Assembly: GCF_018132105.1 (NCBI RefSeq)
Contig: NZ_JWHL01000010.1
Span: 1-64,000, forward strand
Reading direction: 5' to 3'
From: Methanocalculus chunghsingensis
Lineage (GTDB): Archaea; Halobacteriota; Methanomicrobia; Methanomicrobiales; Methanocorpusculaceae
DNA length: 64,000 bases
Positions 1-64,000 of this stretch are shown piece by piece. How positions within the stretch are numbered: the first letter of the stretch is position 1; every line of letters begins with the position of its first letter. The notes under the pieces were generated by a model. It had not been told where the DNA came from and did no database searches. It saw only the letters and a program-made list of their open reading frames with translations. Both the position numbers and the translations under genes were made by a program.

Positions 1-155
1 CATAGTTGCTATCAGGTGTGATGAACCATAAAGGTTGCGGGAGCTCGTAGACGGCTCTCATCCCCCAGCTTGCGCAAGGGGACTTCTCGCCTGTGGAGTT
101 AAAGGCCTTCCCCATCAGATTCATTTATGAGCCTGTGGTGGGAGGCCATCAGTGA
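1..155 (+). pseudogene. 3' remnant of an IS200/IS605-type TnpB gene
   Basis: The frame ending at the TGA at 153-155 reads a tail with GSS, a TAG stop at 48-50, then TALIPQLAQGDFSPVE and EPVVGGHQ. This resembles the loose C-terminal extension of archaeal TnpB proteins, but with in-frame stops at 3-5 and 48-50 it cannot be translated through. An imperfect hairpin spans about 140-170 (AGGCCAT against ATGGTTGCCT), as expected near a right end of such elements. Only the last part lies in the window, so its age and the rest of the element cannot be judged. The family assignment rests on remembered tail motifs and is moderate. Confidence 0.42.
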
Positions 156-442
156 ATGGTTGCCTAAACGATGATCTCACTCACACTAACGGTATGGATA
201 CGGACAATGATCAGATGGATCGATTTGGAGATGACCCGATTTGGAGGGTATGGAAAGTCTTCTGCAAATCAATCAAAAAACACTATTAGAGGTCTCAATC
301 GTATCAAACAGTCACCATCTTCAGATTGTGTATTCCAAATAAGGCAATCAATACTGATTTATTTCTATATAGTTAATTTAATCATATTTACATCACCATC
401 AAATAGACATATTTAATTTATATCCCCAACATAGTTTTCGAT
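156..442 (+). promoter_or_regulatory. AT-rich leader and promoter region of wtpABC
   Basis: No convincing gene lies here; an 81-codon open frame at 171-416 has no family features and low-complexity content. The AT-rich run TTTAATTTATAT at 412-423 is a good archaeal TATA box and would place the transcription start close to the wtpA ATG at 443, so the message may have a very short leader. Confidence 0.4.
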
Positions 443-1480
443 ATGAAACAGATGAAGAATGTTCTCTTCGCTCTGGCGCTTGTAATAGCCGCAGTATTTT
501 TCTGTGGGTGCATGGGTCAGGATGAACCTGCACCGATAGAAAACACTCCTGCAATTTCCGGTGTTGTTACCGTATTTCATGCTGGAAGCCTCACAGTGCC
601 CTTCGAGGAGCTTGAGGCTGCTTTTGAAGCTGCCTATCCAGGTACTGATGTTCGGCTGGTTCCAGGTGGATCAACCAAGATGGTTAAAGAGATTACAGAC
701 CTCGATAAAAGTGCGGATGTACTCGCATCAGCAGATTATACGCTTATTCCGAGCCTGATGATGCCGGATTATGCAGATTGGTATGTCACCTTTGCAAAGA
801 ACCGTATGGTACTCTGCTACACTGATGAGAGCTTATATGCTGATGAGGTAAATGCCGACAACTGGTATACAATACTTGAGAAATCCGATGTGGCATGGGC
901 ATTCTCCGATCCCAACCTCGATCCCTGTGGATATAGATCCCTGATGACCATGAAACTCGCTGAAACACATTATGGTGATGATACCATCTTTGAACGGCTC
1001 GTTGTAGCAAATTCTGCGATTACTGTTTCAGTCAGCGATGAAGTCTCTACAATCCATGCAACGTCACCCGAACCGAAGGGAAAACTACAAATACGCCCTA
1101 AATCTGTCGAGCTTGTCCAGATGCTTCAGAGCGGTGGCCTTGATTATGCATGGGAATATCGGTCTGTTGCTGTTCAACACAACCTGAAATTCATCGAACT
1201 TCCAGAAGCAATTGACCTCTCATCCATTGAGTTCGAATCTACCTATGCTACTGTTATTATTGATACGGAAGGAGGTATGATGACTGGTAAGCCAATCGTC
1301 TATGGTGCAACTGTTCCGGATAATTCAGAGAATCCTGCAGCAGGTCTTGCATTTATCGAGATGTTAATCGACTCAACCGGAAATGCGGTTATGGATGGTC
1401 AGGGCCAGCCTCCGATTGTTCCGGCAGGCGGATATGGCAACATACCGGCAGAACTGAAGGGCCTCACAGCCACCTCCTGA
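443..1480 (+). CDS. wtpA: Tungstate/molybdate-binding lipoprotein
   Basis: Binds tungstate (or molybdate) outside the membrane and delivers it to the WtpB/WtpC transporter. The 345-residue protein starts with a signal peptide and a lipobox (FCGC, residues about 20-23), then a low-complexity linker and a periplasmic-binding fold. The opening VTVFHAGSLTVPFEE and the GGSTKMVKEI segment are typical of archaeal WtpA/ModA. The permease gene follows 23 bases after the stop and then the ATPase gene, which supports the call. Tungsten is needed in methanogens for formylmethanofuran dehydrogenase and formate dehydrogenase, so this is probably the cell's tungsten supply; substrate preference cannot be read from the sequence. 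Confidence 0.93.
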   Translation: MKQMKNVLFALALVIAAVFFCGCMGQDEPAPIENTPAISGVVTVFHAGSLTVPFEELEAAFEAAYPGTDVRLVPGGSTKMVKEITDLDKSADVLASADYTLIPSLMMPDYADWYVTFAKNRMVLCYTDESLYADEVNADNWYTILEKSDVAWAFSDPNLDPCGYRSLMTMKLAETHYGDDTIFERLVVANSAITVSVSDEVSTIHATSPEPKGKLQIRPKSVELVQMLQSGGLDYAWEYRSVAVQHNLKFIELPEAIDLSSIEFESTYATVIIDTEGGMMTGKPIVYGATVPDNSENPAAGLAFIEMLIDSTGNAVMDGQGQPPIVPAGGYGNIPAELKGLTATS

Positions 1481-1503
1481 ATTCCTTCTTTTTTCGATCT
1501 GCT

Positions 1504-2316
1504 ATGGCTCAATGTTCATTTCTTCGTGACCGCTGCCTTCTCTTTTTTTCACTCCTTGGGGGCCTTATCCTTGGTATTACGATTTTGCCCCTCCTGAATA
1601 TGACAATTCAGGAGCTTTCTGATATCCCACATCTTCTGCAGGTCGCATCCGATTCCAAAGTGATCGACTCGATCATCCTCACAATGGGAGCCGGTGCAAA
1701 TGCGATAATTATTCTTATGATCTTTGGCATTCCGTTGGCCTATGTACTTGCACGAGCAGAATTTATGGGAAAAAAATTTGTCGAGACTATTGTTGATATT
1801 CCTCTGATGCTCCCCCATACTGTTGCTGGGATCCTCGTGTATATCCTCTTCATGAAACGGGGATTGGTAGGGGGTCCTCTCTACAATATCGGTTTCTCAT
1901 TCGAAGATGCCTATCCGGGAATTGTTGTTGCTATGCTCTTTGTATCATCCCCGTATTTTATCAATTCAGCTCGGGAAGGATTTGAGAAGGTGCCGCTTCA
2001 CCTTGAAAATGTGGCACGAACTCTCGGAGCAACAAGGTTTTCAGCATTTCTGCATGTAACTCTGCCCCTTTCTGCACGTCATATCTATAATGGAGCTATT
2101 TTTTCCTGGGGAAGAGCTATTGGAGAATTTGCTGCAATCATAATGATTGCTTATTATCCGATGGTCATCTCAACACTGCTCTATTATCGCTTTTCCACAG
2201 GAGGCCTTAAAGAGAGTAGTAGTATTGCTTTCATCCTGATCCTGTCATGTTTTACCGTTTTTCTTATTCTTCGTTATCTGTCACGATTTATAGGGAGGTA
2301 TGATGATCGAGTTTGA
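1504..2316 (+). CDS. wtpB: Tungstate ABC transporter permease
   Basis: Membrane channel subunit of the tungstate transporter. The 270 residues hold about six hydrophobic segments, and the EAA-type loop that contacts the ATPase is visible around ENVARTLGATRFSAFLHVTLPLS (about residues 168-190). Length and order fit ModB/WtpB permeases. It lies between wtpA and wtpC and overlaps the latter by 17 bases, which indicates translational coupling. No clear Shine-Dalgarno sequence precedes the ATG at 1504. Confidence 0.92.
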   Translation: MAQCSFLRDRCLLFFSLLGGLILGITILPLLNMTIQELSDIPHLLQVASDSKVIDSIILTMGAGANAIIILMIFGIPLAYVLARAEFMGKKFVETIVDIPLMLPHTVAGILVYILFMKRGLVGGPLYNIGFSFEDAYPGIVVAMLFVSSPYFINSAREGFEKVPLHLENVARTLGATRFSAFLHVTLPLSARHIYNGAIFSWGRAIGEFAAIIMIAYYPMVISTLLYYRFSTGGLKESSSIAFILILSCFTVFLILRYLSRFIGRYDDRV

Positions 2317-3379
2317 TAAGCTCTCCCTCAGGCTTGGAGATTTTTATCTTCAGGATGTTTCAATCAGGATCAATAGAGGTGATTACTACTTCATCATCGG
2401 CCCGTCAGGTGCCGGAAAAACTGTAATTCTTGAGGCGATTGCAGGGCTCCATCTACCAGATTCAGGAATGATTACAATCGATGATCGGAATGTAGCTGCT
2501 CTCCCTCCTGAAAAGCGTCGGATTGCGTTAGTATATCAGGACTACTCGCTCTTTCCACACATGAGTGTCGAGAAGAATATCGGTTTTGGCCTCAGAATGC
2601 AAAAATGTTCAAAAGAAGAGATTCATAGGCGTGTCAGCCGACTGCTTGAACAATTTGGCATAGTACACCTAAAAAAACGGTATCCCGGCACTTTGAGCGG
2701 AGGGGAACAGCAAAGGGTTGCCATTGCCAGAGCATTGGCCTCTGATCCGGAAATTCTTCTCCTTGATGAGCCATTTGCAGCACTTGACCCGATAACACGC
2801 GAACAGATCATTATGGATCTTCTTCGAATCCATCGGAAAAAGAATCTCACGATTGTGCAGGTGACTCATTCACGAGAGGAGATCATGCGTATGGCAAACC
2901 GATGTGCGGTGATCATCGACGGAATATGCGTTCAGGAAGGTCCGGTTGAATCTGTCTTTCAGAATCCTGGGAGTACAGTAGTTGCACGGTTTATCGGCAT
3001 GGATAATGTCATTCCAGGAGTTATCATCGCACGTTCATCTGGACTCACAACAATTAATCTTGGAGGGAAGAGTATCACTGCCGTTTCTGATGCATCTCCC
3101 GGCGATCCGGTTGAAATTGCTTTCCGTGCGATCGATGTGACGGTAGAGCTTCATAATGGTTTCATAAGTTCGGCACAAAATCGTTTCATTGCCACAATAA
3201 CTGCTGTTGTTCCCCTTGGAGGCCCCCTTACGCAGGTGCATATGGATGCAGGTTTTCCTATCCTTGCACTCGTCACCACACTCTCAGCAGAACAACTGGA
3301 TTTTTCACCGGGCATGGATGTGGTTGCATCGATCAAAGCAAGTGCGATCAAAGTGATCGAAAACGAAGGAGTAACATAA
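2300..3379 (+). CDS. wtpC: Tungstate ABC transporter ATP-binding protein
   Basis: ATPase that powers tungstate uptake. Walker A is GPSGAGKT (about residues 34-41), the signature is LSGGEQQRVAIARAL (about 133-147) and Walker B is ILLLDEPFAALD. The C-terminal third (from about residue 235) fits a TOBE-like oxyanion-sensing domain. The 359-residue length matches WtpC/ModC. The ribosome site GGGAGGT (2293-2299) abuts the first ATG at 2300, so the second ATG at 2303 may be the true start. The gene overlaps wtpB by 17 bases and ends the operon. Confidence 0.92.
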   Translation: MMIEFDKLSLRLGDFYLQDVSIRINRGDYYFIIGPSGAGKTVILEAIAGLHLPDSGMITIDDRNVAALPPEKRRIALVYQDYSLFPHMSVEKNIGFGLRMQKCSKEEIHRRVSRLLEQFGIVHLKKRYPGTLSGGEQQRVAIARALASDPEILLLDEPFAALDPITREQIIMDLLRIHRKKNLTIVQVTHSREEIMRMANRCAVIIDGICVQEGPVESVFQNPGSTVVARFIGMDNVIPGVIIARSSGLTTINLGGKSITAVSDASPGDPVEIAFRAIDVTVELHNGFISSAQNRFIATITAVVPLGGPLTQVHMDAGFPILALVTTLSAEQLDFSPGMDVVASIKASAIKVIENEGVT

Positions 3380-3479
3380 AAAAAGATCAAAATATCCATG
3401 CATTGATTTAGTCCGAAATCAGGGCACGGCTCAGGGAGCTGAAGGAAGAGGAGAAGTAAGTTCCTGGCAACCACCCTGA

Positions 3480-4145
3480 TCAGAGCCCTTTCCAGGCAGG
3501 ACAGGCAAGCTCACAGGCGCGGCAGTGATCGGCCTGTCCACTCCCCCTCTCTTTATCCTTATTCATCCGCTCCATGCATCTGCTCCGGCTGTACCTGCCG
3601 CTGGAGAAGGAATGCATCGGGCAGGCATGATGACAGAGCTTTCCACAGTCTGCACAGGGAAGGACCAGAGGCGGCAGATTCGGATCATGGGTTTTCAGAT
3701 CCACCCATACCGCCCGAAACCGGATTCTCGGACCAAAGCCAGGAACCAGAACGAGATTATTCGCCCCGATGATACCAATGCCCGCCATACAGGCCGCATC
3801 CTTGAGATAGATGCCGCCATCCTCAAGCCGATACGGGATGGTGTATGCCTCTCTTCCGGAGGTCTCCGCGAGCCACCTGCAAAGAGATCTGCCAATCTCC
3901 CCGAGGATACGATCTCCCGGCGTCCCTCTCCCTTCTTCCCAGAGGTCGAGATCCGGATCTGCGGGATCATGGAAGAGCCCAAGGATGATGTATGTGCCCC
4001 GGTCCCGGTCAGATCCCTGGTGGCCGTCGGCGATTGCGGATGGACAGTTGATGAGCCTCGCTGCAGGGACAGCACCGGCAACATCCACACCAAGTTCAAG
4101 CGCTTTCTCAAGAGCTGCGCAGATAATCTCCTGGTCACCATTCAT
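3480..4145 (-). CDS. 4Fe-4S protein related to epoxyqueuosine reductase (QueG-like)
   Basis: The 221-residue protein has a QueG-like N-terminal half (KDAACMAGIGIIGANNLVLVPGFGPRIRFRAVWVD, about residues 115-150) and a cysteine-rich C-terminus (CADCGKLCHHACP, then CRACELACP) that would bind one or two 4Fe-4S clusters. Known QueG is a B12-dependent reductase in bacterial tRNA queuosine synthesis and is longer; archaea make archaeosine instead, so the substrate here is unknown. It lies 106 bases downstream of the MscS gene on the same strand and may be co-transcribed. I assign only the family. Confidence 0.65.
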   Translation of the reverse strand: MNGDQEIICAALEKALELGVDVAGAVPAARLINCPSAIADGHQGSDRDRGTYIILGLFHDPADPDLDLWEEGRGTPGDRILGEIGRSLCRWLAETSGREAYTIPYRLEDGGIYLKDAACMAGIGIIGANNLVLVPGFGPRIRFRAVWVDLKTHDPNLPPLVLPCADCGKLCHHACPMHSFSSGRYSRSRCMERMNKDKERGSGQADHCRACELACPAWKGL

Positions 4146-4251
4146 GGCGAAAGGATGGAGAGGGAAGGTAATGAATGCTGTGGTCTATGGAACCACCATC
4201 TCCGGCTGTCATCAGAGAAGCTCAATTCCAATTCATTCAGTGGAGAAAATG

Positions 4252-5076
4252 TTATTGTGGAGAATCCAGATGGATATCCATCTGGGGGAAGGGGATCTCG
4301 ATATCAGCTTCCCTGAACGCTGTGACGATCTTTTTTGTCAGATCAAATTTTACTCCCCACAAATCCGGTGTTTTCGTCCATGCCCGCATCGAGAGATTGA
4401 TGGATGAATCTGCCAGCTCGGTAACGACCACCGATGGAGCCGGCGTCGGGAGCACCAGATCATGGCCCTCCATCAGACTGGTGGCGACCCTGATAGCACG
4501 ATCGAGGTCACTCCCATATGCAACTCCGACCGTGACATCGACACGGCGTGTCTCCATTCGGGTGGAATTGATAACCGGACTTCCCCAGACGAGAGAGTTT
4601 GGGATGGTCACAAAGGTGTTATCGGGTTTTAACAACTCAGTTGCCATGATACCGACAGATACAACGGTTCCGGAGATACCATTGACCTCCACAAACTCAT
4701 TTTTATCAATAGGGCGGAGTGCAGCAATCCAAACACCGGCAGCAAGGTTTGAGATGGTGCTCTGGAGACCAAAGCCGAGGATGAGGCCTATTACCGCAGA
4801 GAGTCCAAGCACCATAGAAGAGACATCAGCGCCGAGTATTGCAAGGATGAGAAGGAGAAGAAGTACATACAACAAAACAGAGAGAAAACTGGCGAGAAAT
4901 TCCACGACAAGTTCAGGAAGACACGACGTTCTGGAGAGTGAACGCCTGAATATCAAACCGAGAATTTTTACGACGAAAAAACCCAGAACAGCAATAATGA
5001 CCGCGAGGAGTATCGTATCAAATGTAATCTCAACAAGAGGGATTGTCGTATTGGAAAAAGTATCCGGAATCTCCAT
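4252..5076 (-). CDS. mscS: Small-conductance mechanosensitive channel (MscS family)
   Basis: Membrane channel that opens under tension and protects against osmotic downshock. Three hydrophobic segments lie in the first 110 residues, followed by the pore helix region GLSAVIGLILGFGLQSTISNLAAGVWIAALRPI and the beta domain with FVEVNGISGTVVSVGI, both hallmarks of MscS. About 274 residues. I prefer the ATG at 5076 (MEIPDTF); a GTG at 5103 would add nine residues. The gene is divergent from the universal stress protein gene, and the QueG-like gene follows it. Confidence 0.88.
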   Translation of the reverse strand: MEIPDTFSNTTIPLVEITFDTILLAVIIAVLGFFVVKILGLIFRRSLSRTSCLPELVVEFLASFLSVLLYVLLLLLILAILGADVSSMVLGLSAVIGLILGFGLQSTISNLAAGVWIAALRPIDKNEFVEVNGISGTVVSVGIMATELLKPDNTFVTIPNSLVWGSPVINSTRMETRRVDVTVGVAYGSDLDRAIRVATSLMEGHDLVLPTPAPSVVVTELADSSINLSMRAWTKTPDLWGVKFDLTKKIVTAFREADIEIPFPQMDIHLDSPQ

Positions 5077-5103
5077 ACAGAGTGGCAGTGAGCGGGAACC
5101 CAC

Positions 5104-5240
5104 ATAATTGTATCCCCTACATACAATAATTTATAATGAAATTTATATTTTTTATTGTATTATTAGATTCGGATCTCATGTGATTCCACTATCGGAAGAA
5201 TACCTTTTTATTGGATCGTCAGAAAGGGAGGGTGAGTGCA
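5104..5240. promoter_or_regulatory. Divergent promoter region, mscS and usp
   Basis: Very AT-rich spacer. TATA-like runs for mscS on the minus strand lie at about 5123-5155 (ATTATAAATTATTG and AAATATAAATTT read on that strand). CCTTTTTATTGG at 5203-5214 is a candidate for the plus-strand gene. The Shine-Dalgarno GGGAGGGTGA at 5226-5235 decides the ATG at 5241 over the in-frame TTG at 5211. Confidence 0.45.
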
Positions 5241-5696
5241 ATGACAAAGAAAATTCTGATGGCTGTTGATGGCTCCAATGGATCGAAGCGTGCGATGATG
5301 CGAACAATTGACTGGTTTCCTGTAGATACTGAATATCATGCAGTCTTTGTTCATGCGCCTGATGAAACGATCCGTATTCCGGATGCCATCCCCCCGCATG
5401 CGGCAACAGGCGGGCTCGATCCTGAGCCGGGACTGGGCCGCATCATTGATGAGCGTGAGAAAGAATTCATCGAAAAGCTGCTGAGGGATGTGATGGATAG
5501 TCGTGGAGTAGAGATCCGCCTGCATATCCGGAGGGGGGATCCGCGACATGAGATCGTCGGGATTGCTGAGGAGATGGGTGTTGATCTTATCGTAATCGGA
5601 TCCCGTGGCCATGGCAGCATATCCCGCCTCCTCCTTGGAAGTGTCAGCTCGTTTGTCCTGGAGCATGCACCGGTATCGGCGTTGGTTGTCCGTTGA
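5241..5696 (+). CDS. Universal stress protein, UspA family
   Basis: Small cytosolic protein of about 151 residues with the UspA fold. The N-terminus KKILMAVDGSNGSKRAMM and the C-terminal nucleotide loop VIGSRGHGSISRLLLGSVSSFVLEHAPVSALVVR carry the G-2x-G-9x-G(S/T) motif of ATP-binding members. The start is fixed by a strong ribosome site at 5226-5235. Such proteins are common in multiple copies in methanogens, and their exact roles are mostly unknown. The gene stands alone between the mscS promoter and the phosphoesterase gene. Confidence 0.9.
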   Translation: MTKKILMAVDGSNGSKRAMMRTIDWFPVDTEYHAVFVHAPDETIRIPDAIPPHAATGGLDPEPGLGRIIDEREKEFIEKLLRDVMDSRGVEIRLHIRRGDPRHEIVGIAEEMGVDLIVIGSRGHGSISRLLLGSVSSFVLEHAPVSALVVR

Positions 5697-5739
5697 ACAG
5701 ATATACATCATTTCATAAAACATCTCTCTCCATCCATAA

Positions 5740-6291
5740 ATGGAACCAGAAAACTACCATTCTGATGAGATGAGGAGTATGAGCGAGAGACCACGATTTG
5801 TCATTCAGAATCACGATGCAACGAGACTCCACTATGATCTCCGCCTCGAGGTCGGCGGTCTCCTCAAATCCTGGGCATTCCCCAAAGGGCCTTCTGTCAA
5901 TCCAAAGACGAAGCGCCTTGCGATGCCGACCGAGGATCACTCCCTCGAGTATGCCGGTTTTGAAGGAGTGATCCCGGAAGGGGAGTATGGCGCCGGGGTC
6001 GTCATGGTCTGGGATACCGGGTGGTATGAGAATATCAGGGCAGAAAAAGACGGTGCGGATATGGAGACCTCTCTCGCTGAGGGGAAGGCAGAGGTCCGTT
6101 TTGATGGAACGAAGATGAAAGGTGGCTGGGCCTTCATCCGGACAGGCGCGGGTGATACTGCCCGCTGGCTTGTTATCAAGATGGATGATCAGTATGCGGA
6201 TCGATCCAAGGAGCTGGTTGATACAGCCCCAGATTCTGCACTCACCGGACGGAGTATCGAAGAGATAGCCGAGGGTGAAAGAGAGAGCTGA
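5740..6291 (+). CDS. Stand-alone 3'-phosphoesterase (LigD PE domain)
   Basis: Predicted Mn-dependent 3'-phosphoesterase that trims 3'-phosphates or ribonucleotides at DNA ends. The 183 residues are almost wholly one LigD PE domain: FVIQNHDATRLHYDLRLEV (about residues 20-38) and MPTEDHSLEYAGFEGVIPEGEYGAG (about 66-90) hold the conserved metal and substrate residues. In bacteria the domain is fused to ligase and polymerase; here neither is present nearby, nor is Ku. The ATG at 5740 lacks a clear ribosome site; an alternative in-frame ATG is at 5779. The next gene overlaps by 17 bases, so the two are probably one operon. Confidence 0.85.
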   Translation: MEPENYHSDEMRSMSERPRFVIQNHDATRLHYDLRLEVGGLLKSWAFPKGPSVNPKTKRLAMPTEDHSLEYAGFEGVIPEGEYGAGVVMVWDTGWYENIRAEKDGADMETSLAEGKAEVRFDGTKMKGGWAFIRTGAGDTARWLVIKMDDQYADRSKELVDTAPDSALTGRSIEEIAEGERES

Positions 6292-6949
6292 TAAGGCACC
6301 GTTTTCATCTGTAAGATCCCAGATACTCCGGATGGATAGCAGACTGATGGCGATGCAGGAATACATCAGGGGAGCGTTTGCCGACTCAGGGGCTCATGGA
6401 TTCGATCATACACTCCGGGTCACAAAGCTCTGTGTCATTCTTGGCACCGAGGAGGGCGCGGAAATGCAGATACTTATACCCGCAGCTCTCTTTCACGATA
6501 TCGCCCGGCCGATTGAGGATAAAACCGGGATTCCTCATGAAGAGAAGGGTGCAGAGCTGGCTGAAGCCTACCTCCGATCGATACATTACCCGGATGTGTA
6601 CATTCCCGGTATTCTCCATGCCATCCGAGCACACAGGTACCGATCATCGGATGTGACCCCTGAGACGCTGGAGGCAAAAGTCCTCTCTGATGCCGATAAG
6701 CTGGATGCGATGGGTGCTGTCGGGATTGCCAGGACTTTTATGCAGGCAGGAGAGGAGAGAGGGGGAATCTCCGATGCGGTGCATCATATCAATGAGAAGT
6801 TGCTGAAGCTGAAGGATCGAATGCACACTGAGGCTGCACGGAAGATTGCCGTACAGAGGCATGCATTCCTCAAGGAGTTTCTTGAGATACTTCAAGTAGA
6901 TATACAAGCAGATTCAGAAGAATGCAGCGAGAAGGCTGCATACTGGTGA
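6275..6949 (+). CDS. HD-domain phosphohydrolase
   Basis: Predicted metal-dependent phosphohydrolase of the HD superfamily, 224 residues from a GTG at 6275; ATGs at 6332 and 6347 are alternatives. The metal ligands are visible as HGFDHTLRV, ALFHDIARP and the later SDADKLDAMGAVGIAR. The family (COG1418-like, yedJ-like) includes nucleotide hydrolases, but the substrate is unknown. The 17-base overlap with the phosphoesterase gene suggests a shared job in nucleic acid or nucleotide clean-up, which is an inference from context only. Confidence 0.8.
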   Translation: MKERADKAPFSSVRSQILRMDSRLMAMQEYIRGAFADSGAHGFDHTLRVTKLCVILGTEEGAEMQILIPAALFHDIARPIEDKTGIPHEEKGAELAEAYLRSIHYPDVYIPGILHAIRAHRYRSSDVTPETLEAKVLSDADKLDAMGAVGIARTFMQAGEERGGISDAVHHINEKLLKLKDRMHTEAARKIAVQRHAFLKEFLEILQVDIQADSEECSEKAAYW

Positions 6950-7614
6950 TTTCGAGTTAAGAATCAACCACAATTCCTCACGGTGAACCCTATCTGCATC
7001 AGATCTATTTTTCTCCAATTATTAAAATTTAAATCATAATATTTATTAGCTATTATGTTAATGAATCAGTATGCGTGCCTCCGTGATCGATCAAACTCAC
7101 CCCTCTAACTCGATACCGAGCCCGTCTGCATCGATATCTCAACAACCCTTCATCAGTGAAAATTCAATACGTGTGACGAGATCATCGATATCCAATGATT
7201 GGATGGACAGTTTCCGGAAAGGATCCGGGGGGCGCATCATACTTTTTTCATCTGGAAATAATTCTCAAAAAAATAGGAAAAGATCACACGAAGACAGTAT
7301 TCTGGTATTTGATGGCATCACCAGTCTGTCTGGTTTTTTGAGACCGTGCGGAGGCACGGATAAAAATAAACAAAAAGGAATAAAAATGAGGAGATGGAAG
7401 AACCTCCATGTTACTCTCAAGAAAGAACATGGTATGTCAAGTAATCAATTTCCGAGGATTGCAATCCTGAGCTCTCCTGCACAAGGCCGGGATACGATCA
7501 CAGCGAGGTGTAACAGGCATCTCTCTGCCATGACTCTCACAAGTATGCCATCTGCCGGCAGCATGCCTGTCAGGCTTCTCGTACCATACCCTGCAATAAG
7601 GAGAGAAGATCGCT
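6950..7614. other. 665-base gap without a convincing gene
   Basis: An AT-rich run at about 7017-7060 (with ATATTTATTAGC) could be a promoter. An open frame at 7071-7625 is Ser/Pro-rich and matches nothing I know; within it an ATG at 7386 has a weak ribosome site (AAAGGA) and would give a 79-residue protein that overlaps the kinase start. I do not call either a gene. The kinase's own ribosome site AAGGAGAGAAG lies just before 7615. The long leader could carry regulation, but I see no clear RNA structure. Confidence 0.4.
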
Positions 7615-9615
7615 ATGACACATGAAGAGAATAGCCCAGATACGTCCCGGGATTTACGACGCAGGGCTGAAAAGATAGCAGTTGAAAAGGAAGAAACCCT
7701 GCAGGAGAAGAAGACCCTGCTGACACCTGCTGAAACGCGGTGGACACTCCATGAACTCCTGGTGCAGCAGATCGAACTTGAGATGCAGAACGAAGTTCTC
7801 CGTCGGATACAGGAAGAGCTGGAGGTCTCAAGAACGCGCTACTTCGAACTCTACGACATGGCACCGGTGGGCTATATTACCGTCACCCAAAAAGGACAGA
7901 TTCAGGAGGCGAATGTCACTGCAGCCACCATGCTTGGATTGAAACAGGAGGCCCTCTTCAACCAGCCACTCTCCCGGTTCATTCTTGAGGAAGATCAGGA
8001 CGTTTACCATCAGTACCGTCACCAGTTCTTCGAAACCACCCAGCCGAATGGATGTGATCTGCGGATGGTACGCGAGGACGGAACCATACTCTGGGTGCAT
8101 CTGCAGGCCGCCTCAGCAGTTGATGAGCTTGGCGAACCGGTCTGCAGGATCGTGATTAGTGATATAAACGATAGAGTCAGGGCAGAAGTGGCGCTCAGGG
8201 AGAGCGAAGGGTCACTCTCAAGTATCTTTCGTGTCGCGCCGATCGGAATCGGCCTTGTTCAGGATCGTGTCATTCTCAAAGCGAATGACTATCTCTGCAG
8301 GATGACCGGCTATGCACGGGAGGAGATGATTGGAAAGGATTCACGCTACCTCTATTCATCGCATGAAGAGTACGAACAGGTTCATCAGACGAAATATGCT
8401 CAGATAGATAGAAAGGGCTTTGGATCGGTTGAGACCCGGTGGCTACGAAAAGATGGAGAGATCCGGGATATATACCTCAGTTCAACCTATCTTGATCCTG
8501 ACAACAGATCAGCCGGAGTGACATTTACTGCAATTGATATTACAAAGCGGAAGCGGGCTGAGGACGAGCTGAAAAAGAGCGAGAAGAAGTTCCGTACACT
8601 CTTTGAAACAATGACGACCGGAGTCTTCTATCAGCGTTCTGATGGCACGCTGGTAGATGTAAACCCGGCAGCACTGAAGATGTTTGGACTGACCCGTAGC
8701 CAGTTCATGGGGAGAAAGGCCATGGATCCTCGCTGGAAGATCATATCAGAGAATGGCGAAACTCTCCCTCCCCACAAGTTCCCTTCGATGATCCCAATTG
8801 CAACCGGAAAGCCGGTGAAAAATATAATTGTCGGGGTCTATAATCCACATGTTCAGGATATAACATGGATGAGCGTGGATGCAACCCCCCAGTTTAGAAA
8901 TGGAGATGGACGACCGTTTCAGGTCTTTGTCACCATGTCAGAGATTACTGAACAGAAACTCGCAACCGAGGCCCTCAACAATGCAAATAAAAAACTGCAG
9001 ATCCTCTCGAGCATCACCCGGCACGATATCCTCAATCATATAATGATACTCCAGGCATATCTCGATCTCGCCCGGGCAGATATAACCAGCCCGGAACAAA
9101 CCAGATATCTTGGAGAGGTTGAGAAGGCATCAAACGCCATACAGCAGCAGATCGAATTTACCCGTTTGTATGAGGAATTGGGGGTAAAGAGGCCGGCATG
9201 GCTCTCGATCAGCAGAATAATCAAATCAATCGATGATGGGAGAATCCCAATACAGCATGACGCCTGCCGGTACCAGATTCTCGCCGATCCGATGCTTGAG
9301 AAGGTCTTTGCAAACCTTCTGGAAAATACCATCTGGCACGGCGAAGGCGCAACCCATGTTGAAATTCATTGCATGGAGCGTGATGGGAACCTCTATATTC
9401 TCTGGCAGGATGATGGCCCGGGTGTTCCGGACGAACAGAAGGAGCGCATCTTTGAACGGGGTGTTGGAAGACGCACCGGTTTTGGACTCTTCCTCACACG
9501 TGAGATCCTCTCAATCACAGGCATCACCATAGCCGAGACAGGGGTGTACGGAGAAGGAGCCCGATTCTGTATCACGGTGCCGAAGGGAGGATGGCAGGCC
9601 ATTGATATGGTGTAA
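7615..9615 (+). CDS. Soluble PAS-domain sensor histidine kinase
   Basis: The 666-residue protein has no membrane segment. It begins with a charged coiled coil (about 10-75), then three PAS domains (about 80-190, 200-310, 325-450), a histidine phosphoacceptor helix with TRHDILNHIM (about 463) and a HATPase domain with ENTIWHGEGA (N box), DDGPGVPDEQKERIFERG (G1 box) and GFGLFLTREI (G2 box). It probably senses a cytosolic signal such as redox state and passes phosphate to an unlinked receiver, since none lies beside it. Its last 350 residues are closely similar to those of the kinase at 43230-45830, so the two are paralogues. A strong ribosome site fixes the start. Confidence 0.9.
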   Translation: MTHEENSPDTSRDLRRRAEKIAVEKEETLQEKKTLLTPAETRWTLHELLVQQIELEMQNEVLRRIQEELEVSRTRYFELYDMAPVGYITVTQKGQIQEANVTAATMLGLKQEALFNQPLSRFILEEDQDVYHQYRHQFFETTQPNGCDLRMVREDGTILWVHLQAASAVDELGEPVCRIVISDINDRVRAEVALRESEGSLSSIFRVAPIGIGLVQDRVILKANDYLCRMTGYAREEMIGKDSRYLYSSHEEYEQVHQTKYAQIDRKGFGSVETRWLRKDGEIRDIYLSSTYLDPDNRSAGVTFTAIDITKRKRAEDELKKSEKKFRTLFETMTTGVFYQRSDGTLVDVNPAALKMFGLTRSQFMGRKAMDPRWKIISENGETLPPHKFPSMIPIATGKPVKNIIVGVYNPHVQDITWMSVDATPQFRNGDGRPFQVFVTMSEITEQKLATEALNNANKKLQILSSITRHDILNHIMILQAYLDLARADITSPEQTRYLGEVEKASNAIQQQIEFTRLYEELGVKRPAWLSISRIIKSIDDGRIPIQHDACRYQILADPMLEKVFANLLENTIWHGEGATHVEIHCMERDGNLYILWQDDGPGVPDEQKERIFERGVGRRTGFGLFLTREILSITGITIAETGVYGEGARFCITVPKGGWQAIDMV

Positions 9616-9709
9616 ATCCATTCAAACACCAGCATACATATCCCGCCCATATGGTCAGACACCCTGATATCTCGCTTTTCGAAACCGGATTTTCCCCCTG
9701 CCTTCATTC

Positions 9710-9716
9710 TTTTTTT
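9710..9716 (+). terminator. Oligo-T terminator candidate after the kinase gene
   Basis: A run of seven T about 95 bases after the stop at 9615, followed by no further plus-strand gene until 10050. Archaeal termination needs only such T runs, so this is plausible but unproven. Confidence 0.35.
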
Positions 9717-9820
9717 CAGCAGATAGCTCTCCATGGTTTCAGAACAGAAGCGCATCGGACAATCTTTCTCATACTATGGAAAAAAGAGGCTCTGGAACAG
9801 CAGAATACCATCTGACGAAA

Positions 9821-9905
9821 TGCGAGAGGCCGGATTCGAACCGGCGGACCCCTGCGGGATCGGATCTTAAGTCCGACGCCGTTGGCCGGGCTTGGCTACT
9901 CTCGC
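9821..9905 (-). tRNA. tRNA-Leu (anticodon TAA)
   Basis: Read on the minus strand, the acceptor stem GCGAGAG pairs with CTCTCGC at the 3' end. There is a D arm (TAGCCAAGCCCGG), an anticodon loop CTTAAGA giving anticodon TAA, a long variable arm typical of class II tRNAs, and a T loop GTTCGAATC. The discriminator is A, and CCA is not encoded. At 85 bases the length fits tRNA-Leu with no intron. Confidence 0.95.
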
Positions 9906-10049
9906 GCTAAATACTATATGTCGTTCATCCAGAAAAGGATTGGCAGATCAACAAAGCAAAGTGTTCAGTCACCACCCAGCTCTCAATCCTGAAATTAATA
10001 AAGTCATATAAAAAATAATATATATGTATTATATTATATACATAACAGT

Positions 10050-10271
10050 ATGAACACTACGACGACCATCAGGATTTCCCGGCGGACGAAAGGGGTTCTC
10101 GACACCCTGAAGAAAGATCCGAAAGAGAGTTATGATCTTCTCATCTCCCGCCTGGCAACCAGTAACCAGAAGAAAGAGCCGGCCTCGGATGAGAGAAGCA
10201 TTGGAAGCAAAATGGACCGTGAGGAGCCAGGTAAGAAACAGCGTAAACCCCCTGAAATGATCCCACGATAA
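10050..10271 (+). CDS. Small ribbon-helix-helix protein, antitoxin-like
   Basis: A 73-residue protein whose first 35 residues (TTTIRISRRTKGVLDTLKKDPKESYDLLISRL) match the short archaeal RHH family often annotated as antitoxins; the rest is charged and probably disordered. A TATA-like region lies at 10015-10045 (ATATATGTATTATATTATATAC). No toxin gene is visible downstream: 10272-10541 has no convincing frame on either strand. It may be an orphan antitoxin or a DNA-binding regulator. Confidence 0.6.
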   Translation: MNTTTTIRISRRTKGVLDTLKKDPKESYDLLISRLATSNQKKEPASDERSIGSKMDREEPGKKQRKPPEMIPR

Positions 10272-10541
10272 GACAAAAAGAGAATAGGTATCATTACGAG
10301 CACTGCCAGGAAAAGCGGATCCACGATATCCCGGAGAATCCGATCAGAGACGGATGTGATGATTCCGGAGTATCTACCGAGACCGGAATCTCATCGATAT
10401 GATCTCCTGAAAGAAAGTGATTCATAAGGGGATCATCGATGATAACCGATCTGATCGGAAGATGGTCGTGCCATCCTCTTCATCACCTCCATCAATCAGA
10501 TTACCTGACGGGATAGAGGCGGGAAGAACCACCATCTCTTC

Positions 10542-10712
10542 TTAGACGAGCTCTTCCTGACCGTCCGGCTCGATAAAGACCTTCATCACCCGAAAACGTC
10601 TTCCGGTCATTCTCTCATACCATTCCCGCTGGATGTCCGCTTCTCTCAGGCTCCGGAGAGGATGGCGAATCCGATCCCCGGTCTCCTCGTCAACAAGTAC
10701 TATCTTACTCAT
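10542..10712 (-). CDS. Uncharacterised 56-residue protein downstream of nifB
   Basis: A short frame from ATG at 10712 to TAA at 10542 gives a balanced, charged protein beginning MSKIVLVDEETGDRIRHPLR and ending with a beta-like RRFRVMKVFIEPDG. It begins 32 bases after the nifB stop on the same strand, so the two could share a transcript. Codon use resembles the surrounding genes, unlike chance frames here. I do not recognise the family. It has no cysteines and no membrane segment. It might be a partner in cofactor assembly, but that is only suggested by position. Confidence 0.55.
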   Translation of the reverse strand: MSKIVLVDEETGDRIRHPLRSLREADIQREWYERMTGRRFRVMKVFIEPDGQEELV

Positions 10713-10744
10713 TGATCCCGTTCACTCTCACAATGAGATGAAAC

Positions 10745-11659
10745 TCATTCCTCCTTCTCTCCGGCACATGGGCTGGAGAGGGAAGACTGAACATCCTGCC
10801 CGAGCTTTCCGACAGCATCTGCCCTGCACCGCTGGCAGTGTTTCATCTGTTTGACATAGGGTGCGCACCGGTCATGCATCGCCCGTTTCATGGCAGGCGT
10901 CGGAGGAGTGATATCGGCAAATTTGTACTGCGGGATGAGCGGGATGATATTGAAGTTGAAGACACCCATTGCCCCGACAACCTTTGCAATCTCCGGAATA
11001 TGCTCGTCATTAATGCCGGGGATATACACAGTATTGATCTTCACGATCATCTTTCGCTCAACCGCCATCTGGATCCCCTTCAACTGCTGCTCAAGGAGGA
11101 GTTTCGCACCTTCAACACCCACATACTTCTTTCCTTTATAAGTGACATGCGAGTAGATCTGTGCCCCAATCTCGGGATCCACCGCATTCAGGGTCACCGT
11201 CAGGTTGTAGGCATCATACCTGATCAGCTCATCGATGACATCCGGCAGGAGAAGTCCGTTTGTACTGATGCAGAGGATCAGATGAGGATGGTTCTCATGG
11301 ATGAGCCGCATCGTCTCGAGTGTCTCCGGATTGGCAAGCGGCTCACCAGGCCCTGCGATCCCAATCACCTTGACATACGGAAACTTATCCAGTATCTCAC
11401 GAACCCGGGCAAGCCCCTGCTCCGGGCTCAGCACCTCACTTGCGACCCCGGGACGGGATTCATTGACACAGTCAAAGTCCCGGACACAGTAATTGCACTG
11501 AATATTGCACTTGGGAGCGACTGCGAGATGGGCTCTTCCGGATTTATGGCAGGCTTTCTCTGAGAAACAGGGGTGATCCCTGATCCTCCGGAGTGTCTCG
11601 GGATCATAGGGGATCTCCTTTCCCTGAACTGTTGCTGTCTGATAACCCTCATCCGTCAT
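10745..11659 (-). CDS. nifB: FeMo-cofactor biosynthesis radical SAM protein NifB
   Basis: Builds the NifB-co [8Fe-9S-C] cluster from 4Fe-4S units using S-adenosylmethionine. The radical SAM motif CNIQCNYC holds C51, C55 and C58; upstream HPCFSEKACHKSGRAHLAVAP and the C-terminal HCQRCRADAVGKLG carry the extra cluster cysteines typical of NifB. At 304 residues it is the short methanogen form without the NifX-like tail. No nitrogenase gene lies in the window. Start at ATG 11659; a shared promoter spacer (11660-11749) separates it from the divergent lipoprotein gene. Confidence 0.9.
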   Translation of the reverse strand: MTDEGYQTATVQGKEIPYDPETLRRIRDHPCFSEKACHKSGRAHLAVAPKCNIQCNYCVRDFDCVNESRPGVASEVLSPEQGLARVREILDKFPYVKVIGIAGPGEPLANPETLETMRLIHENHPHLILCISTNGLLLPDVIDELIRYDAYNLTVTLNAVDPEIGAQIYSHVTYKGKKYVGVEGAKLLLEQQLKGIQMAVERKMIVKINTVYIPGINDEHIPEIAKVVGAMGVFNFNIIPLIPQYKFADITPPTPAMKRAMHDRCAPYVKQMKHCQRCRADAVGKLGQDVQSSLSSPCAGEKEE

Positions 11660-11749
11660 ATGATCAATTGTAATGGAGGAAGATGCTATAAATACTGTTC
11701 TTCCTGCATACCCGAATATTTATATTAAATATTGTGAATATAAAGCTTC

Positions 11750-12277
11750 ATGAAGACCACTCTTCCCTTTCTCCTCAGCCTCTGCCTGCTGATAGTCTGC
11801 ATCAGCGGATGCACCACTACGCCCGATGTACCGGAGCCTGCCCCGATTCCGACCCCCACCCCAACCCCGGAACCTGCACCCCCGGAATCCCCGGTTATTA
11901 TCCTGCCTCCTGAACTATCCAGTGTAATTGTAAAATTGGATGCTGCGCCGCTGGATACCGAACCCGCCCTCATGCTTCAGCTTGAAATGGATGCCCGCCA
12001 GGCACCCGGGACCCTTCCATCCGCCGGATACCCGATGATGCTCACCTTCTTCACCTATAATATCGACAGGGCTCCAGCCGGATTCTCACCCGGCTCCGCA
12101 GATGAGGTTCGGGCATCAGGTATTCCATACAAAACCCGATCGATCCACATCTACCCGGACAATATCATCACCCACAGAGAACAGGTTCCGGAGATGGGAT
12201 CAAGCCCAAACATCTTCAATTCAGAATTACCCTATGTTTACGGGGTCGTCATTGAGCTTCGTCAACAGATCGGATGA
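11750..12277 (+). CDS. Predicted lipoprotein of unknown function
   Basis: The 175-residue product starts with a signal peptide and lipobox (CISGC, about residues 17-21), followed by a Pro/Thr-rich linker (PEPAPIPTPTPTPEPAPPE) and a small globular domain of about 120 residues that I do not recognise. It is predicted to sit on the outer face of the membrane. A TATA-like run (ATATTTATATTAAATATTG) lies at 11715-11734. It is divergent from nifB and shows no obvious operon with the TPR gene 130 bases further on. Confidence 0.6.
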   Translation: MKTTLPFLLSLCLLIVCISGCTTTPDVPEPAPIPTPTPTPEPAPPESPVIILPPELSSVIVKLDAAPLDTEPALMLQLEMDARQAPGTLPSAGYPMMLTFFTYNIDRAPAGFSPGSADEVRASGIPYKTRSIHIYPDNIITHREQVPEMGSSPNIFNSELPYVYGVVIELRQQIG

Positions 12278-12407
12278 GGGGAGACCATCCACCGGAAACT
12301 CCCTTTTTAATGAGAGGATGACACGATAACAGCGCCAAATCCGGACTCCCTCTGATCACAACAGCCTTCTTCTTCAAGAGCAACCTTTTCTGGAGTGATG
12401 GGATACA

Positions 12408-15400
12408 ATGGATCTATTTGGAAGTCTTCGTGGAAAAAGTGATAGTGCCGCACCCTTCATCCAGAAAGCAGAGGTACATCTGGAGAAAGGGCATGTTGAG
12501 GACGCAGTAAAACAATGCCGTCGTGCAGTTGATATTGAGCCAAAGAATGGGAATGCCTGGTACCTCCTCGGTTCAGCAGAACGGATCCTCGGACAGTACA
12601 GTGCAGCACTCGAGGCCTTCGGAAAAGCCAGAATGATATCACCCAACGATCCGGCGATCAGGGTTGCGGAGGCAGGGTTACAGGCTCATCTTGGAAGATT
12701 CGCAGACGCGGTTGCAAGCCTTGATGCACTCCCTCCATCAGACGCATCCAGACGCGATATTCTCATCAGAAAAGCCGAATGGCTGGAGATCCTGGGCCGA
12801 TATGAAGAGGCTGAGAAGACGCTCCATCAGGTTGTCGCATCTCATCCGGATGATGGCACCACAATAGCATGGCGTGTCTCCCTCCTGATGCGGCTCGGTT
12901 CCCACACAGAGGCGATTGTGGCGATAACCCAGGCACTTGCGGCAGGATATATGCCTGCCAGAATGCAGGCTCTGAAAGGGCGTGCACTTGAGGGAGCAGG
13001 AGATCTGGCAGCGGCTCTTGCTGCATACCGGATCGCTCTTGAGATTGAACCAGACGATCCCGGAACATGGTATGCACGGGCACGGATCGAAGAAGCATAT
13101 GGTGATTATCCGGCCGCCGCTGCATCCTATGGAGAGGTGATGCGCGGCGTCACCGATGATTCCGCAGCAGGGACTGCTCGTGCCCACTGTCTCTTCATGG
13201 CAGGAAAGTACGAGGATGCGTCTTCCGGATTTGAGAAGATCGTCGCAAAACACCCCGAATCAGTCCCGGCCTGGTATCTCCTCGCTATCACCTCTGAACG
13301 GATTGGAAGGATGAAACGCGCCGCAGAATGTTTCGATCATATTCTGAAATATGATTCCACCAATACAAACGCATGGTACAGGCGCGGCCTTGCTATGATG
13401 AATCTTGGGCGGTATAAGGAGGCCCTTGACAGCTTCCAAAGAATGCAACGTCCTGAGGGATCAAGCAAAGTTGCCTGGGTTGCTAGCGACGGAGATATGA
13501 GCCTTTTTGGACGATCATATGATACAACACCATCAGATCTTCCTGAAGCCATTGAGATCGATTCAAAAAATGTCGTCGTCATCGGCCTTCAGGCCCGGGC
13601 TCTCGCCGGTCTTGGGCGATATGAGGAAGCGGTGAAGATGATCAGCCGGCTCCCCCAGGAAGAGAAGAAGAGCCCGGCATTGCTCTTCATATCTGCCGAG
13701 GCAGAAGCGGCACTTGGTCATCACTCCGCTGCGATGGCACATCTCGCGACATACAGAAGAGAACATGGAGATGATGGGAATGCCCGCCGGCTCAAAGCAG
13801 AGATTCTTCTCAAGAGCGGAAAATACCCGGAAGCAGCCATTCAGTTCGGGGATATTCTTTCCGGTGAACCAGAGGATGTCAATGCACTCCGCAACCGTGC
13901 AGAGGCCAACCTGCGACAGGGTCTCCTCCTTCCGGCACTTAATGACCTGATCAGGGTATGTGAGCTTGCCCCAGACGACTGGTATGCCGCAAGCCTCTCA
14001 GCTGAACTGCAGCTTCTCACCGGCGAGGCAGAGGCAGCTCTCTCACGCATCCAGACCCTCCCGGAGAACCTGAGAAAACACTCGTATATCCGTCTCATCT
14101 CTGCACGTGCCCTGAACAATCTCGGCCAGATGCATGAGGCACTCTCTGAAATCAGAGCGGTTCTGGAAGAGGAGCCGGAGAACGGGCTTGCACTCCTCCT
14201 CCAATCTGCATTATCCCTGAATATTGGCGAATTAAGCTATGCAGAGAGATCGATAGCGGATCTGAGAAGGCTGTCAGGTGATCAGGGCGATCTTTCCCTC
14301 ATCCATGCCGAACTCCTCTCAATACATGGATCCTGCGAGGAGGCAGCATCCACATTCACTCAGGCGCTCTCCCATACTCCGAAGAATATTTCAGCCCTTA
14401 TCGGGCGGGCAGCTGTGTTCCGCAGACTCGGACGATATGAAGAGGCACTCTCGGATCTCTCCCAGGCTCTATCAATCAATCCATCACTTCGCCATCTCTC
14501 CATCGAAGCAGGAACACTCCTGATGCAGACCGGCCACTATACAGAAGCGGCAGAGTCATTTGAGATGGCTGAGGGGGCATCCATCCTCGCCGGCGAAGCA
14601 CATCTCCGCTCTGGCAGGTATGACGAGGCGCTGGCACTCCTCGAGAAGGAGGGTAATGGTGATGATCCGATGCCACTCTATTATGCAGGGCTCGCTGCAG
14701 AGCACCTCGGCAGGTATGATGATGCCATCTCCAATTACCAGAAGGTCGCTGATCGCCTCCCTGATGCCCTCTTCCGGCTCGGGAGCCTCCTTGCCTCAAC
14801 TGGTGCATATGCCAGGGCAGATGAGATCCTCAACCGGTACTCTGATGATCATCCGGAGGATATCGGGGGGTGGGTCGCCCGTGCATCCGTCTTTGAACAC
14901 CTTGGAAGGGAGGAGCTTGCAGGAAATGCGATTCAGGAGGCGATGAACCAGGGCGCGGAGAGTGCGGGTCTTCTGATCGAGATGGAACGTATCCTTGAAC
15001 GTCTTGGCCGAATCGAAGATGCCGCCGACATTTGTGAAACGATCATCGCCCAGTATCCTGATATTACAATAATGCACTGGCGGCTCGGGAGGCTCTCTGC
15101 AATGCTCGGGGAGTATGACAAGGCAGCGAATGCATACCGGGAAGCCCTCACTCATGAGCCCGATGATCCGGTACTTGTCCTTGAAGCTGCAGATTCATTC
15201 ATCAAGGCAGGGTATTCTGCAGAGATATTGCGGCATCTCGAACATGCAGGGGAGAGACATCCGGACAATGCCGGGATCTTCTCTGCAATGGGAGATGCCC
15301 TCACCTCTGATGGAGAGTATACACAGGCGATAAAGGCATATGACCGCGCGCTCTCAATTGGAGATATCACCCCACGGGTCTATCAGAAACGGGCAGAAGC

Positions 15401-16382
15401 ACTGGCGTTGGCTGGAAAGAGAAAGGAAGCAACCTCCTCTCTCTCGCTTTACCTTGAACGGGAGGAGGAGGATGTGAGTGCATGGTTTGAACTCGGAAGG
15501 CTTGCAGAAACGATCGGGGATCTGAAGATGGCTGAGAAGGGGTACCGGAAAGCTTCTGGCGTACCGGGTGCCGGCTTTGCCCAGGCAAGGACCCTTGCCC
15601 TCCTCGGGGAGGATGAACAGGCACTCACCCGTATTGAGACCCTCCTTGAGGAAGACCCCGAAGATATCGAATACCTGAAGTTTTCGGCGACCCTCCTCCT
15701 CAGAATGGGACGGTACGAGGAGGCGATTGATGCCTTCTCCAGAGCAGTGCATATGAGAAAGGATGATCACGTTCTTGCACGCGGCTATGCCTCGGCACTC
15801 GATGCCGCTGGCAGGTACCACGAGGCGGTTGAGGTCTATACCCGGCTCCGGAAGGAGGAGTCTGATGCAGAGGCGACGTTGTATGCGATCGGCTCACTCC
15901 TCACCCATATGGGACAATACCGTGAGGCGGTCCGGCAGTTTGATGAGATCATCGAGGCACATCCGAACGATCCTGCCTCAATCGTCAGGCGTGGGAATCT
16001 CGCTGAGCGGCTCGGCAGATATGAGGAGGCACTTGAATACTATGAGAAGGCCCTCTCTATCGATGCAAAGAACGGACCGCTCTGGAGTGCCCGTGGTGAG
16101 CTCCTTGTCACTCTCGCGCGATACAATGATGCCCTGAAGTCCTTTGACAGGGCAATCGATCTCTCTGTGGACGATCTGAATGCATGGTACAGTAAGGGTG
16201 TCATCCTCGATTATGTTGGCAAGAAGGAGCAGGCGATGGGATGCTTTGAGCATATCCTTGAGGAGAATCCTGAACACGCACTCGCCTGGTACCGGAAGTC
16301 CCGTATTTTCGATAGTATCGGAGAGCGACAGGAGGCGCTCCGCTGCCTCTCCGAAGCACTGAATCGTGATCCGGATCTCTGA
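12408..16382 (+). CDS. Very long tetratricopeptide-repeat protein
   Basis: The 1324 residues are almost entirely tandem TPR units of about 34 residues, with repeated patterns such as AWYLLGSAERILGQYSAAL, GRYEEALEYYEKALSI and AWYRRGLAMMNLGRYKEAL. The length would allow up to about 38 repeats. There is no signal peptide, membrane segment or catalytic domain, so it is a cytosolic scaffold whose partners are unknown. The repeat array has no breaks or in-frame stops. rlmH begins two bases after its stop, so the two are likely co-transcribed, though a functional link is not evident. Confidence 0.9.
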   Translation: MDLFGSLRGKSDSAAPFIQKAEVHLEKGHVEDAVKQCRRAVDIEPKNGNAWYLLGSAERILGQYSAALEAFGKARMISPNDPAIRVAEAGLQAHLGRFADAVASLDALPPSDASRRDILIRKAEWLEILGRYEEAEKTLHQVVASHPDDGTTIAWRVSLLMRLGSHTEAIVAITQALAAGYMPARMQALKGRALEGAGDLAAALAAYRIALEIEPDDPGTWYARARIEEAYGDYPAAAASYGEVMRGVTDDSAAGTARAHCLFMAGKYEDASSGFEKIVAKHPESVPAWYLLAITSERIGRMKRAAECFDHILKYDSTNTNAWYRRGLAMMNLGRYKEALDSFQRMQRPEGSSKVAWVASDGDMSLFGRSYDTTPSDLPEAIEIDSKNVVVIGLQARALAGLGRYEEAVKMISRLPQEEKKSPALLFISAEAEAALGHHSAAMAHLATYRREHGDDGNARRLKAEILLKSGKYPEAAIQFGDILSGEPEDVNALRNRAEANLRQGLLLPALNDLIRVCELAPDDWYAASLSAELQLLTGEAEAALSRIQTLPENLRKHSYIRLISARALNNLGQMHEALSEIRAVLEEEPENGLALLLQSALSLNIGELSYAERSIADLRRLSGDQGDLSLIHAELLSIHGSCEEAASTFTQALSHTPKNISALIGRAAVFRRLGRYEEALSDLSQALSINPSLRHLSIEAGTLLMQTGHYTEAAESFEMAEGASILAGEAHLRSGRYDEALALLEKEGNGDDPMPLYYAGLAAEHLGRYDDAISNYQKVADRLPDALFRLGSLLASTGAYARADEILNRYSDDHPEDIGGWVARASVFEHLGREELAGNAIQEAMNQGAESAGLLIEMERILERLGRIEDAADICETIIAQYPDITIMHWRLGRLSAMLGEYDKAANAYREALTHEPDDPVLVLEAADSFIKAGYSAEILRHLEHAGERHPDNAGIFSAMGDALTSDGEYTQAIKAYDRALSIGDITPRVYQKRAEALALAGKRKEATSSLSLYLEREEEDVSAWFELGRLAETIGDLKMAEKGYRKASGVPGAGFAQARTLALLGEDEQALTRIETLLEEDPEDIEYLKFSATLLLRMGRYEEAIDAFSRAVHMRKDDHVLARGYASALDAAGRYHEAVEVYTRLRKEESDAEATLYAIGSLLTHMGQYREAVRQFDEIIEAHPNDPASIVRRGNLAERLGRYEEALEYYEKALSIDAKNGPLWSARGELLVTLARYNDALKSFDRAIDLSVDDLNAWYSKGVILDYVGKKEQAMGCFEHILEENPEHALAWYRKSRIFDSIGERQEALRCLSEALNRDPDL

Positions 16383-16384
16383 GC

Positions 16385-16855
16385 ATGCATATCCGTATTA
16401 TCGCCATCGGGAAGGTGAAGGACTCCTGGATGAAGGAAGGGATCAGGGATCTCCACTCCCGGCTTCGCCCCTATACCCGGCTCAGCATAACAGAATTTCC
16501 GGAAGAGAAGTACTCCTCAGAGGGGGAGAAGCGGCGTGCAATGGAGCGTGAGGGTGCCACCCTCCTTGCAGCATCGAAGGATCCGGCACTCCTCATCGCC
16601 CTCGATCCTGCGGGAAAAGAGATGCCGAGCGAGGCATTTGCCGATCTGGTCAGGGAGAGAGAGATTGCGGGTACCGGGGATCTCGTCTTTCTTATCGGAG
16701 GGCCGGATGGCCTCTCTGACGAGGTGAAGAAGCGATCTGATCTTCTCCTCTCCCTGTCAGAGATGACGTTTCCCCATACTCTTGCCCGTCTTCTTCTTCT
16801 TGAACAGATTTACCGGGCATTCCGGATCATCCGGGGCGAGCCATACCACAGGTAA
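16385..16855 (+). CDS. rlmH: 23S rRNA (pseudouridine-1915 N3) methyltransferase RlmH
   Basis: SPOUT-fold methyltransferase that modifies pseudouridine 1915 in helix 69 of 23S rRNA. The 156 residues match the family length. The knot motif FLIGGPDGLSDEV (about residues 103-115) and the C-terminal LEQIYRAFRIIRGEPYHR are diagnostic. The gene starts directly behind the TPR gene. The enzyme is common in bacteria and found in a subset of archaea. Confidence 0.92.
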   Translation: MHIRIIAIGKVKDSWMKEGIRDLHSRLRPYTRLSITEFPEEKYSSEGEKRRAMEREGATLLAASKDPALLIALDPAGKEMPSEAFADLVREREIAGTGDLVFLIGGPDGLSDEVKKRSDLLLSLSEMTFPHTLARLLLLEQIYRAFRIIRGEPYHR

Positions 16856-16859
16856 AAAA

Positions 16860-18422
16860 TTATTCTATCTTCAGATTCCGGTTATGCCGGATCTGAAAGG
16901 CGACCATCACAATGAGTGATATCGGAAGTGCGACGACGAGCGGGTTGATCGCACTGTATGGCTGACCAAGAACCGACGGGGCACCGAAGATCAGCTGTGA
17001 GAGACCGATCGCACCTGATTCTGCTGCATGAACAAATGCTGTCCAGATTGCCCAGATGATTGCCCCAACGAGCATGGATGCCTTTGCTCCAATAAGACAG
17101 GGGGATTTTGAGCTGATGCCGTTGATAAACGCCGGCAGAAACGCAGAGGCGCAGAGCCCCATGAAGATGACGGTCGCCCTTGCGATGATGCTCCCTGGAA
17201 GGAGGAGGGCGACGATGATGGAGATGATCATCATGATCAGGATGCCTCGCTTATTTGCCCTGAGGGAGAGGGCACATGCCCGGCCGCGGCCCCAGACATC
17301 GCAGGCGAGCGCCGTTCCCATCGTATGGAAGAGGGAACTGAGCGTCGACATCGCCGCCGAGAGGAGAGTGAGCATAAAGATGATGACGAAGAGATCCGGC
17401 ATCGCGCTGGTGATGTAGAGCGGGATGATGGAGTCGATGTTCCCCCCTGCTGCGGTGAGGGCAATCTCCCCGCTATTCTGATAGAAGTAGACGTTCGTCA
17501 GGGCACCGACGGTGAAGGCGACGCCGGTCATCAGGAGGATGAACGGCCCCCCGATGAGGGTTGCCCGGTTCATCGACCGGTCATCACGTGCCGTCATGAA
17601 CCGGACGATGAGCTGTGGCTGTGCAAGGACACCGATACCGACACCAAGGACCATCGTCGTCACAAGTGTCAGCCAGATCGGTGATCCGAATGCAGGCATC
17701 GCCGTCCATCCCATATGTCCCTGTGCGGTAAGGGCCGCCGGGACGAGATCTGACATCCCGGTGAGTGCGGTATGCGCCACCGTCACCCCACCAAGTTTGA
17801 TATAGGTCAGCACCAGCAGAAGCCCCATCCCGACCGCCATGATGGCACCCTGCACAGCGTCAGTGTACATGACGGCAATGAGACCGCCGAAAACGACGTA
17901 CAATCCGACGATGATGGCAAATCCAAGGAGTGCCGTCGTATACTGGATACCAAGGGTCACTTCAATGAAACGGGCGCCGCCGATGAGGATTGCGGCAGAA
18001 TAGATCGGCATCGAAAGGAGGATGATAATCCCGCTGACATACTGGAGGAACGGTGAGTTGTAGCACTTTCCCATCAGATCAGGGAAGGTGAATGCACCAA
18101 GCTTCTTCCCTATCCTCCGAACCCGCTTTCCGAAGACGACGAAGGCGATGAGGACACCAACACCGATATTCAGAACGGTCAGCCAGATCAGCCCCATCCC
18201 AAGGCTGGCTGCGACACCGCCGAACCCGACGATGGCAGCGGTTGAGATGAATGTCGCCCCATATGAGAGCGCTATGACAAGGGGGTGGCTGTTCCTCCCA
18301 GCGACCATATAATCTTCGGCAACCTTCGTCTTGCGGTATCCATAGATCCCAAGGCCGATGATCATCAGCAGGTATCCAACGACCACAAGTCCTGTGACCA
18401 GGGGATCAACTGCCAAGATCAC
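16860..18422 (-). CDS. Sodium:solute symporter (SSF family)
   Basis: Integral membrane transporter, 520 residues, with about 13 hydrophobic segments. The family pattern is visible near residues 30-100 (KTKVAEDYMVAGRNSHPLVIALSYGATFISTAAIVGFGG) and around GLIAVMYTDAVQGAIMAVGM. It is expected to use a sodium gradient to import a small solute such as a carboxylate or proline; the substrate is not predictable. Translation starts at GTG 18422, inside the 3' end of the preceding 40-residue gene (17-base overlap), so the two are coupled. It converges with rlmH with only four bases between. Confidence 0.9.
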   Translation of the reverse strand: MILAVDPLVTGLVVVGYLLMIIGLGIYGYRKTKVAEDYMVAGRNSHPLVIALSYGATFISTAAIVGFGGVAASLGMGLIWLTVLNIGVGVLIAFVVFGKRVRRIGKKLGAFTFPDLMGKCYNSPFLQYVSGIIILLSMPIYSAAILIGGARFIEVTLGIQYTTALLGFAIIVGLYVVFGGLIAVMYTDAVQGAIMAVGMGLLLVLTYIKLGGVTVAHTALTGMSDLVPAALTAQGHMGWTAMPAFGSPIWLTLVTTMVLGVGIGVLAQPQLIVRFMTARDDRSMNRATLIGGPFILLMTGVAFTVGALTNVYFYQNSGEIALTAAGGNIDSIIPLYITSAMPDLFVIIFMLTLLSAAMSTLSSLFHTMGTALACDVWGRGRACALSLRANKRGILIMMIISIIVALLLPGSIIARATVIFMGLCASAFLPAFINGISSKSPCLIGAKASMLVGAIIWAIWTAFVHAAESGAIGLSQLIFGAPSVLGQPYSAINPLVVALPISLIVMVAFQIRHNRNLKIE

Positions 18423-18528
18423 CCTCTCCGCGATTCCAGTTCACCAGACCATACAGTATACATGCGCCCGCAAGCGCAATAATCAGCAGATATGCCACCC
18501 AGATATAGGGATCAGGAATACCAAACAT
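18406..18528 (-). CDS. Small accessory membrane protein of the symporter
   Basis: A 40-residue frame with an excellent ribosome site (GGAGG eight bases before ATG 18528). The product MFGIPDPYIWVAYLLIIALA continues into one membrane helix and then the polar tail NWNRGEGDLGS. The pattern of IPDPYIW, one helix, then NWN matches the tiny proteins that accompany SSF symporters in many anaerobes. Its stop lies 17 bases inside the symporter gene. It probably stabilises or adjusts the transporter in the membrane. Confidence 0.8.
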   Translation of the reverse strand: MFGIPDPYIWVAYLLIIALAGACILYGLVNWNRGEGDLGS

Positions 18529-18710
18529 GGTGATAACCTCCGGTACCTCATCATCACTGCACGGGAGACCAGGCTATAGCGGTCTCCCTATCTAAAGAAG
18601 AAAAAGAAAAAGTCTGCAACGACTGGAATGTTCCATCCCTTACATTCTGGTACAGCAGACATGAGGTATCCACTTATTGATAATGGATACGAGGTAATAA
18701 AACTATCAGA

Positions 18711-19148
18711 TTATGATCGCAGTCTGAGTGCCGCGGAGTTCATACAGTACCGCATACCTGTCGGGGCAGGGCCGTCATCGAAACGATGACCGAGATGTGC
18801 GCCACATACGGCGCAGAGGACCTCATCCCTGATCATACCATGGCTCCTGTCTTCTTCTATTCTGATGTTCTGCTCAGAGACCGGCTGGTTGAAGCCTGGC
18901 CACCCGGTACCTGAGTCGAACATGTCGTCCGAGAGGAAGAGGTCGGTGTCGCAGCATGCGCAGACATAAACGCCGGGTTTCTTACAGGCATGATACTTCC
19001 CGGTGAAGGCCGGCTCCGTTCCCTTCCTCCGTGCAACGAAGAATACCTCGGATGGGAGAATTTCTCTCCACTCCTGCTCACTCCTCTCGATGATCGGGCG
19101 ATCATGGTATCTACCATCGGCAACAGAGTAGATCGATATCAGGGGCAT
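18711..19148 (-). CDS. msrB: Peptide methionine (R)-S-oxide reductase MsrB
   Basis: Repairs R-methionine sulfoxide in proteins. About 145 residues, with two zinc CxxC pairs (CACCDTD and CAVCGAH), the substrate patch GTGWPGFNQPV and the catalytic cysteine in RYCMNSAAL near the C-terminus. I prefer the ATG at 19148: the TATA-like TTTTATAA on this strand directly abuts the other ATG (19172), which would put the transcript start near 19148. The gene is divergent from an MsvR-like redox regulator, fitting a role under oxidative stress. Confidence 0.92.
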   Translation of the reverse strand: MPLISIYSVADGRYHDRPIIERSEQEWREILPSEVFFVARRKGTEPAFTGKYHACKKPGVYVCACCDTDLFLSDDMFDSGTGWPGFNQPVSEQNIRIEEDRSHGMIRDEVLCAVCGAHLGHRFDDGPAPTGMRYCMNSAALRLRS

Positions 19149-19188
19149 AGCCGGATCTTGATCCTTGAACATTATAAAACAGGCGATA

Positions 19189-19206
19189 GTTCTAATATGC
19201 CCGAAC
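19189..19206. promoter_or_regulatory. Inverted repeat between msrB and the msvR-like gene
   Basis: GTTCTAATATGCCCGAAC contains the arms GTTC and GAAC. It lies just upstream of the TATA-like ATTATTTATTA (about 19210-19220) of the regulator gene and about ten bases upstream of the msrB TATA element, so a protein bound here could act on both promoters. MsvR is known to bind TTCG/CGAA-type inverted repeats at its own divergent promoter; the match here is partial. Confidence 0.45.
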
Positions 19207-19255
19207 AATATTATTTATTACTACCCGGCCAATTATACGGATACAGGAGTAACAG

Positions 19256-20056
19256 ATGAAAGGTGGGGAGAAGAAAGAACTGTCATTATACGGAACAGAT
19301 GATGGTGTCCGTGCCGTCGGAAACCCGGTGAGGCGCCATATTCTTCTGCTCCTCAGAGACGGGGAGGTGTGTTTTGAGTCTATCGTCGCCTCGTCGGGGA
19401 GGGCGAAATCGACGATCTCAGCCCATCTCTCAGCGCTTGCAGATGAGGGGATCATCGGATCCCACCCTGGTGATGAAGACGAGCGGAAGAAGTACTTCTT
19501 TCTGAGATCACATTATCTCGGTGAACTCTCACCCGCCGACCGGATCTCCGATGATCTTGGTACCTATGCGGAAGGATACCGGGAGGGGGCGGCCGATCCC
19601 TTCTCCCTCTACAGGTTGATCTACCGGACATTCCGGGTCTCTCTCCTTACTGAAGGCATCTCAATCGATCCACTCCTCAGAGAGACCGGAGAGACGGTCG
19701 GCAGGGCGGTCTATCCTGCAGTTGCGGCAGATACGCTCCCTGCATTTACTGATAATCTCTCTGCCTTCTTTGAGCGCCACCATCTCGGCCATATTGATGA
19801 AGTCGCGCCTGATCCGATCACCTTCTCCGTCTATGACTGCTTTGAATGTGTTGAACTCCCAATCCTCGGAAAACCCGCCTGCTCCTTTGAAACGGGCTTT
19901 ATATCAGCCCTCTTCTCATTTCAGCTCAGGCAACCGGTTGATGCGGTCGAGCTCGAATGCTACGCAGCAGGGGATCCCCGGTGCCGATTTGAGATCAGGG
20001 ATGCTGGACCGGAAAAGAACCTTTATCGTGATCTCCCGCCTCAAAATCAGGTATGA
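19256..20056 (+). CDS. msvR: MsvR-like redox-sensing regulator (ArsR HTH plus V4R domain)
   Basis: Transcription regulator of 266 residues. The N-terminal ArsR-type winged helix is at about 15-85 (VGNPVRRHILLLL, STISAHLSALADEGII), and a C-terminal V4R domain spans about 120-248 with CFECVEL (C195, C198), C209, C235 and C243 in ECYAAGDPRCRFEI. This architecture is that of MsvR, the methanogen-specific regulator whose V4R cysteines sense oxidation. A ribosome site AGGAG precedes ATG 19256. It is divergent from msrB and overlaps the next gene by four bases. Target genes beyond these are unknown. Confidence 0.8.
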   Translation: MKGGEKKELSLYGTDDGVRAVGNPVRRHILLLLRDGEVCFESIVASSGRAKSTISAHLSALADEGIIGSHPGDEDERKKYFFLRSHYLGELSPADRISDDLGTYAEGYREGAADPFSLYRLIYRTFRVSLLTEGISIDPLLRETGETVGRAVYPAVAADTLPAFTDNLSAFFERHHLGHIDEVAPDPITFSVYDCFECVELPILGKPACSFETGFISALFSFQLRQPVDAVELECYAAGDPRCRFEIRDAGPEKNLYRDLPPQNQV

Positions 20057-20481
20057 ACTGGAATAGATCACTCATTATTCTTCTGCTCGCCACACTGGCA
20101 CTGTTTGCCGGTTGTGTCAGCGAAGAGTCCGAGGTGGTGCCACCAGTGACGCCACACACCCCCGGAACACTCGTCATATTTGATCAGTCAAATGACGGAG
20201 AGACGTACACCGTACCTGTGGAAGCCGAGATACGGCTTCATCTCCCTGAGAATCCGACAACCGGATATCAGTGGACTCTTGCTATCCCCGATGGGATCAA
20301 TCTGACCGGGGATGACTTCACCCCCCCCGGGACGGATCTCATTGGGGCACCCGGCATCCGGACCTGGGAGATGAACGCAGGGATCCCCGGCACCTTCACC
20401 ATCGAAGGGGCGTATATCCGACCCTGGGAGACGGATGCCGAGCCCGCAGAGACCTTCTCACTGACGCTTGTTGTCGAGTGA
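20053..20481 (+). CDS. Chagasin-like (I42) protease inhibitor lipoprotein
   Basis: The 142-residue precursor has a signal peptide with lipobox (FAGC, about residues 18-21), so the mature protein sits on the outer face of the membrane. The domain shows the two chagasin signatures: NPTTGYQW in the first inhibitory loop and the Y-x-RPWE motif (YIRPWE) near the C-terminus. Such proteins block papain-like cysteine proteases. The start codon overlaps the regulator's stop (ATGA), so the inhibitor is translated with the MsvR-like regulator. Why the two are joined is unclear. Confidence 0.85.
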   Translation: MNWNRSLIILLLATLALFAGCVSEESEVVPPVTPHTPGTLVIFDQSNDGETYTVPVEAEIRLHLPENPTTGYQWTLAIPDGINLTGDDFTPPGTDLIGAPGIRTWEMNAGIPGTFTIEGAYIRPWETDAEPAETFSLTLVVE

Positions 20482-20498
20482 TTCGGGCTCAGAATACT

Positions 20499-21407
20499 TT
20501 ATTCTTTTTTGAAGGGGAGGCATCTGCCGTCCCGCATCGTGATACCGTCAAGGATACGCTCTTCTCCATCACCCGCACGGACGATGGCAATGACATCAAC
20601 ATACTCCTTCAGGGGACCGATGGCAACCTTTCTCCCAAGGACCTCCTGTACCTGGAAGATCCCGGCCGAATTTGACATCAGGATACGTATCTCAACAGGT
20701 CTCTCGCATCCCGGCCGGATCTCGACGGCCTCTATCGAGAGTGCCGAGACGGTATGGATGGTGATGCTCCCTGCATCAAAGGCCATCCTTCCCCTCCCCT
20801 TCGTCATATCCGAAGAGTCTCCGATACAGACGATCGCCGCCTCTTTTGTCAGGGCCGGAGGTTCTGCATGATGGGTGTAGATCGCCGAGAGGATGAAGGA
20901 GAGGATCTCCGCTCTCCTGCCAGCCTCCGGATAAATCCCAGGGAGGAGGCGGTTGAGAACCGGGAGCGCTATCGGGACGGAGATATCCTGGTGTGCCTCA
21001 CGATGAACCGCATTGCCAAAATCATGGCAAAGCATCGCGGAGAGGACGACGACAGCCGCATCATCCTGATCTCCCGCCCCTGATTCGACGACATCGGGCT
21101 GGATCCCTGCATCAATGAGGAGGCTGAGGATGGTGAGTGCCGATGCGGTTGCAATCTTTGCATGCACCTCGCCATGATCATTCATCCCGAGCCGCCGGAC
21201 GGTGAAAAAGTTCGCCATCCTCCAGTAGGCGGCGACCTCCTCATCGCGGGTGAGGAGATCCCAGATCCTCCGTGCTTTCGGGTATGGCGTGAGGATCGTC
21301 TCAACCGTTTTCATTGCATCAGCCTCCATATCGGCATACGATGCCGGCATCTTCATCCGGAGGCTTCTGATCGCTTCCGGGGGCTCCAGGTTCTTCTCCA
21401 GATCCAT
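20499..21407 (-). CDS. HD-domain phosphohydrolase
   Basis: A 302-residue cytosolic protein with HD superfamily ligands: HGEVHAKIA (about 78), MLCHDFGNAVHREAH (about 128) and IYTHHAEP (about 173), then CIGDSSDMTKGRGR. The C-terminal 80 residues may bind RNA or a ligand but are not recognisable. It fits a conserved archaeal HD family annotated as a metal-dependent phosphohydrolase; the substrate is unknown. It is convergent with the inhibitor gene and stands alone on its strand. Confidence 0.75.
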   Translation of the reverse strand: MDLEKNLEPPEAIRSLRMKMPASYADMEADAMKTVETILTPYPKARRIWDLLTRDEEVAAYWRMANFFTVRRLGMNDHGEVHAKIATASALTILSLLIDAGIQPDVVESGAGDQDDAAVVVLSAMLCHDFGNAVHREAHQDISVPIALPVLNRLLPGIYPEAGRRAEILSFILSAIYTHHAEPPALTKEAAIVCIGDSSDMTKGRGRMAFDAGSITIHTVSALSIEAVEIRPGCERPVEIRILMSNSAGIFQVQEVLGRKVAIGPLKEYVDVIAIVRAGDGEERILDGITMRDGRCLPFKKE

Positions 21408-21492
21408 TATTGAGATCTGATCCTCTCAGATTATACCACTTTTCCGGGTATGGAAAGGTACTTCATCCAGTGGCATCTATCAATCACCTATT

Positions 21493-21720
21493 ATGAGTCA
21501 GAAGGAACGGCTAACCAGATCAAAGAGCGATCAGCTCCTCGGCGGGGTCTGTGGGGGTATAGCAGAGTACTTCGGATGGGATCCATCCCTCGTCCGGCTG
21601 GGATGGGTGATCGGGACCCTCGTCACCAGCGGAGGGGGTATCATCGTCTATATCCTCGCATTATTGATCATGCCATCCGGGGATGAACCGAAAGAGACAG
21701 GGATCTATTCCGGCGAGTGA
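21493..21720 (+). CDS. PspC-domain small membrane protein
   Basis: A 75-residue protein with the PspC pattern: RLTRSKSDQLLGGVCGGIAEYFGWDPSLVRLGWVI followed by a hydrophobic helix (GGGIIVYILALLIMP). Family members sit in the membrane and, in bacteria, help sense envelope stress; archaeal roles are untested. Only one clear membrane helix and one amphipathic stretch are present. No psp partner genes are nearby. Confidence 0.85.
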   Translation: MSQKERLTRSKSDQLLGGVCGGIAEYFGWDPSLVRLGWVIGTLVTSGGGIIVYILALLIMPSGDEPKETGIYSGE

Positions 21721-21800
21721 GCCGTCATCGACAGACTATCGGTATGGTATTAATCATGAGAGAGAACAGGGGACGAATTGCGGGGTCGCACAATTCCCCC

Positions 21801-23729
21801 TCACCGCTCCATCATCTCTTTTGCCCGCCGGATCTCTTCCCGAAGTTCTATTGCATGCTCAAAATCGAGTGATTCGGCGGCGGCACGCATCTCAGCCTCG
21901 AGCTGGATGATGACGTTTGGAAGCTCTGCTTTCGGGAGGTGGGCCAGATCATCAACATCGACCTCCTTCTCACGTATCGGCTTTCGGATAGTCGCGGGGA
22001 TGATCCCATGCTCTTCATTGAATGCAATCTGAATGTTCCGTCTCCTCTCGGTCTCAGCGACGGCCCGCCGGATTGAGTCGGTCATCCGGTCGGCATAGAG
22101 GATCACCCGTGAGTTGACATTTCGTGCTGCACGCCCGATCGTCTGGATAAGGCTCTTTTCATTCCTGAGGAACCCTTCTTTATCGGCATCCAGTATCCCG
22201 ACGAACCCTACCTCCGGAATATCAAGCCCTTCACGAAGCAGGTTGATTCCCACAAGGACATCAAATGTCCCGAGCCTGAGTTGCCGGATGATCTCGGTCC
22301 GATCAAGGGTCTGGATCTCGGAGTGAAGGTACCGGGTTTTGATCCCCTGCTCAACAAAATAGTCGGTCAGCTCTTCGGCGAGCCGCTTGGTGAGGGTTGT
22401 GACGAGGCACCGGTCGCCCTGATCGATGGTCTGCCGGATCTCGGCGAGGAGATCCTGTGTCTGCCCTTCAATCGGCCGAATCTCCACAACCGGATCGACA
22501 AGCCCGGTCGGTCGGATGATCTGCTCAACGACCTGGTCGGCATGCTCCTCCTCGTACCCGCCGGGGGTCGCCGAGACGAAGATGACCTTCTTCATATATG
22601 CCTCGAACTCATGGAACTTCAGAGGCCGGTTATCAAAGGCACTTGGAAGCCGGAACCCGTACTCAATGAGGCTCTTCTTTCGGGAATAATCACCGTTATA
22701 CATCCCCCGGACCTGGGGGAGGGTCTGGTGGCTCTCATCGATGATCAGCAGGAAGTCATCTTCGAAGTAGTCGAGGAGACAGTACGGCTGTTCCCCGGCA
22801 TTCCGTCCGTCAAAGTGGCGGGAGTAGTTCTCGATCCCTTTGCAACTCCCGGTCTCCTCGATCATCTCGATATCAAAGAGGGTACGCTGCCGTAGCCGGT
22901 GTGCCTCGATCATCCCAAGTGTCGGGAGAACCTCCTCAAGTTCCGCCCTGATCGATGCGATTGCCCGCTTCTTCTCCTCTTCAGGAATGACGAAGTGACG
23001 GGCAGGATAGACATGGAAGTACTCCATCGTCTTAAGCCGCCGGCCGCCGGTCTTCTCAATCTCCGAGATCCGGTCGATTTCATCCCCGAAGAGCTCAATC
23101 CTGATGACATCATCGTAGTATCCCGGAATGATCTCGATGGTGTCACCCCGGACACGGAATCTCCCGGGTGCAAGTTCGGTGTCATTGCGTTCAAACTGGA
23201 TCTCAACCAGCCGGCCGATGAGGTCGCTCCGTGCGATCCGCTCTCCGCACCGGAGTTCAAAGCCGAGGTTTCTGAAATGCTCCGGGTTCCCAAGGCCATA
23301 AATGCAGGAGACGGATGAGACGATGATGGTATCCGGGCGCGAGAGGAGAGAAGCAGTTGCCGAGAGGCGCATCTGCTCGATCTTTGCATTGATATCCGCA
23401 TCTTTTTCGATATACTGGTCCTTCTGCGGCAGATAGCTCTCCGGCTGATAATAGTCATAATATGAGACGAAGTACTCCACCCTGTTCTCAGGGAAGAAAT
23501 CCTGGAACTCGTTGTATAACTGGGCAGCGAGCGTCTTGTTATGGGCCAGGACGAGGGTCGGCTTCTGCAGGCGGTTGATCACATTTGCGATGGTGAAGGT
23601 CTTTCCTGAGCCGGTCACCCCAAGGAGGGTCTGTTTCGTCATGCCGGATCCAAAACCCTCTGTCAGTCCACGGATCGCATCCGGCTGCGAGCCGCGTGGG
23701 GAGAAGTCTGCCTGGAGTGTAAACCTCAT
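21801..23729 (-). CDS. uvrB: Excinuclease ABC subunit B
   Basis: Damage-verifying helicase-like subunit of nucleotide excision repair. The 642 residues include Walker A GVTGSGKT (about 38-45), the beta-hairpin [10 protein letters not shown] (about 91-100), helicase motifs ([39 protein letters not shown]) and a C-terminal UVR motif ([28 protein letters not shown]) that binds UvrC. It overlaps uvrC by four bases and ends the operon. The operon is of bacterial type, as in many mesophilic euryarchaea. Confidence 0.97.
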
Positions 23730-25276
23730 GGGATCACCTTCTTCTTTCGCTTCAGCCTGTTATAGGTGATGGCAAAACGATGTGCCTCATCCCGGATCTC
23801 CTGAAGAAGGAGAGAGGCGGGGTTATCGCTTGGCACCGGGATCGGATAGGGGATATTCGGAAGGTAGATCTCCTCCTCCCGCTTTGCAAGGGCCGCGATC
23901 GGGATGGTGAGATCAAGCTTCCGAAGTGCCGCATATGCCGCCGCAAGCTGTGCCTTCCCCCCATCGACAACGATGAGATCGGGAAGATCGCGATCCTCAT
24001 CGATGAGCCTCCTGTACCGCCTGGAGACGATCTCCCGGATCGCGGCGGGGTCATCAATCCCCACAACCGTCTTTATTGAGTACCGGCGGTAATGCCTCTT
24101 ATCAGGCCGGCCATTCGTAAACCGCACCATCGACCCGACAGTGGCGGTCCCTGCAAGATGGGAGATGTCGAAGCACTCGATGATAGTGGGAGATTTTGGG
24201 AGTTTTAAGGCATTTCTGAGGGCATGTATCCGCTCCTCTCCGGCAAACCAGGTGAGATCGACATTCTTTGCAGCGATTTCAAGGAGATCGCGTTTCTGCC
24301 CCTGCTTCGGAACAGTCACGGAGACGCTCTTCCCACGGAGGCGTGCCAGGTAACCGCTGATGGCACCATCGACGGTAGCCGGGATGATCACCTCTTCCGG
24401 GACCTCATGGTCGCTGTAGTACTGAACGAGGAATTCTGAGAGGAAATCCGGGGATTGTGGAAACCGGAACTCCTCCTTATCGACAAGAGTTCCATTTCTC
24501 TGGTGGAAGAGGAGAAGGAAGACCTCCTCCCCGCTTACCCGGTAATTGATGAGATCCCCTTCATGCGACCGCTTCGGCCTCATCATACGGCGTCCTGAGA
24601 GATGATCGAGTGCAGTGATCGTCTCCCGGAGCCTGATTGCCCCCTCAAAATCGCAGGCATCGGATCGCTCCTTCATCTCCTCCTCAAGCCGGGCAATCAG
24701 CCCCTTCACCCTCCCCTTCAGGACCTCGACCGCCTGGGCCACCCTCTCTGCATACGCCCCTTCCGTGATCGCACCGATACATGGTGCCGGGCATGTCCCG
24801 ATATGGTACCGGAGACAGGCACGCTTTGGGAGACGCCTGCATGACCGTAGCCCGAAGATCTTTTTGACCGCAGCAAGAAGATGGTCCCGTTCCCGGCCGG
24901 ATACGAAGGGACCGAAGTACGTCCCTTTCACCCCGGTCTTTCGTGCAATACCAATCCTCGGAAAGCGATCCTCGGAGAGGTGGATGAAGGCATAGCTCTT
25001 CGCATCCTTCAGATCGATGTTGTACTTCGGCTGATGCTGCTTGATGAGGGTATTTTCAAGGATGAGTGCCTCGGTCTCATCCCTGGTTGCGATGAAATCG
25101 ACCGAGGCGATCGATCCGACGAGGACGGCGGTCTTGGGATCGAGGTCACGTTTCTGGAAGTAGCTCTGTACCCTCTTTCTGAGGTTCTTCGCCTTGCCAA
25201 CGTAGATGACCGAACCCCCGTCATCTGAGAAGAGGTAGGATCCGGGCTCCTCCGGGATATGCGAGTAGTCGATCAT
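23726..25276 (-). CDS. uvrC: Excinuclease ABC subunit C, short form
   Basis: Endonuclease subunit that cuts on both sides of the lesion. The GIY-YIG domain is at about 10-90 ([25 protein letters not shown]), a cysteine patch [13 protein letters not shown] follows, then a UVR motif (about 190-225) and the RNase H-like domain ([31 protein letters not shown]). The protein ends at 516 residues right after the nuclease domain and lacks the C-terminal helix-hairpin-helix pair of the roughly 610-residue E. coli protein. It overlaps uvrA and uvrB by four bases each. Confidence 0.95.
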
Positions 25277-28074
25277 TGTCCAAGAAGTGGCCGGAGGAAC
25301 CGGCCTGTATGGCTTCCGGGTTCATTCACAATCTCTTCAGGTGTTCCCTCGGCGATGATCTCACCACCTGCATCCCCGCCTTCAGGACCGAGATCGATGA
25401 TATAATCCGCAGATTTGATGACATCAAGGTTATGCTCGATGACGACGACGGTGTTCCCTTTTCCGACGAGATCATCGAGGACCGCGATCAGTTTCCTGAC
25501 ATCATGAAAATGAAGTCCGGTCGTCGGCTCATCCAGGAGGTAGAGGGTCCGGCCGGTCGACCGTTTTGCCAGTTCGCGGGTGATCTTGATCCGCTGTGCC
25601 TCGCCTCCGGAGAGAGTGGTCGCACTCTGGCCGAGCCTGATATACCCAAGTCCCACCCGGCAGAGAGTTTCAAGCTTCTGCCGGATCGAAGGGATGTTCT
25701 CAAAGAGATCCCGCGCCTCCTCGACACTCATTGCAAGGACATCGGCGATCGTCTTCCCACGATACCTCACCTCAAGAGTTTCCCGGTTGTACCGGGCACC
25801 TTTGCACTCCTCGCACTCAACAAAGACATCGGGGAGGAAATGCATCTCGATCTTGATGGTTCCATCACCCTGGCATGCCTCGCACCTGCCTCCCCTGACG
25901 TTGAAGGAGAACCTCCCGGGTGCATACCCTCGCATCTTCGCTTCCTTTGTCTCAGCGAAGATCTTCCTGATCTCATCAAAGACTTTCGTATAGGTCGCCG
26001 GGTTTGATCGTGGCGTCCTCCCGATGGGGCTCTGATCGATGACGATCACCTTGTCGATATCGCGGTCGGCGGTGAGGGTCGTGTAGGCTCCGGTGGTCTG
26101 CCGTTGCCCATAGACCAGGTTCATCAGGGCAGGATAGAGGGTCTCGTAGATGAGTGTCGATTTGCCTGAGCCGGAGACCCCGGTGACAACGGTGAAGAGG
26201 CCAAGCGGGATCCTGACATCGATGCCCTTCAGATTATGTTCACGGCATCCGGTGATGGTGATACAAGCCTCCCGCTTCCTCCTCTCCTTTGGAACCGGGA
26301 TATGCAGGGCTCCGGAGAGGTACTGGCCGGTGAGCGATTCAGGGTCAGCTGCGATCTCCCCGGGTGTTCCGGTTGCAACGATCTCACCCCCGTGGATCCC
26401 TGCCCCCGGCCCCATATCAACGACATAATCCGCCTGGCGGATGGTATCCTCATCATGTTCGACGACGATGAGGGTGTTTCCGAGATCGCGGAGGTGCTGC
26501 AGGGTCTCGATGAGCCGGTGATTGTCCCGCTGATGGAGACCGATGGATGGCTCGTCCAGGACATAGAGGACACCCATCAGGTTTGATCCGATCTGTGTGG
26601 CGAGCCTGATCCTCTGGGCCTCCCCGCCTGAAAGGCTGCCGGCACTCCGTGAGAGAGTGAGATACCCGAGGCCGACACGATGGAGGAAGAGGAGGCGGGA
26701 TCGGATCTCCTTGACAACCTGCCGTGCGATATCCTCCTCCCGGCGGGTCAGTGTGAGGGTTTCAAAGAAGGCAAGGGCATCGGCAACCGAGAGATCGGTG
26801 AGATCCGCGATGGAATGATCACCGATTTTGACAGCAAGAACCTCCCTCTTCAGGCGTGCTCCGTCACAGGCTGAGCAGGGGGTCGTCCTCATATACTTCT
26901 CAAGCTCATCACGCCGGAATTCGGACTTCGTCTCCCGGTACAGCCGTTCTGCCTGGGGGATGAGCCCCTCCCAGACTCCTTTATGCGACCACTCCGCATC
27001 CCCTTTCTTCATCTTCATCGAGAATTTGATCTCGCTGTCGGATCCGTACATCAGGGTATGGAACTGCTTTTCGGTCAGGTTCTCTATCGGGGTGAAGATA
27101 TCATATCCTCCATGGTTGGCAACCGATGCAAGATACTGCATCCGGTATCCGTCAAGGAAGTTCCTGTACAGCGCAACCGCACCGTCAGCGATGCTCTTCG
27201 TCCGATCAGGGATGATCAGATCGGGATCAAACCGCATCCGGACACCGAGACCGCTACAGGCGTCGCAGGCGCCAAACGGGCTGTTAAAGGAGAAGAACCG
27301 GGGCTGGAGCTCCTCAAAAGAGAAGCCGCAGACAGGGCATGCGAGCTCTGATGAGAAGGTCTCCTCATGGCCGTCCTCAAAGATGACGATGACGAGGCCG
27401 CCGGAGCGCTTTACTGCCACCTCGCATGCCTCAGCAAGGCGGGAACGCTCACCCGGGTCGAGCCGGTCGATGACGATCTCGATATCATGCTTCACATACC
27501 GTTCGAGCGGTATCTCCTCATCGGTCCGGTGGATGGCGCCATCAACCCGGATACGGGAGAAGCCTTCAGCATCGAGATCCTTAAAGAGCTGACCGTATGT
27601 TCCTTTCTTCTGCCTGACGACCGGTGCGAGGATGGTGACCATCCCGGACGCTGTTGTGATCTCATCGGCTATCTGCTGCGGAGATCGCGACTCAATCCTG
27701 GCACCGTGATCCGGGCAGAAGGGAACGCCGATCCGGGCATAAAGAAGCCGGAGATAGTCGTAAATCTCGGTGACCGTCCCGACGGTACTGCGTGGATTCT
27801 TCGATGTCGTCTTCTGCTCTATCGATATGGCCGGGGAGAGGCCTTCGATGGCATCGACATCCGGCTTATTCATCAAACCGAGGAACTGGCGGGCATAGGC
27901 TGAGAGCGACTCGACATACCGCCGCTGCCCTTCCGCGTAGATGGTATCAAACGCAAGCGTGGACTTCCCTGATCCCGAGACGCCGGTGAGGACGATGAGG
28001 CGATCCCGGGGGAGGGTGAGATCAATATTCTTCAGGTTATGTTCACGTGCACCCCGAATGATCAGATCTTTCAT
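25273..28074 (-). CDS. uvrA: Excinuclease ABC subunit A
   Basis: Damage-recognition ATPase of excision repair. The 933-residue protein carries two ABC modules: Walker A GVSGSGKST near residue 31 and again near 640, signature LSGGEAQRIRLATQIGSNL and LSGGEAQRIKITREL, and Walker B YVLDEPSIGLHQRD and YLLDEPTTGLHFHD. Zinc modules include CPVC...CDAC and CEAC...CEEC pairs. The ATG at 28074 is preferred over a TTG three bases upstream. It is the first gene of the uvrA-uvrC-uvrB operon. Confidence 0.97.
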   Translation of the reverse strand: MKDLIIRGAREHNLKNIDLTLPRDRLIVLTGVSGSGKSTLAFDTIYAEGQRRYVESLSAYARQFLGLMNKPDVDAIEGLSPAISIEQKTTSKNPRSTVGTVTEIYDYLRLLYARIGVPFCPDHGARIESRSPQQIADEITTASGMVTILAPVVRQKKGTYGQLFKDLDAEGFSRIRVDGAIHRTDEEIPLERYVKHDIEIVIDRLDPGERSRLAEACEVAVKRSGGLVIVIFEDGHEETFSSELACPVCGFSFEELQPRFFSFNSPFGACDACSGLGVRMRFDPDLIIPDRTKSIADGAVALYRNFLDGYRMQYLASVANHGGYDIFTPIENLTEKQFHTLMYGSDSEIKFSMKMKKGDAEWSHKGVWEGLIPQAERLYRETKSEFRRDELEKYMRTTPCSACDGARLKREVLAVKIGDHSIADLTDLSVADALAFFETLTLTRREEDIARQVVKEIRSRLLFLHRVGLGYLTLSRSAGSLSGGEAQRIRLATQIGSNLMGVLYVLDEPSIGLHQRDNHRLIETLQHLRDLGNTLIVVEHDEDTIRQADYVVDMGPGAGIHGGEIVATGTPGEIAADPESLTGQYLSGALHIPVPKERRKREACITITGCREHNLKGIDVRIPLGLFTVVTGVSGSGKSTLIYETLYPALMNLVYGQRQTTGAYTTLTADRDIDKVIVIDQSPIGRTPRSNPATYTKVFDEIRKIFAETKEAKMRGYAPGRFSFNVRGGRCEACQGDGTIKIEMHFLPDVFVECEECKGARYNRETLEVRYRGKTIADVLAMSVEEARDLFENIPSIRQKLETLCRVGLGYIRLGQSATTLSGGEAQRIKITRELAKRSTGRTLYLLDEPTTGLHFHDVRKLIAVLDDLVGKGNTVVVIEHNLDVIKSADYIIDLGPEGGDAGGEIIAEGTPEEIVNEPGSHTGRFLRPLLGQ

Positions 28075-28176
28075 CAATGCAGTACTGGTGGATCATCAGG
28101 TGTATTAGGTATAGAGATCGTGTCAATCCCATACCCTTCAAGGACCCCTGGGTGGAAAAAATGATGGATACGACCA

Positions 28177-28530
28177 TCACATGGTGGGAACAAAGGCCTC
28201 AGTACCTATTTTTGCATAGACACCGCAGACCGGGCAGACATACTCCTTCGGAAGATCTTCAAATGCTGTCCCCGCTTTGATGCCGTTCTTCGGCTCACCC
28301 CGATAGGGATCGTAAATATATCCGCAGGCGACGCAACGATAGAGTTCGGATTCCAGCTCAACGAAGGCGCTTTTGCCCACTTTTGCGACCACGGCACAGA
28401 CAGGGCAGACATAATCATCAGGGAGATCCTCAAATGCGGTTCCAGGCTCGATCCCGTTCTTCGGTTCACCCCTGGATGGATAGTAAATATATCCGCATTC
28501 GACACATCGGTAATTCTTCATCTTTGTCAT
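28177..28530 (-). CDS. Tandem two-domain rubredoxin
   Basis: Two rubredoxin domains in one 117-residue chain: [17 protein letters not shown] with CPVC (about residues 7-45) and [17 protein letters not shown] with CPVC (about 63-101). The two halves are strongly alike, pointing to internal duplication. Each would bind one iron through four cysteines and carry one electron, probably to an oxygen-detoxifying flavoprotein or a rubrerythrin encoded elsewhere. ATG 28530 has an AAGGGGAA ribosome site; the upstream GTG at 28548 is less likely. Confidence 0.92.
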
Positions 28531-28564
28531 ATATTCCCCTTGGATCACGATCTAACAGGCAGAA

Positions 28565-28770
28565 AGCCCACGACTTCAGTCGTGGGATCAATACCCTTAA
28601 ATCATAAATTCAGTAGTCGATACTAATGTGTGCAAGGCACTTCCTCCGGGGAGAGAACGGTTATCATGCACATCTACGGGCTGTCTATCAACCAGCCTAT
28701 CGCACTCCGCTCTGATCCAACCCGGATCAGGGAGATGGAAGGGCAAACCAACGACTTTAGTCGTGGGTAG
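28565..28770. mobile_element. Palindrome-bounded element like IS200/IS605 ends, no transposase
   Basis: A perfect hairpin CCCACGACTTCAGTCGTGGG (28567-28586) and a near copy CCAACGACTTTAGTCGTGGG (28748-28767, one mismatch) flank about 160 bases. CCCACGACTTTAGTCGTGGG-type palindromes are typical of IS200/IS605 family ends in archaea. No TnpA or TnpB frame fits in between; a short frame from ATG 28667 ends in the second palindrome. This looks like a miniature, non-autonomous derivative or a scar. The whole spacer 28531-28885 holds no gene. Confidence 0.5.
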
Positions 28771-28885
28771 TTGATTTCGTTGCAGCAGGGGCGGTGCACC
28801 TGCTCAACTATATCTTCTTCATAGGTGGCTGTTTATTTATATTTAATGTAAAAAATAATACACAACCAAATAGATAGGGAGACCA

Positions 28886-29866
28886 CTATCGGTAATGGCG
28901 CCTGATGAACTCCCGCACCTTCTCCGACTCTATCCACCCCTGGTCAAGCTGGTCAAGATATCCCCGGATCAGATCCGCCTGATCATGGATCTTTCCAAGA
29001 TATACCGGATCACAGAATCCTGCATACCCGATGATCGCCCCGAGCGGATTTCTGATGTGATCTCCCAGAATGGCAAAATGCTCGATATTCTCTTCTATCT
29101 GAGAAAATGCCTTCTTCTGAATCTCTTCGTTCCTCCTCCTCTCTGAGATATCACGCGAGATGGAGAGAATTGCCACCTGATCGCCGAGTGGTATCCGGTG
29201 GGCATTGATCTCAACAGGGAACCGTGAACCATTCGATCTGACATGCTCAGTCTCAAATCTGAGATGATCCCTGATGAGGAACTGTTTCACAATACCAAGC
29301 ACTTCACCGACCCGCTCGGGGGGAACGATATCAGCCGGTGAGAGACGGCCGAGTTCGTGACGGCTATACCCAAGGCGTCTGCAGGCGATCTCATTCGCCT
29401 CAATGAACTCCTCAGGATGACCTTCCGGGGTCAGCCTGTAGACGACGATTGCATCATTTCCTCCATGAAAAAGGAGCCGGTACTTCTCTTCACGCTCCCT
29501 CAGTACCGCTTCAGCCCGCTTCCACCGGGTGATCCCCCGGAAGATCCAGATCAGGTGATCATCTGACATCCTCTTCATCGAGAGCTCAACCCATTCCTCC
29601 TCACCATCCGGGTGCAGCAGATGGATCTCCCGATTCAAAAGAGATCTCCCCTCCTGAACCGTTCCGGCGATCTCTGCCAGAAGATCCGCTTCATCTCCGG
29701 TCGATGAGCCAGGAAATGATGAGAAGAATGAGACGAGATCGCCAGTCACCTCTCGATCCCCCCGTATGAGCCTCTGGAGCGCAGGGTTTGCCGATGTGAT
29801 CATGCCATCCCGCGTTGTGATCATGATACCATCATCGAGCTGATGAAAATACGGGTGCGCCTGCAT
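28886..29866 (-). CDS. PAS-PAS sensor protein without an ATPase domain
   Basis: About 326 residues: PAS one (DDGIMITTRDGMITSANPALQRLI, about 10-120), PAS two (YRLLFHGGNDAIVVYRLTPEGHPEEFIEANEIACRRLGYSRHELG, about 138-250) and a helical C-terminus (IEENIEHFAILGDHIRNPLGAIIGYAG) that resembles a histidine-kinase dimerisation helix. The usual phosphoacceptor H is replaced (GDHIRNPL), and no HATPase domain follows. It may be a partner or decoy for a true kinase. ATG 29866 is chosen because a TATA-like TTTATTAAT lies at 29895-29903; ATG 29881 is possible. Confidence 0.75.
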   Translation of the reverse strand: MQAHPYFHQLDDGIMITTRDGMITSANPALQRLIRGDREVTGDLVSFFSSFPGSSTGDEADLLAEIAGTVQEGRSLLNREIHLLHPDGEEEWVELSMKRMSDDHLIWIFRGITRWKRAEAVLREREEKYRLLFHGGNDAIVVYRLTPEGHPEEFIEANEIACRRLGYSRHELGRLSPADIVPPERVGEVLGIVKQFLIRDHLRFETEHVRSNGSRFPVEINAHRIPLGDQVAILSISRDISERRRNEEIQKKAFSQIEENIEHFAILGDHIRNPLGAIIGYAGFCDPVYLGKIHDQADLIRGYLDQLDQGWIESEKVREFIRRHYR

Positions 29867-29952
29867 AGTATAGAAGTACATTTCTTTCCAACAATTAATA
29901 AAGTAAACCCACAATAGAGAAGATTCAAAGGGAAGAGAGACAAGTATCATCT

Positions 29953-30624
29953 ATGGAGATACTTGCGATCAACGGAAGCCCGAGGAGGGAGGAGAGTTCG
30001 ACCAGGAAACTGCTTCTTGCTGCCTGTGAGGGGGCTATGGCAGAGGGGGCAGATACGATTACGTTTGATATCTGCGATCTTGATATCGGATATTGCACCG
30101 GCTGCGGAAGCTGCTACCGGGCAGGCCACTGTTTTCAGAATGACGACTTTGAGGTACTCTATCACCATCTCCTCACCTCAGACGGGATTATCCTCTCCTC
30201 CCCGGTCTATATCAACTCGGTGACAGCCCAGTTGAAGACCTTCTTTGATCGGCTGGCGGATGCAATCCATACCCAGCGCCTCACCGGGAGGTATGGATGT
30301 AGTATCTCAACAGCAGGTGGAGCCAATGCCGAGGGGGTTGCAGAGTACCAAAACGGCGTAATCAGAGTGCTTGGCGGAACGACGACAGGTTCACTCGGAG
30401 TGAACATTCTTGGAGATCCGATGGCCGTGGAGCGGGCGATCCCGGATGCAAAGGAGCTCGGATCTGATCTTGTCAGGGCCATCCGCGAGAAGAGGCAGTA
30501 TCCTGAGCAGGAAGAGGAACACCGAATGATGAGGGAGAGGATGATCGAGCTCGTCTCCTTCAATAAAGACCTCTGGACCTCTGAGTATGAGTACTGGCGG
30601 GATCAGGGTGCCCTCCCGCGCTGA
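29953..30624 (+). CDS. NADPH-dependent FMN reductase / iron-sulfur flavoprotein family
   Basis: Flavodoxin-fold protein of 223 residues: phosphate-binding loop AINGSPRREESSTRKLL (about 5-21), a cysteine cluster CTGCGSCYRAGHC (about 48-60) that may hold a 4Fe-4S cluster as in methanogen Isf proteins, and SSPVYINSVTAQLKTFFDR (about 79-98) for flavin binding. The cysteine spacing is looser than in classical Isf. Likely an electron-transfer or oxidoreductive stress protein in the cytosol. It is divergent from the PAS protein and shares its AT-rich promoter spacer. Confidence 0.82.
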   Translation: MEILAINGSPRREESSTRKLLLAACEGAMAEGADTITFDICDLDIGYCTGCGSCYRAGHCFQNDDFEVLYHHLLTSDGIILSSPVYINSVTAQLKTFFDRLADAIHTQRLTGRYGCSISTAGGANAEGVAEYQNGVIRVLGGTTTGSLGVNILGDPMAVERAIPDAKELGSDLVRAIREKRQYPEQEEEHRMMRERMIELVSFNKDLWTSEYEYWRDQGALPR

Positions 30625-31094
30625 TCCAGCGCCCTGATCCGCCTGATAATATTTTCTGCATGAGATCCGTTCCAGTAGAGCCGGCAGCAGGCCGGGCACC
30701 AGAGGAAGGTAAATCCATTAGGGGGATTTGGCGCATAGGATGCCCCCTCTATCTCACCAGCCGCCGCCTCCCGCAGGAGCGTGTTACAGACCGAACAGCG
30801 GATCAGACGGACATCGAGGCTGATGAGGCGTTTCTCGTGCAAGAGTCGGATCTGGTCGAGGAGGTCAATATCCGCAATATAGATCCCCTGCTCGCCTGCC
30901 CGTGATGCAAGGTCACGATCACGGGTGAGCAGGAGCCGGCCTTCCGCCTCTGCCTTCTTCAGCAGGCGGTTGTCCTCCCCGGGATCACCTTCGGGGAGAA
31001 GGGCTGCACTCTCGCTGTCATATCCGAGGAACCGGAGGTACCGGGTGAGTGGACCGAGCATCCGGTCGACGAGGAACGTCGGTTCATCCATCAT
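30603..31094 (-). CDS. Mut7-C RNase-domain protein
   Basis: A 163-residue protein with the Mut7-C pattern: a PIN-like N-terminus (FLVDRMLGPLTRYLRFLGYDS, LLLTRDRDLASRA) and a C-terminal zinc ribbon (RCSVCNTLL, FLWCPACCRLYWNGSHAENI). It is predicted to be an RNase, though members are scarcely studied. The ATG at 31094 overlaps the stop of the upstream radical SAM gene (ATGA), so the two are translated together. The 3' end runs 22 bases into the convergent flavoprotein gene. Confidence 0.85.
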   Translation of the reverse strand: MMDEPTFLVDRMLGPLTRYLRFLGYDSESAALLPEGDPGEDNRLLKKAEAEGRLLLTRDRDLASRAGEQGIYIADIDLLDQIRLLHEKRLISLDVRLIRCSVCNTLLREAAAGEIEGASYAPNPPNGFTFLWCPACCRLYWNGSHAENIIRRIRALDQRGRAP

Positions 31095-32122
31095 GATTGT
31101 ATCATCGGTATCTTCCGGTTGCAGCTTATACACCGATCACCTTCAAGGCCGGTGATCTCCGTTCTGTACCCCCTCCTCCGGATCAGGAGACTGGAGCAGG
31201 ATGGGCACCGGGTATCTTCATAGGTCGATCCAGGTATGTTGCCGAGGTACGGGTACTCCAATCCAAGCTCTCGTGCACGTTGATATATCTCTTCAAGCCG
31301 CTGCACCGGGGTTGCCGGAGGATCACTCATCCTGTACGCCGGATGGTACCGGGTGAAGTGCATCGGCGTCTCCGGCCCGAGGTTCTCGATCACCCATCGG
31401 ATCATCGAGTCGATCTCCCCGGGATCGTCGTTCTGGCCTGGGATGATCAATGTCACCGTCTCAATATGCATTCCGAGCTCATGTGCGCGGGCTGTGGCAT
31501 CAAGAACCGGCTGAAGATGGCCGCCGCAGACCGAACGGTAGAACCCGTCATTAAATGCCTTGAGATCCACCCTGAATGCCGAGAGCATGGGTGAGAGCTC
31601 ATTGAGCGCCTCCTCGGTGATGTATCCGTTTGTCACATAAATCGTCTTCAGACCGTTCTTTCGTGCGAGAACGCCCATATCGAGGGCGTATTCATGCCAG
31701 ATCGTCGGCTCGTTATAGGTCCAGGTGATGCTCGCGGCTCCGGAGCCCATCGCCCTTCGGACCCCTTCCTCCGGAGAGAGGCTCCGGAGAGGGAGATCGG
31801 CGATTGTTGCCTGCGATATCTCCCAGTTCTGGCAATGGCGGCATCTGAAATTGCAGCCGATCCCTCCGAGGGAGTACGTTATCGTCCCGGGAAGGAAGTG
31901 AAAGAGCGGTTTCTTCTCGATGGGATCGAGGGCTTCGGAGGTTATCCGCCCGTATGTCAGTGGTATGAGCCGTCCATTCCGGTTCTCCCGGACCCCGCAG
32001 ATACCACGGTGATCGTCTTTTATCAGGCATCCATGCGGGCAGAGGCGGCACCTGACTGCGTCACCCTCCTGATCCCATAAACGTGCCTCCGCCAAAACTT
32101 GCTGGTCATCCCCTCTCATCAT
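31091..32122 (-). CDS. amrS: AmmeMemoRadiSam-system radical SAM enzyme
   Basis: Radical SAM enzyme of 343 residues related to pyruvate-formate-lyase activases. The cluster motif CNFRCRHC holds C90, C94 and C97; the N-terminal CRLCPHGC and C-terminal CPSC/CISC pairs add metal sites. Typical segments are GICGVRENRNG, ITWTYNEPTIW and TPMHFTRYHPAYRM. The family usually works with AMMECR1 and Memo proteins in an undefined modification; those partners are not in the window. Here its partner is the Mut7-C gene, joined by a four-base overlap. Confidence 0.9.
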   Translation of the reverse strand: MMRGDDQQVLAEARLWDQEGDAVRCRLCPHGCLIKDDHRGICGVRENRNGRLIPLTYGRITSEALDPIEKKPLFHFLPGTITYSLGGIGCNFRCRHCQNWEISQATIADLPLRSLSPEEGVRRAMGSGAASITWTYNEPTIWHEYALDMGVLARKNGLKTIYVTNGYITEEALNELSPMLSAFRVDLKAFNDGFYRSVCGGHLQPVLDATARAHELGMHIETVTLIIPGQNDDPGEIDSMIRWVIENLGPETPMHFTRYHPAYRMSDPPATPVQRLEEIYQRARELGLEYPYLGNIPGSTYEDTRCPSCSSLLIRRRGYRTEITGLEGDRCISCNRKIPMIQS

Positions 32123-32182
32123 ACATCTCCTTTCGGATACCGGGGCATTATAAGTGATCCATGATGAAATTATTACGGTATA

Positions 32183-32887
32183 ATGAAGAAGGTAGTTATC
32201 TCGGTCGGCGGATCGGTTCTTGTCCCCTCACTTGAATCTCATCAGCTCAAAGAATGGGCATCGACGCTCAAGGAACTTGCACAAGACTATCATCTCTTCT
32301 GCGTCTGTGGAGGGGGCGGTGAGGCCCGACGCTACATCTCGGTCTGCCGGGATATCGGCCTTGATGAGGCGACATCGGATGAGCTGGGTATCATGGTGAC
32401 CCGTATTAACGCCTTCCTTCTCATCGCCGCTCTCGGCGATAGTGCGTATCCGACGGTCACGACATCATACAGGGAGGCGAAGGAGGCTGCACTCCATGGC
32501 AGGATCATCGTGATGGGCGGGATCACACCAGGACAGACGACCGACGCCGTCTCTGCGGTTCTTGCAGAGGAGGTCGCTGCCGATCTTCTCATCAATGCCA
32601 CAGCAGTCGATGCGATCTATTCGGCAGATCCGAAGAAGGACGCCAATGCGAAGCGGTTCTCTCTGATCACCCCCTCTGATCTCATCGGGATCATCATGAA
32701 GGAGCGGATGGGCGCCGGATCAAATATGATCGTTGATCTCGTCGCCGCCAAGATCATTGAACGGAGTGCAATCCCGTTTGCCGTGATGGATGGAAGGAAA
32801 CCTCAGGATATCATCTCTGCGCTCCGGACCGGTGAATTCCATGGTACGCTTGTTGCCGGGCAGTCCAGAGAGGTTCTGCCGCTCTAA
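32183..32887 (+). CDS. pyrH: UMP kinase, archaeal PyrH
   Basis: Phosphorylates UMP to UDP in pyrimidine nucleotide synthesis. The 234 residues match archaeal PyrH of the amino-acid-kinase fold: VVISVGGSVLVPS at the start, CGGGGEAR for the phosphate site, NAFLLIAALGD, GQTTDAVSAVLAEEVAADLLINATAVDAIYSADPKKD and GSNMIVDLVAAKII. Single gene, divergent from amrS, followed by the tRNA-Pro gene. Confidence 0.95.
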   Translation: MKKVVISVGGSVLVPSLESHQLKEWASTLKELAQDYHLFCVCGGGGEARRYISVCRDIGLDEATSDELGIMVTRINAFLLIAALGDSAYPTVTTSYREAKEAALHGRIIVMGGITPGQTTDAVSAVLAEEVAADLLINATAVDAIYSADPKKDANAKRFSLITPSDLIGIIMKERMGAGSNMIVDLVAAKIIERSAIPFAVMDGRKPQDIISALRTGEFHGTLVAGQSREVLPL

Positions 32888-32942
32888 GCGGCAGTAAAAC
32901 CGATAGCTTATTTAAGCCTGACTTATAACTTTATTAGGTCAC

Positions 32943-33017
32943 GGGGTAGTAGGGTAGCCTGGTCCATCCTAGAGCGTTTGGGACGCTTTGACCGCAGTTC
33001 GAATCTGCGCTACCCCA
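32943..33017 (+). tRNA. tRNA-Pro (anticodon TGG)
   Basis: Acceptor GGGGTAG pairs with CTACCCC; anticodon stem GAGCG/CGCTT encloses loop TTTGGGA, giving anticodon TGG; T stem CGCAG/CTGCG with loop TTCGAAT. Discriminator A; CCA is not encoded. 75 bases, no intron. A TATA-like CTTATTTAAG at about 32907-32916 is well placed upstream. The nth gene begins seven bases after the tRNA, so the tRNA may be cut from a joint transcript. Confidence 0.95.
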
Positions 33018-33024
33018 TTTTGAG

Positions 33025-33684
33025 ATGGATACAACAACCGCTCTTCTGATATTTCATCGCCTTGTAGCAATTTATCCTCATACCGAGACACATTTTCTCG
33101 GATTTACCAATCCTTTTGAATGCCTCATCCTGACGATCCTCTCTGCACAGACGACGGATGCGACCGTGAACCGGATTGCGCCGGCACTCTTTGAACGATA
33201 CCCGACTGCAGAGGATCTGGCAGCCGCTGATCCCGCTGAACTCGAAGAGATCATCAGGCCGACCGGCTTCTATCATGCAAAAGGGAAGAATATCATCGGA
33301 GCTGCTGCGGCACTCATCGCACGGTACAACGGTGGTGTACCAGACCGGATGGACGATCTCATAACCCTCCCCGGCGTCGGACGCAAGACCGCCAATATCG
33401 TCCTTCACCATGCGTTTGGGATCAATGCAGGTGTCGCTGTCGATACACATGTCCGCCGCCTCTCACAGCGGATCGGTCTTTCAGAGACTGCTGATCCGGA
33501 GAAGATCGAACGAGACCTTATGGCACTTTATCCGCAGGAGCTTTGGGGGGAGATCACCTACGTCCTTATCAGACATGGGAGGGAGGTCTGTTCTGCCAGA
33601 AAACCTGCCTGCCCGTCCTGTCTGATATCCAATATCTGCCGCTACCCGGGGAAGACCTGCGAGGCGACAGCGAAGAAGACATAA
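33025..33684 (+). CDS. nth: Endonuclease III
   Basis: DNA glycosylase/AP lyase for oxidised pyrimidines in base excision repair. The 219 residues contain the helix-hairpin-helix LPGVGRKTANIVL with the catalytic lysine in the loop (about 114-126), the catalytic aspartate in VAVDTHVRRLSQRIGL (about 138-153) and the C-terminal 4Fe-4S motif CSARKPACPSCLISNIC (about 192-208). It starts seven bases after tRNA-Pro. Its 3' end overlaps the convergent phosphate permease gene by 43 bases. Confidence 0.96.
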   Translation: MDTTTALLIFHRLVAIYPHTETHFLGFTNPFECLILTILSAQTTDATVNRIAPALFERYPTAEDLAAADPAELEEIIRPTGFYHAKGKNIIGAAAALIARYNGGVPDRMDDLITLPGVGRKTANIVLHHAFGINAGVAVDTHVRRLSQRIGLSETADPEKIERDLMALYPQELWGEITYVLIRHGREVCSARKPACPSCLISNICRYPGKTCEATAKKT

Positions 33685-34823
33685 GAGACGATTGCCGCCG
33701 CCGGGATGGTAATGATCCATGCGATGATGATCTCACGGACGACACCCCACCGGACCGCTGCGGACCCTTGCGTCGACCCGACACCCATGATCGCCCCGCT
33801 CATCGCATGGGTGGTGGAGACAGGGATACCGAGGGCGGTCATCGCCGAAAGGACGAGACCACCGGAGGTTGATGCAGAGAAGCCCTGGTACGGAGTTATC
33901 CTGGTTATTCTGTTTGCAAGCTTATCGATGACCCGCCATCCTCCAAGGAGTGTTCCAAGCGAAATAGCACCGCAGGATGCGAGGATTACCCAGAGCGGGA
34001 CCTCAAATTCGGTGAGAAGCCCTCCTGCCACAAGGATGGCGGTGATGATACCCATCGCGTTCTGGGCATCATTACTTCCATGGCCGATGGCATGGAATGA
34101 AGCAGAGACGATCTGGAGCTTCCTGAAGATGTAGTTCATTCTCCGGGGGGTGGATGCATGGCTGAGGTATCGCATGATCAATGCTGCAAAGCCGTACGCA
34201 GCGATGAATCCGAGGGTCGGTGAGATGACGATGAATATCACAACTGCGAGAATACCCTTTATCTCGACGAGACCAAGCATCATCCCGACCGGTATGCTGA
34301 CGGCAAATCCGATGACGGCACCGAGCCCGAAGTAGAGCAGCTTCCGATCTCCAAGGCACCAGGCAAACGATCCAAAAAGGGCTGACCCGATGAGAAGACC
34401 GATGAAGCCTAATCTGAGGAAGGCGACGATCACCTCCCCGCTCGGCCATATCACTCCAAAGAAGCCGCCCGCACCGATACCGGCACCCATGACCCCTCCG
34501 ATAAGTGAATGGCTGCTTGATACAGGAATACCAAAATGCGAGCAGAAGAAGACCCAGAAGACTGCTCCGACGAGTCCGGTGACAAGAAGGAACGGGGTGA
34601 GGATCGCCGGATCGACGATCCCCTTGCCGATCGTCTTTGCGATGGCTGTTGTGAAGAGGAGCGGGCCGACAAGATTGAAGAAAGCGGCAAGACCGACCGC
34701 CTGAAGCGGGGTGAGTACTTTGGTTGCAATCACCGTTGCAATCGAATTTGCGGCATCATTGAGCCCATTGACGAAATTAAAGAGAAGGGCCAGTATAATG
34801 CCCACAATAATAAGAATCTCCAT
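33642..34823 (-). CDS. pit: Inorganic phosphate transporter, PiT family
   Basis: Membrane permease of 393 residues with about ten to eleven helices and the duplicated PiT signature: GLNDAANSIATVIATKVL near the N-terminus and GSNDAQNAMGIITAIL in the middle. PVSSSHSLIGG and PVSTTHAMSGAIMG are also family hallmarks. It imports phosphate with protons or sodium. The PhoU-like gene lies six bases upstream on the same strand, the usual pairing. It overlaps nth in tail-to-tail orientation. Confidence 0.94.
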   Translation of the reverse strand: MEILIIVGIILALLFNFVNGLNDAANSIATVIATKVLTPLQAVGLAAFFNLVGPLLFTTAIAKTIGKGIVDPAILTPFLLVTGLVGAVFWVFFCSHFGIPVSSSHSLIGGVMGAGIGAGGFFGVIWPSGEVIVAFLRLGFIGLLIGSALFGSFAWCLGDRKLLYFGLGAVIGFAVSIPVGMMLGLVEIKGILAVVIFIVISPTLGFIAAYGFAALIMRYLSHASTPRRMNYIFRKLQIVSASFHAIGHGSNDAQNAMGIITAILVAGGLLTEFEVPLWVILASCGAISLGTLLGGWRVIDKLANRITRITPYQGFSASTSGGLVLSAMTALGIPVSTTHAMSGAIMGVGSTQGSAAVRWGVVREIIIAWIITIPAAAIVSYVFFAVASQVFPG

Positions 34824-34829
34824 ACCAGC

Positions 34830-35459
34830 TCACGAATGACGGATGGCTATATCTGCAAGAACATTTGCCGCATCCTCACACTTATCAGTGGCAAGTTCAA
34901 GGTTCTCATAGATATCCTTGAGTTTGAGGATACGGATGGCATCCGTGCCACAGAAGAGATCTTTGATCGCATGGGCAAGGACATCATCGGCGAGGTTCTC
35001 AAGCCGGTTGATCTCGATGCACTTCTGTTCAAGTAACTTCGGATCCCGTATCCGACGTATCTCCCGGACAGCGATAGCAACCTCCGCCGCAGAGAGATAG
35101 ATCAGTTTGGCAAACTCCTGCATGTATTCATCTGTCTCTTCGATTCCGTAATTGAGCATCAGCCGCGCCGTCCCGTCAATATAATCGAGAATATCATCAA
35201 GCGCGGTTGTCAGTCTGGATATCTCCTCCGGTTCAAGCGGTGTGATGAAGCTCCTGTTCAGTTCGGCATAGGCACGGTGGGCTAATGCGTCCCCCTGGTG
35301 CTCGAGATTTTTAATCTCTTTTATCTTCGCCTCGACACCGTTATAGTCATTGACGAGCTCAACGAGCAGACGCCCTGCCTCGGTTGTTGTATCTGCGAGT
35401 TGCTCGAAGATATCAAAAAATATATAGTCGTTTGGAATAATCCAGTCTCGTAAGCCCAC
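34830..35459 (-). CDS. PhoU-like regulator of phosphate permease (DUF47)
   Basis: An all-helical 209-residue protein of the DUF47 family: IFFDIFEQLADTTTEAGRLLVELV, EHQGDALAHRAYAELNRSFITPLEPEEISRLTTALDDILDYIDGTA and NRLENLADDVLAHAIKDLF. Such proteins are encoded with PiT permeases and are thought to control their activity. It starts at GTG 35459 (alternatives are internal) and precedes the permease gene by six bases, first in the operon. Confidence 0.93.
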   Translation of the reverse strand: MGLRDWIIPNDYIFFDIFEQLADTTTEAGRLLVELVNDYNGVEAKIKEIKNLEHQGDALAHRAYAELNRSFITPLEPEEISRLTTALDDILDYIDGTARLMLNYGIEETDEYMQEFAKLIYLSAAEVAIAVREIRRIRDPKLLEQKCIEINRLENLADDVLAHAIKDLFCGTDAIRILKLKDIYENLELATDKCEDAANVLADIAIRHS

Positions 35460-35573
35460 AAGACACCACTCTTACAAGGTAATTGAAAGATAAAAAGGTC
35501 TTGATTTGTTCGTGAATTCTCCCCACCTGAGATATTCAGTTTTAGTGAGAAGTATCATGAAAAAACCTTCTAT

Positions 35574-36428
35574 TCACATTCCACGGGATTGTGCCCGGCA
35601 GCCGATAAACTCACGGATCATATGTGCTGCAACAGCAGCCGTCTGCCCCTGATCATCGGGGAGGACCTCGACATAATCAAATCCGACCGCCTGTGGCGCC
35701 AGTGCCCTGATGACGGTCCGCACATCCCGAGGCGTCATGCCGAAGGGATCAGGCGTTCCAAGGCCTGGTGTCAGACAGGAGTCGATGGCATCCGCATCGA
35801 TCGAAAGATAGAGGCTCTCTTCACCGATGAGGGCCTTGATCCGTGTGATGATCGATGCGATCCCTTCTTCATGTACCTGATCGGCGGTGAAGAGATGATG
35901 GGATCGTGCACGCTGGAACTCCTCGCGTGAACCGCTCCGCCCACCAATGATGATGATCCCCTGCAGACCCATCTCTTCAACACGGGCGGTAACGCAGTCA
36001 TGATTATAGCGCGACCCCCGGTACTCATCCTGAAAGTCAAGGTGGGCATCGCAGACGACATACCATCCCGGCTTCGCCGCGCGGACTGCACCAATTGTGA
36101 TGGAGTGCTCCCCGCCGAGCATCACCGGGCATTTCCCGTCACCAAGGATCATCGATACGGTCTCTTCAACCTGCCCGGTGACCTCTTCCGGATCACAGTC
36201 CGGATAGAGATCGCCGAGATCAATAAACGGAATGTCAGTCAGCTCGAGATCGTACATTGGCATATAGGGCTCAAAATTGTACGATATCGCACGGATCGCA
36301 TTCGGGGCTGCCCGTGTCCCTGCCTTGAATGAAGTCGTCCCATCATAGGGGACACCAAAGATGACATAGTCTGCCTCATCGTACGAGGCTTCCGCATCAG
36401 CAAAAAGAGAGTTTGAAAATGGCTGCAT
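35574..36428 (-). CDS. speB: Agmatinase (ureohydrolase family)
   Basis: Cleaves agmatine to putrescine and urea. The 284 residues carry the two-manganese site: GGEHSITIG (about 105), DAHLDFQDEY (about 127), NHDC and SIDADAIDSCLTPGLGTPDPFG (about 203-224). In archaea agmatine from arginine leads to putrescine and spermidine. The gene lies two bases after the aIF5A gene, and spermidine is the donor for the hypusine-type modification of that factor, which makes the pairing meaningful. Confidence 0.93.
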   Translation of the reverse strand: MQPFSNSLFADAEASYDEADYVIFGVPYDGTTSFKAGTRAAPNAIRAISYNFEPYMPMYDLELTDIPFIDLGDLYPDCDPEEVTGQVEETVSMILGDGKCPVMLGGEHSITIGAVRAAKPGWYVVCDAHLDFQDEYRGSRYNHDCVTARVEEMGLQGIIIIGGRSGSREEFQRARSHHLFTADQVHEEGIASIITRIKALIGEESLYLSIDADAIDSCLTPGLGTPDPFGMTPRDVRTVIRALAPQAVGFDYVEVLPDDQGQTAAVAAHMIREFIGCRAQSRGM

Positions 36429-36430
36429 AC

Positions 36431-36811
36431 TCAGATGTCAAGCTTTCTCTTGCCAAGAGACTCGATATACGGGACTTCCTTTCCAGGTTCGATATGAGAG
36501 AGCTGATCATCGTCAAGGGTCAGTTCGAAGTTTGTAAATTCCTTCATGTCCATGAACTGAACCGTGTTGGCTGCAATGGTGATCACCTGTGCACTCTTCC
36601 GCTCGACGATTGGTGCATAAATCTTCTGGGAGACAGGCGATACGACTGATCGCTTCATGCCGTCAAAGATACCGACAACATCAAGCCGTGCCTTTGCAGA
36701 TCCATGTTTTCCAGGCTTTGAGATGGAGATGCTCTGAATTTTGCATGGTTCATCATCAACGACAACATACCGACCCTCTCTCAGCTTCCCAACTTCTGTC
36801 TGTTCTTTCAT
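36431..36811 (-). CDS. eif5A: Translation initiation factor aIF5A
   Basis: Archaeal homologue of eIF5A/EF-P, which helps ribosomes through difficult peptide bonds. The 126-residue protein has the N-terminal SH3-like domain with the modification loop SKPGKHGSAKARLDV (about 30-44), whose lysine after PG receives deoxyhypusine or hypusine from spermidine, and a C-terminal OB fold. It is the first gene of a two-gene operon with speB. A TATA-like CAATAAATTAC (minus strand, about 36830-36841) lies upstream. Confidence 0.96.
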   Translation of the reverse strand: MKEQTEVGKLREGRYVVVDDEPCKIQSISISKPGKHGSAKARLDVVGIFDGMKRSVVSPVSQKIYAPIVERKSAQVITIAANTVQFMDMKEFTNFELTLDDDQLSHIEPGKEVPYIESLGKRKLDI

Positions 36812-36869
36812 AGCAATCTTACTCGCAGGAGTAATTTATTGAATCAGGAGAACATAAACACACCGCAGG

Positions 36870-37655
36870 ATGATCGAGACTCCCTTTCTCCATGCGTGCC
36901 AGCGAATCGGCAGGAGTGTAGCCGATGAAATAGATGATATCGTCGGTACTGAGCGTGGAGGAGTGATGATCCGGATGGGTGCGGATCTGACCCCGACCGA
37001 GTTGATCGATGAGATCGCCGAAGAATCTGTCATCAGCATATTGCGCGAGACCGGGATCTGTGCAGAGGTGATCAGTGAAGAGTCCGGACGAATCCTCCTT
37101 CCAGGTGGAGCGGGGACGATCTATCTCGATCCTATCGATGGCACGTATAATGCCGTTGCCGGCATCCCTTTTTATGCAATATCACTTGCCTATGCAGAGG
37201 ATGAGGTCGTCACTGAAGGGTTTGTAAAAGATCTCGCGTCAGGGGAGGAATTCTATGCCGCTTTGGGAGGGGGTGCCTATTCTAATGGGACGCCGATCAT
37301 GGTCTCGGGGATCTCTCTGCTTGAAGAGAGTGCAATGAGCCTGTACGGCAGGAAGTTTGATCCTGAACGCGCAATGCAGCTTGGTCAGAAGATACGGCGA
37401 TGGAGACTCCTTGGGGCATCTGCACTTGAGCTCTGTTATGTCGCCTGCGGCAGGATCGATGGTTTTGTCGATCTCAGAAATACGCTTCGAAATATCGATG
37501 CCGTCGCCGGGATACTCATCTGCAGTGAGGCGGGAGGGATCGTCTCCGGGCTGGATGGAACTCCGGTCACCTTCCCCGAGGATGTCTCGGTCGGGAGATG
37601 CCTGGTTGCAACGAATGCGGTGATCCACCGGAAAGTGATCGAGTACCTGAGGTGA
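36870..37655 (+). CDS. Bifunctional fructose-1,6-bisphosphatase / inositol monophosphatase
   Basis: Mg-dependent phosphatase of the archaeal FBPase/IMPase family, 261 residues. Motifs are SEESGR (about 69), the metal site LDPIDGTYNAVAGIPFY (about 87-103) and GASALELCYVACGRIDGFVD near the C-terminus. It serves gluconeogenesis and inositol phosphate turnover. NAD kinase follows at once, start directly after stop; in Methanocaldococcus the two activities are fused into one protein, so this adjacency is an old association. Divergent from aIF5A. Confidence 0.93.
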   Translation: MIETPFLHACQRIGRSVADEIDDIVGTERGGVMIRMGADLTPTELIDEIAEESVISILRETGICAEVISEESGRILLPGGAGTIYLDPIDGTYNAVAGIPFYAISLAYAEDEVVTEGFVKDLASGEEFYAALGGGAYSNGTPIMVSGISLLEESAMSLYGRKFDPERAMQLGQKIRRWRLLGASALELCYVACGRIDGFVDLRNTLRNIDAVAGILICSEAGGIVSGLDGTPVTFPEDVSVGRCLVATNAVIHRKVIEYLR

Positions 37656-38477
37656 ATGATGCGTTATATTGTTGCACCCCGGATTGACCAGGATGATGCT
37701 CTTGAATATGCAAAACGCCTGGGTGAGGAGTTAATTCGGGCAGGCCATACCGTCTTTTTTGAGGAAGGGGCGGCTGCCATCTTCGGATCTGCCGGGGTCT
37801 CGATCAGCGATGCGAAGGATATCGCAGACCTGATCGTTACCATTGGCGGTGACGGGACGGTCCTCCGGACGGTTGCACAGATGAAGAGACAGATCCCGAT
37901 CATCGGGGTGAACCGGGGGGAGGTCGGTTTCCTGGCGGATCTCGAACCGGAGAATGCAATTGCCTTCCTGACATCCCTTGAACCGGACTTTCCCGTGGAG
38001 GAGAGGATGCGCCTCTCCCTCATAATTGACGGCAAAGAGGTCGGAGATGCATTGAATGAGGCACTCATCGTCACCACCCGTCCCGCCAAGATGCTCCGCT
38101 TCTCGATCGTCATCGATGGCATCGTGGCAGAGACATTTCGTGCGGACGGAATGATCATCGGGACCCCGACGGGCTCGACGGCATATGCAATGAGTGCGGG
38201 CGGACCGATTGTGGACCCCTGGATTGAGGGCGTCCTGATCGTTCCGCTGGCCCCTTACATGCTCTCATCCCGACCTCATCTCATCTCAACAGAGAGGGAT
38301 TTTGAGATCAGGCTCGACAGTGACAAGCCTGCACATCTTGTCATCGACGGTGTCGAGATCTGTTCGCTCGGCCGCTATGCCTCAATCACCATCCGGAGTG
38401 CTGAGGAGCCCGCCCTCTTCATCAGTTCGGACCGGAATTTCTTTGAGAAGGTTGACCAGAAGCTCCGACGTCTCTGA
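37656..38477 (+). CDS. nadK: NAD kinase
   Basis: Makes NADP from NAD with ATP or polyphosphate. The 273 residues include IGGDGTVLRTVA (about 63-74), the NE/D region around EERMRLSL and ALNEALIVTT, and GTPTGSTAYAMSAGGPIV (about 168-185). The start is the ATG immediately after the FBPase stop; a second ATG lies three bases on. Translation is probably coupled. Confidence 0.95.
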   Translation: MMRYIVAPRIDQDDALEYAKRLGEELIRAGHTVFFEEGAAAIFGSAGVSISDAKDIADLIVTIGGDGTVLRTVAQMKRQIPIIGVNRGEVGFLADLEPENAIAFLTSLEPDFPVEERMRLSLIIDGKEVGDALNEALIVTTRPAKMLRFSIVIDGIVAETFRADGMIIGTPTGSTAYAMSAGGPIVDPWIEGVLIVPLAPYMLSSRPHLISTERDFEIRLDSDKPAHLVIDGVEICSLGRYASITIRSAEEPALFISSDRNFFEKVDQKLRRL

Positions 38478-38517
38478 TGATCAGTTTTATCGTTGTATCG
38501 ATGAATCTCTATCCTGA

Positions 38518-39240
38518 GTGAGTTCTATGGATGAGATGAGAACGGATCTGAATTATGCTGAGATTGCGGCTGTACTGAAGAGGGAGCTGGGGATGGAGGG
38601 ATCCCCGGTTGCCATCAAACTCGCCGGATCAAAGGAGCAGATTCCTCCGGGAATCGAAGAGATCGGTGATGTAACCAAGCACTGTATGATGGTCACAATG
38701 GCCAGGAAGGAAGGGAGATGCTTCTATGCAACCGCTGAGAAGCATCAGTGTATGGGCGGTGCATGGGCACTCGGCCTGCGTGAACAGACTGCATCGCTGA
38801 GATCAGGCGAGTTTTACTTCAAGCTTGGCAAGTACGAGAGCTGGGCCGCATGCCGCCGGACCATCGACCGTATCCCGCACCTCCCCTCCGGTGAGACCTG
38901 GGCGACACTCTACTCCCCGCTTGAATCGACCCCCTTCTCCCCGCATGTCGTCCTGATCATCGCCGAACCCAGGGCGATGCTCAAAACCGCCCAGAGTATC
39001 CTGTACCGCATGGGCGGTCGGTTCCATCCTGAGATGTCAGGGATTCAGTCGGTCTGCTCAGATGCGACGGCAACCGTCTATCTCAGCGGGGAGCCGAATA
39101 TCTCACTTGGCTGCGATGGCTCAAGGAAATTTTCGGGGATCGCAGATGGCGAGATGGTGATGGGTATTCCCGGCGAGATGCTGCCAGAGATCGCAGCAGC
39201 ACTTCCGATTGTTACCGGGGCACCCGGATCAAAGAAATAA
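38518..39240 (+). CDS. DUF169 family protein
   Basis: A 240-residue protein of the DUF169 family, which is frequent in methanogens and anaerobes and has no assigned role. Cysteines in KHCMMV, RCFYATAEKHQCMGGAWALGL and SVCSDATA could bind metal or a cluster. GTG 38518 is the longest start; ATG 38527 is an alternative. It lies 40 bases after nadK on the same strand and may be in the same transcript. Confidence 0.85.
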   Translation: MSSMDEMRTDLNYAEIAAVLKRELGMEGSPVAIKLAGSKEQIPPGIEEIGDVTKHCMMVTMARKEGRCFYATAEKHQCMGGAWALGLREQTASLRSGEFYFKLGKYESWAACRRTIDRIPHLPSGETWATLYSPLESTPFSPHVVLIIAEPRAMLKTAQSILYRMGGRFHPEMSGIQSVCSDATATVYLSGEPNISLGCDGSRKFSGIADGEMVMGIPGEMLPEIAAALPIVTGAPGSKK

Positions 39241-39243
39241 TCC

Positions 39244-39249
39244 TTTTTT
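39244..39249 (+). terminator. Oligo-T terminator candidate after the DUF169 gene
   Basis: Six T directly after the stop at 39240. A new TATA-like CATTATATG follows at about 39263-39270, suggesting the transcript ends here and the homoserine operon has its own promoter. Confidence 0.35.
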
Positions 39250-39306
39250 CGATCTCCGAATCATTATATGACCTGCAGGCGAGTACGTACACATAGGTGT
39301 GATAAC

Positions 39307-39810
39307 GTGCGGGTCTCGATGAAACTTGAGCTGAAGGATACACCGGGGCAGCTCCTCGGCGCATTAAAGCCGATCTCAGATATCGGAGGGAATATCATCA
39401 CGGTCATCCATCAGCGGGATGGAACCTCGGCTGAGAATACGCTCATCGTTGATATCACCATCGAGCTTCCGGAACATAAGCTTGAATCCTTAATTGCCAC
39501 ACTACAGGAGCGCGGGTGTGGTGTGGTCCGGGTTGGAAAAGAGAGACTTCACCAGAAGCGATCCCTGATTATGATCGGGCACCTGATGCATACCGATCTC
39601 ACCGATACCGTCGATCATATCGATCAGACCGGATATGCAGAGGTCTCTGAACTTCATATGGTGATGCCGGCGATCAATGAGCCGTCCACGGCAAAGATCA
39701 CCATACGGGCGGAGTCTCCCGAGGATATGCGCCGTGCCATCTCGATCCTGCATGAGGTCACCGCACGAAAAGAGATTCTGGTTCTTGAACCTCTGGAGGG
39801 TATGGAATGA
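39307..39810 (+). CDS. ACT-domain amino-acid-binding regulatory protein
   Basis: About 167 residues with two ACT-like halves: VSMKLELKDTPGQLLGALKPISDIGGNIITVIHQR at the N-terminus and a second beta-alpha-beta region around IGHLMHTDLTDTVDHIDQTGYAEVSELHMVMP. It probably binds an amino acid and adjusts the next enzyme, homoserine dehydrogenase, with which it overlaps by four bases. GTG 39307 has a plausible ribosome site (AGGTGTGAT); the open frame extends upstream to 39268 but the TATA element sits there. Confidence 0.82.
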   Translation: MRVSMKLELKDTPGQLLGALKPISDIGGNIITVIHQRDGTSAENTLIVDITIELPEHKLESLIATLQERGCGVVRVGKERLHQKRSLIMIGHLMHTDLTDTVDHIDQTGYAEVSELHMVMPAINEPSTAKITIRAESPEDMRRAISILHEVTARKEILVLEPLEGME

Positions 39811-40793
39811 GGGTTGCCATTATCGGATTTGGCGCAGTCGGCCAGGGGGTTGCTGCGGTGCTTGCCGATCCCGTTCATGGGTTCACCCTGACGGGGGTCG
39901 CGGACTCACGATCTGCGATCATGAATGGAGATGGGCTCAATCCCGAAGAGATCCTGGCAAAGAAGAAAGAGACAGGTCTCTGCGGCATTGAAGGGAAGAG
40001 TGCAGCGGATATTCTTGCATCCGGTGTATTTGATATCCTTGTCGAGGCGTCACCGACCAACGCCAATGGCGGAGAGCCCGCAACATCGCTCATCCGATCG
40101 ACCCTCAGATCCGGCAGGCATGTCGTCACCTCAAATAAAGGTCCGATCGCCTCTGCGTACCATGAGCTGAAAGCGATCGCAGATGAGCAGAAGGTCGGCC
40201 TCGGGTATGAGGCGACGGTCGCCGGAGCGGTTCCGGTGATCAACGGGATCCGCCATGGTCTTGCCGGAAACACCATCAGATCACTCTATGGGATCTTAAA
40301 CGGCACCTGCAACTATATCCTGACCCGGATGCGTGATGAGGGGCTCACCTATCAGCAGGCACTGCAGGAGGCCCGTGATCTCGGGTATGCTGAAGCGGAT
40401 CCGACCTATGATGTCAAAGGGATCGATGCAGCCATCAAACTGGTCATCCTGGCAAATACCCTTCTTGGAATGAATGTCACCCTCTCGGATGTCGATATCT
40501 CAGGTATCGATCTCGTCACCGTGGAGGCCCTCAATCTTGCCGAGGATGAGGGATCGACGGTCCGGCTCATCGGTGAGATCATCCCGGAACGAAAGATCAT
40601 CCGGGTTTCGCCCCGCGTCCTTGCTCTCGACCATCCCCTTGTCGTAGACGGAACACTCAACGCAATTCAGGTCTGCACCGATATGGCAGGGCATGTGACC
40701 TTCATCGGCCGGGGTGCCGGAGCCCAGCCGACCGCTAGTGCAATACTCGCCGATCTCATCTCAATCAGGGATTATTATGGCGGGCGTTCTTGA
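39807..40793 (+). CDS. hom: Homoserine dehydrogenase
   Basis: Reduces aspartate semialdehyde to homoserine in threonine and methionine synthesis. The 328 residues have an N-terminal Rossmann fold (VAIIGFGAVGQGVAAVL) and the catalytic region GTCNYILTRM, GLTYQQALQEARDLGYAEADPTYDVKGIDAAIKL with its lysine and acidic residues. There is no C-terminal ACT domain; the ACT protein encoded just upstream, overlapping by four bases, may supply feedback control. The next gene overlaps its 3' end by 17 bases. Confidence 0.93.
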   Translation: MRVAIIGFGAVGQGVAAVLADPVHGFTLTGVADSRSAIMNGDGLNPEEILAKKKETGLCGIEGKSAADILASGVFDILVEASPTNANGGEPATSLIRSTLRSGRHVVTSNKGPIASAYHELKAIADEQKVGLGYEATVAGAVPVINGIRHGLAGNTIRSLYGILNGTCNYILTRMRDEGLTYQQALQEARDLGYAEADPTYDVKGIDAAIKLVILANTLLGMNVTLSDVDISGIDLVTVEALNLAEDEGSTVRLIGEIIPERKIIRVSPRVLALDHPLVVDGTLNAIQVCTDMAGHVTFIGRGAGAQPTASAILADLISIRDYYGGRS

Positions 40794-41886
40794 GAAGAGA
40801 AATAAGATCCTCTCACTGATGCGGCGGCTCACACTGGACGAGGGCTCCTTTACCATCGCAGATATTGCACACCAGATGGATATTCCCCGAAGTACTGCAC
40901 AGGACTGGATAAACCGGCTCATTGAGGATGAGTGTATCGTCATCTCCTCACCGGGCAAGGGGAGGGAAGCCACACGATATATCGCACGAACTGCTCTTCC
41001 CCAGACAATCTGTAAACGGATCTTCTCGACCTGCGACGGCGACCTCGTCGAGATCTATCATGAATGCATGAGTAGCGGATGTGCCGCGTTCTGTAAACAT
41101 CATCACGGGCGTGCCGGGGGTGTCCTGACCGATGTCAGACGGGACGGAACACTCCTGCGGGAGATGGGGCGTATCGGATCCGTTGACGCAGCGGTGGGGA
41201 TCTCCCCTCTTCCTGCAGTCGGTGTTGTTGCAATACGACAGGAAGGGGATCAGATCGTCCAGACGATCCGATCCTTCGGCGGACCGGCCTACTCCCTCAC
41301 CGAGATGATGTCACGAGCTGAAGGGGTACTCTCTGTCGAGACACACCGGAACGGAACTATTGTCGAAGGGGATGTCTATACGAAGGCACTGCGGCGGCTT
41401 CTCATCGGGATCGATGATACCGACTCCCGGGAGGATGGTGCGACATTTGCCCTTGCCTATGCCCTTCTCCAGCGACTCGGACGGTGCGAGGGGGTGATGC
41501 CGATCTCCCACAAGGTTGCGATGCTCTATCCGGGAATCTCTGAAAAGACTGCGGGCAACTCATGCAGCCTCATCGAGCTGGCAGCCGGGGAGGATGCGAT
41601 CTCCGGGATCATCAAACAGGCGGTTGCATTCGTTGCCGGAGAGTCAGCATCGCCTGAATGGGGGATCGCTATCAGGACAGGGCTGGCAGAGCAGGAGGGG
41701 CTGCGTGCGTTTGGTGAGCAGGCACGGCAGGAGCGGGTCACGATCGGTGATGCAGAAGCTCTTGCCCAGGAGACAGGCATCCATCTCATCGGCGGCCGCG
41801 GGGTGATCGGGGCGCTTGCCGCGGTCTCACTCCAGGGATGTTCCGATGAGATCCTTTTAAACCCTGATCATCCTTTCAATCCGTAA
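40777..41886 (+). CDS. HTH protein with a TiaS-like domain
   Basis: A 369-residue protein. The N-terminal 70 residues are a winged helix (RRLTLDEGSFTIADIAHQMDIPRSTAQDWINRLIEDECIV). A cysteine/histidine patch follows (HECMSSGCAAFCKHHHGRAGG, about 105-125). The C-terminal half begins LLIGIDDTDSREDGATFALAYALLQRLG, the motif of the ATP-binding domain of TiaS, the tRNA-Ile2 agmatinylcytidine synthetase, and ends with HLIGGRGVIGALAAVSL. It lacks the full TiaS architecture, so the target is unknown. It is translationally coupled to hom. The ATG at 40777 is preferred over an upstream in-frame start. Confidence 0.65.
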   Translation: MAGVLEKRNKILSLMRRLTLDEGSFTIADIAHQMDIPRSTAQDWINRLIEDECIVISSPGKGREATRYIARTALPQTICKRIFSTCDGDLVEIYHECMSSGCAAFCKHHHGRAGGVLTDVRRDGTLLREMGRIGSVDAAVGISPLPAVGVVAIRQEGDQIVQTIRSFGGPAYSLTEMMSRAEGVLSVETHRNGTIVEGDVYTKALRRLLIGIDDTDSREDGATFALAYALLQRLGRCEGVMPISHKVAMLYPGISEKTAGNSCSLIELAAGEDAISGIIKQAVAFVAGESASPEWGIAIRTGLAEQEGLRAFGEQARQERVTIGDAEALAQETGIHLIGGRGVIGALAAVSLQGCSDEILLNPDHPFNP

Positions 41887-42626
41887 TTCCAGTCCCGCTC
41901 CATGGCATCATTGAGCATCGAGACGATCGCTCCGACAAGAACCTCCGTCATCTTCATTCCTTTCTCCCTGCTTCCCTTCGTGGGGTCGCCTGTTGCACCG
42001 CAGTCGGTCAGCTCTGAGAAGCACCATTTCAGATCCCCAAACACCGGAAGATCCGGTACCCTCCCTTCTGCATGTTCCGGCTGGCAGAGCTCTTCGAAGA
42101 GGGCAAGGCCGATGGACATCTCACCCTCACCACCATGGCCGAGGCCCCCCCAGACCTCGAAGAAGCCGTCAGGGAGGATGGGACCGATACTCTCCCACCA
42201 TGCACCGAGTGCGATGATCCGCATCTCCGGGTGCCTGACCTTGACGGTCCGTGCCGCCACCTCGATCGGTGCGATGTTGCCGTCATGGCCATTAAGGATG
42301 AATACCCGCCTGATCCCTTCCCGATGAAGCGACTCAAGAATCTCTGTGATGATCGCGATCTCTGTTCCGAAACTGAGCGATATTGTAAAAGGAAACTCCC
42401 GGTAATGCTCTGAGACACCGTACGGGACTGCCGGGAGTACGGCGGCACCGGGGATTTTTGCGGCAACCGCATCTGCGAGGGCGGCCGCAGTGAGGGCATC
42501 GGTTCCGAAGGGGAGATGGCCGCCATGGCTCTCGAGTGAGCCGAGCGGGAGGATCACCATCCTGAATGGTTCGGCAGTATAATCTGCTGCGGTCAGATGC
42601 TGGATGAGGCGAGGATTCTTCTCCAT
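41868..42626 (-). CDS. Creatininase-family amidohydrolase, ArfB candidate
   Basis: A 252-residue metal-dependent amidohydrolase. The family motifs are LGSLESHGGHLPFGTDALTA (metal ligands E, H, D; about 28-47), FILNGHDGNIAPIEVAART and GLGHGGEGEMS. In methanogens a member of this family (ArfB) deformylates the second intermediate of riboflavin and F420 synthesis, and that is the most likely job here, but the sequence alone cannot separate ArfB from other members. ATG 42626 is chosen over an upstream TTG. It is convergent with the TiaS-like gene, overlapping by 19 bases. Confidence 0.72.
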   Translation of the reverse strand: MEKNPRLIQHLTAADYTAEPFRMVILPLGSLESHGGHLPFGTDALTAAALADAVAAKIPGAAVLPAVPYGVSEHYREFPFTISLSFGTEIAIITEILESLHREGIRRVFILNGHDGNIAPIEVAARTVKVRHPEMRIIALGAWWESIGPILPDGFFEVWGGLGHGGEGEMSIGLALFEELCQPEHAEGRVPDLPVFGDLKWCFSELTDCGATGDPTKGSREKGMKMTEVLVGAIVSMLNDAMERDWNYGLKG

Positions 42627-42727
42627 AGATTCAGAAATGATGCTAAAGTTGATCAATGTATTGTAATGTTCTCAAATACTGTTAATAGGGATTCTTTCTT
42701 ATACCCTCGACCCAAACGTCATTGGAT

Positions 42728-43156
42728 ATGACAGGAGCAGCAATTGGAGACTCTGTCAGGGTCCACTACACCGGAACACTTGAAGACGGCGAAGTCTTTG
42801 ACTCCTCACTTGACCGTGAGCCGATTGAGTTTACGATCGGAGCGGGCCAGGTCATTCCAGGTTTTGATGAGAATCTTGAGGGAATGGAGCCGGGCGAGTC
42901 GAAGCGGATCGAGATCCCGCCAGACCGTGCCTATGGCGAGAGGAATGATGAGATCATCTTCCCAGTGCCAAAAGACCAGTTCCCCCCCGATGTCACCCCG
43001 AATCTCGGTGACCGCTTCCAGGTGCAGGTTGGAGAGGATCAGGTCATTGAGGTGACGATCACCGAAATCGGTGATGAGACCGTCACCCTTGATGCAAACC
43101 ATCCTCTTGCAGGCAAGACACTCGTCTTTGAACTGACACTTGTAGAAATTCTCTGA
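42728..43156 (+). CDS. FKBP-type peptidyl-prolyl isomerase, SlyD-like
   Basis: Prolyl isomerase and chaperone of 142 residues. The FKBP core opens with AAIGDSVRVHYTGTLEDGEVFDSS and GAGQVIPGFDENLEGMEPGESKRIEIPPDRAYGER, the insert-in-flap chaperone domain lies at about 80-125 (IFPVPKDQFPPDVTPNLGDRF), and the chain closes with LDANHPLAGKTLVFELTLVEI. This short archaeal form lacks the histidine-rich SlyD tail. The ATG at 42728 is preferred; an in-frame TTG lies six bases upstream. Confidence 0.93.
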   Translation: MTGAAIGDSVRVHYTGTLEDGEVFDSSLDREPIEFTIGAGQVIPGFDENLEGMEPGESKRIEIPPDRAYGERNDEIIFPVPKDQFPPDVTPNLGDRFQVQVGEDQVIEVTITEIGDETVTLDANHPLAGKTLVFELTLVEIL

Positions 43157-43229
43157 GTATTCAGAAAACCACTTTTTTCAGGTTCTCCCGGTAGGTCTAT
43201 AGGTGCCTATAGGGTACGGTAGGCTTTTC

Positions 43230-45830
43230 TTATGGAGAAGAAGACGCCGTCCAGCCCCCTTTCGGGACCTGCATCTCAAATCTCGCACCTCTGCCATAGA
43301 TGCCGGTTTCACACAGGGTAATGCCGGTGATGCTTACAATCTCCACTGCAAGGAAGAGCCCAAATCCGGTATTCTTCCCAAAACCCCTCTCAAAGATGAG
43401 TTCTTTCTGATCATCCGGAATACCGGGGCCGTCGTCCTCCCAGATGATGAGGAGGTCCCCATCCCGTTCCTCACACCGGATATCAATACCTGTTGCACCA
43501 TCTGCGTAGCGGACAGTGTTGTCCAGGAGGTTTGCAAAGACCTTCTCCAGCATCGGATCAGCAAAGATTGAGAGATTGGAGCAGTGATTCCGGATTGGAA
43601 TCCGGGTTTTTTCAATTGTCCCGATCACCATGGAGAGGGGGATCCATGTCGGTCTCCCCATACCAACATCTTCATAATGGCCGGTAAATGCGATCTGATC
43701 CTGAATGATAGTCGAAGCCCTCTTCACTTCATCGAGATATTTTCTCTGTTCCGGATTCTCACCCAGGTCTTCTGCCAGTGCGAGATACCCCTGGAGTGAC
43801 ATAATCCTGTTCTGGATATCATGCCGGGTGACTCGGGAGAGGATCTGAAGTTTTCTATTTGCGGAATGTAGTGCCTTCTCTGCGGCTTTCACCCCGGTGA
43901 TATCCGACATGGTGACAAAGACCTGATATGGTGTCGTCTCACCCTCCCTGAACTGGGGGGTTGCGTTGATGAGTATCCAGGTCATATCATCCTTCATCGG
44001 ATTAAAGACGCCGAGAACGGTATCTCTTACGGCGATGCCGGATCGGAGGGCGATCATTGAAGGATGCTGTTCCGGGGGGAGATGAACACCGTTCTCTGAG
44101 ACAACCTTCCAGCGGGGATCATAGGAGTCCCGGCCCATGAATTGTTCCCTGGTGACTCCAAACATTCTCAATGCTGCCGAATTTATATCAATCGGAGTTC
44201 CATCAGACTTCTGGTAGAAGACACCCGGTGCCATCGTTTCAAATAAGGTCCTGAACTTCTCCTCACTCTCCCGGAGTGCCGTTTCTGCCCGCTTCCGCTC
44301 GGTGATGTCGATGAAGGATCCCATCATGGCGACGGGAAGACCGGAGGCATCATGGACAAGGCTTGCAGAGAGCTGGATGTCTATTGGAGAGCCATCCTTG
44401 CGTAGCCCTTTCAGCTCTCCGGACCATGTACCATCCCGCTTCTCCATAGCGATGACATCTTCCGCCGCCTTCTCTGACACCCAGAAGGAGGTGGCAGGAC
44501 GGCCGATCACCTCTTCAGAACCGGCATATCCCCAGAGAGAGAGGAATGCGGGGTTTACGTAGGTGAGGATTCCATCGAGGTCTGTTATGGCGATGCCGTT
44601 ATTGGATGATTCGATGGCGGCATCCTTCAGAAGAAATTCCTGCTCTGCTCGTTTCAGCCTGGTGGTATCGATCCCCACTCCGGTAAAATACTGTCTGCCA
44701 TGGAGGGTCAGCGGGCAAACAGTGAAGTACATGGGTATGGTTGTGCCATCTTTCTTCTGCAGGTCTGCTTCTGCTTCTCCGAAACCCTCTGTCGTTATTC
44801 TTCTGACACCTTCCAATACTTCAGCCTGGCTTGTTGCATCCCCGGAGAACCAGTCGAGGAGCTGCATCTTCGACAGTTCCTCGGGGGAATACCCCGTCAT
44901 CGTCTCGTGATGTGCATTCCAGCGGATCAGGTGTCCTTCGCTGTCATAGAGGTAGAACATCCCGGGGACACTGGAGAAGATCGCTTCCAGCAATGCCTTC
45001 TCATCTGCAAGTTCCTCATTCTTCCTCCTCAGTTCATCCTCCGCAAGCTTGCGTTCGGTGATAATCTCGGTATAGACAATCAGCCCGCCGATAGAGCCGT
45101 CAGATTCATACCAGGGGCGGCACTCCCAGCGAGTCCAGTCTGTCCCTCCATCGCTCCGTGGGTATGGATCTTCATCTGCCCTGAAGACACCCTCTCCGGC
45201 AAGTACCTTTCTATGGATTTCACGCCATTTCCAGGGTAGATCCGGAAAGACCTCATAATGATGTCTGCCGATGACATTGGCTTCCGTCACCCCATAGGTA
45301 TCCAGGTACCGCTGGCTCACAAAGATATAGCGTAAGTCCCTATCATGCACCGCAACGGCGGCATTATTATGTTCGATGATGTAGCGCATCAGATCATGAG
45401 AATGTGCAAGCCTCTCCTCAGCCCGTTTTCGGCAGATAGCGTACAGAATCTTATTGGAGAGCTCGGCAAACTGGGCCTTGGGGTTACCCCCCTTCTGGAG
45501 ATAGAAGTCGGCCCCTCCGTTCAATGCCTCGATCACGACCTCCTCCCGCCCCTTTCCGGTGAAGATGATGAAGGGTGTTCCATCCCCTGCTGATCGGAGA
45601 TGTCTGAGGAAGGCGATACCATCCATTCCCCCGGGCATCTGATAATCGGAGACGATAACATCGAAGGGGTGATCTGCCAGGATACGAAGTGCGTCTTCTC
45701 CACTCAGCGCAGTGGTTACGCTGAAATCACCGGTCTTTTCGAGATAGATTTTACCGAGTTCAAGAAGGGAAGGTTCGTCATCAACATAGAGGAGGGAGAC
45801 CTGCCCCTGATCGGTCCCGGAGGGGTGCAT
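43230..45830 (-). CDS. Hybrid sensor: receiver, multiple PAS and histidine kinase
   Basis: An 866-residue soluble protein. Residues 10-125 form a response-regulator receiver (LLYVDDEPSLLEL, phosphoacceptor D in DVIVSDYQMPGGMDG, K in IIFTGKG). Four PAS domains follow (about 140-645), then a phosphoacceptor helix with TRHDIQNRIM and a HATPase domain (ANLLDNTVRYADGA, DDGPGIPDDQKELIFERG, GFGLFLAVEI). The last PAS and the kinase are closely similar to those of the kinase at 7615-9615. A receiver at the N-terminus suggests it takes input from another kinase. No output gene lies next to it. Confidence 0.92.
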   Translation of the reverse strand: MHPSGTDQGQVSLLYVDDEPSLLELGKIYLEKTGDFSVTTALSGEDALRILADHPFDVIVSDYQMPGGMDGIAFLRHLRSAGDGTPFIIFTGKGREEVVIEALNGGADFYLQKGGNPKAQFAELSNKILYAICRKRAEERLAHSHDLMRYIIEHNNAAVAVHDRDLRYIFVSQRYLDTYGVTEANVIGRHHYEVFPDLPWKWREIHRKVLAGEGVFRADEDPYPRSDGGTDWTRWECRPWYESDGSIGGLIVYTEIITERKLAEDELRRKNEELADEKALLEAIFSSVPGMFYLYDSEGHLIRWNAHHETMTGYSPEELSKMQLLDWFSGDATSQAEVLEGVRRITTEGFGEAEADLQKKDGTTIPMYFTVCPLTLHGRQYFTGVGIDTTRLKRAEQEFLLKDAAIESSNNGIAITDLDGILTYVNPAFLSLWGYAGSEEVIGRPATSFWVSEKAAEDVIAMEKRDGTWSGELKGLRKDGSPIDIQLSASLVHDASGLPVAMMGSFIDITERKRAETALRESEEKFRTLFETMAPGVFYQKSDGTPIDINSAALRMFGVTREQFMGRDSYDPRWKVVSENGVHLPPEQHPSMIALRSGIAVRDTVLGVFNPMKDDMTWILINATPQFREGETTPYQVFVTMSDITGVKAAEKALHSANRKLQILSRVTRHDIQNRIMSLQGYLALAEDLGENPEQRKYLDEVKRASTIIQDQIAFTGHYEDVGMGRPTWIPLSMVIGTIEKTRIPIRNHCSNLSIFADPMLEKVFANLLDNTVRYADGATGIDIRCEERDGDLLIIWEDDGPGIPDDQKELIFERGFGKNTGFGLFLAVEIVSITGITLCETGIYGRGARFEMQVPKGGWTASSSP

Positions 45831-45923
45831 GGTTAATCATTATCATATGAAATGATAACATTTTCATCCAAAAAGTGCCATGCTGGAACGCGAAGTCTTC
45901 CGGGAGGGAGAAAAAAAAGGGGT

Positions 45924-47114
45924 TTAGAAGTCGGTCATGATCCTGAACTGATCGATCTCTTCGGAGTCGATCTCTTCGAGGAACTCTTCTGCCGCATGCT
46001 GGATGTTCTTGCTTGCGGTGATTGCACGGCCGACGACGAGGATATCCGCACCTGCTGCAAGTGCCTTCTTTGCAACATTCACACGGATGCCACCGGCGGT
46101 TGCGACGAGGATCTTCCCGCCTGCTGCCTCCTTGATCTTCGGGATGTCTCCCCAGGAGTACTCGCTTCCTTCCGCATCGATTGCACGGTGCATCTCGACG
46201 ACATGGGGGAGTGCATTCTTCTTTGCAAGTGCCTCAACAAGTGCAACCGGCGACTCGACATTGAGCATATCAACGACGGCATAGATACCGGTCTTCCGAG
46301 CCTCAAGGACAGCCTTCTCAATGGTTGAGATCGGTGCAAGGCCGGAGATGACGACTGCGTCTGCGGATGCGTTTGCGCACATCCTCGTCTCAAGGTTGCC
46401 GGTGTCGAGGGTCTTGAGATCGGCGATGATGAAGGCATCAGGCCGGAGCTTTCTGATCTCCCCGATGATGGAGAGGCCGAACTGCTTGATGAGCGGCGTG
46501 CCTGCCTCGATGATGAGGTGGTCGTTCTTTGGAAGCTCGCGTAAGACCCGTTCCATGTGGTTCATGTCCACGAGATCCATGGCGACCTGGAGGTACGGCG
46601 GGTTCCAGAGGCGGTGAACCTTGAATCCCATGACACCGTGTGCTGCACGGTCCTTCTCATGGAGGATCGTCGCCTCATCAGGGAACTGTTCAAATGCGCG
46701 GGATAATGAGAGTTTCATCGCACCATAGTTGAACCGGTAGATCTTATTGTAATCCACTGCATCGGGAGCAAGATAGACGCTTGCGATGATGACGATATCA
46801 TCGATATTGATCCCGTTGAAGAGGCCTTCCTCGAGGCTGTCGGCCACGGCTTTGGCAACTGCTGCCTGGACAGGGCCAAACATCTCCTTCACCTGCTCAC
46901 CCTTCTTCATGGTGACCTTCGGGATGATCACCGTTGCCGGCTTTGTCAGGAGGTTCGGCCTGATGACCGCAAGGAGTGGGGTGTGTCCTGCCGAGAGCTG
47001 CGAGAGTGCATTTGCAAATGCGGCACCGACAGGCCCGTTCTTATCTCCGACAAGGAGGTCGATGTGCGCAAGTTCCGGCCCATCGCCAACTAAGGCTTCA
47101 CCTATTGAATACAT
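45924..47114 (-). CDS. fae-hps: Fae-Hps fusion: formaldehyde-activating enzyme / hexulose-6-phosphate synthase
   Basis: Bifunctional 396-residue protein. The N-terminal Fae domain (1-165) condenses formaldehyde with tetrahydromethanopterin; its catalytic H17 is in ELAHIDLLVGDKNGPVG. The C-terminal Hps domain (about 175-396) links formaldehyde and ribulose 5-phosphate: MDLVDMNHMERVL, ADLKTLDTGNLETRM, GIRVNVAKKALAAGADILVVGRAI. In methanogens it is thought to make ribulose 5-phosphate for nucleotide synthesis while releasing formaldehyde to methanopterin. Full length and intact; no operon partners are seen. Confidence 0.96.
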   Translation of the reverse strand: MYSIGEALVGDGPELAHIDLLVGDKNGPVGAAFANALSQLSAGHTPLLAVIRPNLLTKPATVIIPKVTMKKGEQVKEMFGPVQAAVAKAVADSLEEGLFNGINIDDIVIIASVYLAPDAVDYNKIYRFNYGAMKLSLSRAFEQFPDEATILHEKDRAAHGVMGFKVHRLWNPPYLQVAMDLVDMNHMERVLRELPKNDHLIIEAGTPLIKQFGLSIIGEIRKLRPDAFIIADLKTLDTGNLETRMCANASADAVVISGLAPISTIEKAVLEARKTGIYAVVDMLNVESPVALVEALAKKNALPHVVEMHRAIDAEGSEYSWGDIPKIKEAAGGKILVATAGGIRVNVAKKALAAGADILVVGRAITASKNIQHAAEEFLEEIDSEEIDQFRIMTDF

Positions 47115-47188
47115 AACAAAATTCCTGCCTTGGACATATGTATGGATCGTACATCTATAAATGAGAAGTAGTCATTCAGAAGAAAAGG

Positions 47189-47364
47189 TGGGGTCGGTGA
47201 GATTTGAACTCACGATCGACGGGTCTCTCCGACAAGCGTATGGGCGGTGACATAAGCGTCAGCGCTCCAACGGGTCATCATCTTATCAAATCAGCAGACC
47301 CGATTGTTCATCATACGCCAAGACCGCTGGAGCCCGTCGCCATACCGGACTAGGCCACGACCCC
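47189..47364 (-). tRNA. tRNA-Trp (anticodon CCA) with a 102-base intron
   Basis: On the minus strand the acceptor GGGGTCG pairs with CGACCCC, the anticodon stem ACGGG with CCCGT, and the T arm is GTGAG-TTCAAAT-CTCAC. Exon 1 is 47364-47327 and ends CTCCAG (positions 32-37); exon 2 is 47224-47189 and begins with A38. The splice sites form a standard bulge-helix-bulge: CUCC pairs with GGAG, flanked by the three-base bulges AG|C and AG|A. Discriminator A; CCA is not encoded. Mature length is 74 bases. Confidence 0.95.
47225..47326 (-). ncRNA. C/D box guide RNA inside the tRNA-Trp intron
   Basis: The intron holds box C ATGATGA, box D' CTGA, box C' ATGATGA and box D CTGA, in that order. The guide before D (TTGGAGCG) pairs with the tRNA's own GCUCCA so that the fifth base from the box faces C34. 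The guide before D' (CGGGTCTG) pairs with CAGACCCG across the spliced junction so that its fifth base faces C39. This predicts 2'-O-methylation of C34 and C39, as known for positions 34 and 39 of tRNA-Trp in Haloferax. Confidence 0.88.
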
Positions 47365-47460
47365 GATCCTGTCCTATACTCTATTACTTTATCGTCATTT
47401 AAAGATTCCGAACTACAAATACGATATCTTTTTTCTCCTGTACTCAGTACGATAGAAGGA

Positions 47461-49161
47461 ATGGAGCAAGGCAGCTATACATGCGGGGTCTCAGAGACCC
47501 CCCTTACAGGCGAGACCGTTGGGGAGATGCTCAATCGTATCGCCGCCAAATACCCGGATAACGACGCGCTCGTCTCGGTGCACCAGGGGCTCCGGTACAG
47601 CTACCGGGAGTTTCTGGCTGAGGTGGATCTCTTTGCACGCGGGCTGATGGCGCTTGGAGTGGAGCGCGGCAACCGTGTCGCCATCTGGGCACTCAATTAT
47701 GCAGAATGGGTAATCGTCCAGTTCGCCACCGCAAAGATCGGCGCCATCATGGTGAATATCAACCCTGCATACCGGACCTATGAGTTCGAGTACGCGATGA
47801 AGCAGGCGGAGGTTCAGACCCTCATCATCCAAGGGCGCTTTAAGACGTCGGATTATGTCGGGATGTTCTATGAAGCCTGCCCCGAGGCGTTTGAGTCCCG
47901 TGCAGGGAGGCTCAAGTCAGACAAATTCCCGTTCCTGAAAAATGTCATCTTCATGGGCGATGTGCCGTACAACGGGATGTACCGGTGGGATGAGATCCAG
48001 GAGCTGGCAGAGGGGATCACCCCCGGCGAACTCGCTGACCGTGAGGCCCTCCTTGAGTTTGATGATCCCATCAATATTCAGTACACCTCCGGAACGACCG
48101 GATATCCAAAAGGGGTCGTCCTCTCCCATCACAGTATCGTCAATAATGGCTACATCATCGGTGAGGGTATGCGTTTTACCGAGAAGGACCGTCTCTGTAT
48201 CCCGGTCCCCTTCTATCACTGCTTCGGGATGGTCCTCTCCAATCTCGCCTGTGTGACGCATGGATCGACGATGATCATCCCCTCCCCGGTCTTCAACCCT
48301 GAGGCGGTCCTCCAGACTATTCAGGATGAGAAGTGCACAGCGGTACATGGTGTGCCGACGATGTTCATCGCCGAGCTGTCGCTTCCAAACTTCCATTACT
48401 ATAAGCTTGATACCCTTCGTACCGGGATCATGGCCGGATCGCCCTGCCCGATTGAGGTGATGAAGGAGGTGAATAACCGGATGCATATGTCCGATATCAT
48501 CATCGTCTATGGTCAGACAGAACTCGCCCCCGGCGTCACAATGTCAACGGTGGATGATCCCCTTGAACGCCGGGTCTCGACCGTTGGCCGGGCGATGCCG
48601 CATACCGAGCTGAAGATCATCGATCCAAAGACCGGGAAGATCGTGCCGCGTGGTGAACGGGGGGAGATCTGTGCACGCGGGTACATGGTGATGAAATGTT
48701 ACTACAATAACCCGAGTGCAACCCATTCGACGATCGATGTAAACCGGTGGAGCCATACCGGTGATCTCGGCGTGATGGATGAAGAGGGGTACATCCGGAT
48801 CGTCGGCAGGCTGAAGGAGATGGTGATCCGCGGAGGCGAGAATATCTATCCCCGTGAGATCGAGGAGTTCCTCCACCATCATCCTTCAATCGCCGATGTC
48901 TACATCATCGGAGTTCCGGATATCAAATACGGCGAGGAGCTGATGGCCTGGGTGAAGGTGGAGAACGGAAATACCGTCACCGAGGAGGATATCCGTCAGT
49001 TCTGTAAAGGAAAGATCGCTCATTACAAGGTGCCGAAGTACTTCAAGTTCGTCGACAGCTTCCCGATGACCATCTCCGGGAAGATCCAGAAGTTCAAGAT
49101 GCGGCAGATGGCGGTTGAGGAGCTCGGCCTTCAGGATGCCGAGAAGGTGGAGACCGCCTGA
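47461..49161 (+). CDS. AMP-forming acyl-CoA synthetase
   Basis: Activates a carboxylic acid to its CoA ester through an acyl-adenylate. The 566 residues contain IQYTSGTTGYPKGVVLSHHS (P-loop-like motif, about 200-219), YGQTELAPGVTMS, the hinge WSHTGDLGVMDEEGYIRIVGRLKEMVIRGGENIYPREIEE and the C-terminal lysine in FPMTISGKIQKFKM. The overall layout is that of medium-chain/FadD-like acyl-CoA synthetases; the natural acid in this organism is unknown. Ribosome site AAGGA before ATG 47461. The HPr-kinase-like gene follows 38 bases downstream. Confidence 0.9.
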   Translation: MEQGSYTCGVSETPLTGETVGEMLNRIAAKYPDNDALVSVHQGLRYSYREFLAEVDLFARGLMALGVERGNRVAIWALNYAEWVIVQFATAKIGAIMVNINPAYRTYEFEYAMKQAEVQTLIIQGRFKTSDYVGMFYEACPEAFESRAGRLKSDKFPFLKNVIFMGDVPYNGMYRWDEIQELAEGITPGELADREALLEFDDPINIQYTSGTTGYPKGVVLSHHSIVNNGYIIGEGMRFTEKDRLCIPVPFYHCFGMVLSNLACVTHGSTMIIPSPVFNPEAVLQTIQDEKCTAVHGVPTMFIAELSLPNFHYYKLDTLRTGIMAGSPCPIEVMKEVNNRMHMSDIIIVYGQTELAPGVTMSTVDDPLERRVSTVGRAMPHTELKIIDPKTGKIVPRGERGEICARGYMVMKCYYNNPSATHSTIDVNRWSHTGDLGVMDEEGYIRIVGRLKEMVIRGGENIYPREIEEFLHHHPSIADVYIIGVPDIKYGEELMAWVKVENGNTVTEEDIRQFCKGKIAHYKVPKYFKFVDSFPMTISGKIQKFKMRQMAVEELGLQDAEKVETA

Positions 49162-49199
49162 GGGGAGGGTTCTTCACTTCCTCCCTCCCATCTCCAGCT

Positions 49200-50147
49200 A
49201 TGGGCTATGATTGTGTACTGATAGATTCACATACGAAGGATGAACTCCTCGGTGGGATCAATCAGTCGGTTCTCTACGAGGTCCGTGCCGAGATCTATGG
49301 CTGCTGCGTCAAGCTGATGACGGATTCCCGACCGGTCAGGGATCGCTTTGCTGAGAACTTCTTCTTTGCATCCCAGTCCATTCGATCGCACGGGCGGCTG
49401 TATGTCCTGCATGACGCCCTGTTTCCGGAGAATACGGTCCGATATGATCGCGGTTCAAAGACCGTCTTTCTCTTCAATATGACCTATTATGGCTGGGTCA
49501 AGTCGATAGCCCTCGGCCTCTGCGGCGATATCCTCGAGGATGGCCATGGGATTGCCTCCTGCCATGGTGCCTGCCTGGACCGGAATGGCGAGGGGTTTGC
49601 GATCATCGGGATGTCAGGTGCGGGGAAGACGACGCAGACCTATGGTTTCCTCCTCGATCCATCGATCCGGGTGATCGCAGATGACTGGTTCTTCTTCCGG
49701 ATCTTTCCTGATGCCGCCCTCGCCTATTCATCAGAGAAGAACTTCTATATCCGGGCGGATCTTGCCGCGGCCTGGCCCGAGTTTGAGCCCCTGATGGCCC
49801 GCGCCGACTTCGACGAGGAGGGGCGGGCGATAGTGGATCTCAGGTACGCCATCGGGAAGGGGAGGATCTTCCCACTGACGACGCTTCGCCGGATCCTGAT
49901 CCTGACAATCGAGGGGGAGAGGGCATACCGGCGAGTCACGACAGATGAGGCGCTCTCCATCCTTGAAGAGAACCGGTACTTCAATCCGCATCTTCTGGTG
50001 AAGAATGACTACAAGACCGAAATCCGGCGGGAGTACTACCGGCAGCTCCTCGAAAGGGTTGAGATCCTGACGGTCGCCAGGTGCGAAACACCAGGGGAGA
50101 CGCAGGAGTTGTTGCGGACGATTGTCAGAGGTTATGAAAAATTATAA
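49200..50147 (+). CDS. HPr kinase-like ATP-binding protein
   Basis: The 315-residue cytosolic protein has a P-loop FAIIGMSGAGKTTQTYGFLL (about 138-157) preceded by HGIASCHGACLDRNGEG and followed by VIADDWFFFRIF (about 165-176), an arrangement like the kinase core of bacterial HprK. The N-terminal 120 residues are not recognisable. Methanogens have no sugar phosphotransferase system, so the target cannot be HPr in the usual sense. It lies 38 bases behind the acyl-CoA synthetase gene and may be co-transcribed; it might modify that enzyme or another protein, which is speculation. Confidence 0.65.
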   Translation: MGYDCVLIDSHTKDELLGGINQSVLYEVRAEIYGCCVKLMTDSRPVRDRFAENFFFASQSIRSHGRLYVLHDALFPENTVRYDRGSKTVFLFNMTYYGWVKSIALGLCGDILEDGHGIASCHGACLDRNGEGFAIIGMSGAGKTTQTYGFLLDPSIRVIADDWFFFRIFPDAALAYSSEKNFYIRADLAAAWPEFEPLMARADFDEEGRAIVDLRYAIGKGRIFPLTTLRRILILTIEGERAYRRVTTDEALSILEENRYFNPHLLVKNDYKTEIRREYYRQLLERVEILTVARCETPGETQELLRTIVRGYEKL

Positions 50148-50257
50148 TAAAAATTATATAATAGGAAGACATTGGAGAGATGAGGATACCTGGAAGGAAG
50201 AGAATGCATCTATCCCTCTCTTCTCACCCGTATAGATCTGCATGAGTTGATAGCATA

Positions 50258-50686
50258 ATGAGAATCTACATCTCCCTCATATATCTCCTCCTCCTTCTGG
50301 GAATCTTCATCAGCCCGGTGCATGCCGAGTCTGTTGGAATCGTCCGCTTCACCTTTGAGCCGGATTCTGTTACCATCGATCCCGGAACGACGGTCACCTG
50401 GACGAATATGGATATCGCGGTTCATTCAGTGACCAGTGAAGACGGTATCTTCGATTCCGGATCCCTTCCTCAGGGCCATTCGTTTGAATACACTTTCACC
50501 GAGCCAGGGACCTATGCGTACTTCTCCACGCCTCACCCGTATATGACCGGCGAGATCATCGTTGCCGGTGAAGATCTGATCCCTCTGCCAGAGGAGGAGG
50601 ATACGGACGGGCCGTTCGGATTTGCGCTGCTCATCGCCATTATCGGGATTGCTGCCATCGCGTACCTGGTATTGCGAAGGGACTGA
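50258..50686 (+). CDS. Membrane-anchored cupredoxin-fold protein lacking a copper cysteine
   Basis: A 142-residue exported protein: signal peptide (1-23), a plastocyanin-like domain (about 25-108) and a C-terminal membrane helix (about 118-138) with a basic end. The fold signatures are RFTFEPDSVTIDPGTTVTWTN, VHSVTS with the first histidine, and YAYFSTPHPYMTGEIIV. In blue copper proteins the latter reads Y-x-Y-x-C-x-x-H-P-x-M; here the cysteine is serine. Type 1 copper binding is therefore doubtful, though H, H and M remain. It is convergent with the deaminase gene. Confidence 0.8.
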   Translation: MRIYISLIYLLLLLGIFISPVHAESVGIVRFTFEPDSVTIDPGTTVTWTNMDIAVHSVTSEDGIFDSGSLPQGHSFEYTFTEPGTYAYFSTPHPYMTGEIIVAGEDLIPLPEEEDTDGPFGFALLIAIIGIAAIAYLVLRRD

Positions 50687-50712
50687 TTCGGTGATTATAA
50701 AAAAGTGTGGAC

Positions 50713-52017
50713 TTATGCCACGTTTCTTCGTGCAACGAGTGCAGAAGCCGCCTTCCCTGCTCTTTCAAGGATCGCTTCCTCTTCAGGAATATGGCGGTCA
50801 TGCATGAGGATGGCGCCATCACAGATGACGGTTTTAACTACAGTGCCATTGCAGGAATAGACGAGGTTTGATGAGCCGTTATGGAACGGTGTCTGGCAGA
50901 TCGTATCTCTGTCAACAAGGATGATGTCGGCGGCATATCCGGGGGCGATGACGCCGCCGCCGGTCCTGAGGGCTTCTGCTCCGTTTTTTGTTCCAATCTC
51001 CAGAGACTCCGCCGCCGGGAGGATGGTCGGGTCACGGGTGGCGAACTTCTGGAGGAGTGCTGCCATCTTCATCTCCTCGAAGAGGTCGAGGTTGTTGTTT
51101 GAGGCACAGCCATCGGTTCCGAGGGTGACGGGGGCTGAGGCATTCCTGAGATCACTGTACGGGATTGCCCGGCCGCCTGCGAGTTTCATGTTGCTTGCCG
51201 GGTTGTGGGATGCCGCGGTCTGCCGTTCTCCAAGGAGCCTGCATTCATCGGTATCGAGCCAGCAGCAGTGGGCGGCGACGGTCCGGCTGGTGAGGATGCC
51301 ATGCGCATCGAGGTAGGCGGCCGGCCTGACACCATGGGTGGCGATACAGTCGTTGACCTCCTGTTCGGTCTCGGAGAGGTGGATGTGAATGCCGCAGTCA
51401 TGCTCCACTGAGTACTCCGCACACCACCGGAGACCTTCGGGGGAGACGGTGTAGAGGGCATGGGGGCCGAGGGCGAAGGAGAGTTTCGGGTTATTTCGTG
51501 CCCTGATATTTTTGTGGAGTGCGACGGATGCCTTCATCTCGGCTTCCCGCTTCTCCTCGGTGAAGAGGTCGATGAAGCCGTGGGAGAGGCATGCCCGGAT
51601 CCCGGCCTCCTCCACCGCATCGGCGGCCCGGTCCATGAAGAAGTACATATCATTGAAGGCGATGGTCCCTGTCCTGATCATCTCCAGGCAGGCGAGCCGG
51701 GTTCCCCAGTAGACATCGTCTCCGGTGAGATGGGCTTCAAGCGGCCAGATCTTCTCTGAGAGCCATTCGAAGAGGACCATGTCGTCTGCATACCCCCGGA
51801 GCAGGCTCATCGCGGCATGGGTGTGGGTATTGACGAGGCCGGGCATGACGATATCGCCTGCTGCATCGATGGTGATCTCTGCATCTCTCTCTTTCGTTTC
51901 ACCGACGGATCTGATGATCCCGTCCTCGATACGAATGTCAGTCTTCCTTCCGTTTAGAGAGGCGTTCCGAATCAGGATCGATGAACGCTGGTTGTATGGT
52001 ATCTCCTGGTCTGTCAT
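50713..52017 (-). CDS. dadD: 5'-deoxyadenosine / methylthioadenosine / SAH deaminase
   Basis: Amidohydrolase of 434 residues that deaminates adenosine-type by-products of S-adenosylmethionine enzymes. Metal and substrate motifs are MPGLVNTHTHAAMSLLRGYADDM (about 54-76), HIHLSETEQEV (about 196-206), HCCWLD and LGTDGCASNNNLDLFEEM. In methanogens the deaminase converts methylthioadenosine to methylthioinosine. Its start overlaps the stop of the phosphorylase gene by four bases, so the two successive steps are encoded together. Confidence 0.93.
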   Translation of the reverse strand: MTDQEIPYNQRSSILIRNASLNGRKTDIRIEDGIIRSVGETKERDAEITIDAAGDIVMPGLVNTHTHAAMSLLRGYADDMVLFEWLSEKIWPLEAHLTGDDVYWGTRLACLEMIRTGTIAFNDMYFFMDRAADAVEEAGIRACLSHGFIDLFTEEKREAEMKASVALHKNIRARNNPKLSFALGPHALYTVSPEGLRWCAEYSVEHDCGIHIHLSETEQEVNDCIATHGVRPAAYLDAHGILTSRTVAAHCCWLDTDECRLLGERQTAASHNPASNMKLAGGRAIPYSDLRNASAPVTLGTDGCASNNNLDLFEEMKMAALLQKFATRDPTILPAAESLEIGTKNGAEALRTGGGVIAPGYAADIILVDRDTICQTPFHNGSSNLVYSCNGTVVKTVICDGAILMHDRHIPEEEAILERAGKAASALVARRNVA

Positions 52018-52685
52018 GCAAGTTCCTCAACAATTTTCTCAAGTATAATGCTTGTACGTCTGCTTCCTGCCTTTGCGGCGGTAAGAATCGTCTCATAACT
52101 GATCGATTCGTCACCGATTCCGTTTGCATAGTTATCGACATTGCAGATGGCGGCAAACCGTATGCCGAGTTCAATGGCGAGCGTCGCCTCGCTTGCCACC
52201 GTCATCCCGACCATATCAGCGACCTCTGCAAGTGCCCGGACCTCTGCGGCGGTCTCAAATCTCGGACCCGTTGTCTGGACATAGGTTCCACCGATCTGTG
52301 CATCCTCATGGATGTTCCCGAGGGTGATGATGAGGTCATGGTCAAGGCCGGGCATGACATGGGTGATCGTCCCGTCATGGAATGTCGGGATCGCCCCCCA
52401 GCTGATGAAGTCCTGCGGGATGAGGAGGGAGCCGGGGCGGTACTTCACCCTGAGAGATCCGACCGATCCGAAGGCGATGATCCGGTCGACGCCCTTCATC
52501 TTCAATGCCGCAAGGTGTGCCTTGTGGTTGATCCGGTGAGGTGGCCGGGAGTACTGGTGGCGTGGTACCAGGCAGATCTCCCCGCTATGGACGACCGCTC
52601 TTCCGTACGGTGTTGCGACGACCTCCTCCTTCAGCGGGGGAAGGTCTGCAAAGAGGAGGCTTGTCCCTCCGATGATACCTAACAT
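52014..52685 (-). CDS. S-methyl-5'-thioinosine phosphorylase
   Basis: Purine nucleoside phosphorylase of 223 residues in the MTAP/MTIP family: LGIIGGTSLL at the start, LVPRHQYSRPPHRINHKAHLAALK for phosphate and sugar, and TTGPRFETAAEVRALAEVADMVGMTVASEATLAIELGI. Given the deaminase encoded with it, methylthioinosine is the likely substrate rather than methylthioadenosine, giving hypoxanthine and methylthioribose 1-phosphate. ATG 52685 has GGAG at a suitable distance; a GTG three codons upstream is possible. Confidence 0.9.
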   Translation of the reverse strand: MLGIIGGTSLLFADLPPLKEEVVATPYGRAVVHSGEICLVPRHQYSRPPHRINHKAHLAALKMKGVDRIIAFGSVGSLRVKYRPGSLLIPQDFISWGAIPTFHDGTITHVMPGLDHDLIITLGNIHEDAQIGGTYVQTTGPRFETAAEVRALAEVADMVGMTVASEATLAIELGIRFAAICNVDNYANGIGDESISYETILTAAKAGSRRTSIILEKIVEELA

Positions 52686-52822
52686 GGCCTGCACTCCGTG
52701 GCTGATCTGACTGCCATTGAAAGAACTGTCTGTTCTCAGGATTATTGAAGGAGACGGTTTTTCACGGAGTCTCAGGCCACTTCTGCGAAGATTTATCTTC
52801 TTCGTACCATATATCGGAGCGT

Positions 52823-53677
52823 ATGCCTCAGACGAGATCGATAGAGGAGGTTTTTATTGCCCGTGAGACGATGGAGGGGGCGGGCGTTCGGCTTCACCGG
52901 GCCTTCGGCCATGCCGAGCTACCACGTTTTGACCCGTTTCTGATGTTCGATGACTTCCGTGGCGATGATCCGAGGGACTATCTCGCCGGGTTTCCCTGGC
53001 ATCCGCACCGGGGAATTGAGACGGTGACCTATATGCTTGAGGGGAGGATCGAGCATGGCGACAGTATGGGCCATGCCGGGATCGTCCCTGCCGGAGGGAT
53101 CCAGTGGATGACCGCCGGCTCCGGTATCATTCACCAGGAGATGCCAAAGCCGGTCGATGGCCGGATGGGGGGCTTCCAGCTCTGGGTGAATCTTCCACAG
53201 AGCCATAAGATGATGAAGCCACGATACCAGGAGATTCAGGCAGGCGAGATACCCTTGGTGACGCTCCCGGGGGGTGCTGCCGTCCGGGTCATCTGCGGCA
53301 CTGTCGGCGGGGTCACCGGTCCGGTCCGGGATCTGATGGCCGACCCGGAGTACCTTGATGTGACGCTTGAGCCGGGGGCGGCGTTTTCCCATCAGGTGGC
53401 CCCCGGCTATATGGCGGCTGCGTATGTTTTTGCAGGGTCCGGAAGGTTCGATCCCGAGAGAGGGGAAGAGCATGGGAACCGGAGGATGATCCTCTTTGGG
53501 GCTGCAGGGGACAGGGTGGATGTCGCTGCCGGTGACACGGGGGTTCGGTTCCTCTTCTTCTCCGGGAGGCCCCTCCGTGAGCCGATAGCCTGGGGTGGGC
53601 CGATTGTGATGAATACGGATGCGGAACTGAGGCAGGCATTTGCCGAGTACCGGGACGGGACGTTTATCAGGGGATGA
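52823..53677 (+). CDS. Pirin family protein
   Basis: A bicupin of 284 residues. The N-terminal cupin carries the metal ligands in FPWHPHRGIETVTYMLEGRIEHGDSMGH and GGIQWMTAGSGIIHQEMPK; this is the pirin pattern. Bacterial and archaeal pirins include quercetin dioxygenases and regulators, so the role is open. The ATG at 52823 follows GGAG closely; longer frames upstream lack a start signal. Divergent from the phosphorylase gene. Confidence 0.9.
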   Translation: MPQTRSIEEVFIARETMEGAGVRLHRAFGHAELPRFDPFLMFDDFRGDDPRDYLAGFPWHPHRGIETVTYMLEGRIEHGDSMGHAGIVPAGGIQWMTAGSGIIHQEMPKPVDGRMGGFQLWVNLPQSHKMMKPRYQEIQAGEIPLVTLPGGAAVRVICGTVGGVTGPVRDLMADPEYLDVTLEPGAAFSHQVAPGYMAAAYVFAGSGRFDPERGEEHGNRRMILFGAAGDRVDVAAGDTGVRFLFFSGRPLREPIAWGGPIVMNTDAELRQAFAEYRDGTFIRG

Positions 53678-53843
53678 TGAGGAGGATTATTTTCGGGTAG
53701 TATGACTTTTATCTGGATTCTGAGGTGATTGGAGCCGTTTAAATAATAATGTAGTAGAAAATATAAATTTATAGTAATTGAAGAAGGTATGATCGGATTC
53801 ACACTATCTGAAGAGAAACATTCTTGTAGATATTGATAAATAT

Positions 53844-53858
53844 ATACATTAGATGTAT
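53844..53858. promoter_or_regulatory. Palindrome upstream of the vapB-like gene
   Basis: ATACATTAGATGTAT has perfect six-base arms around TAG. It overlaps a TATA-like AAATATATAC about 60 bases before the antitoxin-like gene, the usual place for an autoregulatory operator of toxin-antitoxin operons. The spacer 53678-53916 is AT-rich and otherwise empty. Confidence 0.4.
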
Positions 53859-53916
53859 CTTTGTTAGGGATAGCATTTGACATCATACAGGTTAAAATAA
53901 AGGATTTGAGGACCGT

Positions 53917-54123
53917 ATGACAGAAATTGAAGAGATGATACAGGAACTTTCACCGGATAATAAAAAAGAGGTTAAGGATTTTATCGCTTTTCTCCTTCGA
54001 AAACAGAAAGCAGGAGATGGAAAGCCACTTCGCCTTTCATGGGCTGGAGCTCTCAGTCGATATCGGGATACATACACCGCTCTGGAGCTTCAGGAACAGT
54101 CATTATCCTGGCGAAGTGAATGA
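53917..54123 (+). CDS. VapB-like antitoxin (DUF2281-type)
   Basis: A 68-residue protein, MTEIEEMIQELSPDNKKEVK onward, with a helical N-terminal half and the segment FIAFLLRKQ followed by LRLSWAGALSRYRDTYTALELQEQSLSWR, the kind of tail that wraps around a VapC toxin. An ATGA overlap (54120-54123) leads directly into a damaged VapC frame, which supports the assignment. With its toxin broken, the antitoxin is an orphan. Confidence 0.72.
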   Translation: MTEIEEMIQELSPDNKKEVKDFIAFLLRKQKAGDGKPLRLSWAGALSRYRDTYTALELQEQSLSWRSE

Positions 54124-54243
54124 GGTATCTTCTGGATACAAATATCTGGCTCGAATTACTTCTTGAGAGAGAACAAACTCAGAGATTCTGTCGTCCAAAC
54201 CATGCAGACATATAATCTGGACGTGGATGCTGCATGCCAATAG
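54120..54243 (+). pseudogene. VapC (PIN-domain) toxin, internally deleted
   Basis: The start MRYLLDTNIWLELLLERE is a textbook VapC N-terminus with the first catalytic aspartate. After about 23 residues the frame runs to a stop at 54213-54215. In another frame the next bases read VVQTMQTYNLDVDAACQ and then TAG (54241-54243), matching a later VapC segment. So the middle of the gene was lost with a frame change, and the remaining C-terminus is absent. No active nuclease can be made. Confidence 0.75.
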
Positions 54244-55560
54244 TTATTTCAACAGGCCATGCTCCTCATCGAAGATGAAGACGAATGCCCGCCCTCTCTT
54301 CTCCTTCCGGAGGTACCCTTTCTCCACAAGCATGAGGAGATCGGTTCTTGCGGTCTCGTAGACGACGTCGTGCATCTGCATGACATGACGGATGGTGAAA
54401 TATCTCTCTGGCTGTTCCATCATGGTGCGGAGAATATCTGCCTGGCGCTCATTGATCCCCTGTACCTTCCTGATGATGGCTGACGTCTTCTTCTGATCCG
54501 ACTGCTTCTCTTCAATATACCGGAGCAGGTCATCACGGGCTTCATTGATGCATGCGATGTTGTAGTTGATGAAGTAGGTCAGATCCATCTCATCGTACCG
54601 GGTATGCAGATAGGCGAGGGAGTAACGCTTCTTCGATCTCTGGATGGCTCGTGAGATCGCCATATATTCAAAGAGCCAGTAGCCCCTTGAAAGCACATAC
54701 CAGTAGAAGATGGTCCTGGCGGTCCTCCCGTTGCCATCTGCGAAGGGGTGGATATACCCGATAAGATAGTGGAGGATGATCCCCTTGATGATCGGGTGGA
54801 TGAAGATAGCGGCCGGGTTCCCTGATTCGTACTCATCATCATTTGCAAACCGGCAGAATGCTGCGATCATCTCCTCGATATCCTGATGATCAGGGGGTGT
54901 ATGCTGGATTGTTCCGGTGACGGCATCGACAACGACGATCTTGTTATTGTCACGGAACGTTCCGACTTCCGCATCACTGATAGTCCGCGTGGTGACGATC
55001 TTCTGAATGTCGGAGATCATCTCCCGTGAGATCGGCTCATCCTTCTTTGTACGGATATACTGCATCACCTCATAGTTGTTGATGACCATCTGCTCATCGG
55101 TATTCTTTGCCTTTTTTCTGGAGATGAGCAGCTCCTGCGCCTTCTTCCGGGTTGTTACTGCTCCTTCGAGGATGCTTGATGCAATCGCCTCTTCCATCAT
55201 GGAGTTGATGATATAGGATTTTTCGAGCCGGATCTCCCGGTTGTTGATCCTGATGATGCCGGAGAGGTACCGGTCATAGGTATGCAGGTTCTTTGCGATC
55301 TCCGGGGTGAGGGAGTAGACGAGCCGGAGCGGAGGATAGGGAATCGTCTCGTACCGGAGCCTTCGGTGAGCTTTCATCAGTTGCCAGATGAGTTCCCTCC
55401 GGTTCGTATCCGACACCCTGTATATCAGCTCATCCCAATAGAGGTATCTTCGGTTATAATCACGCACCTCGTCTTCGAGCTCCTCATCTCCGGAGGGTGC
55501 AGTAACCAGAGAGTGTAATGGTATTCTGTCTGATGGTGGTTTTTGAGGGGTATTCTTCAT
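54244..55560 (-). CDS. Fic-domain protein with C-terminal winged helix
   Basis: Predicted AMP-transferase (or related nucleotidyl transferase) of 438 residues. The active-site motif HPFADGNGR is at 271-279, intact with its histidine. The self-inhibitory motif SSILEG at 128-133 marks an N-terminal inhibited (class II) Fic protein, and a winged helix lies at about 368-430 (INERQADILRTMM, YETARTDLLMLVEKGYLRKEKRGR). Targets are unknown. The promoter region carries two copies of one inverted repeat, so the protein may control its own gene through the winged helix. Confidence 0.9.
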   Translation of the reverse strand: MKNTPQKPPSDRIPLHSLVTAPSGDEELEDEVRDYNRRYLYWDELIYRVSDTNRRELIWQLMKAHRRLRYETIPYPPLRLVYSLTPEIAKNLHTYDRYLSGIIRINNREIRLEKSYIINSMMEEAIASSILEGAVTTRKKAQELLISRKKAKNTDEQMVINNYEVMQYIRTKKDEPISREMISDIQKIVTTRTISDAEVGTFRDNNKIVVVDAVTGTIQHTPPDHQDIEEMIAAFCRFANDDEYESGNPAAIFIHPIIKGIILHYLIGYIHPFADGNGRTARTIFYWYVLSRGYWLFEYMAISRAIQRSKKRYSLAYLHTRYDEMDLTYFINYNIACINEARDDLLRYIEEKQSDQKKTSAIIRKVQGINERQADILRTMMEQPERYFTIRHVMQMHDVVYETARTDLLMLVEKGYLRKEKRGRAFVFIFDEEHGLLK

Positions 55561-55569
55561 TATTTCTTC

Positions 55570-55598
55570 AAATACTAATTTAGTAGTAATTAGTATTT
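55570..55598. promoter_or_regulatory. Operator 1 upstream of the fic gene
   Basis: An eleven-base perfect inverted repeat, AAATACTAATT and AATTAGTATTT, separated by seven bases. Its core is TACTAAT-N9-ATTAGTA (55573-55595). It lies ten bases before the fic start codon on the minus strand, where a bound protein would block transcription. Confidence 0.65.
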
Positions 55599-55638
55599 AG
55601 TAGTATGTTTGCCTGAAGGTTACCATGAGGGTGTAAAA

Positions 55639-55661
55639 TACTAATATGGTAGAAATTAGTA
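55639..55661. promoter_or_regulatory. Operator 2 upstream of the fic gene
   Basis: A second TACTAAT-N9-ATTAGTA with the same arms and the same nine-base spacing as operator 1, whose core starts 66 bases away. The repetition at fixed spacing makes a chance origin unlikely. Two sites suggest cooperative binding by a dimeric regulator. Confidence 0.6.
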
Positions 55662-55729
55662 GTTATTGGTTTTTCAGACCACGCTGTATATTCACGAATC
55701 CTATCTTCGGCATCCCGATTCTGCCGGAT

Positions 55730-55939
55730 CTACCGTGGCCTGAAGATCTTGAGCATCGGGGGGATCGCCGCTCCAACGAAGATCAGGGCATACCAGTACC
55801 ACCTGAGCCGGAGTACCGGGGCGTAGAGCTTTGCAATCATGAGGGTAAAGCCCATGACGCTGATCTTGACGAGTGCCATATCCTTCCATCCGAGCATCTT
55901 CATCCGGGAGTCCATCCATCCAAAGAAGTCCATCATCAT
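55730..55939 (-). CDS. Small membrane protein of unknown function
   Basis: About 69 residues from the first of three successive ATGs at 55939. The sequence DFFGWMDSRMKMLGWKDMALVKISVMGFTLMIAKL is followed by LRLRWYWYALIFVGAAIPPMLKIF, giving two membrane helices. A purine-rich GGAGGAG just before the ATG serves as a ribosome site. I do not recognise a named family, though similar small proteins occur in methanogens. It is divergent from the UPF0216 gene. Confidence 0.6.
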   Translation of the reverse strand: MMMDFFGWMDSRMKMLGWKDMALVKISVMGFTLMIAKLYAPVLRLRWYWYALIFVGAAIPPMLKIFRPR

Positions 55940-56108
55940 CTCCTCCGCCGCAACCCGGTGCGACAGTCCCCCCTCTTCCGGGTGTGATGATAAAGGTTTG
56001 GTGGAGAGGGGTGATGAGAGGGGGAGGGGGAGTATGTACTCCTGCCGGGTGGCTCCTGCGGAAGGGGATTGGATAATATAGCAGGGCTTCCTGAAGGGTA
56101 GGTACGCC

Positions 56109-56540
56109 ATGCGTGACCGGCCGGATATCACAGATGAGTCGGTGATGATGAAATGGATGGCCCTTGAGTTTGGGAGGATGAACAAGGGGATCGTCACCAG
56201 CCGCAGAACCCTCGCCGAACTGCTTACCGAAGAGGCACCGTCTGCCGCGACGAAGGGGGGCGAGGAGCATCGCTTCGACCGCAGGGTCCTTGCCGCCCTC
56301 GGGGAGAAGCTCCCCCAGGAGATGCACCGCCGGCTCCGTCTTCCAATCCTCTTTCGCCAGGATATGACCGTCGCGAACAGTGTCTATCTCGCTGACGAGG
56401 CGGCGGTCACCGCCCTCCAGATGCTGGGTGATCTCGGGCCGCTGTACCGGATGGAGAAGGGGCGGCTCTGGGTCTCCCGGCCGATTGCATACGCGATCCT
56501 GCTGAAGTACCCGACCGCGGTCCAGATGATGATCTTCTGA
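56109..56540 (+). CDS. UPF0216 family protein
   Basis: A 143-residue archaeal protein of the UPF0216 (DUF61) family, with the conserved segment MKWMALEFGRMNKGIVTSRRTLAELL and GGEEHRFDRRVLAAL. The function is not established. The gene starts after a short AT-poor spacer and lies upstream of the nicotinate phosphoribosyltransferase gene on the same strand, about 110 bases away; a joint transcript is possible. Confidence 0.82.
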   Translation: MRDRPDITDESVMMKWMALEFGRMNKGIVTSRRTLAELLTEEAPSAATKGGEEHRFDRRVLAALGEKLPQEMHRRLRLPILFRQDMTVANSVYLADEAAVTALQMLGDLGPLYRMEKGRLWVSRPIAYAILLKYPTAVQMMIF

Positions 56541-56653
56541 GGGAGCGATCTGCGGAGAAGGATGTCCGGAGTACAAGGACGGAGAGCGAAGGCAGGAGGG
56601 GGCGCCGTCACGCTTCGCAATCTATGTATCGCCTGGATACATTGGTACTTCGT

Positions 56654-57808
56654 ATGAGCCGGTTTGGGAGCCTTGATCCGGAGTTGATACGAAACGGCGG
56701 GTGTACTGATGTCTACTTCCCGCGATGCGAGTCGGTGCTTGAGCGTGCCGGGGTGAACCCTTCTGTCGTGATGGAGGTCTCGGTCGCCTCGCTCCCGCTG
56801 GGGTTTGGTATCCTGGCAGGCCTCAATGCGGTCCTCGATCTCTTTGCCGGGATGCCGGTCTCGGTCTCTGCGATGCCGGAAGGCTCGATCTTCTTCCCTG
56901 ATGAGCCGGTGATGGTGATCTCCGGGAAGTACCGCGACTTCGCACGGTTCGAGACGGCCCTCCTCGGCTTCCTCTGCCATGCCTCCGGGATCGCGACCGC
57001 CGCCGCCCATGTCGTCTCGGTTGCCGGGGGGCGGCCGATCTACTCCTTCGGCTCCAGGCGGCAGCACCCGGCGATTGCTCCCATGATCGAGCGATCCGCC
57101 TGGATCGGGGGCGTTGCCGGCGTGAGCAACACCGCCGCCCCGGAGGATATCCCGCTCGCCGGGACGATGCCCCACGCCTTCGTCCTCTCCTTCGAGACCC
57201 CGGAGGCGGCGTGGGCGGCATACGCAGAACATGCCGATCCCGAGGTCCCCCGGATCATGCTCTGTGACACCCTCTCGGACGAGAAGGCCGAGGCCCTCGC
57301 CGCCGCCAACATCGGCTGTGCGGCGGTCCGGCTCGACACCCCCCGGTCCCGCCGGGGCGATATCCGGTCGATCATCGGCGAGGTCAGATGGGAGCTTGAC
57401 ACCCACGGCTACCGCGACGTCCGGATCTTCCTCTCCGGCGGCGTCACCGCAGCCGACGTCGCCGCCCTCCGCGATCTCGTCGATGCCTTCGGGGTCGGCG
57501 GCGCCATCGCCAATGCCCCCGTCATCGACTTCTCCGCCGACATCATCGAGAAGAACGGCACACCAATCGCCAAACGGGGCCGCCGCAGTGGGAGAAAACA
57601 GGTCTGGCGGCTCCCGGGGGGCGGCAGGATCACCCTCCCGGCAGGCGAGCGTCCCCCGGAGGCCGGGGCAGAGACAGGGACCGTTCCCCTCCTCCAGCCC
57701 TGCATCCAGGACGGCCGGATCATCACCGGGACAACGACCGATGCCGCCCGCCGCCGTGCAGAAGAGGAGATGCGGCTCTACGGGGGCGGCCTGTATCCGA
57801 GAGGATAG
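56654..57808 (+). CDS. Nicotinate phosphoribosyltransferase
   Basis: NAD salvage enzyme joining nicotinate and phosphoribosyl pyrophosphate. About 384 residues: GGCTDVYFPRCESVL at the start, SFGSRRQHPAIAPMIERSAWIGGVAGVSNTAA in the middle, and the phosphate-binding IFLSGGVTAADVAALRDLVDAFGVGG near 270-295. ATG 56654 is preferred on family grounds; ATG 56624 adds ten residues. From about 57000 to 57760 nearly all third codon positions are G or C, much more than in neighbouring genes, and this leaves a 499-codon open frame on the other strand. Confidence 0.88.
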   Translation: MSRFGSLDPELIRNGGCTDVYFPRCESVLERAGVNPSVVMEVSVASLPLGFGILAGLNAVLDLFAGMPVSVSAMPEGSIFFPDEPVMVISGKYRDFARFETALLGFLCHASGIATAAAHVVSVAGGRPIYSFGSRRQHPAIAPMIERSAWIGGVAGVSNTAAPEDIPLAGTMPHAFVLSFETPEAAWAAYAEHADPEVPRIMLCDTLSDEKAEALAAANIGCAAVRLDTPRSRRGDIRSIIGEVRWELDTHGYRDVRIFLSGGVTAADVAALRDLVDAFGVGGAIANAPVIDFSADIIEKNGTPIAKRGRRSGRKQVWRLPGGGRITLPAGERPPEAGAETGTVPLLQPCIQDGRIITGTTTDAARRRAEEEMRLYGGGLYPRG

Positions 57809-57837
57809 ATGGCGGTGCTTGCAGGGGTCCGTTCTCA

Positions 57838-57958
57838 GTGTCAGAAGTGCTGACACCCCGGTATCCGGGAGTACGATAAACAATCTATTTATGCGACACC
57901 TGCGAATAGAGTAAGGTCAGTGAGCTTTATTGTCACTGGTTGTCAGTGTTTATCACTG
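57838..57958. repeat. Cluster of CAGTG/CACTG palindromes upstream of tRNA-Ala
   Basis: Three inverted repeats lie close together: GTGTCAG-AAGTG-CTGACAC (57838-57856), CAGTGA-N9-TCACTG (57918-57938) and CAGTG-TTTAT-CACTG (57944-57958), the last ending on the first base of the tRNA. The shared core suggests one binding protein or hairpins in the tRNA leader. The first, 30 bases after the phosphoribosyltransferase stop, could also act as a 3' hairpin. Confidence 0.55.
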
Positions 57959-58029
57959 GGCCGATAGATCAGGGGTAGATCGCTACCTTGGCATGGTAGA
58001 GGCCGCGGGTTCAATTCCCGCTCGGTCCA
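57958..58029 (+). tRNA. tRNA-Ala (anticodon GGC)
   Basis: Acceptor GGGCCGA pairs with TCGGTCC, including the G3-U70 pair that identifies alanine tRNAs. Anticodon stem CTACC/GGTAG with loop TTGGCAT gives anticodon GGC; T arm GCGGG-TTCAATT-CCCGC. Discriminator A, no encoded CCA, no intron, 72 bases. Strongly AT-rich foreign-looking DNA begins right after it, so it may mark an integration site. Confidence 0.95.
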
Positions 58030-58037
58030 TTTAATTT

Positions 58038-58901
58038 TCATAAAGGTTGTGTATTTACAAGTTTTCTGATCTCTGTTGAATTAGGAATCGTTATCCTCTC
58101 AATTTTTTTCATATTGATAGATTTGATATTTTTTCTTCTCTCTTGTTTAAATTGAGGATATCTTTCTATTACATTCTCTCTAGTATTGCCATCAACAATA
58201 CTTTGTATTTGACTTGCAGAAAAAATGGAGTATTCTTCTGGTTTTCCAAACCATGTATTATTGTACCTTTTTACGTCCATTAAATGGTAAACATAGTAGT
58301 TTGTCGGATCGAAAAAATACCATTTATCATGGACTTCAACCTCCACCCAAGCATGATTATTTTTTGTTAATGTAGCTCTTATAGCTCTTGTATTATAACC
58401 TGATTTATTCGCGACATCTTCAAATAAAACTGCAAGTTCTCCACAACCTCCCATTTTATAATAAGCAATCCAATATGGGTTATTCGCATATTCATTAGGT
58501 ATACGAAAAACTTGAGAGATAGGCGAATGCACTTCAGGCCGTATTTTACCATATGAATCGTATAAATAGCGATTAATTGGATGATCTAAATATTCTTTTG
58601 TATAATTTGGATTGAAATACTCCTTTTCAAAAAGGATGTAGGTAAAATTTGCAGATACCCATTCTGCTATTGCCTCTAACTTTTCCGTATCATTATCAAT
58701 AGCTTCGGTTTTGTTTACAATGGAGCATATTTCCCGTACCCCTATAGGATAAATTTCATTTTCGTATTGAATTGAAAAATATGAATCAATTTGTTCAGCA
58801 GATTGGCTAATCGTTATAAAAAAAAGTAAAATAATATATAAAAAAACAATTATTACAAAAATAACATTCATTAATATTTTATTATGTTTATTTATAGACA
58901 T
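58038..58901 (-). CDS. Membrane-anchored transglutaminase-like protein
   Basis: A 287-residue protein with an N-terminal membrane helix (about 9-32) and an outer domain of the transglutaminase/protease fold. The catalytic triad is visible: C153 in KMGGCGELAVLF, H183 in NNHAWVEVEV and D198 in YFFDPTN. Such domains act as proteases, peptidases or cross-linking enzymes; the substrate here is unknown. The gene is AT-rich like the reverse transcriptase beside it, and the two are divergent. It probably entered by transfer. Confidence 0.78.
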   Translation of the reverse strand: MSINKHNKILMNVIFVIIVFLYIILLFFITISQSAEQIDSYFSIQYENEIYPIGVREICSIVNKTEAIDNDTEKLEAIAEWVSANFTYILFEKEYFNPNYTKEYLDHPINRYLYDSYGKIRPEVHSPISQVFRIPNEYANNPYWIAYYKMGGCGELAVLFEDVANKSGYNTRAIRATLTKNNHAWVEVEVHDKWYFFDPTNYYVYHLMDVKRYNNTWFGKPEEYSIFSASQIQSIVDGNTRENVIERYPQFKQERRKNIKSINMKKIERITIPNSTEIRKLVNTQPL

Positions 58902-59030
58902 TTTTAATCATAGTTAATTGTGAATTGGTTAAATATCTACTCGTTGTAAAAAAAGGATAAGATCTTATAAAAATATATCCTATGTATGATATCACACACC
59001 TAATCTACTGTGTATAAATGAAATATTTAT
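58902..59030. promoter_or_regulatory. AT-rich spacer upstream of the reverse transcriptase
   Basis: A divergent intergenic stretch with TATA-like elements, including GTGTATAAATGAAATA at 59010-59025. AGGATA (58957-58962) and TATCCT (58977-58982) flank a possible hairpin. Some defence reverse transcriptases use a non-coding RNA encoded just upstream; this 129-base spacer has room for a short one, but I see no convincing fold. Confidence 0.35.
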
Positions 59031-60632
59031 ATGAAATCAAATCATCTCAAAATTATGGTTATTTTACAGAGATTATTGGGATATGGATATTTCCCTGCTG
59101 ATCTACCCCCTCCTTTTAATACAAAAAAATTTGCATCAACCTTTTCTTCCTCTGATGTTAAGAGATGGGAAGACATGGTGATTTCCTGGTCTAATTCAAG
59201 AAATAATAAAATTGAAAGTAGATGTTGTATTTATTCAAAACCTAGGTTTCATAATATACGACGTAATTTTAGTATTCCCAATCCTTTGTACCACGCAATT
59301 TTGTGCAATCATATAGAGAGAAATTGGGGTGAAATTAGTAATTTTATAGCTCAGTCCCAATTATCTATCAGCCGCCCAATTATTCCCATTCAATTCAAAA
59401 AAGCCTCGCGTTCTTTTGAGCAAATGGCTGATTCCTTCAATCAAAAGGAAAAAGTTGTATTGGAATCATCCATTTTTCGTGTGATGCTCAAAGCTGATAT
59501 TTCTCGTTATTATAATTCTCTCTATACACATAGTATACCTTGGGCATTACATGGAAAGCAAAAAGCAAAAAAACAAAGAGGTAATGCACTTTGTGGAAAT
59601 CTCCTTGATAAATGGGTAAGAAGCCTTCGTGATGGGCAAACATTAGGGATTCCCGTTGGTCCTGATAGCTCTTTAATTATTTCAGAAATACTTGGAACAG
59701 CGATAGAAATGGATTTGAAAAATTCAGGTGTAAGTTTAAAAGGAGTTAGATATATAGATGATTTTACATTATTTTTTAGAGATAAAAAAGAGGCTTATGA
59801 TGCACTCACAAAATTACACAATATATTAAATAAATACGAGTTGGAAATAAATCCACAAAAGACAATTATTGACGAGGCCCCCTTTATCTTTGAGCCAGAT
59901 TGGGTTTCATATATAAGACAATATTCTTTTAGAGAAATAAATAAAAAACATGGAATACAAAGCCAAAGAACCGATATTATTGATTTCTTTAGTAGATCTT
60001 TTGAGTATGATAGTCGATATGAAAATAAAAATGTACTTTTATACGCAATTAAAAGATTTGCAAAAGTGAATATATTAAAGGAAAATTGGGGTTTAACTGA
60101 GTCATTATTATTAAAAACAATAATTCTCAACGGAACCTGTATACCTTGGGTTATAAAAATAATATTAGAATATAAAAATAAAAACTATCCTGTTGATAAT
60201 GATAATTTACAAACCGCAATCAATGAAATAATTTTATATCATTCCCAATATGGACATGATTATGAAATAACATGGGCTTTATGGTTTTCATACCAGTTAA
60301 ACCTGAATATTCCTCCGGAAATTAATCAATTCATTGAAAATAACATCAATCCAATAGTTATAATTATGGCTTTATTCTTGAGAGATAACGGTTTAATTAA
60401 AGATATTAATATTTCAAATTGGGAAAAATATATGACTTCAGACAATTTATATGATGAATATTGGTTATTAGCTTATGAAGCAAATATAAAGGGATGGTTG
60501 TCTATATCTGGCAATAATTATCTTGATCAGGATCCATTTTATAAAGAATTAAAAGATAAAAATATTGTTTTTTTTGAAGAAGATTACACATCTATAGAAC
60601 CCCCGTCAGAAGAATATATGTTTAAATTTTAA
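59031..60632 (+). CDS. Stand-alone reverse transcriptase, defence-associated type
   Basis: A 533-residue polymerase. The RT core has motif A with the catalytic aspartate D156 in KADISRYYNSLYTHSIPWAL (154-173), motif B GIPVGPDSSLIISEIL (206-221), the catalytic YIDD (241-244) and LEINPQKT (271-278). GIPVGP-x-x-S is the form seen in Abi and 'unknown group' RTs used in phage defence, not in group II introns; no maturase, HNH or intron structure is present. Residues 290-533 are a helical extension of unknown role. Codon use is strongly AT-rich, unlike the chromosome. DRT subtype cannot be settled here. Confidence 0.85.
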   Translation: MKSNHLKIMVILQRLLGYGYFPADLPPPFNTKKFASTFSSSDVKRWEDMVISWSNSRNNKIESRCCIYSKPRFHNIRRNFSIPNPLYHAILCNHIERNWGEISNFIAQSQLSISRPIIPIQFKKASRSFEQMADSFNQKEKVVLESSIFRVMLKADISRYYNSLYTHSIPWALHGKQKAKKQRGNALCGNLLDKWVRSLRDGQTLGIPVGPDSSLIISEILGTAIEMDLKNSGVSLKGVRYIDDFTLFFRDKKEAYDALTKLHNILNKYELEINPQKTIIDEAPFIFEPDWVSYIRQYSFREINKKHGIQSQRTDIIDFFSRSFEYDSRYENKNVLLYAIKRFAKVNILKENWGLTESLLLKTIILNGTCIPWVIKIILEYKNKNYPVDNDNLQTAINEIILYHSQYGHDYEITWALWFSYQLNLNIPPEINQFIENNINPIVIIMALFLRDNGLIKDINISNWEKYMTSDNLYDEYWLLAYEANIKGWLSISGNNYLDQDPFYKELKDKNIVFFEEDYTSIEPPSEEYMFKF

Positions 60633-60676
60633 TAAATAAAGTCATTATTTTATTATATCTATTTTCTTCTATTCTC

Positions 60677-60895
60677 TCACCATCCCAGCCCACCTCCCAC
60701 CAACCGCCCCGAGAACGCCTGTTCCAGAATTGACTGCCGGAGCTGCTTGGTGCGTTCCTGTGTTGTAGTGACACGGGCTTCGATCTGATCTGCAAATGCA
60801 AGGAGGGTGTTGACCCGGCGGACGATTTCTTCTTGTTCGAGGAAAGGGGAGCTGTCAGCTCCATCGCCCCCGATATCTACAATAATTGAGCACAA
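60677..60895 (-). pseudogene. 3' fragment of a type I restriction specificity gene (hsdS)
   Basis: The minus strand encodes EQEEIVRRVNTLLAFADQIEARVTTTQERTKQLRQSILEQAFSGRLV, the conserved C-terminal coiled coil of HsdS, ending at its natural stop (60677). Upstream of about 60855 the similarity ends: the two target-recognition domains are missing. The fragment points opposite to hsdM. It could be a leftover, or a partial cassette able to recombine with an intact hsdS elsewhere. Confidence 0.8.
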
Positions 60896-61023
60896 CAGAA
60901 CAAATAAGGTGCGAATACATTTTCAACTCCTTCCTCTCCTTTTGAATCACCGCATCAATTCCGATGCCTTAATCCTGCCTGAAAAGAAGAGATCACCTAT
61001 CCACTGATAACGACGGTTCCACA

Positions 61024-63468
61024 ATGGCACTCAAAAAGACCCAACTCTATAGCTCACTCTGGCAGAGCTGCGATGAACTCCGTGGCGGCATGGATGCCTC
61101 TCAGTACAAGGATTACATCCTCACCCTCCTCTTCATGAAGTATGTCTCCGATAAGAGCGAGCGTGATCGGAGTTCTGTCATCGAAGTCCCCGAAGGCGGC
61201 GGCTTCTCTGATATGGTCCGGCTGAAAGGGGACAAGGAGATCGGGGATCGGATCAATAAGATCATCAGCAGGCTTGCAGAAGCAAACGATCTCAAGGGTG
61301 TCATCGATCTCGCCGACTTTAATGACGAATCCAGACTCGGCACCGGCAAGGAGATGCAGGACCGGCTCTCAAAACTGATCGCCATCTTCGATTCGCTCGA
61401 TTTCAGTACAAATGGTGCCGAAGGAGACGATCTCCTCGGTGATGCCTACGAATACCTGATGCGAAACTTTGCGACCGAGTCCGGCAAGAGCAAAGGGCAG
61501 TTCTACACCCCGGCCGAGGTTTCACGCATTATTGCAAAGGTGGTCGGGATCGGTCCCAATACCCGCCAGGATCAGACGATCTATGATCCCACCTGCGGCT
61601 CCGGCTCACTGCTCCTGAAGGCGGCAGAAGAAGCACCCCGTGGCATCTCGATCTATGGGCAGGAGATGGACAATGCCACCTGGTCGCTTGCCCGGATGAA
61701 TATGTTCCTCCACAATTACCCGACCCATGTTATCTGGCGGGGGAACACCCTCTCCTCCCCGCACTTCAAAAACGACGACGGCGGCCTGATGACCTTCGAC
61801 TTTGCCGTCGCCAATCCCCCCTTCTCGTCAAAGGCATGGACGAGCGGCCTTGACCCCGACCATGATCCATTCGGCCGCTTCGATCCCGGTGTGCCGCCGT
61901 CAAAGAATGGCGATTATGCCTTCCTCCTCCACCTGATCAAGTCCTTGAAAAGCACCGGGAAAGGGGCGATTATCCTCCCGCATGGCGTCCTCTTCCGGGG
62001 GAACAAGGAGGGTGATATCCGGAGAAACCTCATCAAACGGGGGTACATCAAAGGGATCATTGGCCTGCCTGCCAATCTCTTCTATGGAACCGGCATTCCT
62101 GCCTGTATCATCGTCATCGACAAGGAGAATGCCCATGTCAGAACCGGCATCTTCATGATCGATGCGTCAAAGGGGTATGCAAAGGACGGGAACAAGAACC
62201 GGCTCCGGTCACAGGATATCCATAAGATCGTGGATCTCTTCAAAAACGTAATCGAGCTTCCCGGCTACTCCCGGATGGTTCCGATTGCAGAGATTGCCGA
62301 TCCGGCAAATGACTATAACCTCAATATCCCCCGGTATATCGATTCCAGTGATCCGGAGGATCTCCATGATCTCAATGCCCATATGAACGGCGGCATTCCA
62401 AACCGTGATATCGATGCCCTGGAAGAGTACTGGGCGGTCTTCCCGACGCTCCAAAATGAGCTCTTCAGGGACAACGGTCGGCCCGGGTACTCGGAGCCGA
62501 AGATTGAAGCCCGCGAGGTCAGGGGGGTGATCCTCGCCCATCCCGAGTTTAAAGCATATGCAAGCCGGATTGCAGAAATCTTCCGCGAATGGCGATCCGT
62601 CCATGAGCCTCTGCTGAATGGCCTTTCATCTGAACATAAGACCAAAGAAGTGATCCATGTCCTCTCTGAAGATCTCCTGAAGCGGTATGCCAACCTCCCG
62701 CTCCTGAGCAGGTACGATGTCTACCAGCGGCTGATGGATTACTGGGCAGAAGTGATGCAGGATGATGTTGGGATGATCATCGCCGATGGCTGGGTTGAGG
62801 CGGCCCGCCCCCGTGGGATCATCGAGGATAAGGAGCGGAAGATCAAGGAGACGCCGGATCTGGTCGTCAACCGGAAGAAGTACAAGATGGATCTCGTTCC
62901 CCCCTCTCTCATCATCTCCCGGTACTCTGCAGATGGGCAGGAGGCAATCGACCATCTTCGGATGGAACAGGAGAATGCCGCCCGCGAGCTTGAGGAGTTC
63001 ATCGAGGAGCATACTGGCGAGGAGGGGCTGCTTGAGGATGCAAAGGGTGATGCCGGGAAGATCGCAAAAGGTGATCTCAGCAAAAGGCTCAAAGAGATCG
63101 GCCGCGATCCCGAGTATGCCGACGAAAGGGACGCCCTGAAACGCTGCCTTGCCCTGATGGATGCAGAGTCAGAGGCAGGTAAGGCGGTCAAGACGGCCCA
63201 GGCAACCCTTGATGCAGCGGTGCTCGCCAGGTACCCGAAACTCAAAGAGGATGAGATCAAGGCTCTCGTCATCGAAGACAAATGGTTCACCTCCATCTGC
63301 TCGGCAATCGAGGGCGAGGTCCAGCAGGCGACCCAGCGGCTCGCCACCCGCGTAAAAGAGCTGGATGAGCGGTATGCCGCTCCAATGCCTCTGCTTGAGC
63401 GTGAGGTGGAGGAGTACGCGGCGAAGGTCGGGGAGAATCTGAGGCGGATGGGGGTTGCGTGGGAGTGA
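61024..63468 (+). CDS. hsdM: Type I restriction-modification DNA methyltransferase subunit
   Basis: N6-adenine methyltransferase subunit of 814 residues. The N-terminal helical domain (1-150) precedes the catalytic domain with motif I DPTCGSGSLLL (188-198) and motif IV NPPF (264-267); GQFYTPAEVSRII is also typical. The C-terminal 330 residues are long and include charged coiled coils (about 640-780), well beyond a usual 500-residue HsdM. Methylation needs an intact HsdS, which is not in the window. The next gene overlaps its stop by four bases. Confidence 0.9.
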   Translation: MALKKTQLYSSLWQSCDELRGGMDASQYKDYILTLLFMKYVSDKSERDRSSVIEVPEGGGFSDMVRLKGDKEIGDRINKIISRLAEANDLKGVIDLADFNDESRLGTGKEMQDRLSKLIAIFDSLDFSTNGAEGDDLLGDAYEYLMRNFATESGKSKGQFYTPAEVSRIIAKVVGIGPNTRQDQTIYDPTCGSGSLLLKAAEEAPRGISIYGQEMDNATWSLARMNMFLHNYPTHVIWRGNTLSSPHFKNDDGGLMTFDFAVANPPFSSKAWTSGLDPDHDPFGRFDPGVPPSKNGDYAFLLHLIKSLKSTGKGAIILPHGVLFRGNKEGDIRRNLIKRGYIKGIIGLPANLFYGTGIPACIIVIDKENAHVRTGIFMIDASKGYAKDGNKNRLRSQDIHKIVDLFKNVIELPGYSRMVPIAEIADPANDYNLNIPRYIDSSDPEDLHDLNAHMNGGIPNRDIDALEEYWAVFPTLQNELFRDNGRPGYSEPKIEAREVRGVILAHPEFKAYASRIAEIFREWRSVHEPLLNGLSSEHKTKEVIHVLSEDLLKRYANLPLLSRYDVYQRLMDYWAEVMQDDVGMIIADGWVEAARPRGIIEDKERKIKETPDLVVNRKKYKMDLVPPSLIISRYSADGQEAIDHLRMEQENAARELEEFIEEHTGEEGLLEDAKGDAGKIAKGDLSKRLKEIGRDPEYADERDALKRCLALMDAESEAGKAVKTAQATLDAAVLARYPKLKEDEIKALVIEDKWFTSICSAIEGEVQQATQRLATRVKELDERYAAPMPLLEREVEEYAAKVGENLRRMGVAWE

Positions 63469-64000
63469 GAGTGGAGAGAGATGCGATACCGCAATGGAAT
63501 AGTGATGGGGTAATACCGCCGGTTAATGTGCATGATCCGATCTCTCATGACCGATCGCCCTATTCAGTTTCTTTTACGGATATCATCCTTCGGTTTGGAA
63601 TCACACCTCGTCGGCAGGCCATCCTGAAAGGGCTCCTGGAGTTCCGTTCTGCATTATATACAGTGGGTCTTATCAGGGGTTTTCAGTGGATCGATGGGAG
63701 TTTTCTTGAAGATATTGAGAGGAGAGAAGAACGAGATCCAGAGGATATTGATCTGGTCACCTTCTTTCATCTTCCTGATGGGGTGACCGAAGAGGAGATC
63801 ATCAGGTCTGCACCCGGGCTCTTCAACCATGAAAGCCTGAAAAGCAACTATCATGTTGATGCGTATTTTGTCCGGTTGAACGCGGGTGCACCAGAAATAC
63901 TGGTTGATTCGGCTGCATACTGGTATAGCCTCTGGTCTCACCGGAGGGATGGTCAATGGAAAGGTTTTTTACAGATTGATCTGTCCAATAATGATGATAC
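63465..64000 (+). CDS. Nucleotidyltransferase-like protein (DUF6932-type), cut by the window end
   Basis: An open frame from GTG 63465, overlapping the hsdM stop as GTGA, runs to the window edge (178 codons so far). The opening IPQWNSDGVIPPVNVHDP and the later RRQAILKGLLEF, WIDGSFLED and DPEDIDLVTFF resemble DUF6932 proteins; GSF followed by DID is a nucleotidyltransferase-fold signature. GTG at 63525 is an alternative start. Such proteins occur in defence loci, and here the gene sits where hsdS or hsdR would be expected. The 3' end is not visible. Confidence 0.65.
   Translation, partial: MRVERDAIPQWNSDGVIPPVNVHDPISHDRSPYSVSFTDIILRFGITPRRQAILKGLLEFRSALYTVGLIRGFQWIDGSFLEDIERREERDPEDIDLVTFFHLPDGVTEEEIIRSAPGLFNHESLKSNYHVDAYFVRLNAGAPEILVDSAAYWYSLWSHRRDGQWKGFLQIDLSNNDD

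Follow-up and report, generated by a model that had tools for sequence, protein, structure and literature searches.

The described system closest to the reverse transcriptase (RT) reported here is DRT6 (UG12), of which the solved representative 9wy8 ("Cryo-EM structure of the hexameric DRT6") is the best PDB relative of our protein both by sequence and by fold. DRT4 (UG15; 9vdo, 9l9s and 21ou), AbiK (7r06) and Abi-P2 (7r08) are more distant. Protein-primed, untemplated synthesis has been demonstrated for AbiK, in which the DNA grows from Tyr44, and the helical domain of AbiK replaces the template strand and is needed for the contacts of the trimer or hexamer (PMC9508834). The name HEAT-like alpha-repeat domain was given to this type of domain in the Class 1 UG RTs by a 2026 preprint (PMC13174585). 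In two reviews (PMC13213688, PMC13314766), DRT4 is described as making random ssDNA, DRT4 and DRT6 are both linked to phage ORF55, and the DRT6 product is called less resolved than the DRT4 product. The known trigger is a phage protein.

The RT analyzed here lies in the window, i.e., the whole 64,000-nucleotide stretch of Methanocalculus chunghsingensis DNA under study. It agrees with DRT6 in its full-length match, fold, combination of an RT and a helical domain, apparent single-gene layout, and catalytic motifs, whereas its host is archaeal and its identity to 9wy8 is ∼30%. The architecture, fold, and single-gene layout are shared with DRT4 as well, but the identity is lower (23-24%) and DRT4 is on a separate branch. 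AbiK and Abi-P2 likewise join an RT domain to a unique helical domain; however, they are 15-21% identical to the window RT, AbiK is ∼600 aa long, and no conserved Tyr of the window RT could be paired with its Tyr44 loop.

Composition and boundaries of the slot between tRNA-Ala and hsdM

The sequence-only reading had described an AT-rich stretch running from tRNA-Ala to about 60.66 kb, which carries a membrane-anchored transglutaminase-like gene and a 533-residue RT with GIPVGP and YIDD motifs, and our analysis agrees on each of these points (Table 1). The GC content is 0.62-0.71 before tRNA-Ala, 0.24-0.35 over 58.0-60.7 kb, and 0.51-0.59 from 60.75 kb, and each of the two genes is 29% GC against 50-70% in the flanks. 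The transglutaminase-like ORF has an N-terminal hydrophobic stretch and exceeds the Pfam cut-off for Transglut_core (38 vs 23 bits). The RT carries both motifs and exceeds the Pfam cut-off for RVT_1; no other RVT_1 match occurs in the genome (2.13 Mb). The nearby hsd genes and the defence-island reading drawn from them also stood, with the correction that the genes form a complete type I restriction-modification locus, in which hsdM starts 392 bp past the RT stop codon, hsdS lies at contig positions 65449-66720, and hsdR at 72819-75980. Orthologs of this hsdM are 91-93% identical in G003, G004, and G007. Two ATP-binding proteins of the AlbA type and an AAA ATPase, as judged by eye, are encoded between hsdS and hsdR (contig C13, 68287-72829; L003:4287-8829).

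Table 1. Features of the tRNA-Ala/hsdM slot and its edges (positions in the window)
Feature	Position	Strand	Remarks
tRNA-Ala (GGC)	57957-58030	+	constant left boundary of the variable slot in the examined members of the genus
Transglutaminase-like gene, membrane-anchored	58038-58901	-	287 aa; apparently a passenger of the hotspot separate from the DRT6 system
RT assigned to DRT6/UG12	59031-60632	+	533 aa, or 525 aa if translated from M9 at 59055
Possible archaeal TATA box	59023-59030	+	ATTTATAT, ∼28 nt upstream of the M9 ATG; would fit a leaderless transcript near M9
hsdS-like gene, C-terminal piece	60677-60895	-	resembles the HsdS C-terminal repeat (LRQSILEQAFSGRLV)
hsdM, type I restriction-modification locus	61024-63468	+	conserved right flank; PADLOC MTase_I 1303 bits

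DNA common to the window, G007, and G003 begins at 60695-60698, and by this alignment the right edge of the exchanged segment is at ∼60695, within the hsdS-like piece. This piece, inverted just upstream of hsdM, had no Pfam match, differs from the full hsdS gene, and is remnant-like. The 3′ end of the tRNA was searched for as a repeat at the right edge and was not found there, so an att site or an integrase-type island is not supported. The true start of the RT may be M9 rather than the first codon of the ORF, as suggested by the equivalent Met that opens the family consensus and by the TATA-like TTTATA upstream of it. The 129-nt gap upstream of the RT folds no better than shuffled sequences.

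Assignment of the RT to DRT6

In PADLOC, the Drt6 model (546 bits) and the Drt4-labelled model PDLC02177 (570 bits) both covered about the full length of the RT. Another Drt4-labelled model, likewise matched over the full length, reached 487 bits, and the scores for other UG groups were at most 285 bits (285 bits for a UG15-type model and 248 bits for UG30). To settle this conflict of labels, the aligned sequence portions of two solved proteins were run against the models. The top model of the solved DRT6 (9wy8) was the Drt4-labelled PDLC02179, followed by Drt6, and those of the solved UG15 (21ou) were PDLC02180 and PDLC03752; on these scores, PDLC02177 and PDLC02179 are on the DRT6 side, whatever their name says. 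The 'Drt4' labels on these two models may mislead annotation. In a tree of 117 rows, built by a quick method with SH-aLRT as the only support measure, the window RT has a long branch and forms a group with those of G082 and G038 (support 99 and 96); a further archaeal RT and RTs of Bacillota and cyanobacteria lie nearby. The larger UG12 set includes the solved DRT6 and excludes UG15.

The fold points in the same direction. The AlphaFold model, for which 59 aligned sequences were used, had a pLDDT of 92.9 and a pTM of 0.92, with residues 308-509 almost wholly alpha-helical. In Foldseek, 9wy8 (E 4e-35, TM 0.87/0.94, 2.3 Å over 513 columns) was followed by UG15/DRT4 (TM ∼0.8), AbiK (0.64-0.66), and Abi-P2 (0.56-0.61); a search of viral folds in BFVD gave generic RT/RdRp matches only. 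From these fold matches, the C-terminal ∼240 residues, an extension that the sequence-only reading could not place, are predicted to be the alpha-helical domain typical of the AbiK/DRT4/DRT6 branch.

The ORF is intact, with an RT domain at ∼15-285 that includes D156 and YIDD (241-244) and a helical domain at ∼290-515. Across the 59 aligned sequences, D156, Y165, G206, G210, R240, D243, and K277 are invariant and D244 is kept in 58; the polymerase motifs required of DRT6 (the motif A Asp and YxDD) are therefore present and intact. Tyr482 is Tyr in 57 of 58 sequences, and in 13 of the 58 members, Phe or Leu occupies the position of the N-terminal Tyr20. When AbiK Tyr44 was sought among the conserved tyrosines of the window RT family, no match mapped. 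Judged from its sequence relatives and modelled structure, the window RT belongs to DRT6 (UG12), a family already known, of which it is an archaeal representative, although the ∼30% identity to the solved DRT6 tempers this reading. The suggestion that the locus holds an undescribed system was thus not borne out, as the RT agrees with DRT6, whose hexamer is already solved, in family, fold, and C-terminal domain, and the tree placement proposed as a check put the RT with DRT6/UG12, apart from DRT4/UG15.

Distribution of homologues and contents of the slot

A scan of genome contigs with the single sequence gave no relatives, whereas an alignment query of the GTDB species set gave 562 stretches encoding a relative. 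The 80 relatives kept are mostly bacterial and represent many phyla. Viral contigs gave a separate 33 loci, some of them being other RT groups. Among 393 genomes of the host phylum, five had a strong match: four are UG12/DRT6 RTs, the window RT included, and one is an AbiP2 RT (661 bits; L177:583-2121, minus strand, contig C217 of G330) which was initially counted as an archaeal DRT6. Another archaeal DRT6 homologue is at L113. A full-length match was found in 3 of 150 searched relatives, including the window genome, and in one of the eight genus genomes. By these sequence searches, archaeal DRT6 is rare and the window case has company, in line with the earlier expectation that archaeal examples are few.

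The slot was variable among the sister species. In G007, whose flanks are ∼90-93% identical, tRNA-Ala is separated from the shared right flank by 468 bp of different DNA, with neither the transglutaminase nor the RT gene. In G003, the same tRNA is followed by an ortholog of the transglutaminase gene (78% aa identity), no RT, and then ∼8.7 kb of other genes up to the shared right flank, among which (L179:3974-12123) are Csa3/CARF-like, HEPN, and MNT genes and an AIPR/AbiU gene. The slot after the same tRNA carries a type II restriction enzyme, a DNA methyltransferase, and a type IV restriction enzyme in G002, and an MNT gene with a small gene alongside in G005. From these comparisons, the tRNA-Ala/hsdM slot is best described as a tRNA-linked defence hotspot that swaps systems among sister species. 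The defence context looked for in a DRT6 gene is present both as the type I restriction-modification locus next door and as the defence genes of the sister slots, and the hotspot contents agree with the earlier view of a stand-alone defence-type RT in a defence context. The G003 slot also has two adjacent viperin-like radical SAM genes (pVip), the second of which is shorter and more divergent.

In the flanks of homologous RTs (93 genes at 48 loci), Gabija-type GajB/UvrD, GajA, DNA methylases, and other defence families recur, as a raw recurrence. Inspection by eye found hsdR, hsdS, and hsdM beside the RT in G227, and in G038, IetA and IetS are ∼2.4 kb from the RT. A Fic-domain protein is encoded at 54244-55560 (minus strand) in the window, 3.5 kb from the RT, and a 59% identical homolog is 1 kb from the G038 RT (L119:6696-8003). 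This proximity of Fic at both RTs is probably due to chance; other genes intervene in the window.

Alternative explanations

The top PADLOC model, named Drt4, would make the protein a DRT4 (UG15) RT. We consider this very unlikely and rejected it on the PADLOC model check, in which the solved UG15 prefers other models, on the NCBIfam Drt4 score of the window RT (257 bits vs a cut-off of 450 bits), and on the tree and fold, to which the low identity to UG15 can be added. An RT of a group II intron, a retron, or another mobile element is a negligible prospect: weak profile matches do exist (group II RT 39.8 bits, retron St85 18.6 bits), but their cut-offs are 300 and 235 bits, and these classes and DGR RTs reach a TMq of only 0.27-0.39 in Foldseek. 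In a scan for described RNA families in Rfam, the tRNA alone was above the threshold, with no intron or retron RNA. Neither a maturase or nuclease domain in the RT (Pfam) nor convincing terminal repeats around it were found. Group II intron and retron identities were rejected on the profiles, the Rfam scan, and the poor fold match, in agreement with the stand-alone RT of the sequence-only reading.

The transglutaminase-like membrane protein could be an effector or partner of the RT in a two-gene system, the two genes being adjacent, divergent, and of equal GC content, and in G082 a transglutaminase-like gene is upstream of the RT too. The G082 protein, however, is not significantly similar to that of the window (E 0.43) and is encoded on the same strand as its RT; the G003 ortholog occurs without an RT; no transglutaminase gene adjoins the RT in G038 or G227; and Transglut_core is beside one of the 48 homologous loci (L039), as a protein that is not significantly similar to that of the window. 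The pairing is hence largely refuted and now highly improbable, and the survey of its conservation that had been proposed leaves the gene as an unrelated neighbour. On this sequence evidence, the AT-rich island comprises two passengers of the hotspot that were acquired separately, and not one unit. The sporadic presence of full-length matches and the long branch could also suggest that the DRT6 homolog is in decay or now serves another host function; this is unlikely, given the intact ORF, the conserved catalytic residues, and the surrounding defence hotspot.

Proposed function and significance

The reading we prefer, and hold as likely, is a one-gene antiviral system, namely an untemplated, infection-triggered DNA polymerase of the AbiK/DRT4/DRT6 branch, which was probably transferred into the tRNA-Ala/hsdM hotspot. 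The family, the fold, the intact catalytic residues, the apparent single-gene layout, and the hotspot are observed; the oligomer, the untemplated and protein-primed synthesis, the trigger, and the cell arrest are proposed by analogy with the DRT4, DRT6, and AbiK literature. The RT probably arrived in the slot by horizontal transfer. Its RT and helical domains would form a trimer or hexamer with the helical domain in the place of the template, and infection would set off DNA synthesis that uses no nucleic-acid template and for which one of the RT's own tyrosines is probably the primer. A viral DNA-binding protein would then either stabilise the product DNA or be sequestered by it, and the infected cell would be stopped. 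We know of no archaeal virus trigger. It is conceivable, though doubtful, that the archaeal DRT6 branch has a chemistry or trigger of its own, such as a DNA product whose pattern the protein dictates, or activation by a DNA-binding protein, distinct from ORF55, that an archaeal virus encodes.

In essence, DRT6 is documented here in methanogenic archaea and no new kind of system is added. The small supported archaeal clade beside bacterial members points to transfer from bacteria, and the tRNA-Ala/hsdM hotspot appears to exchange defence systems among sister species. Little has yet been described of the DRT6 mechanism, and its essential residues could be easier to find with the help of a distant archaeal homolog. 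If the archaeal branch does have its own chemistry or trigger, it could be the first demonstrated case in archaea of immunity through untemplated DNA synthesis.
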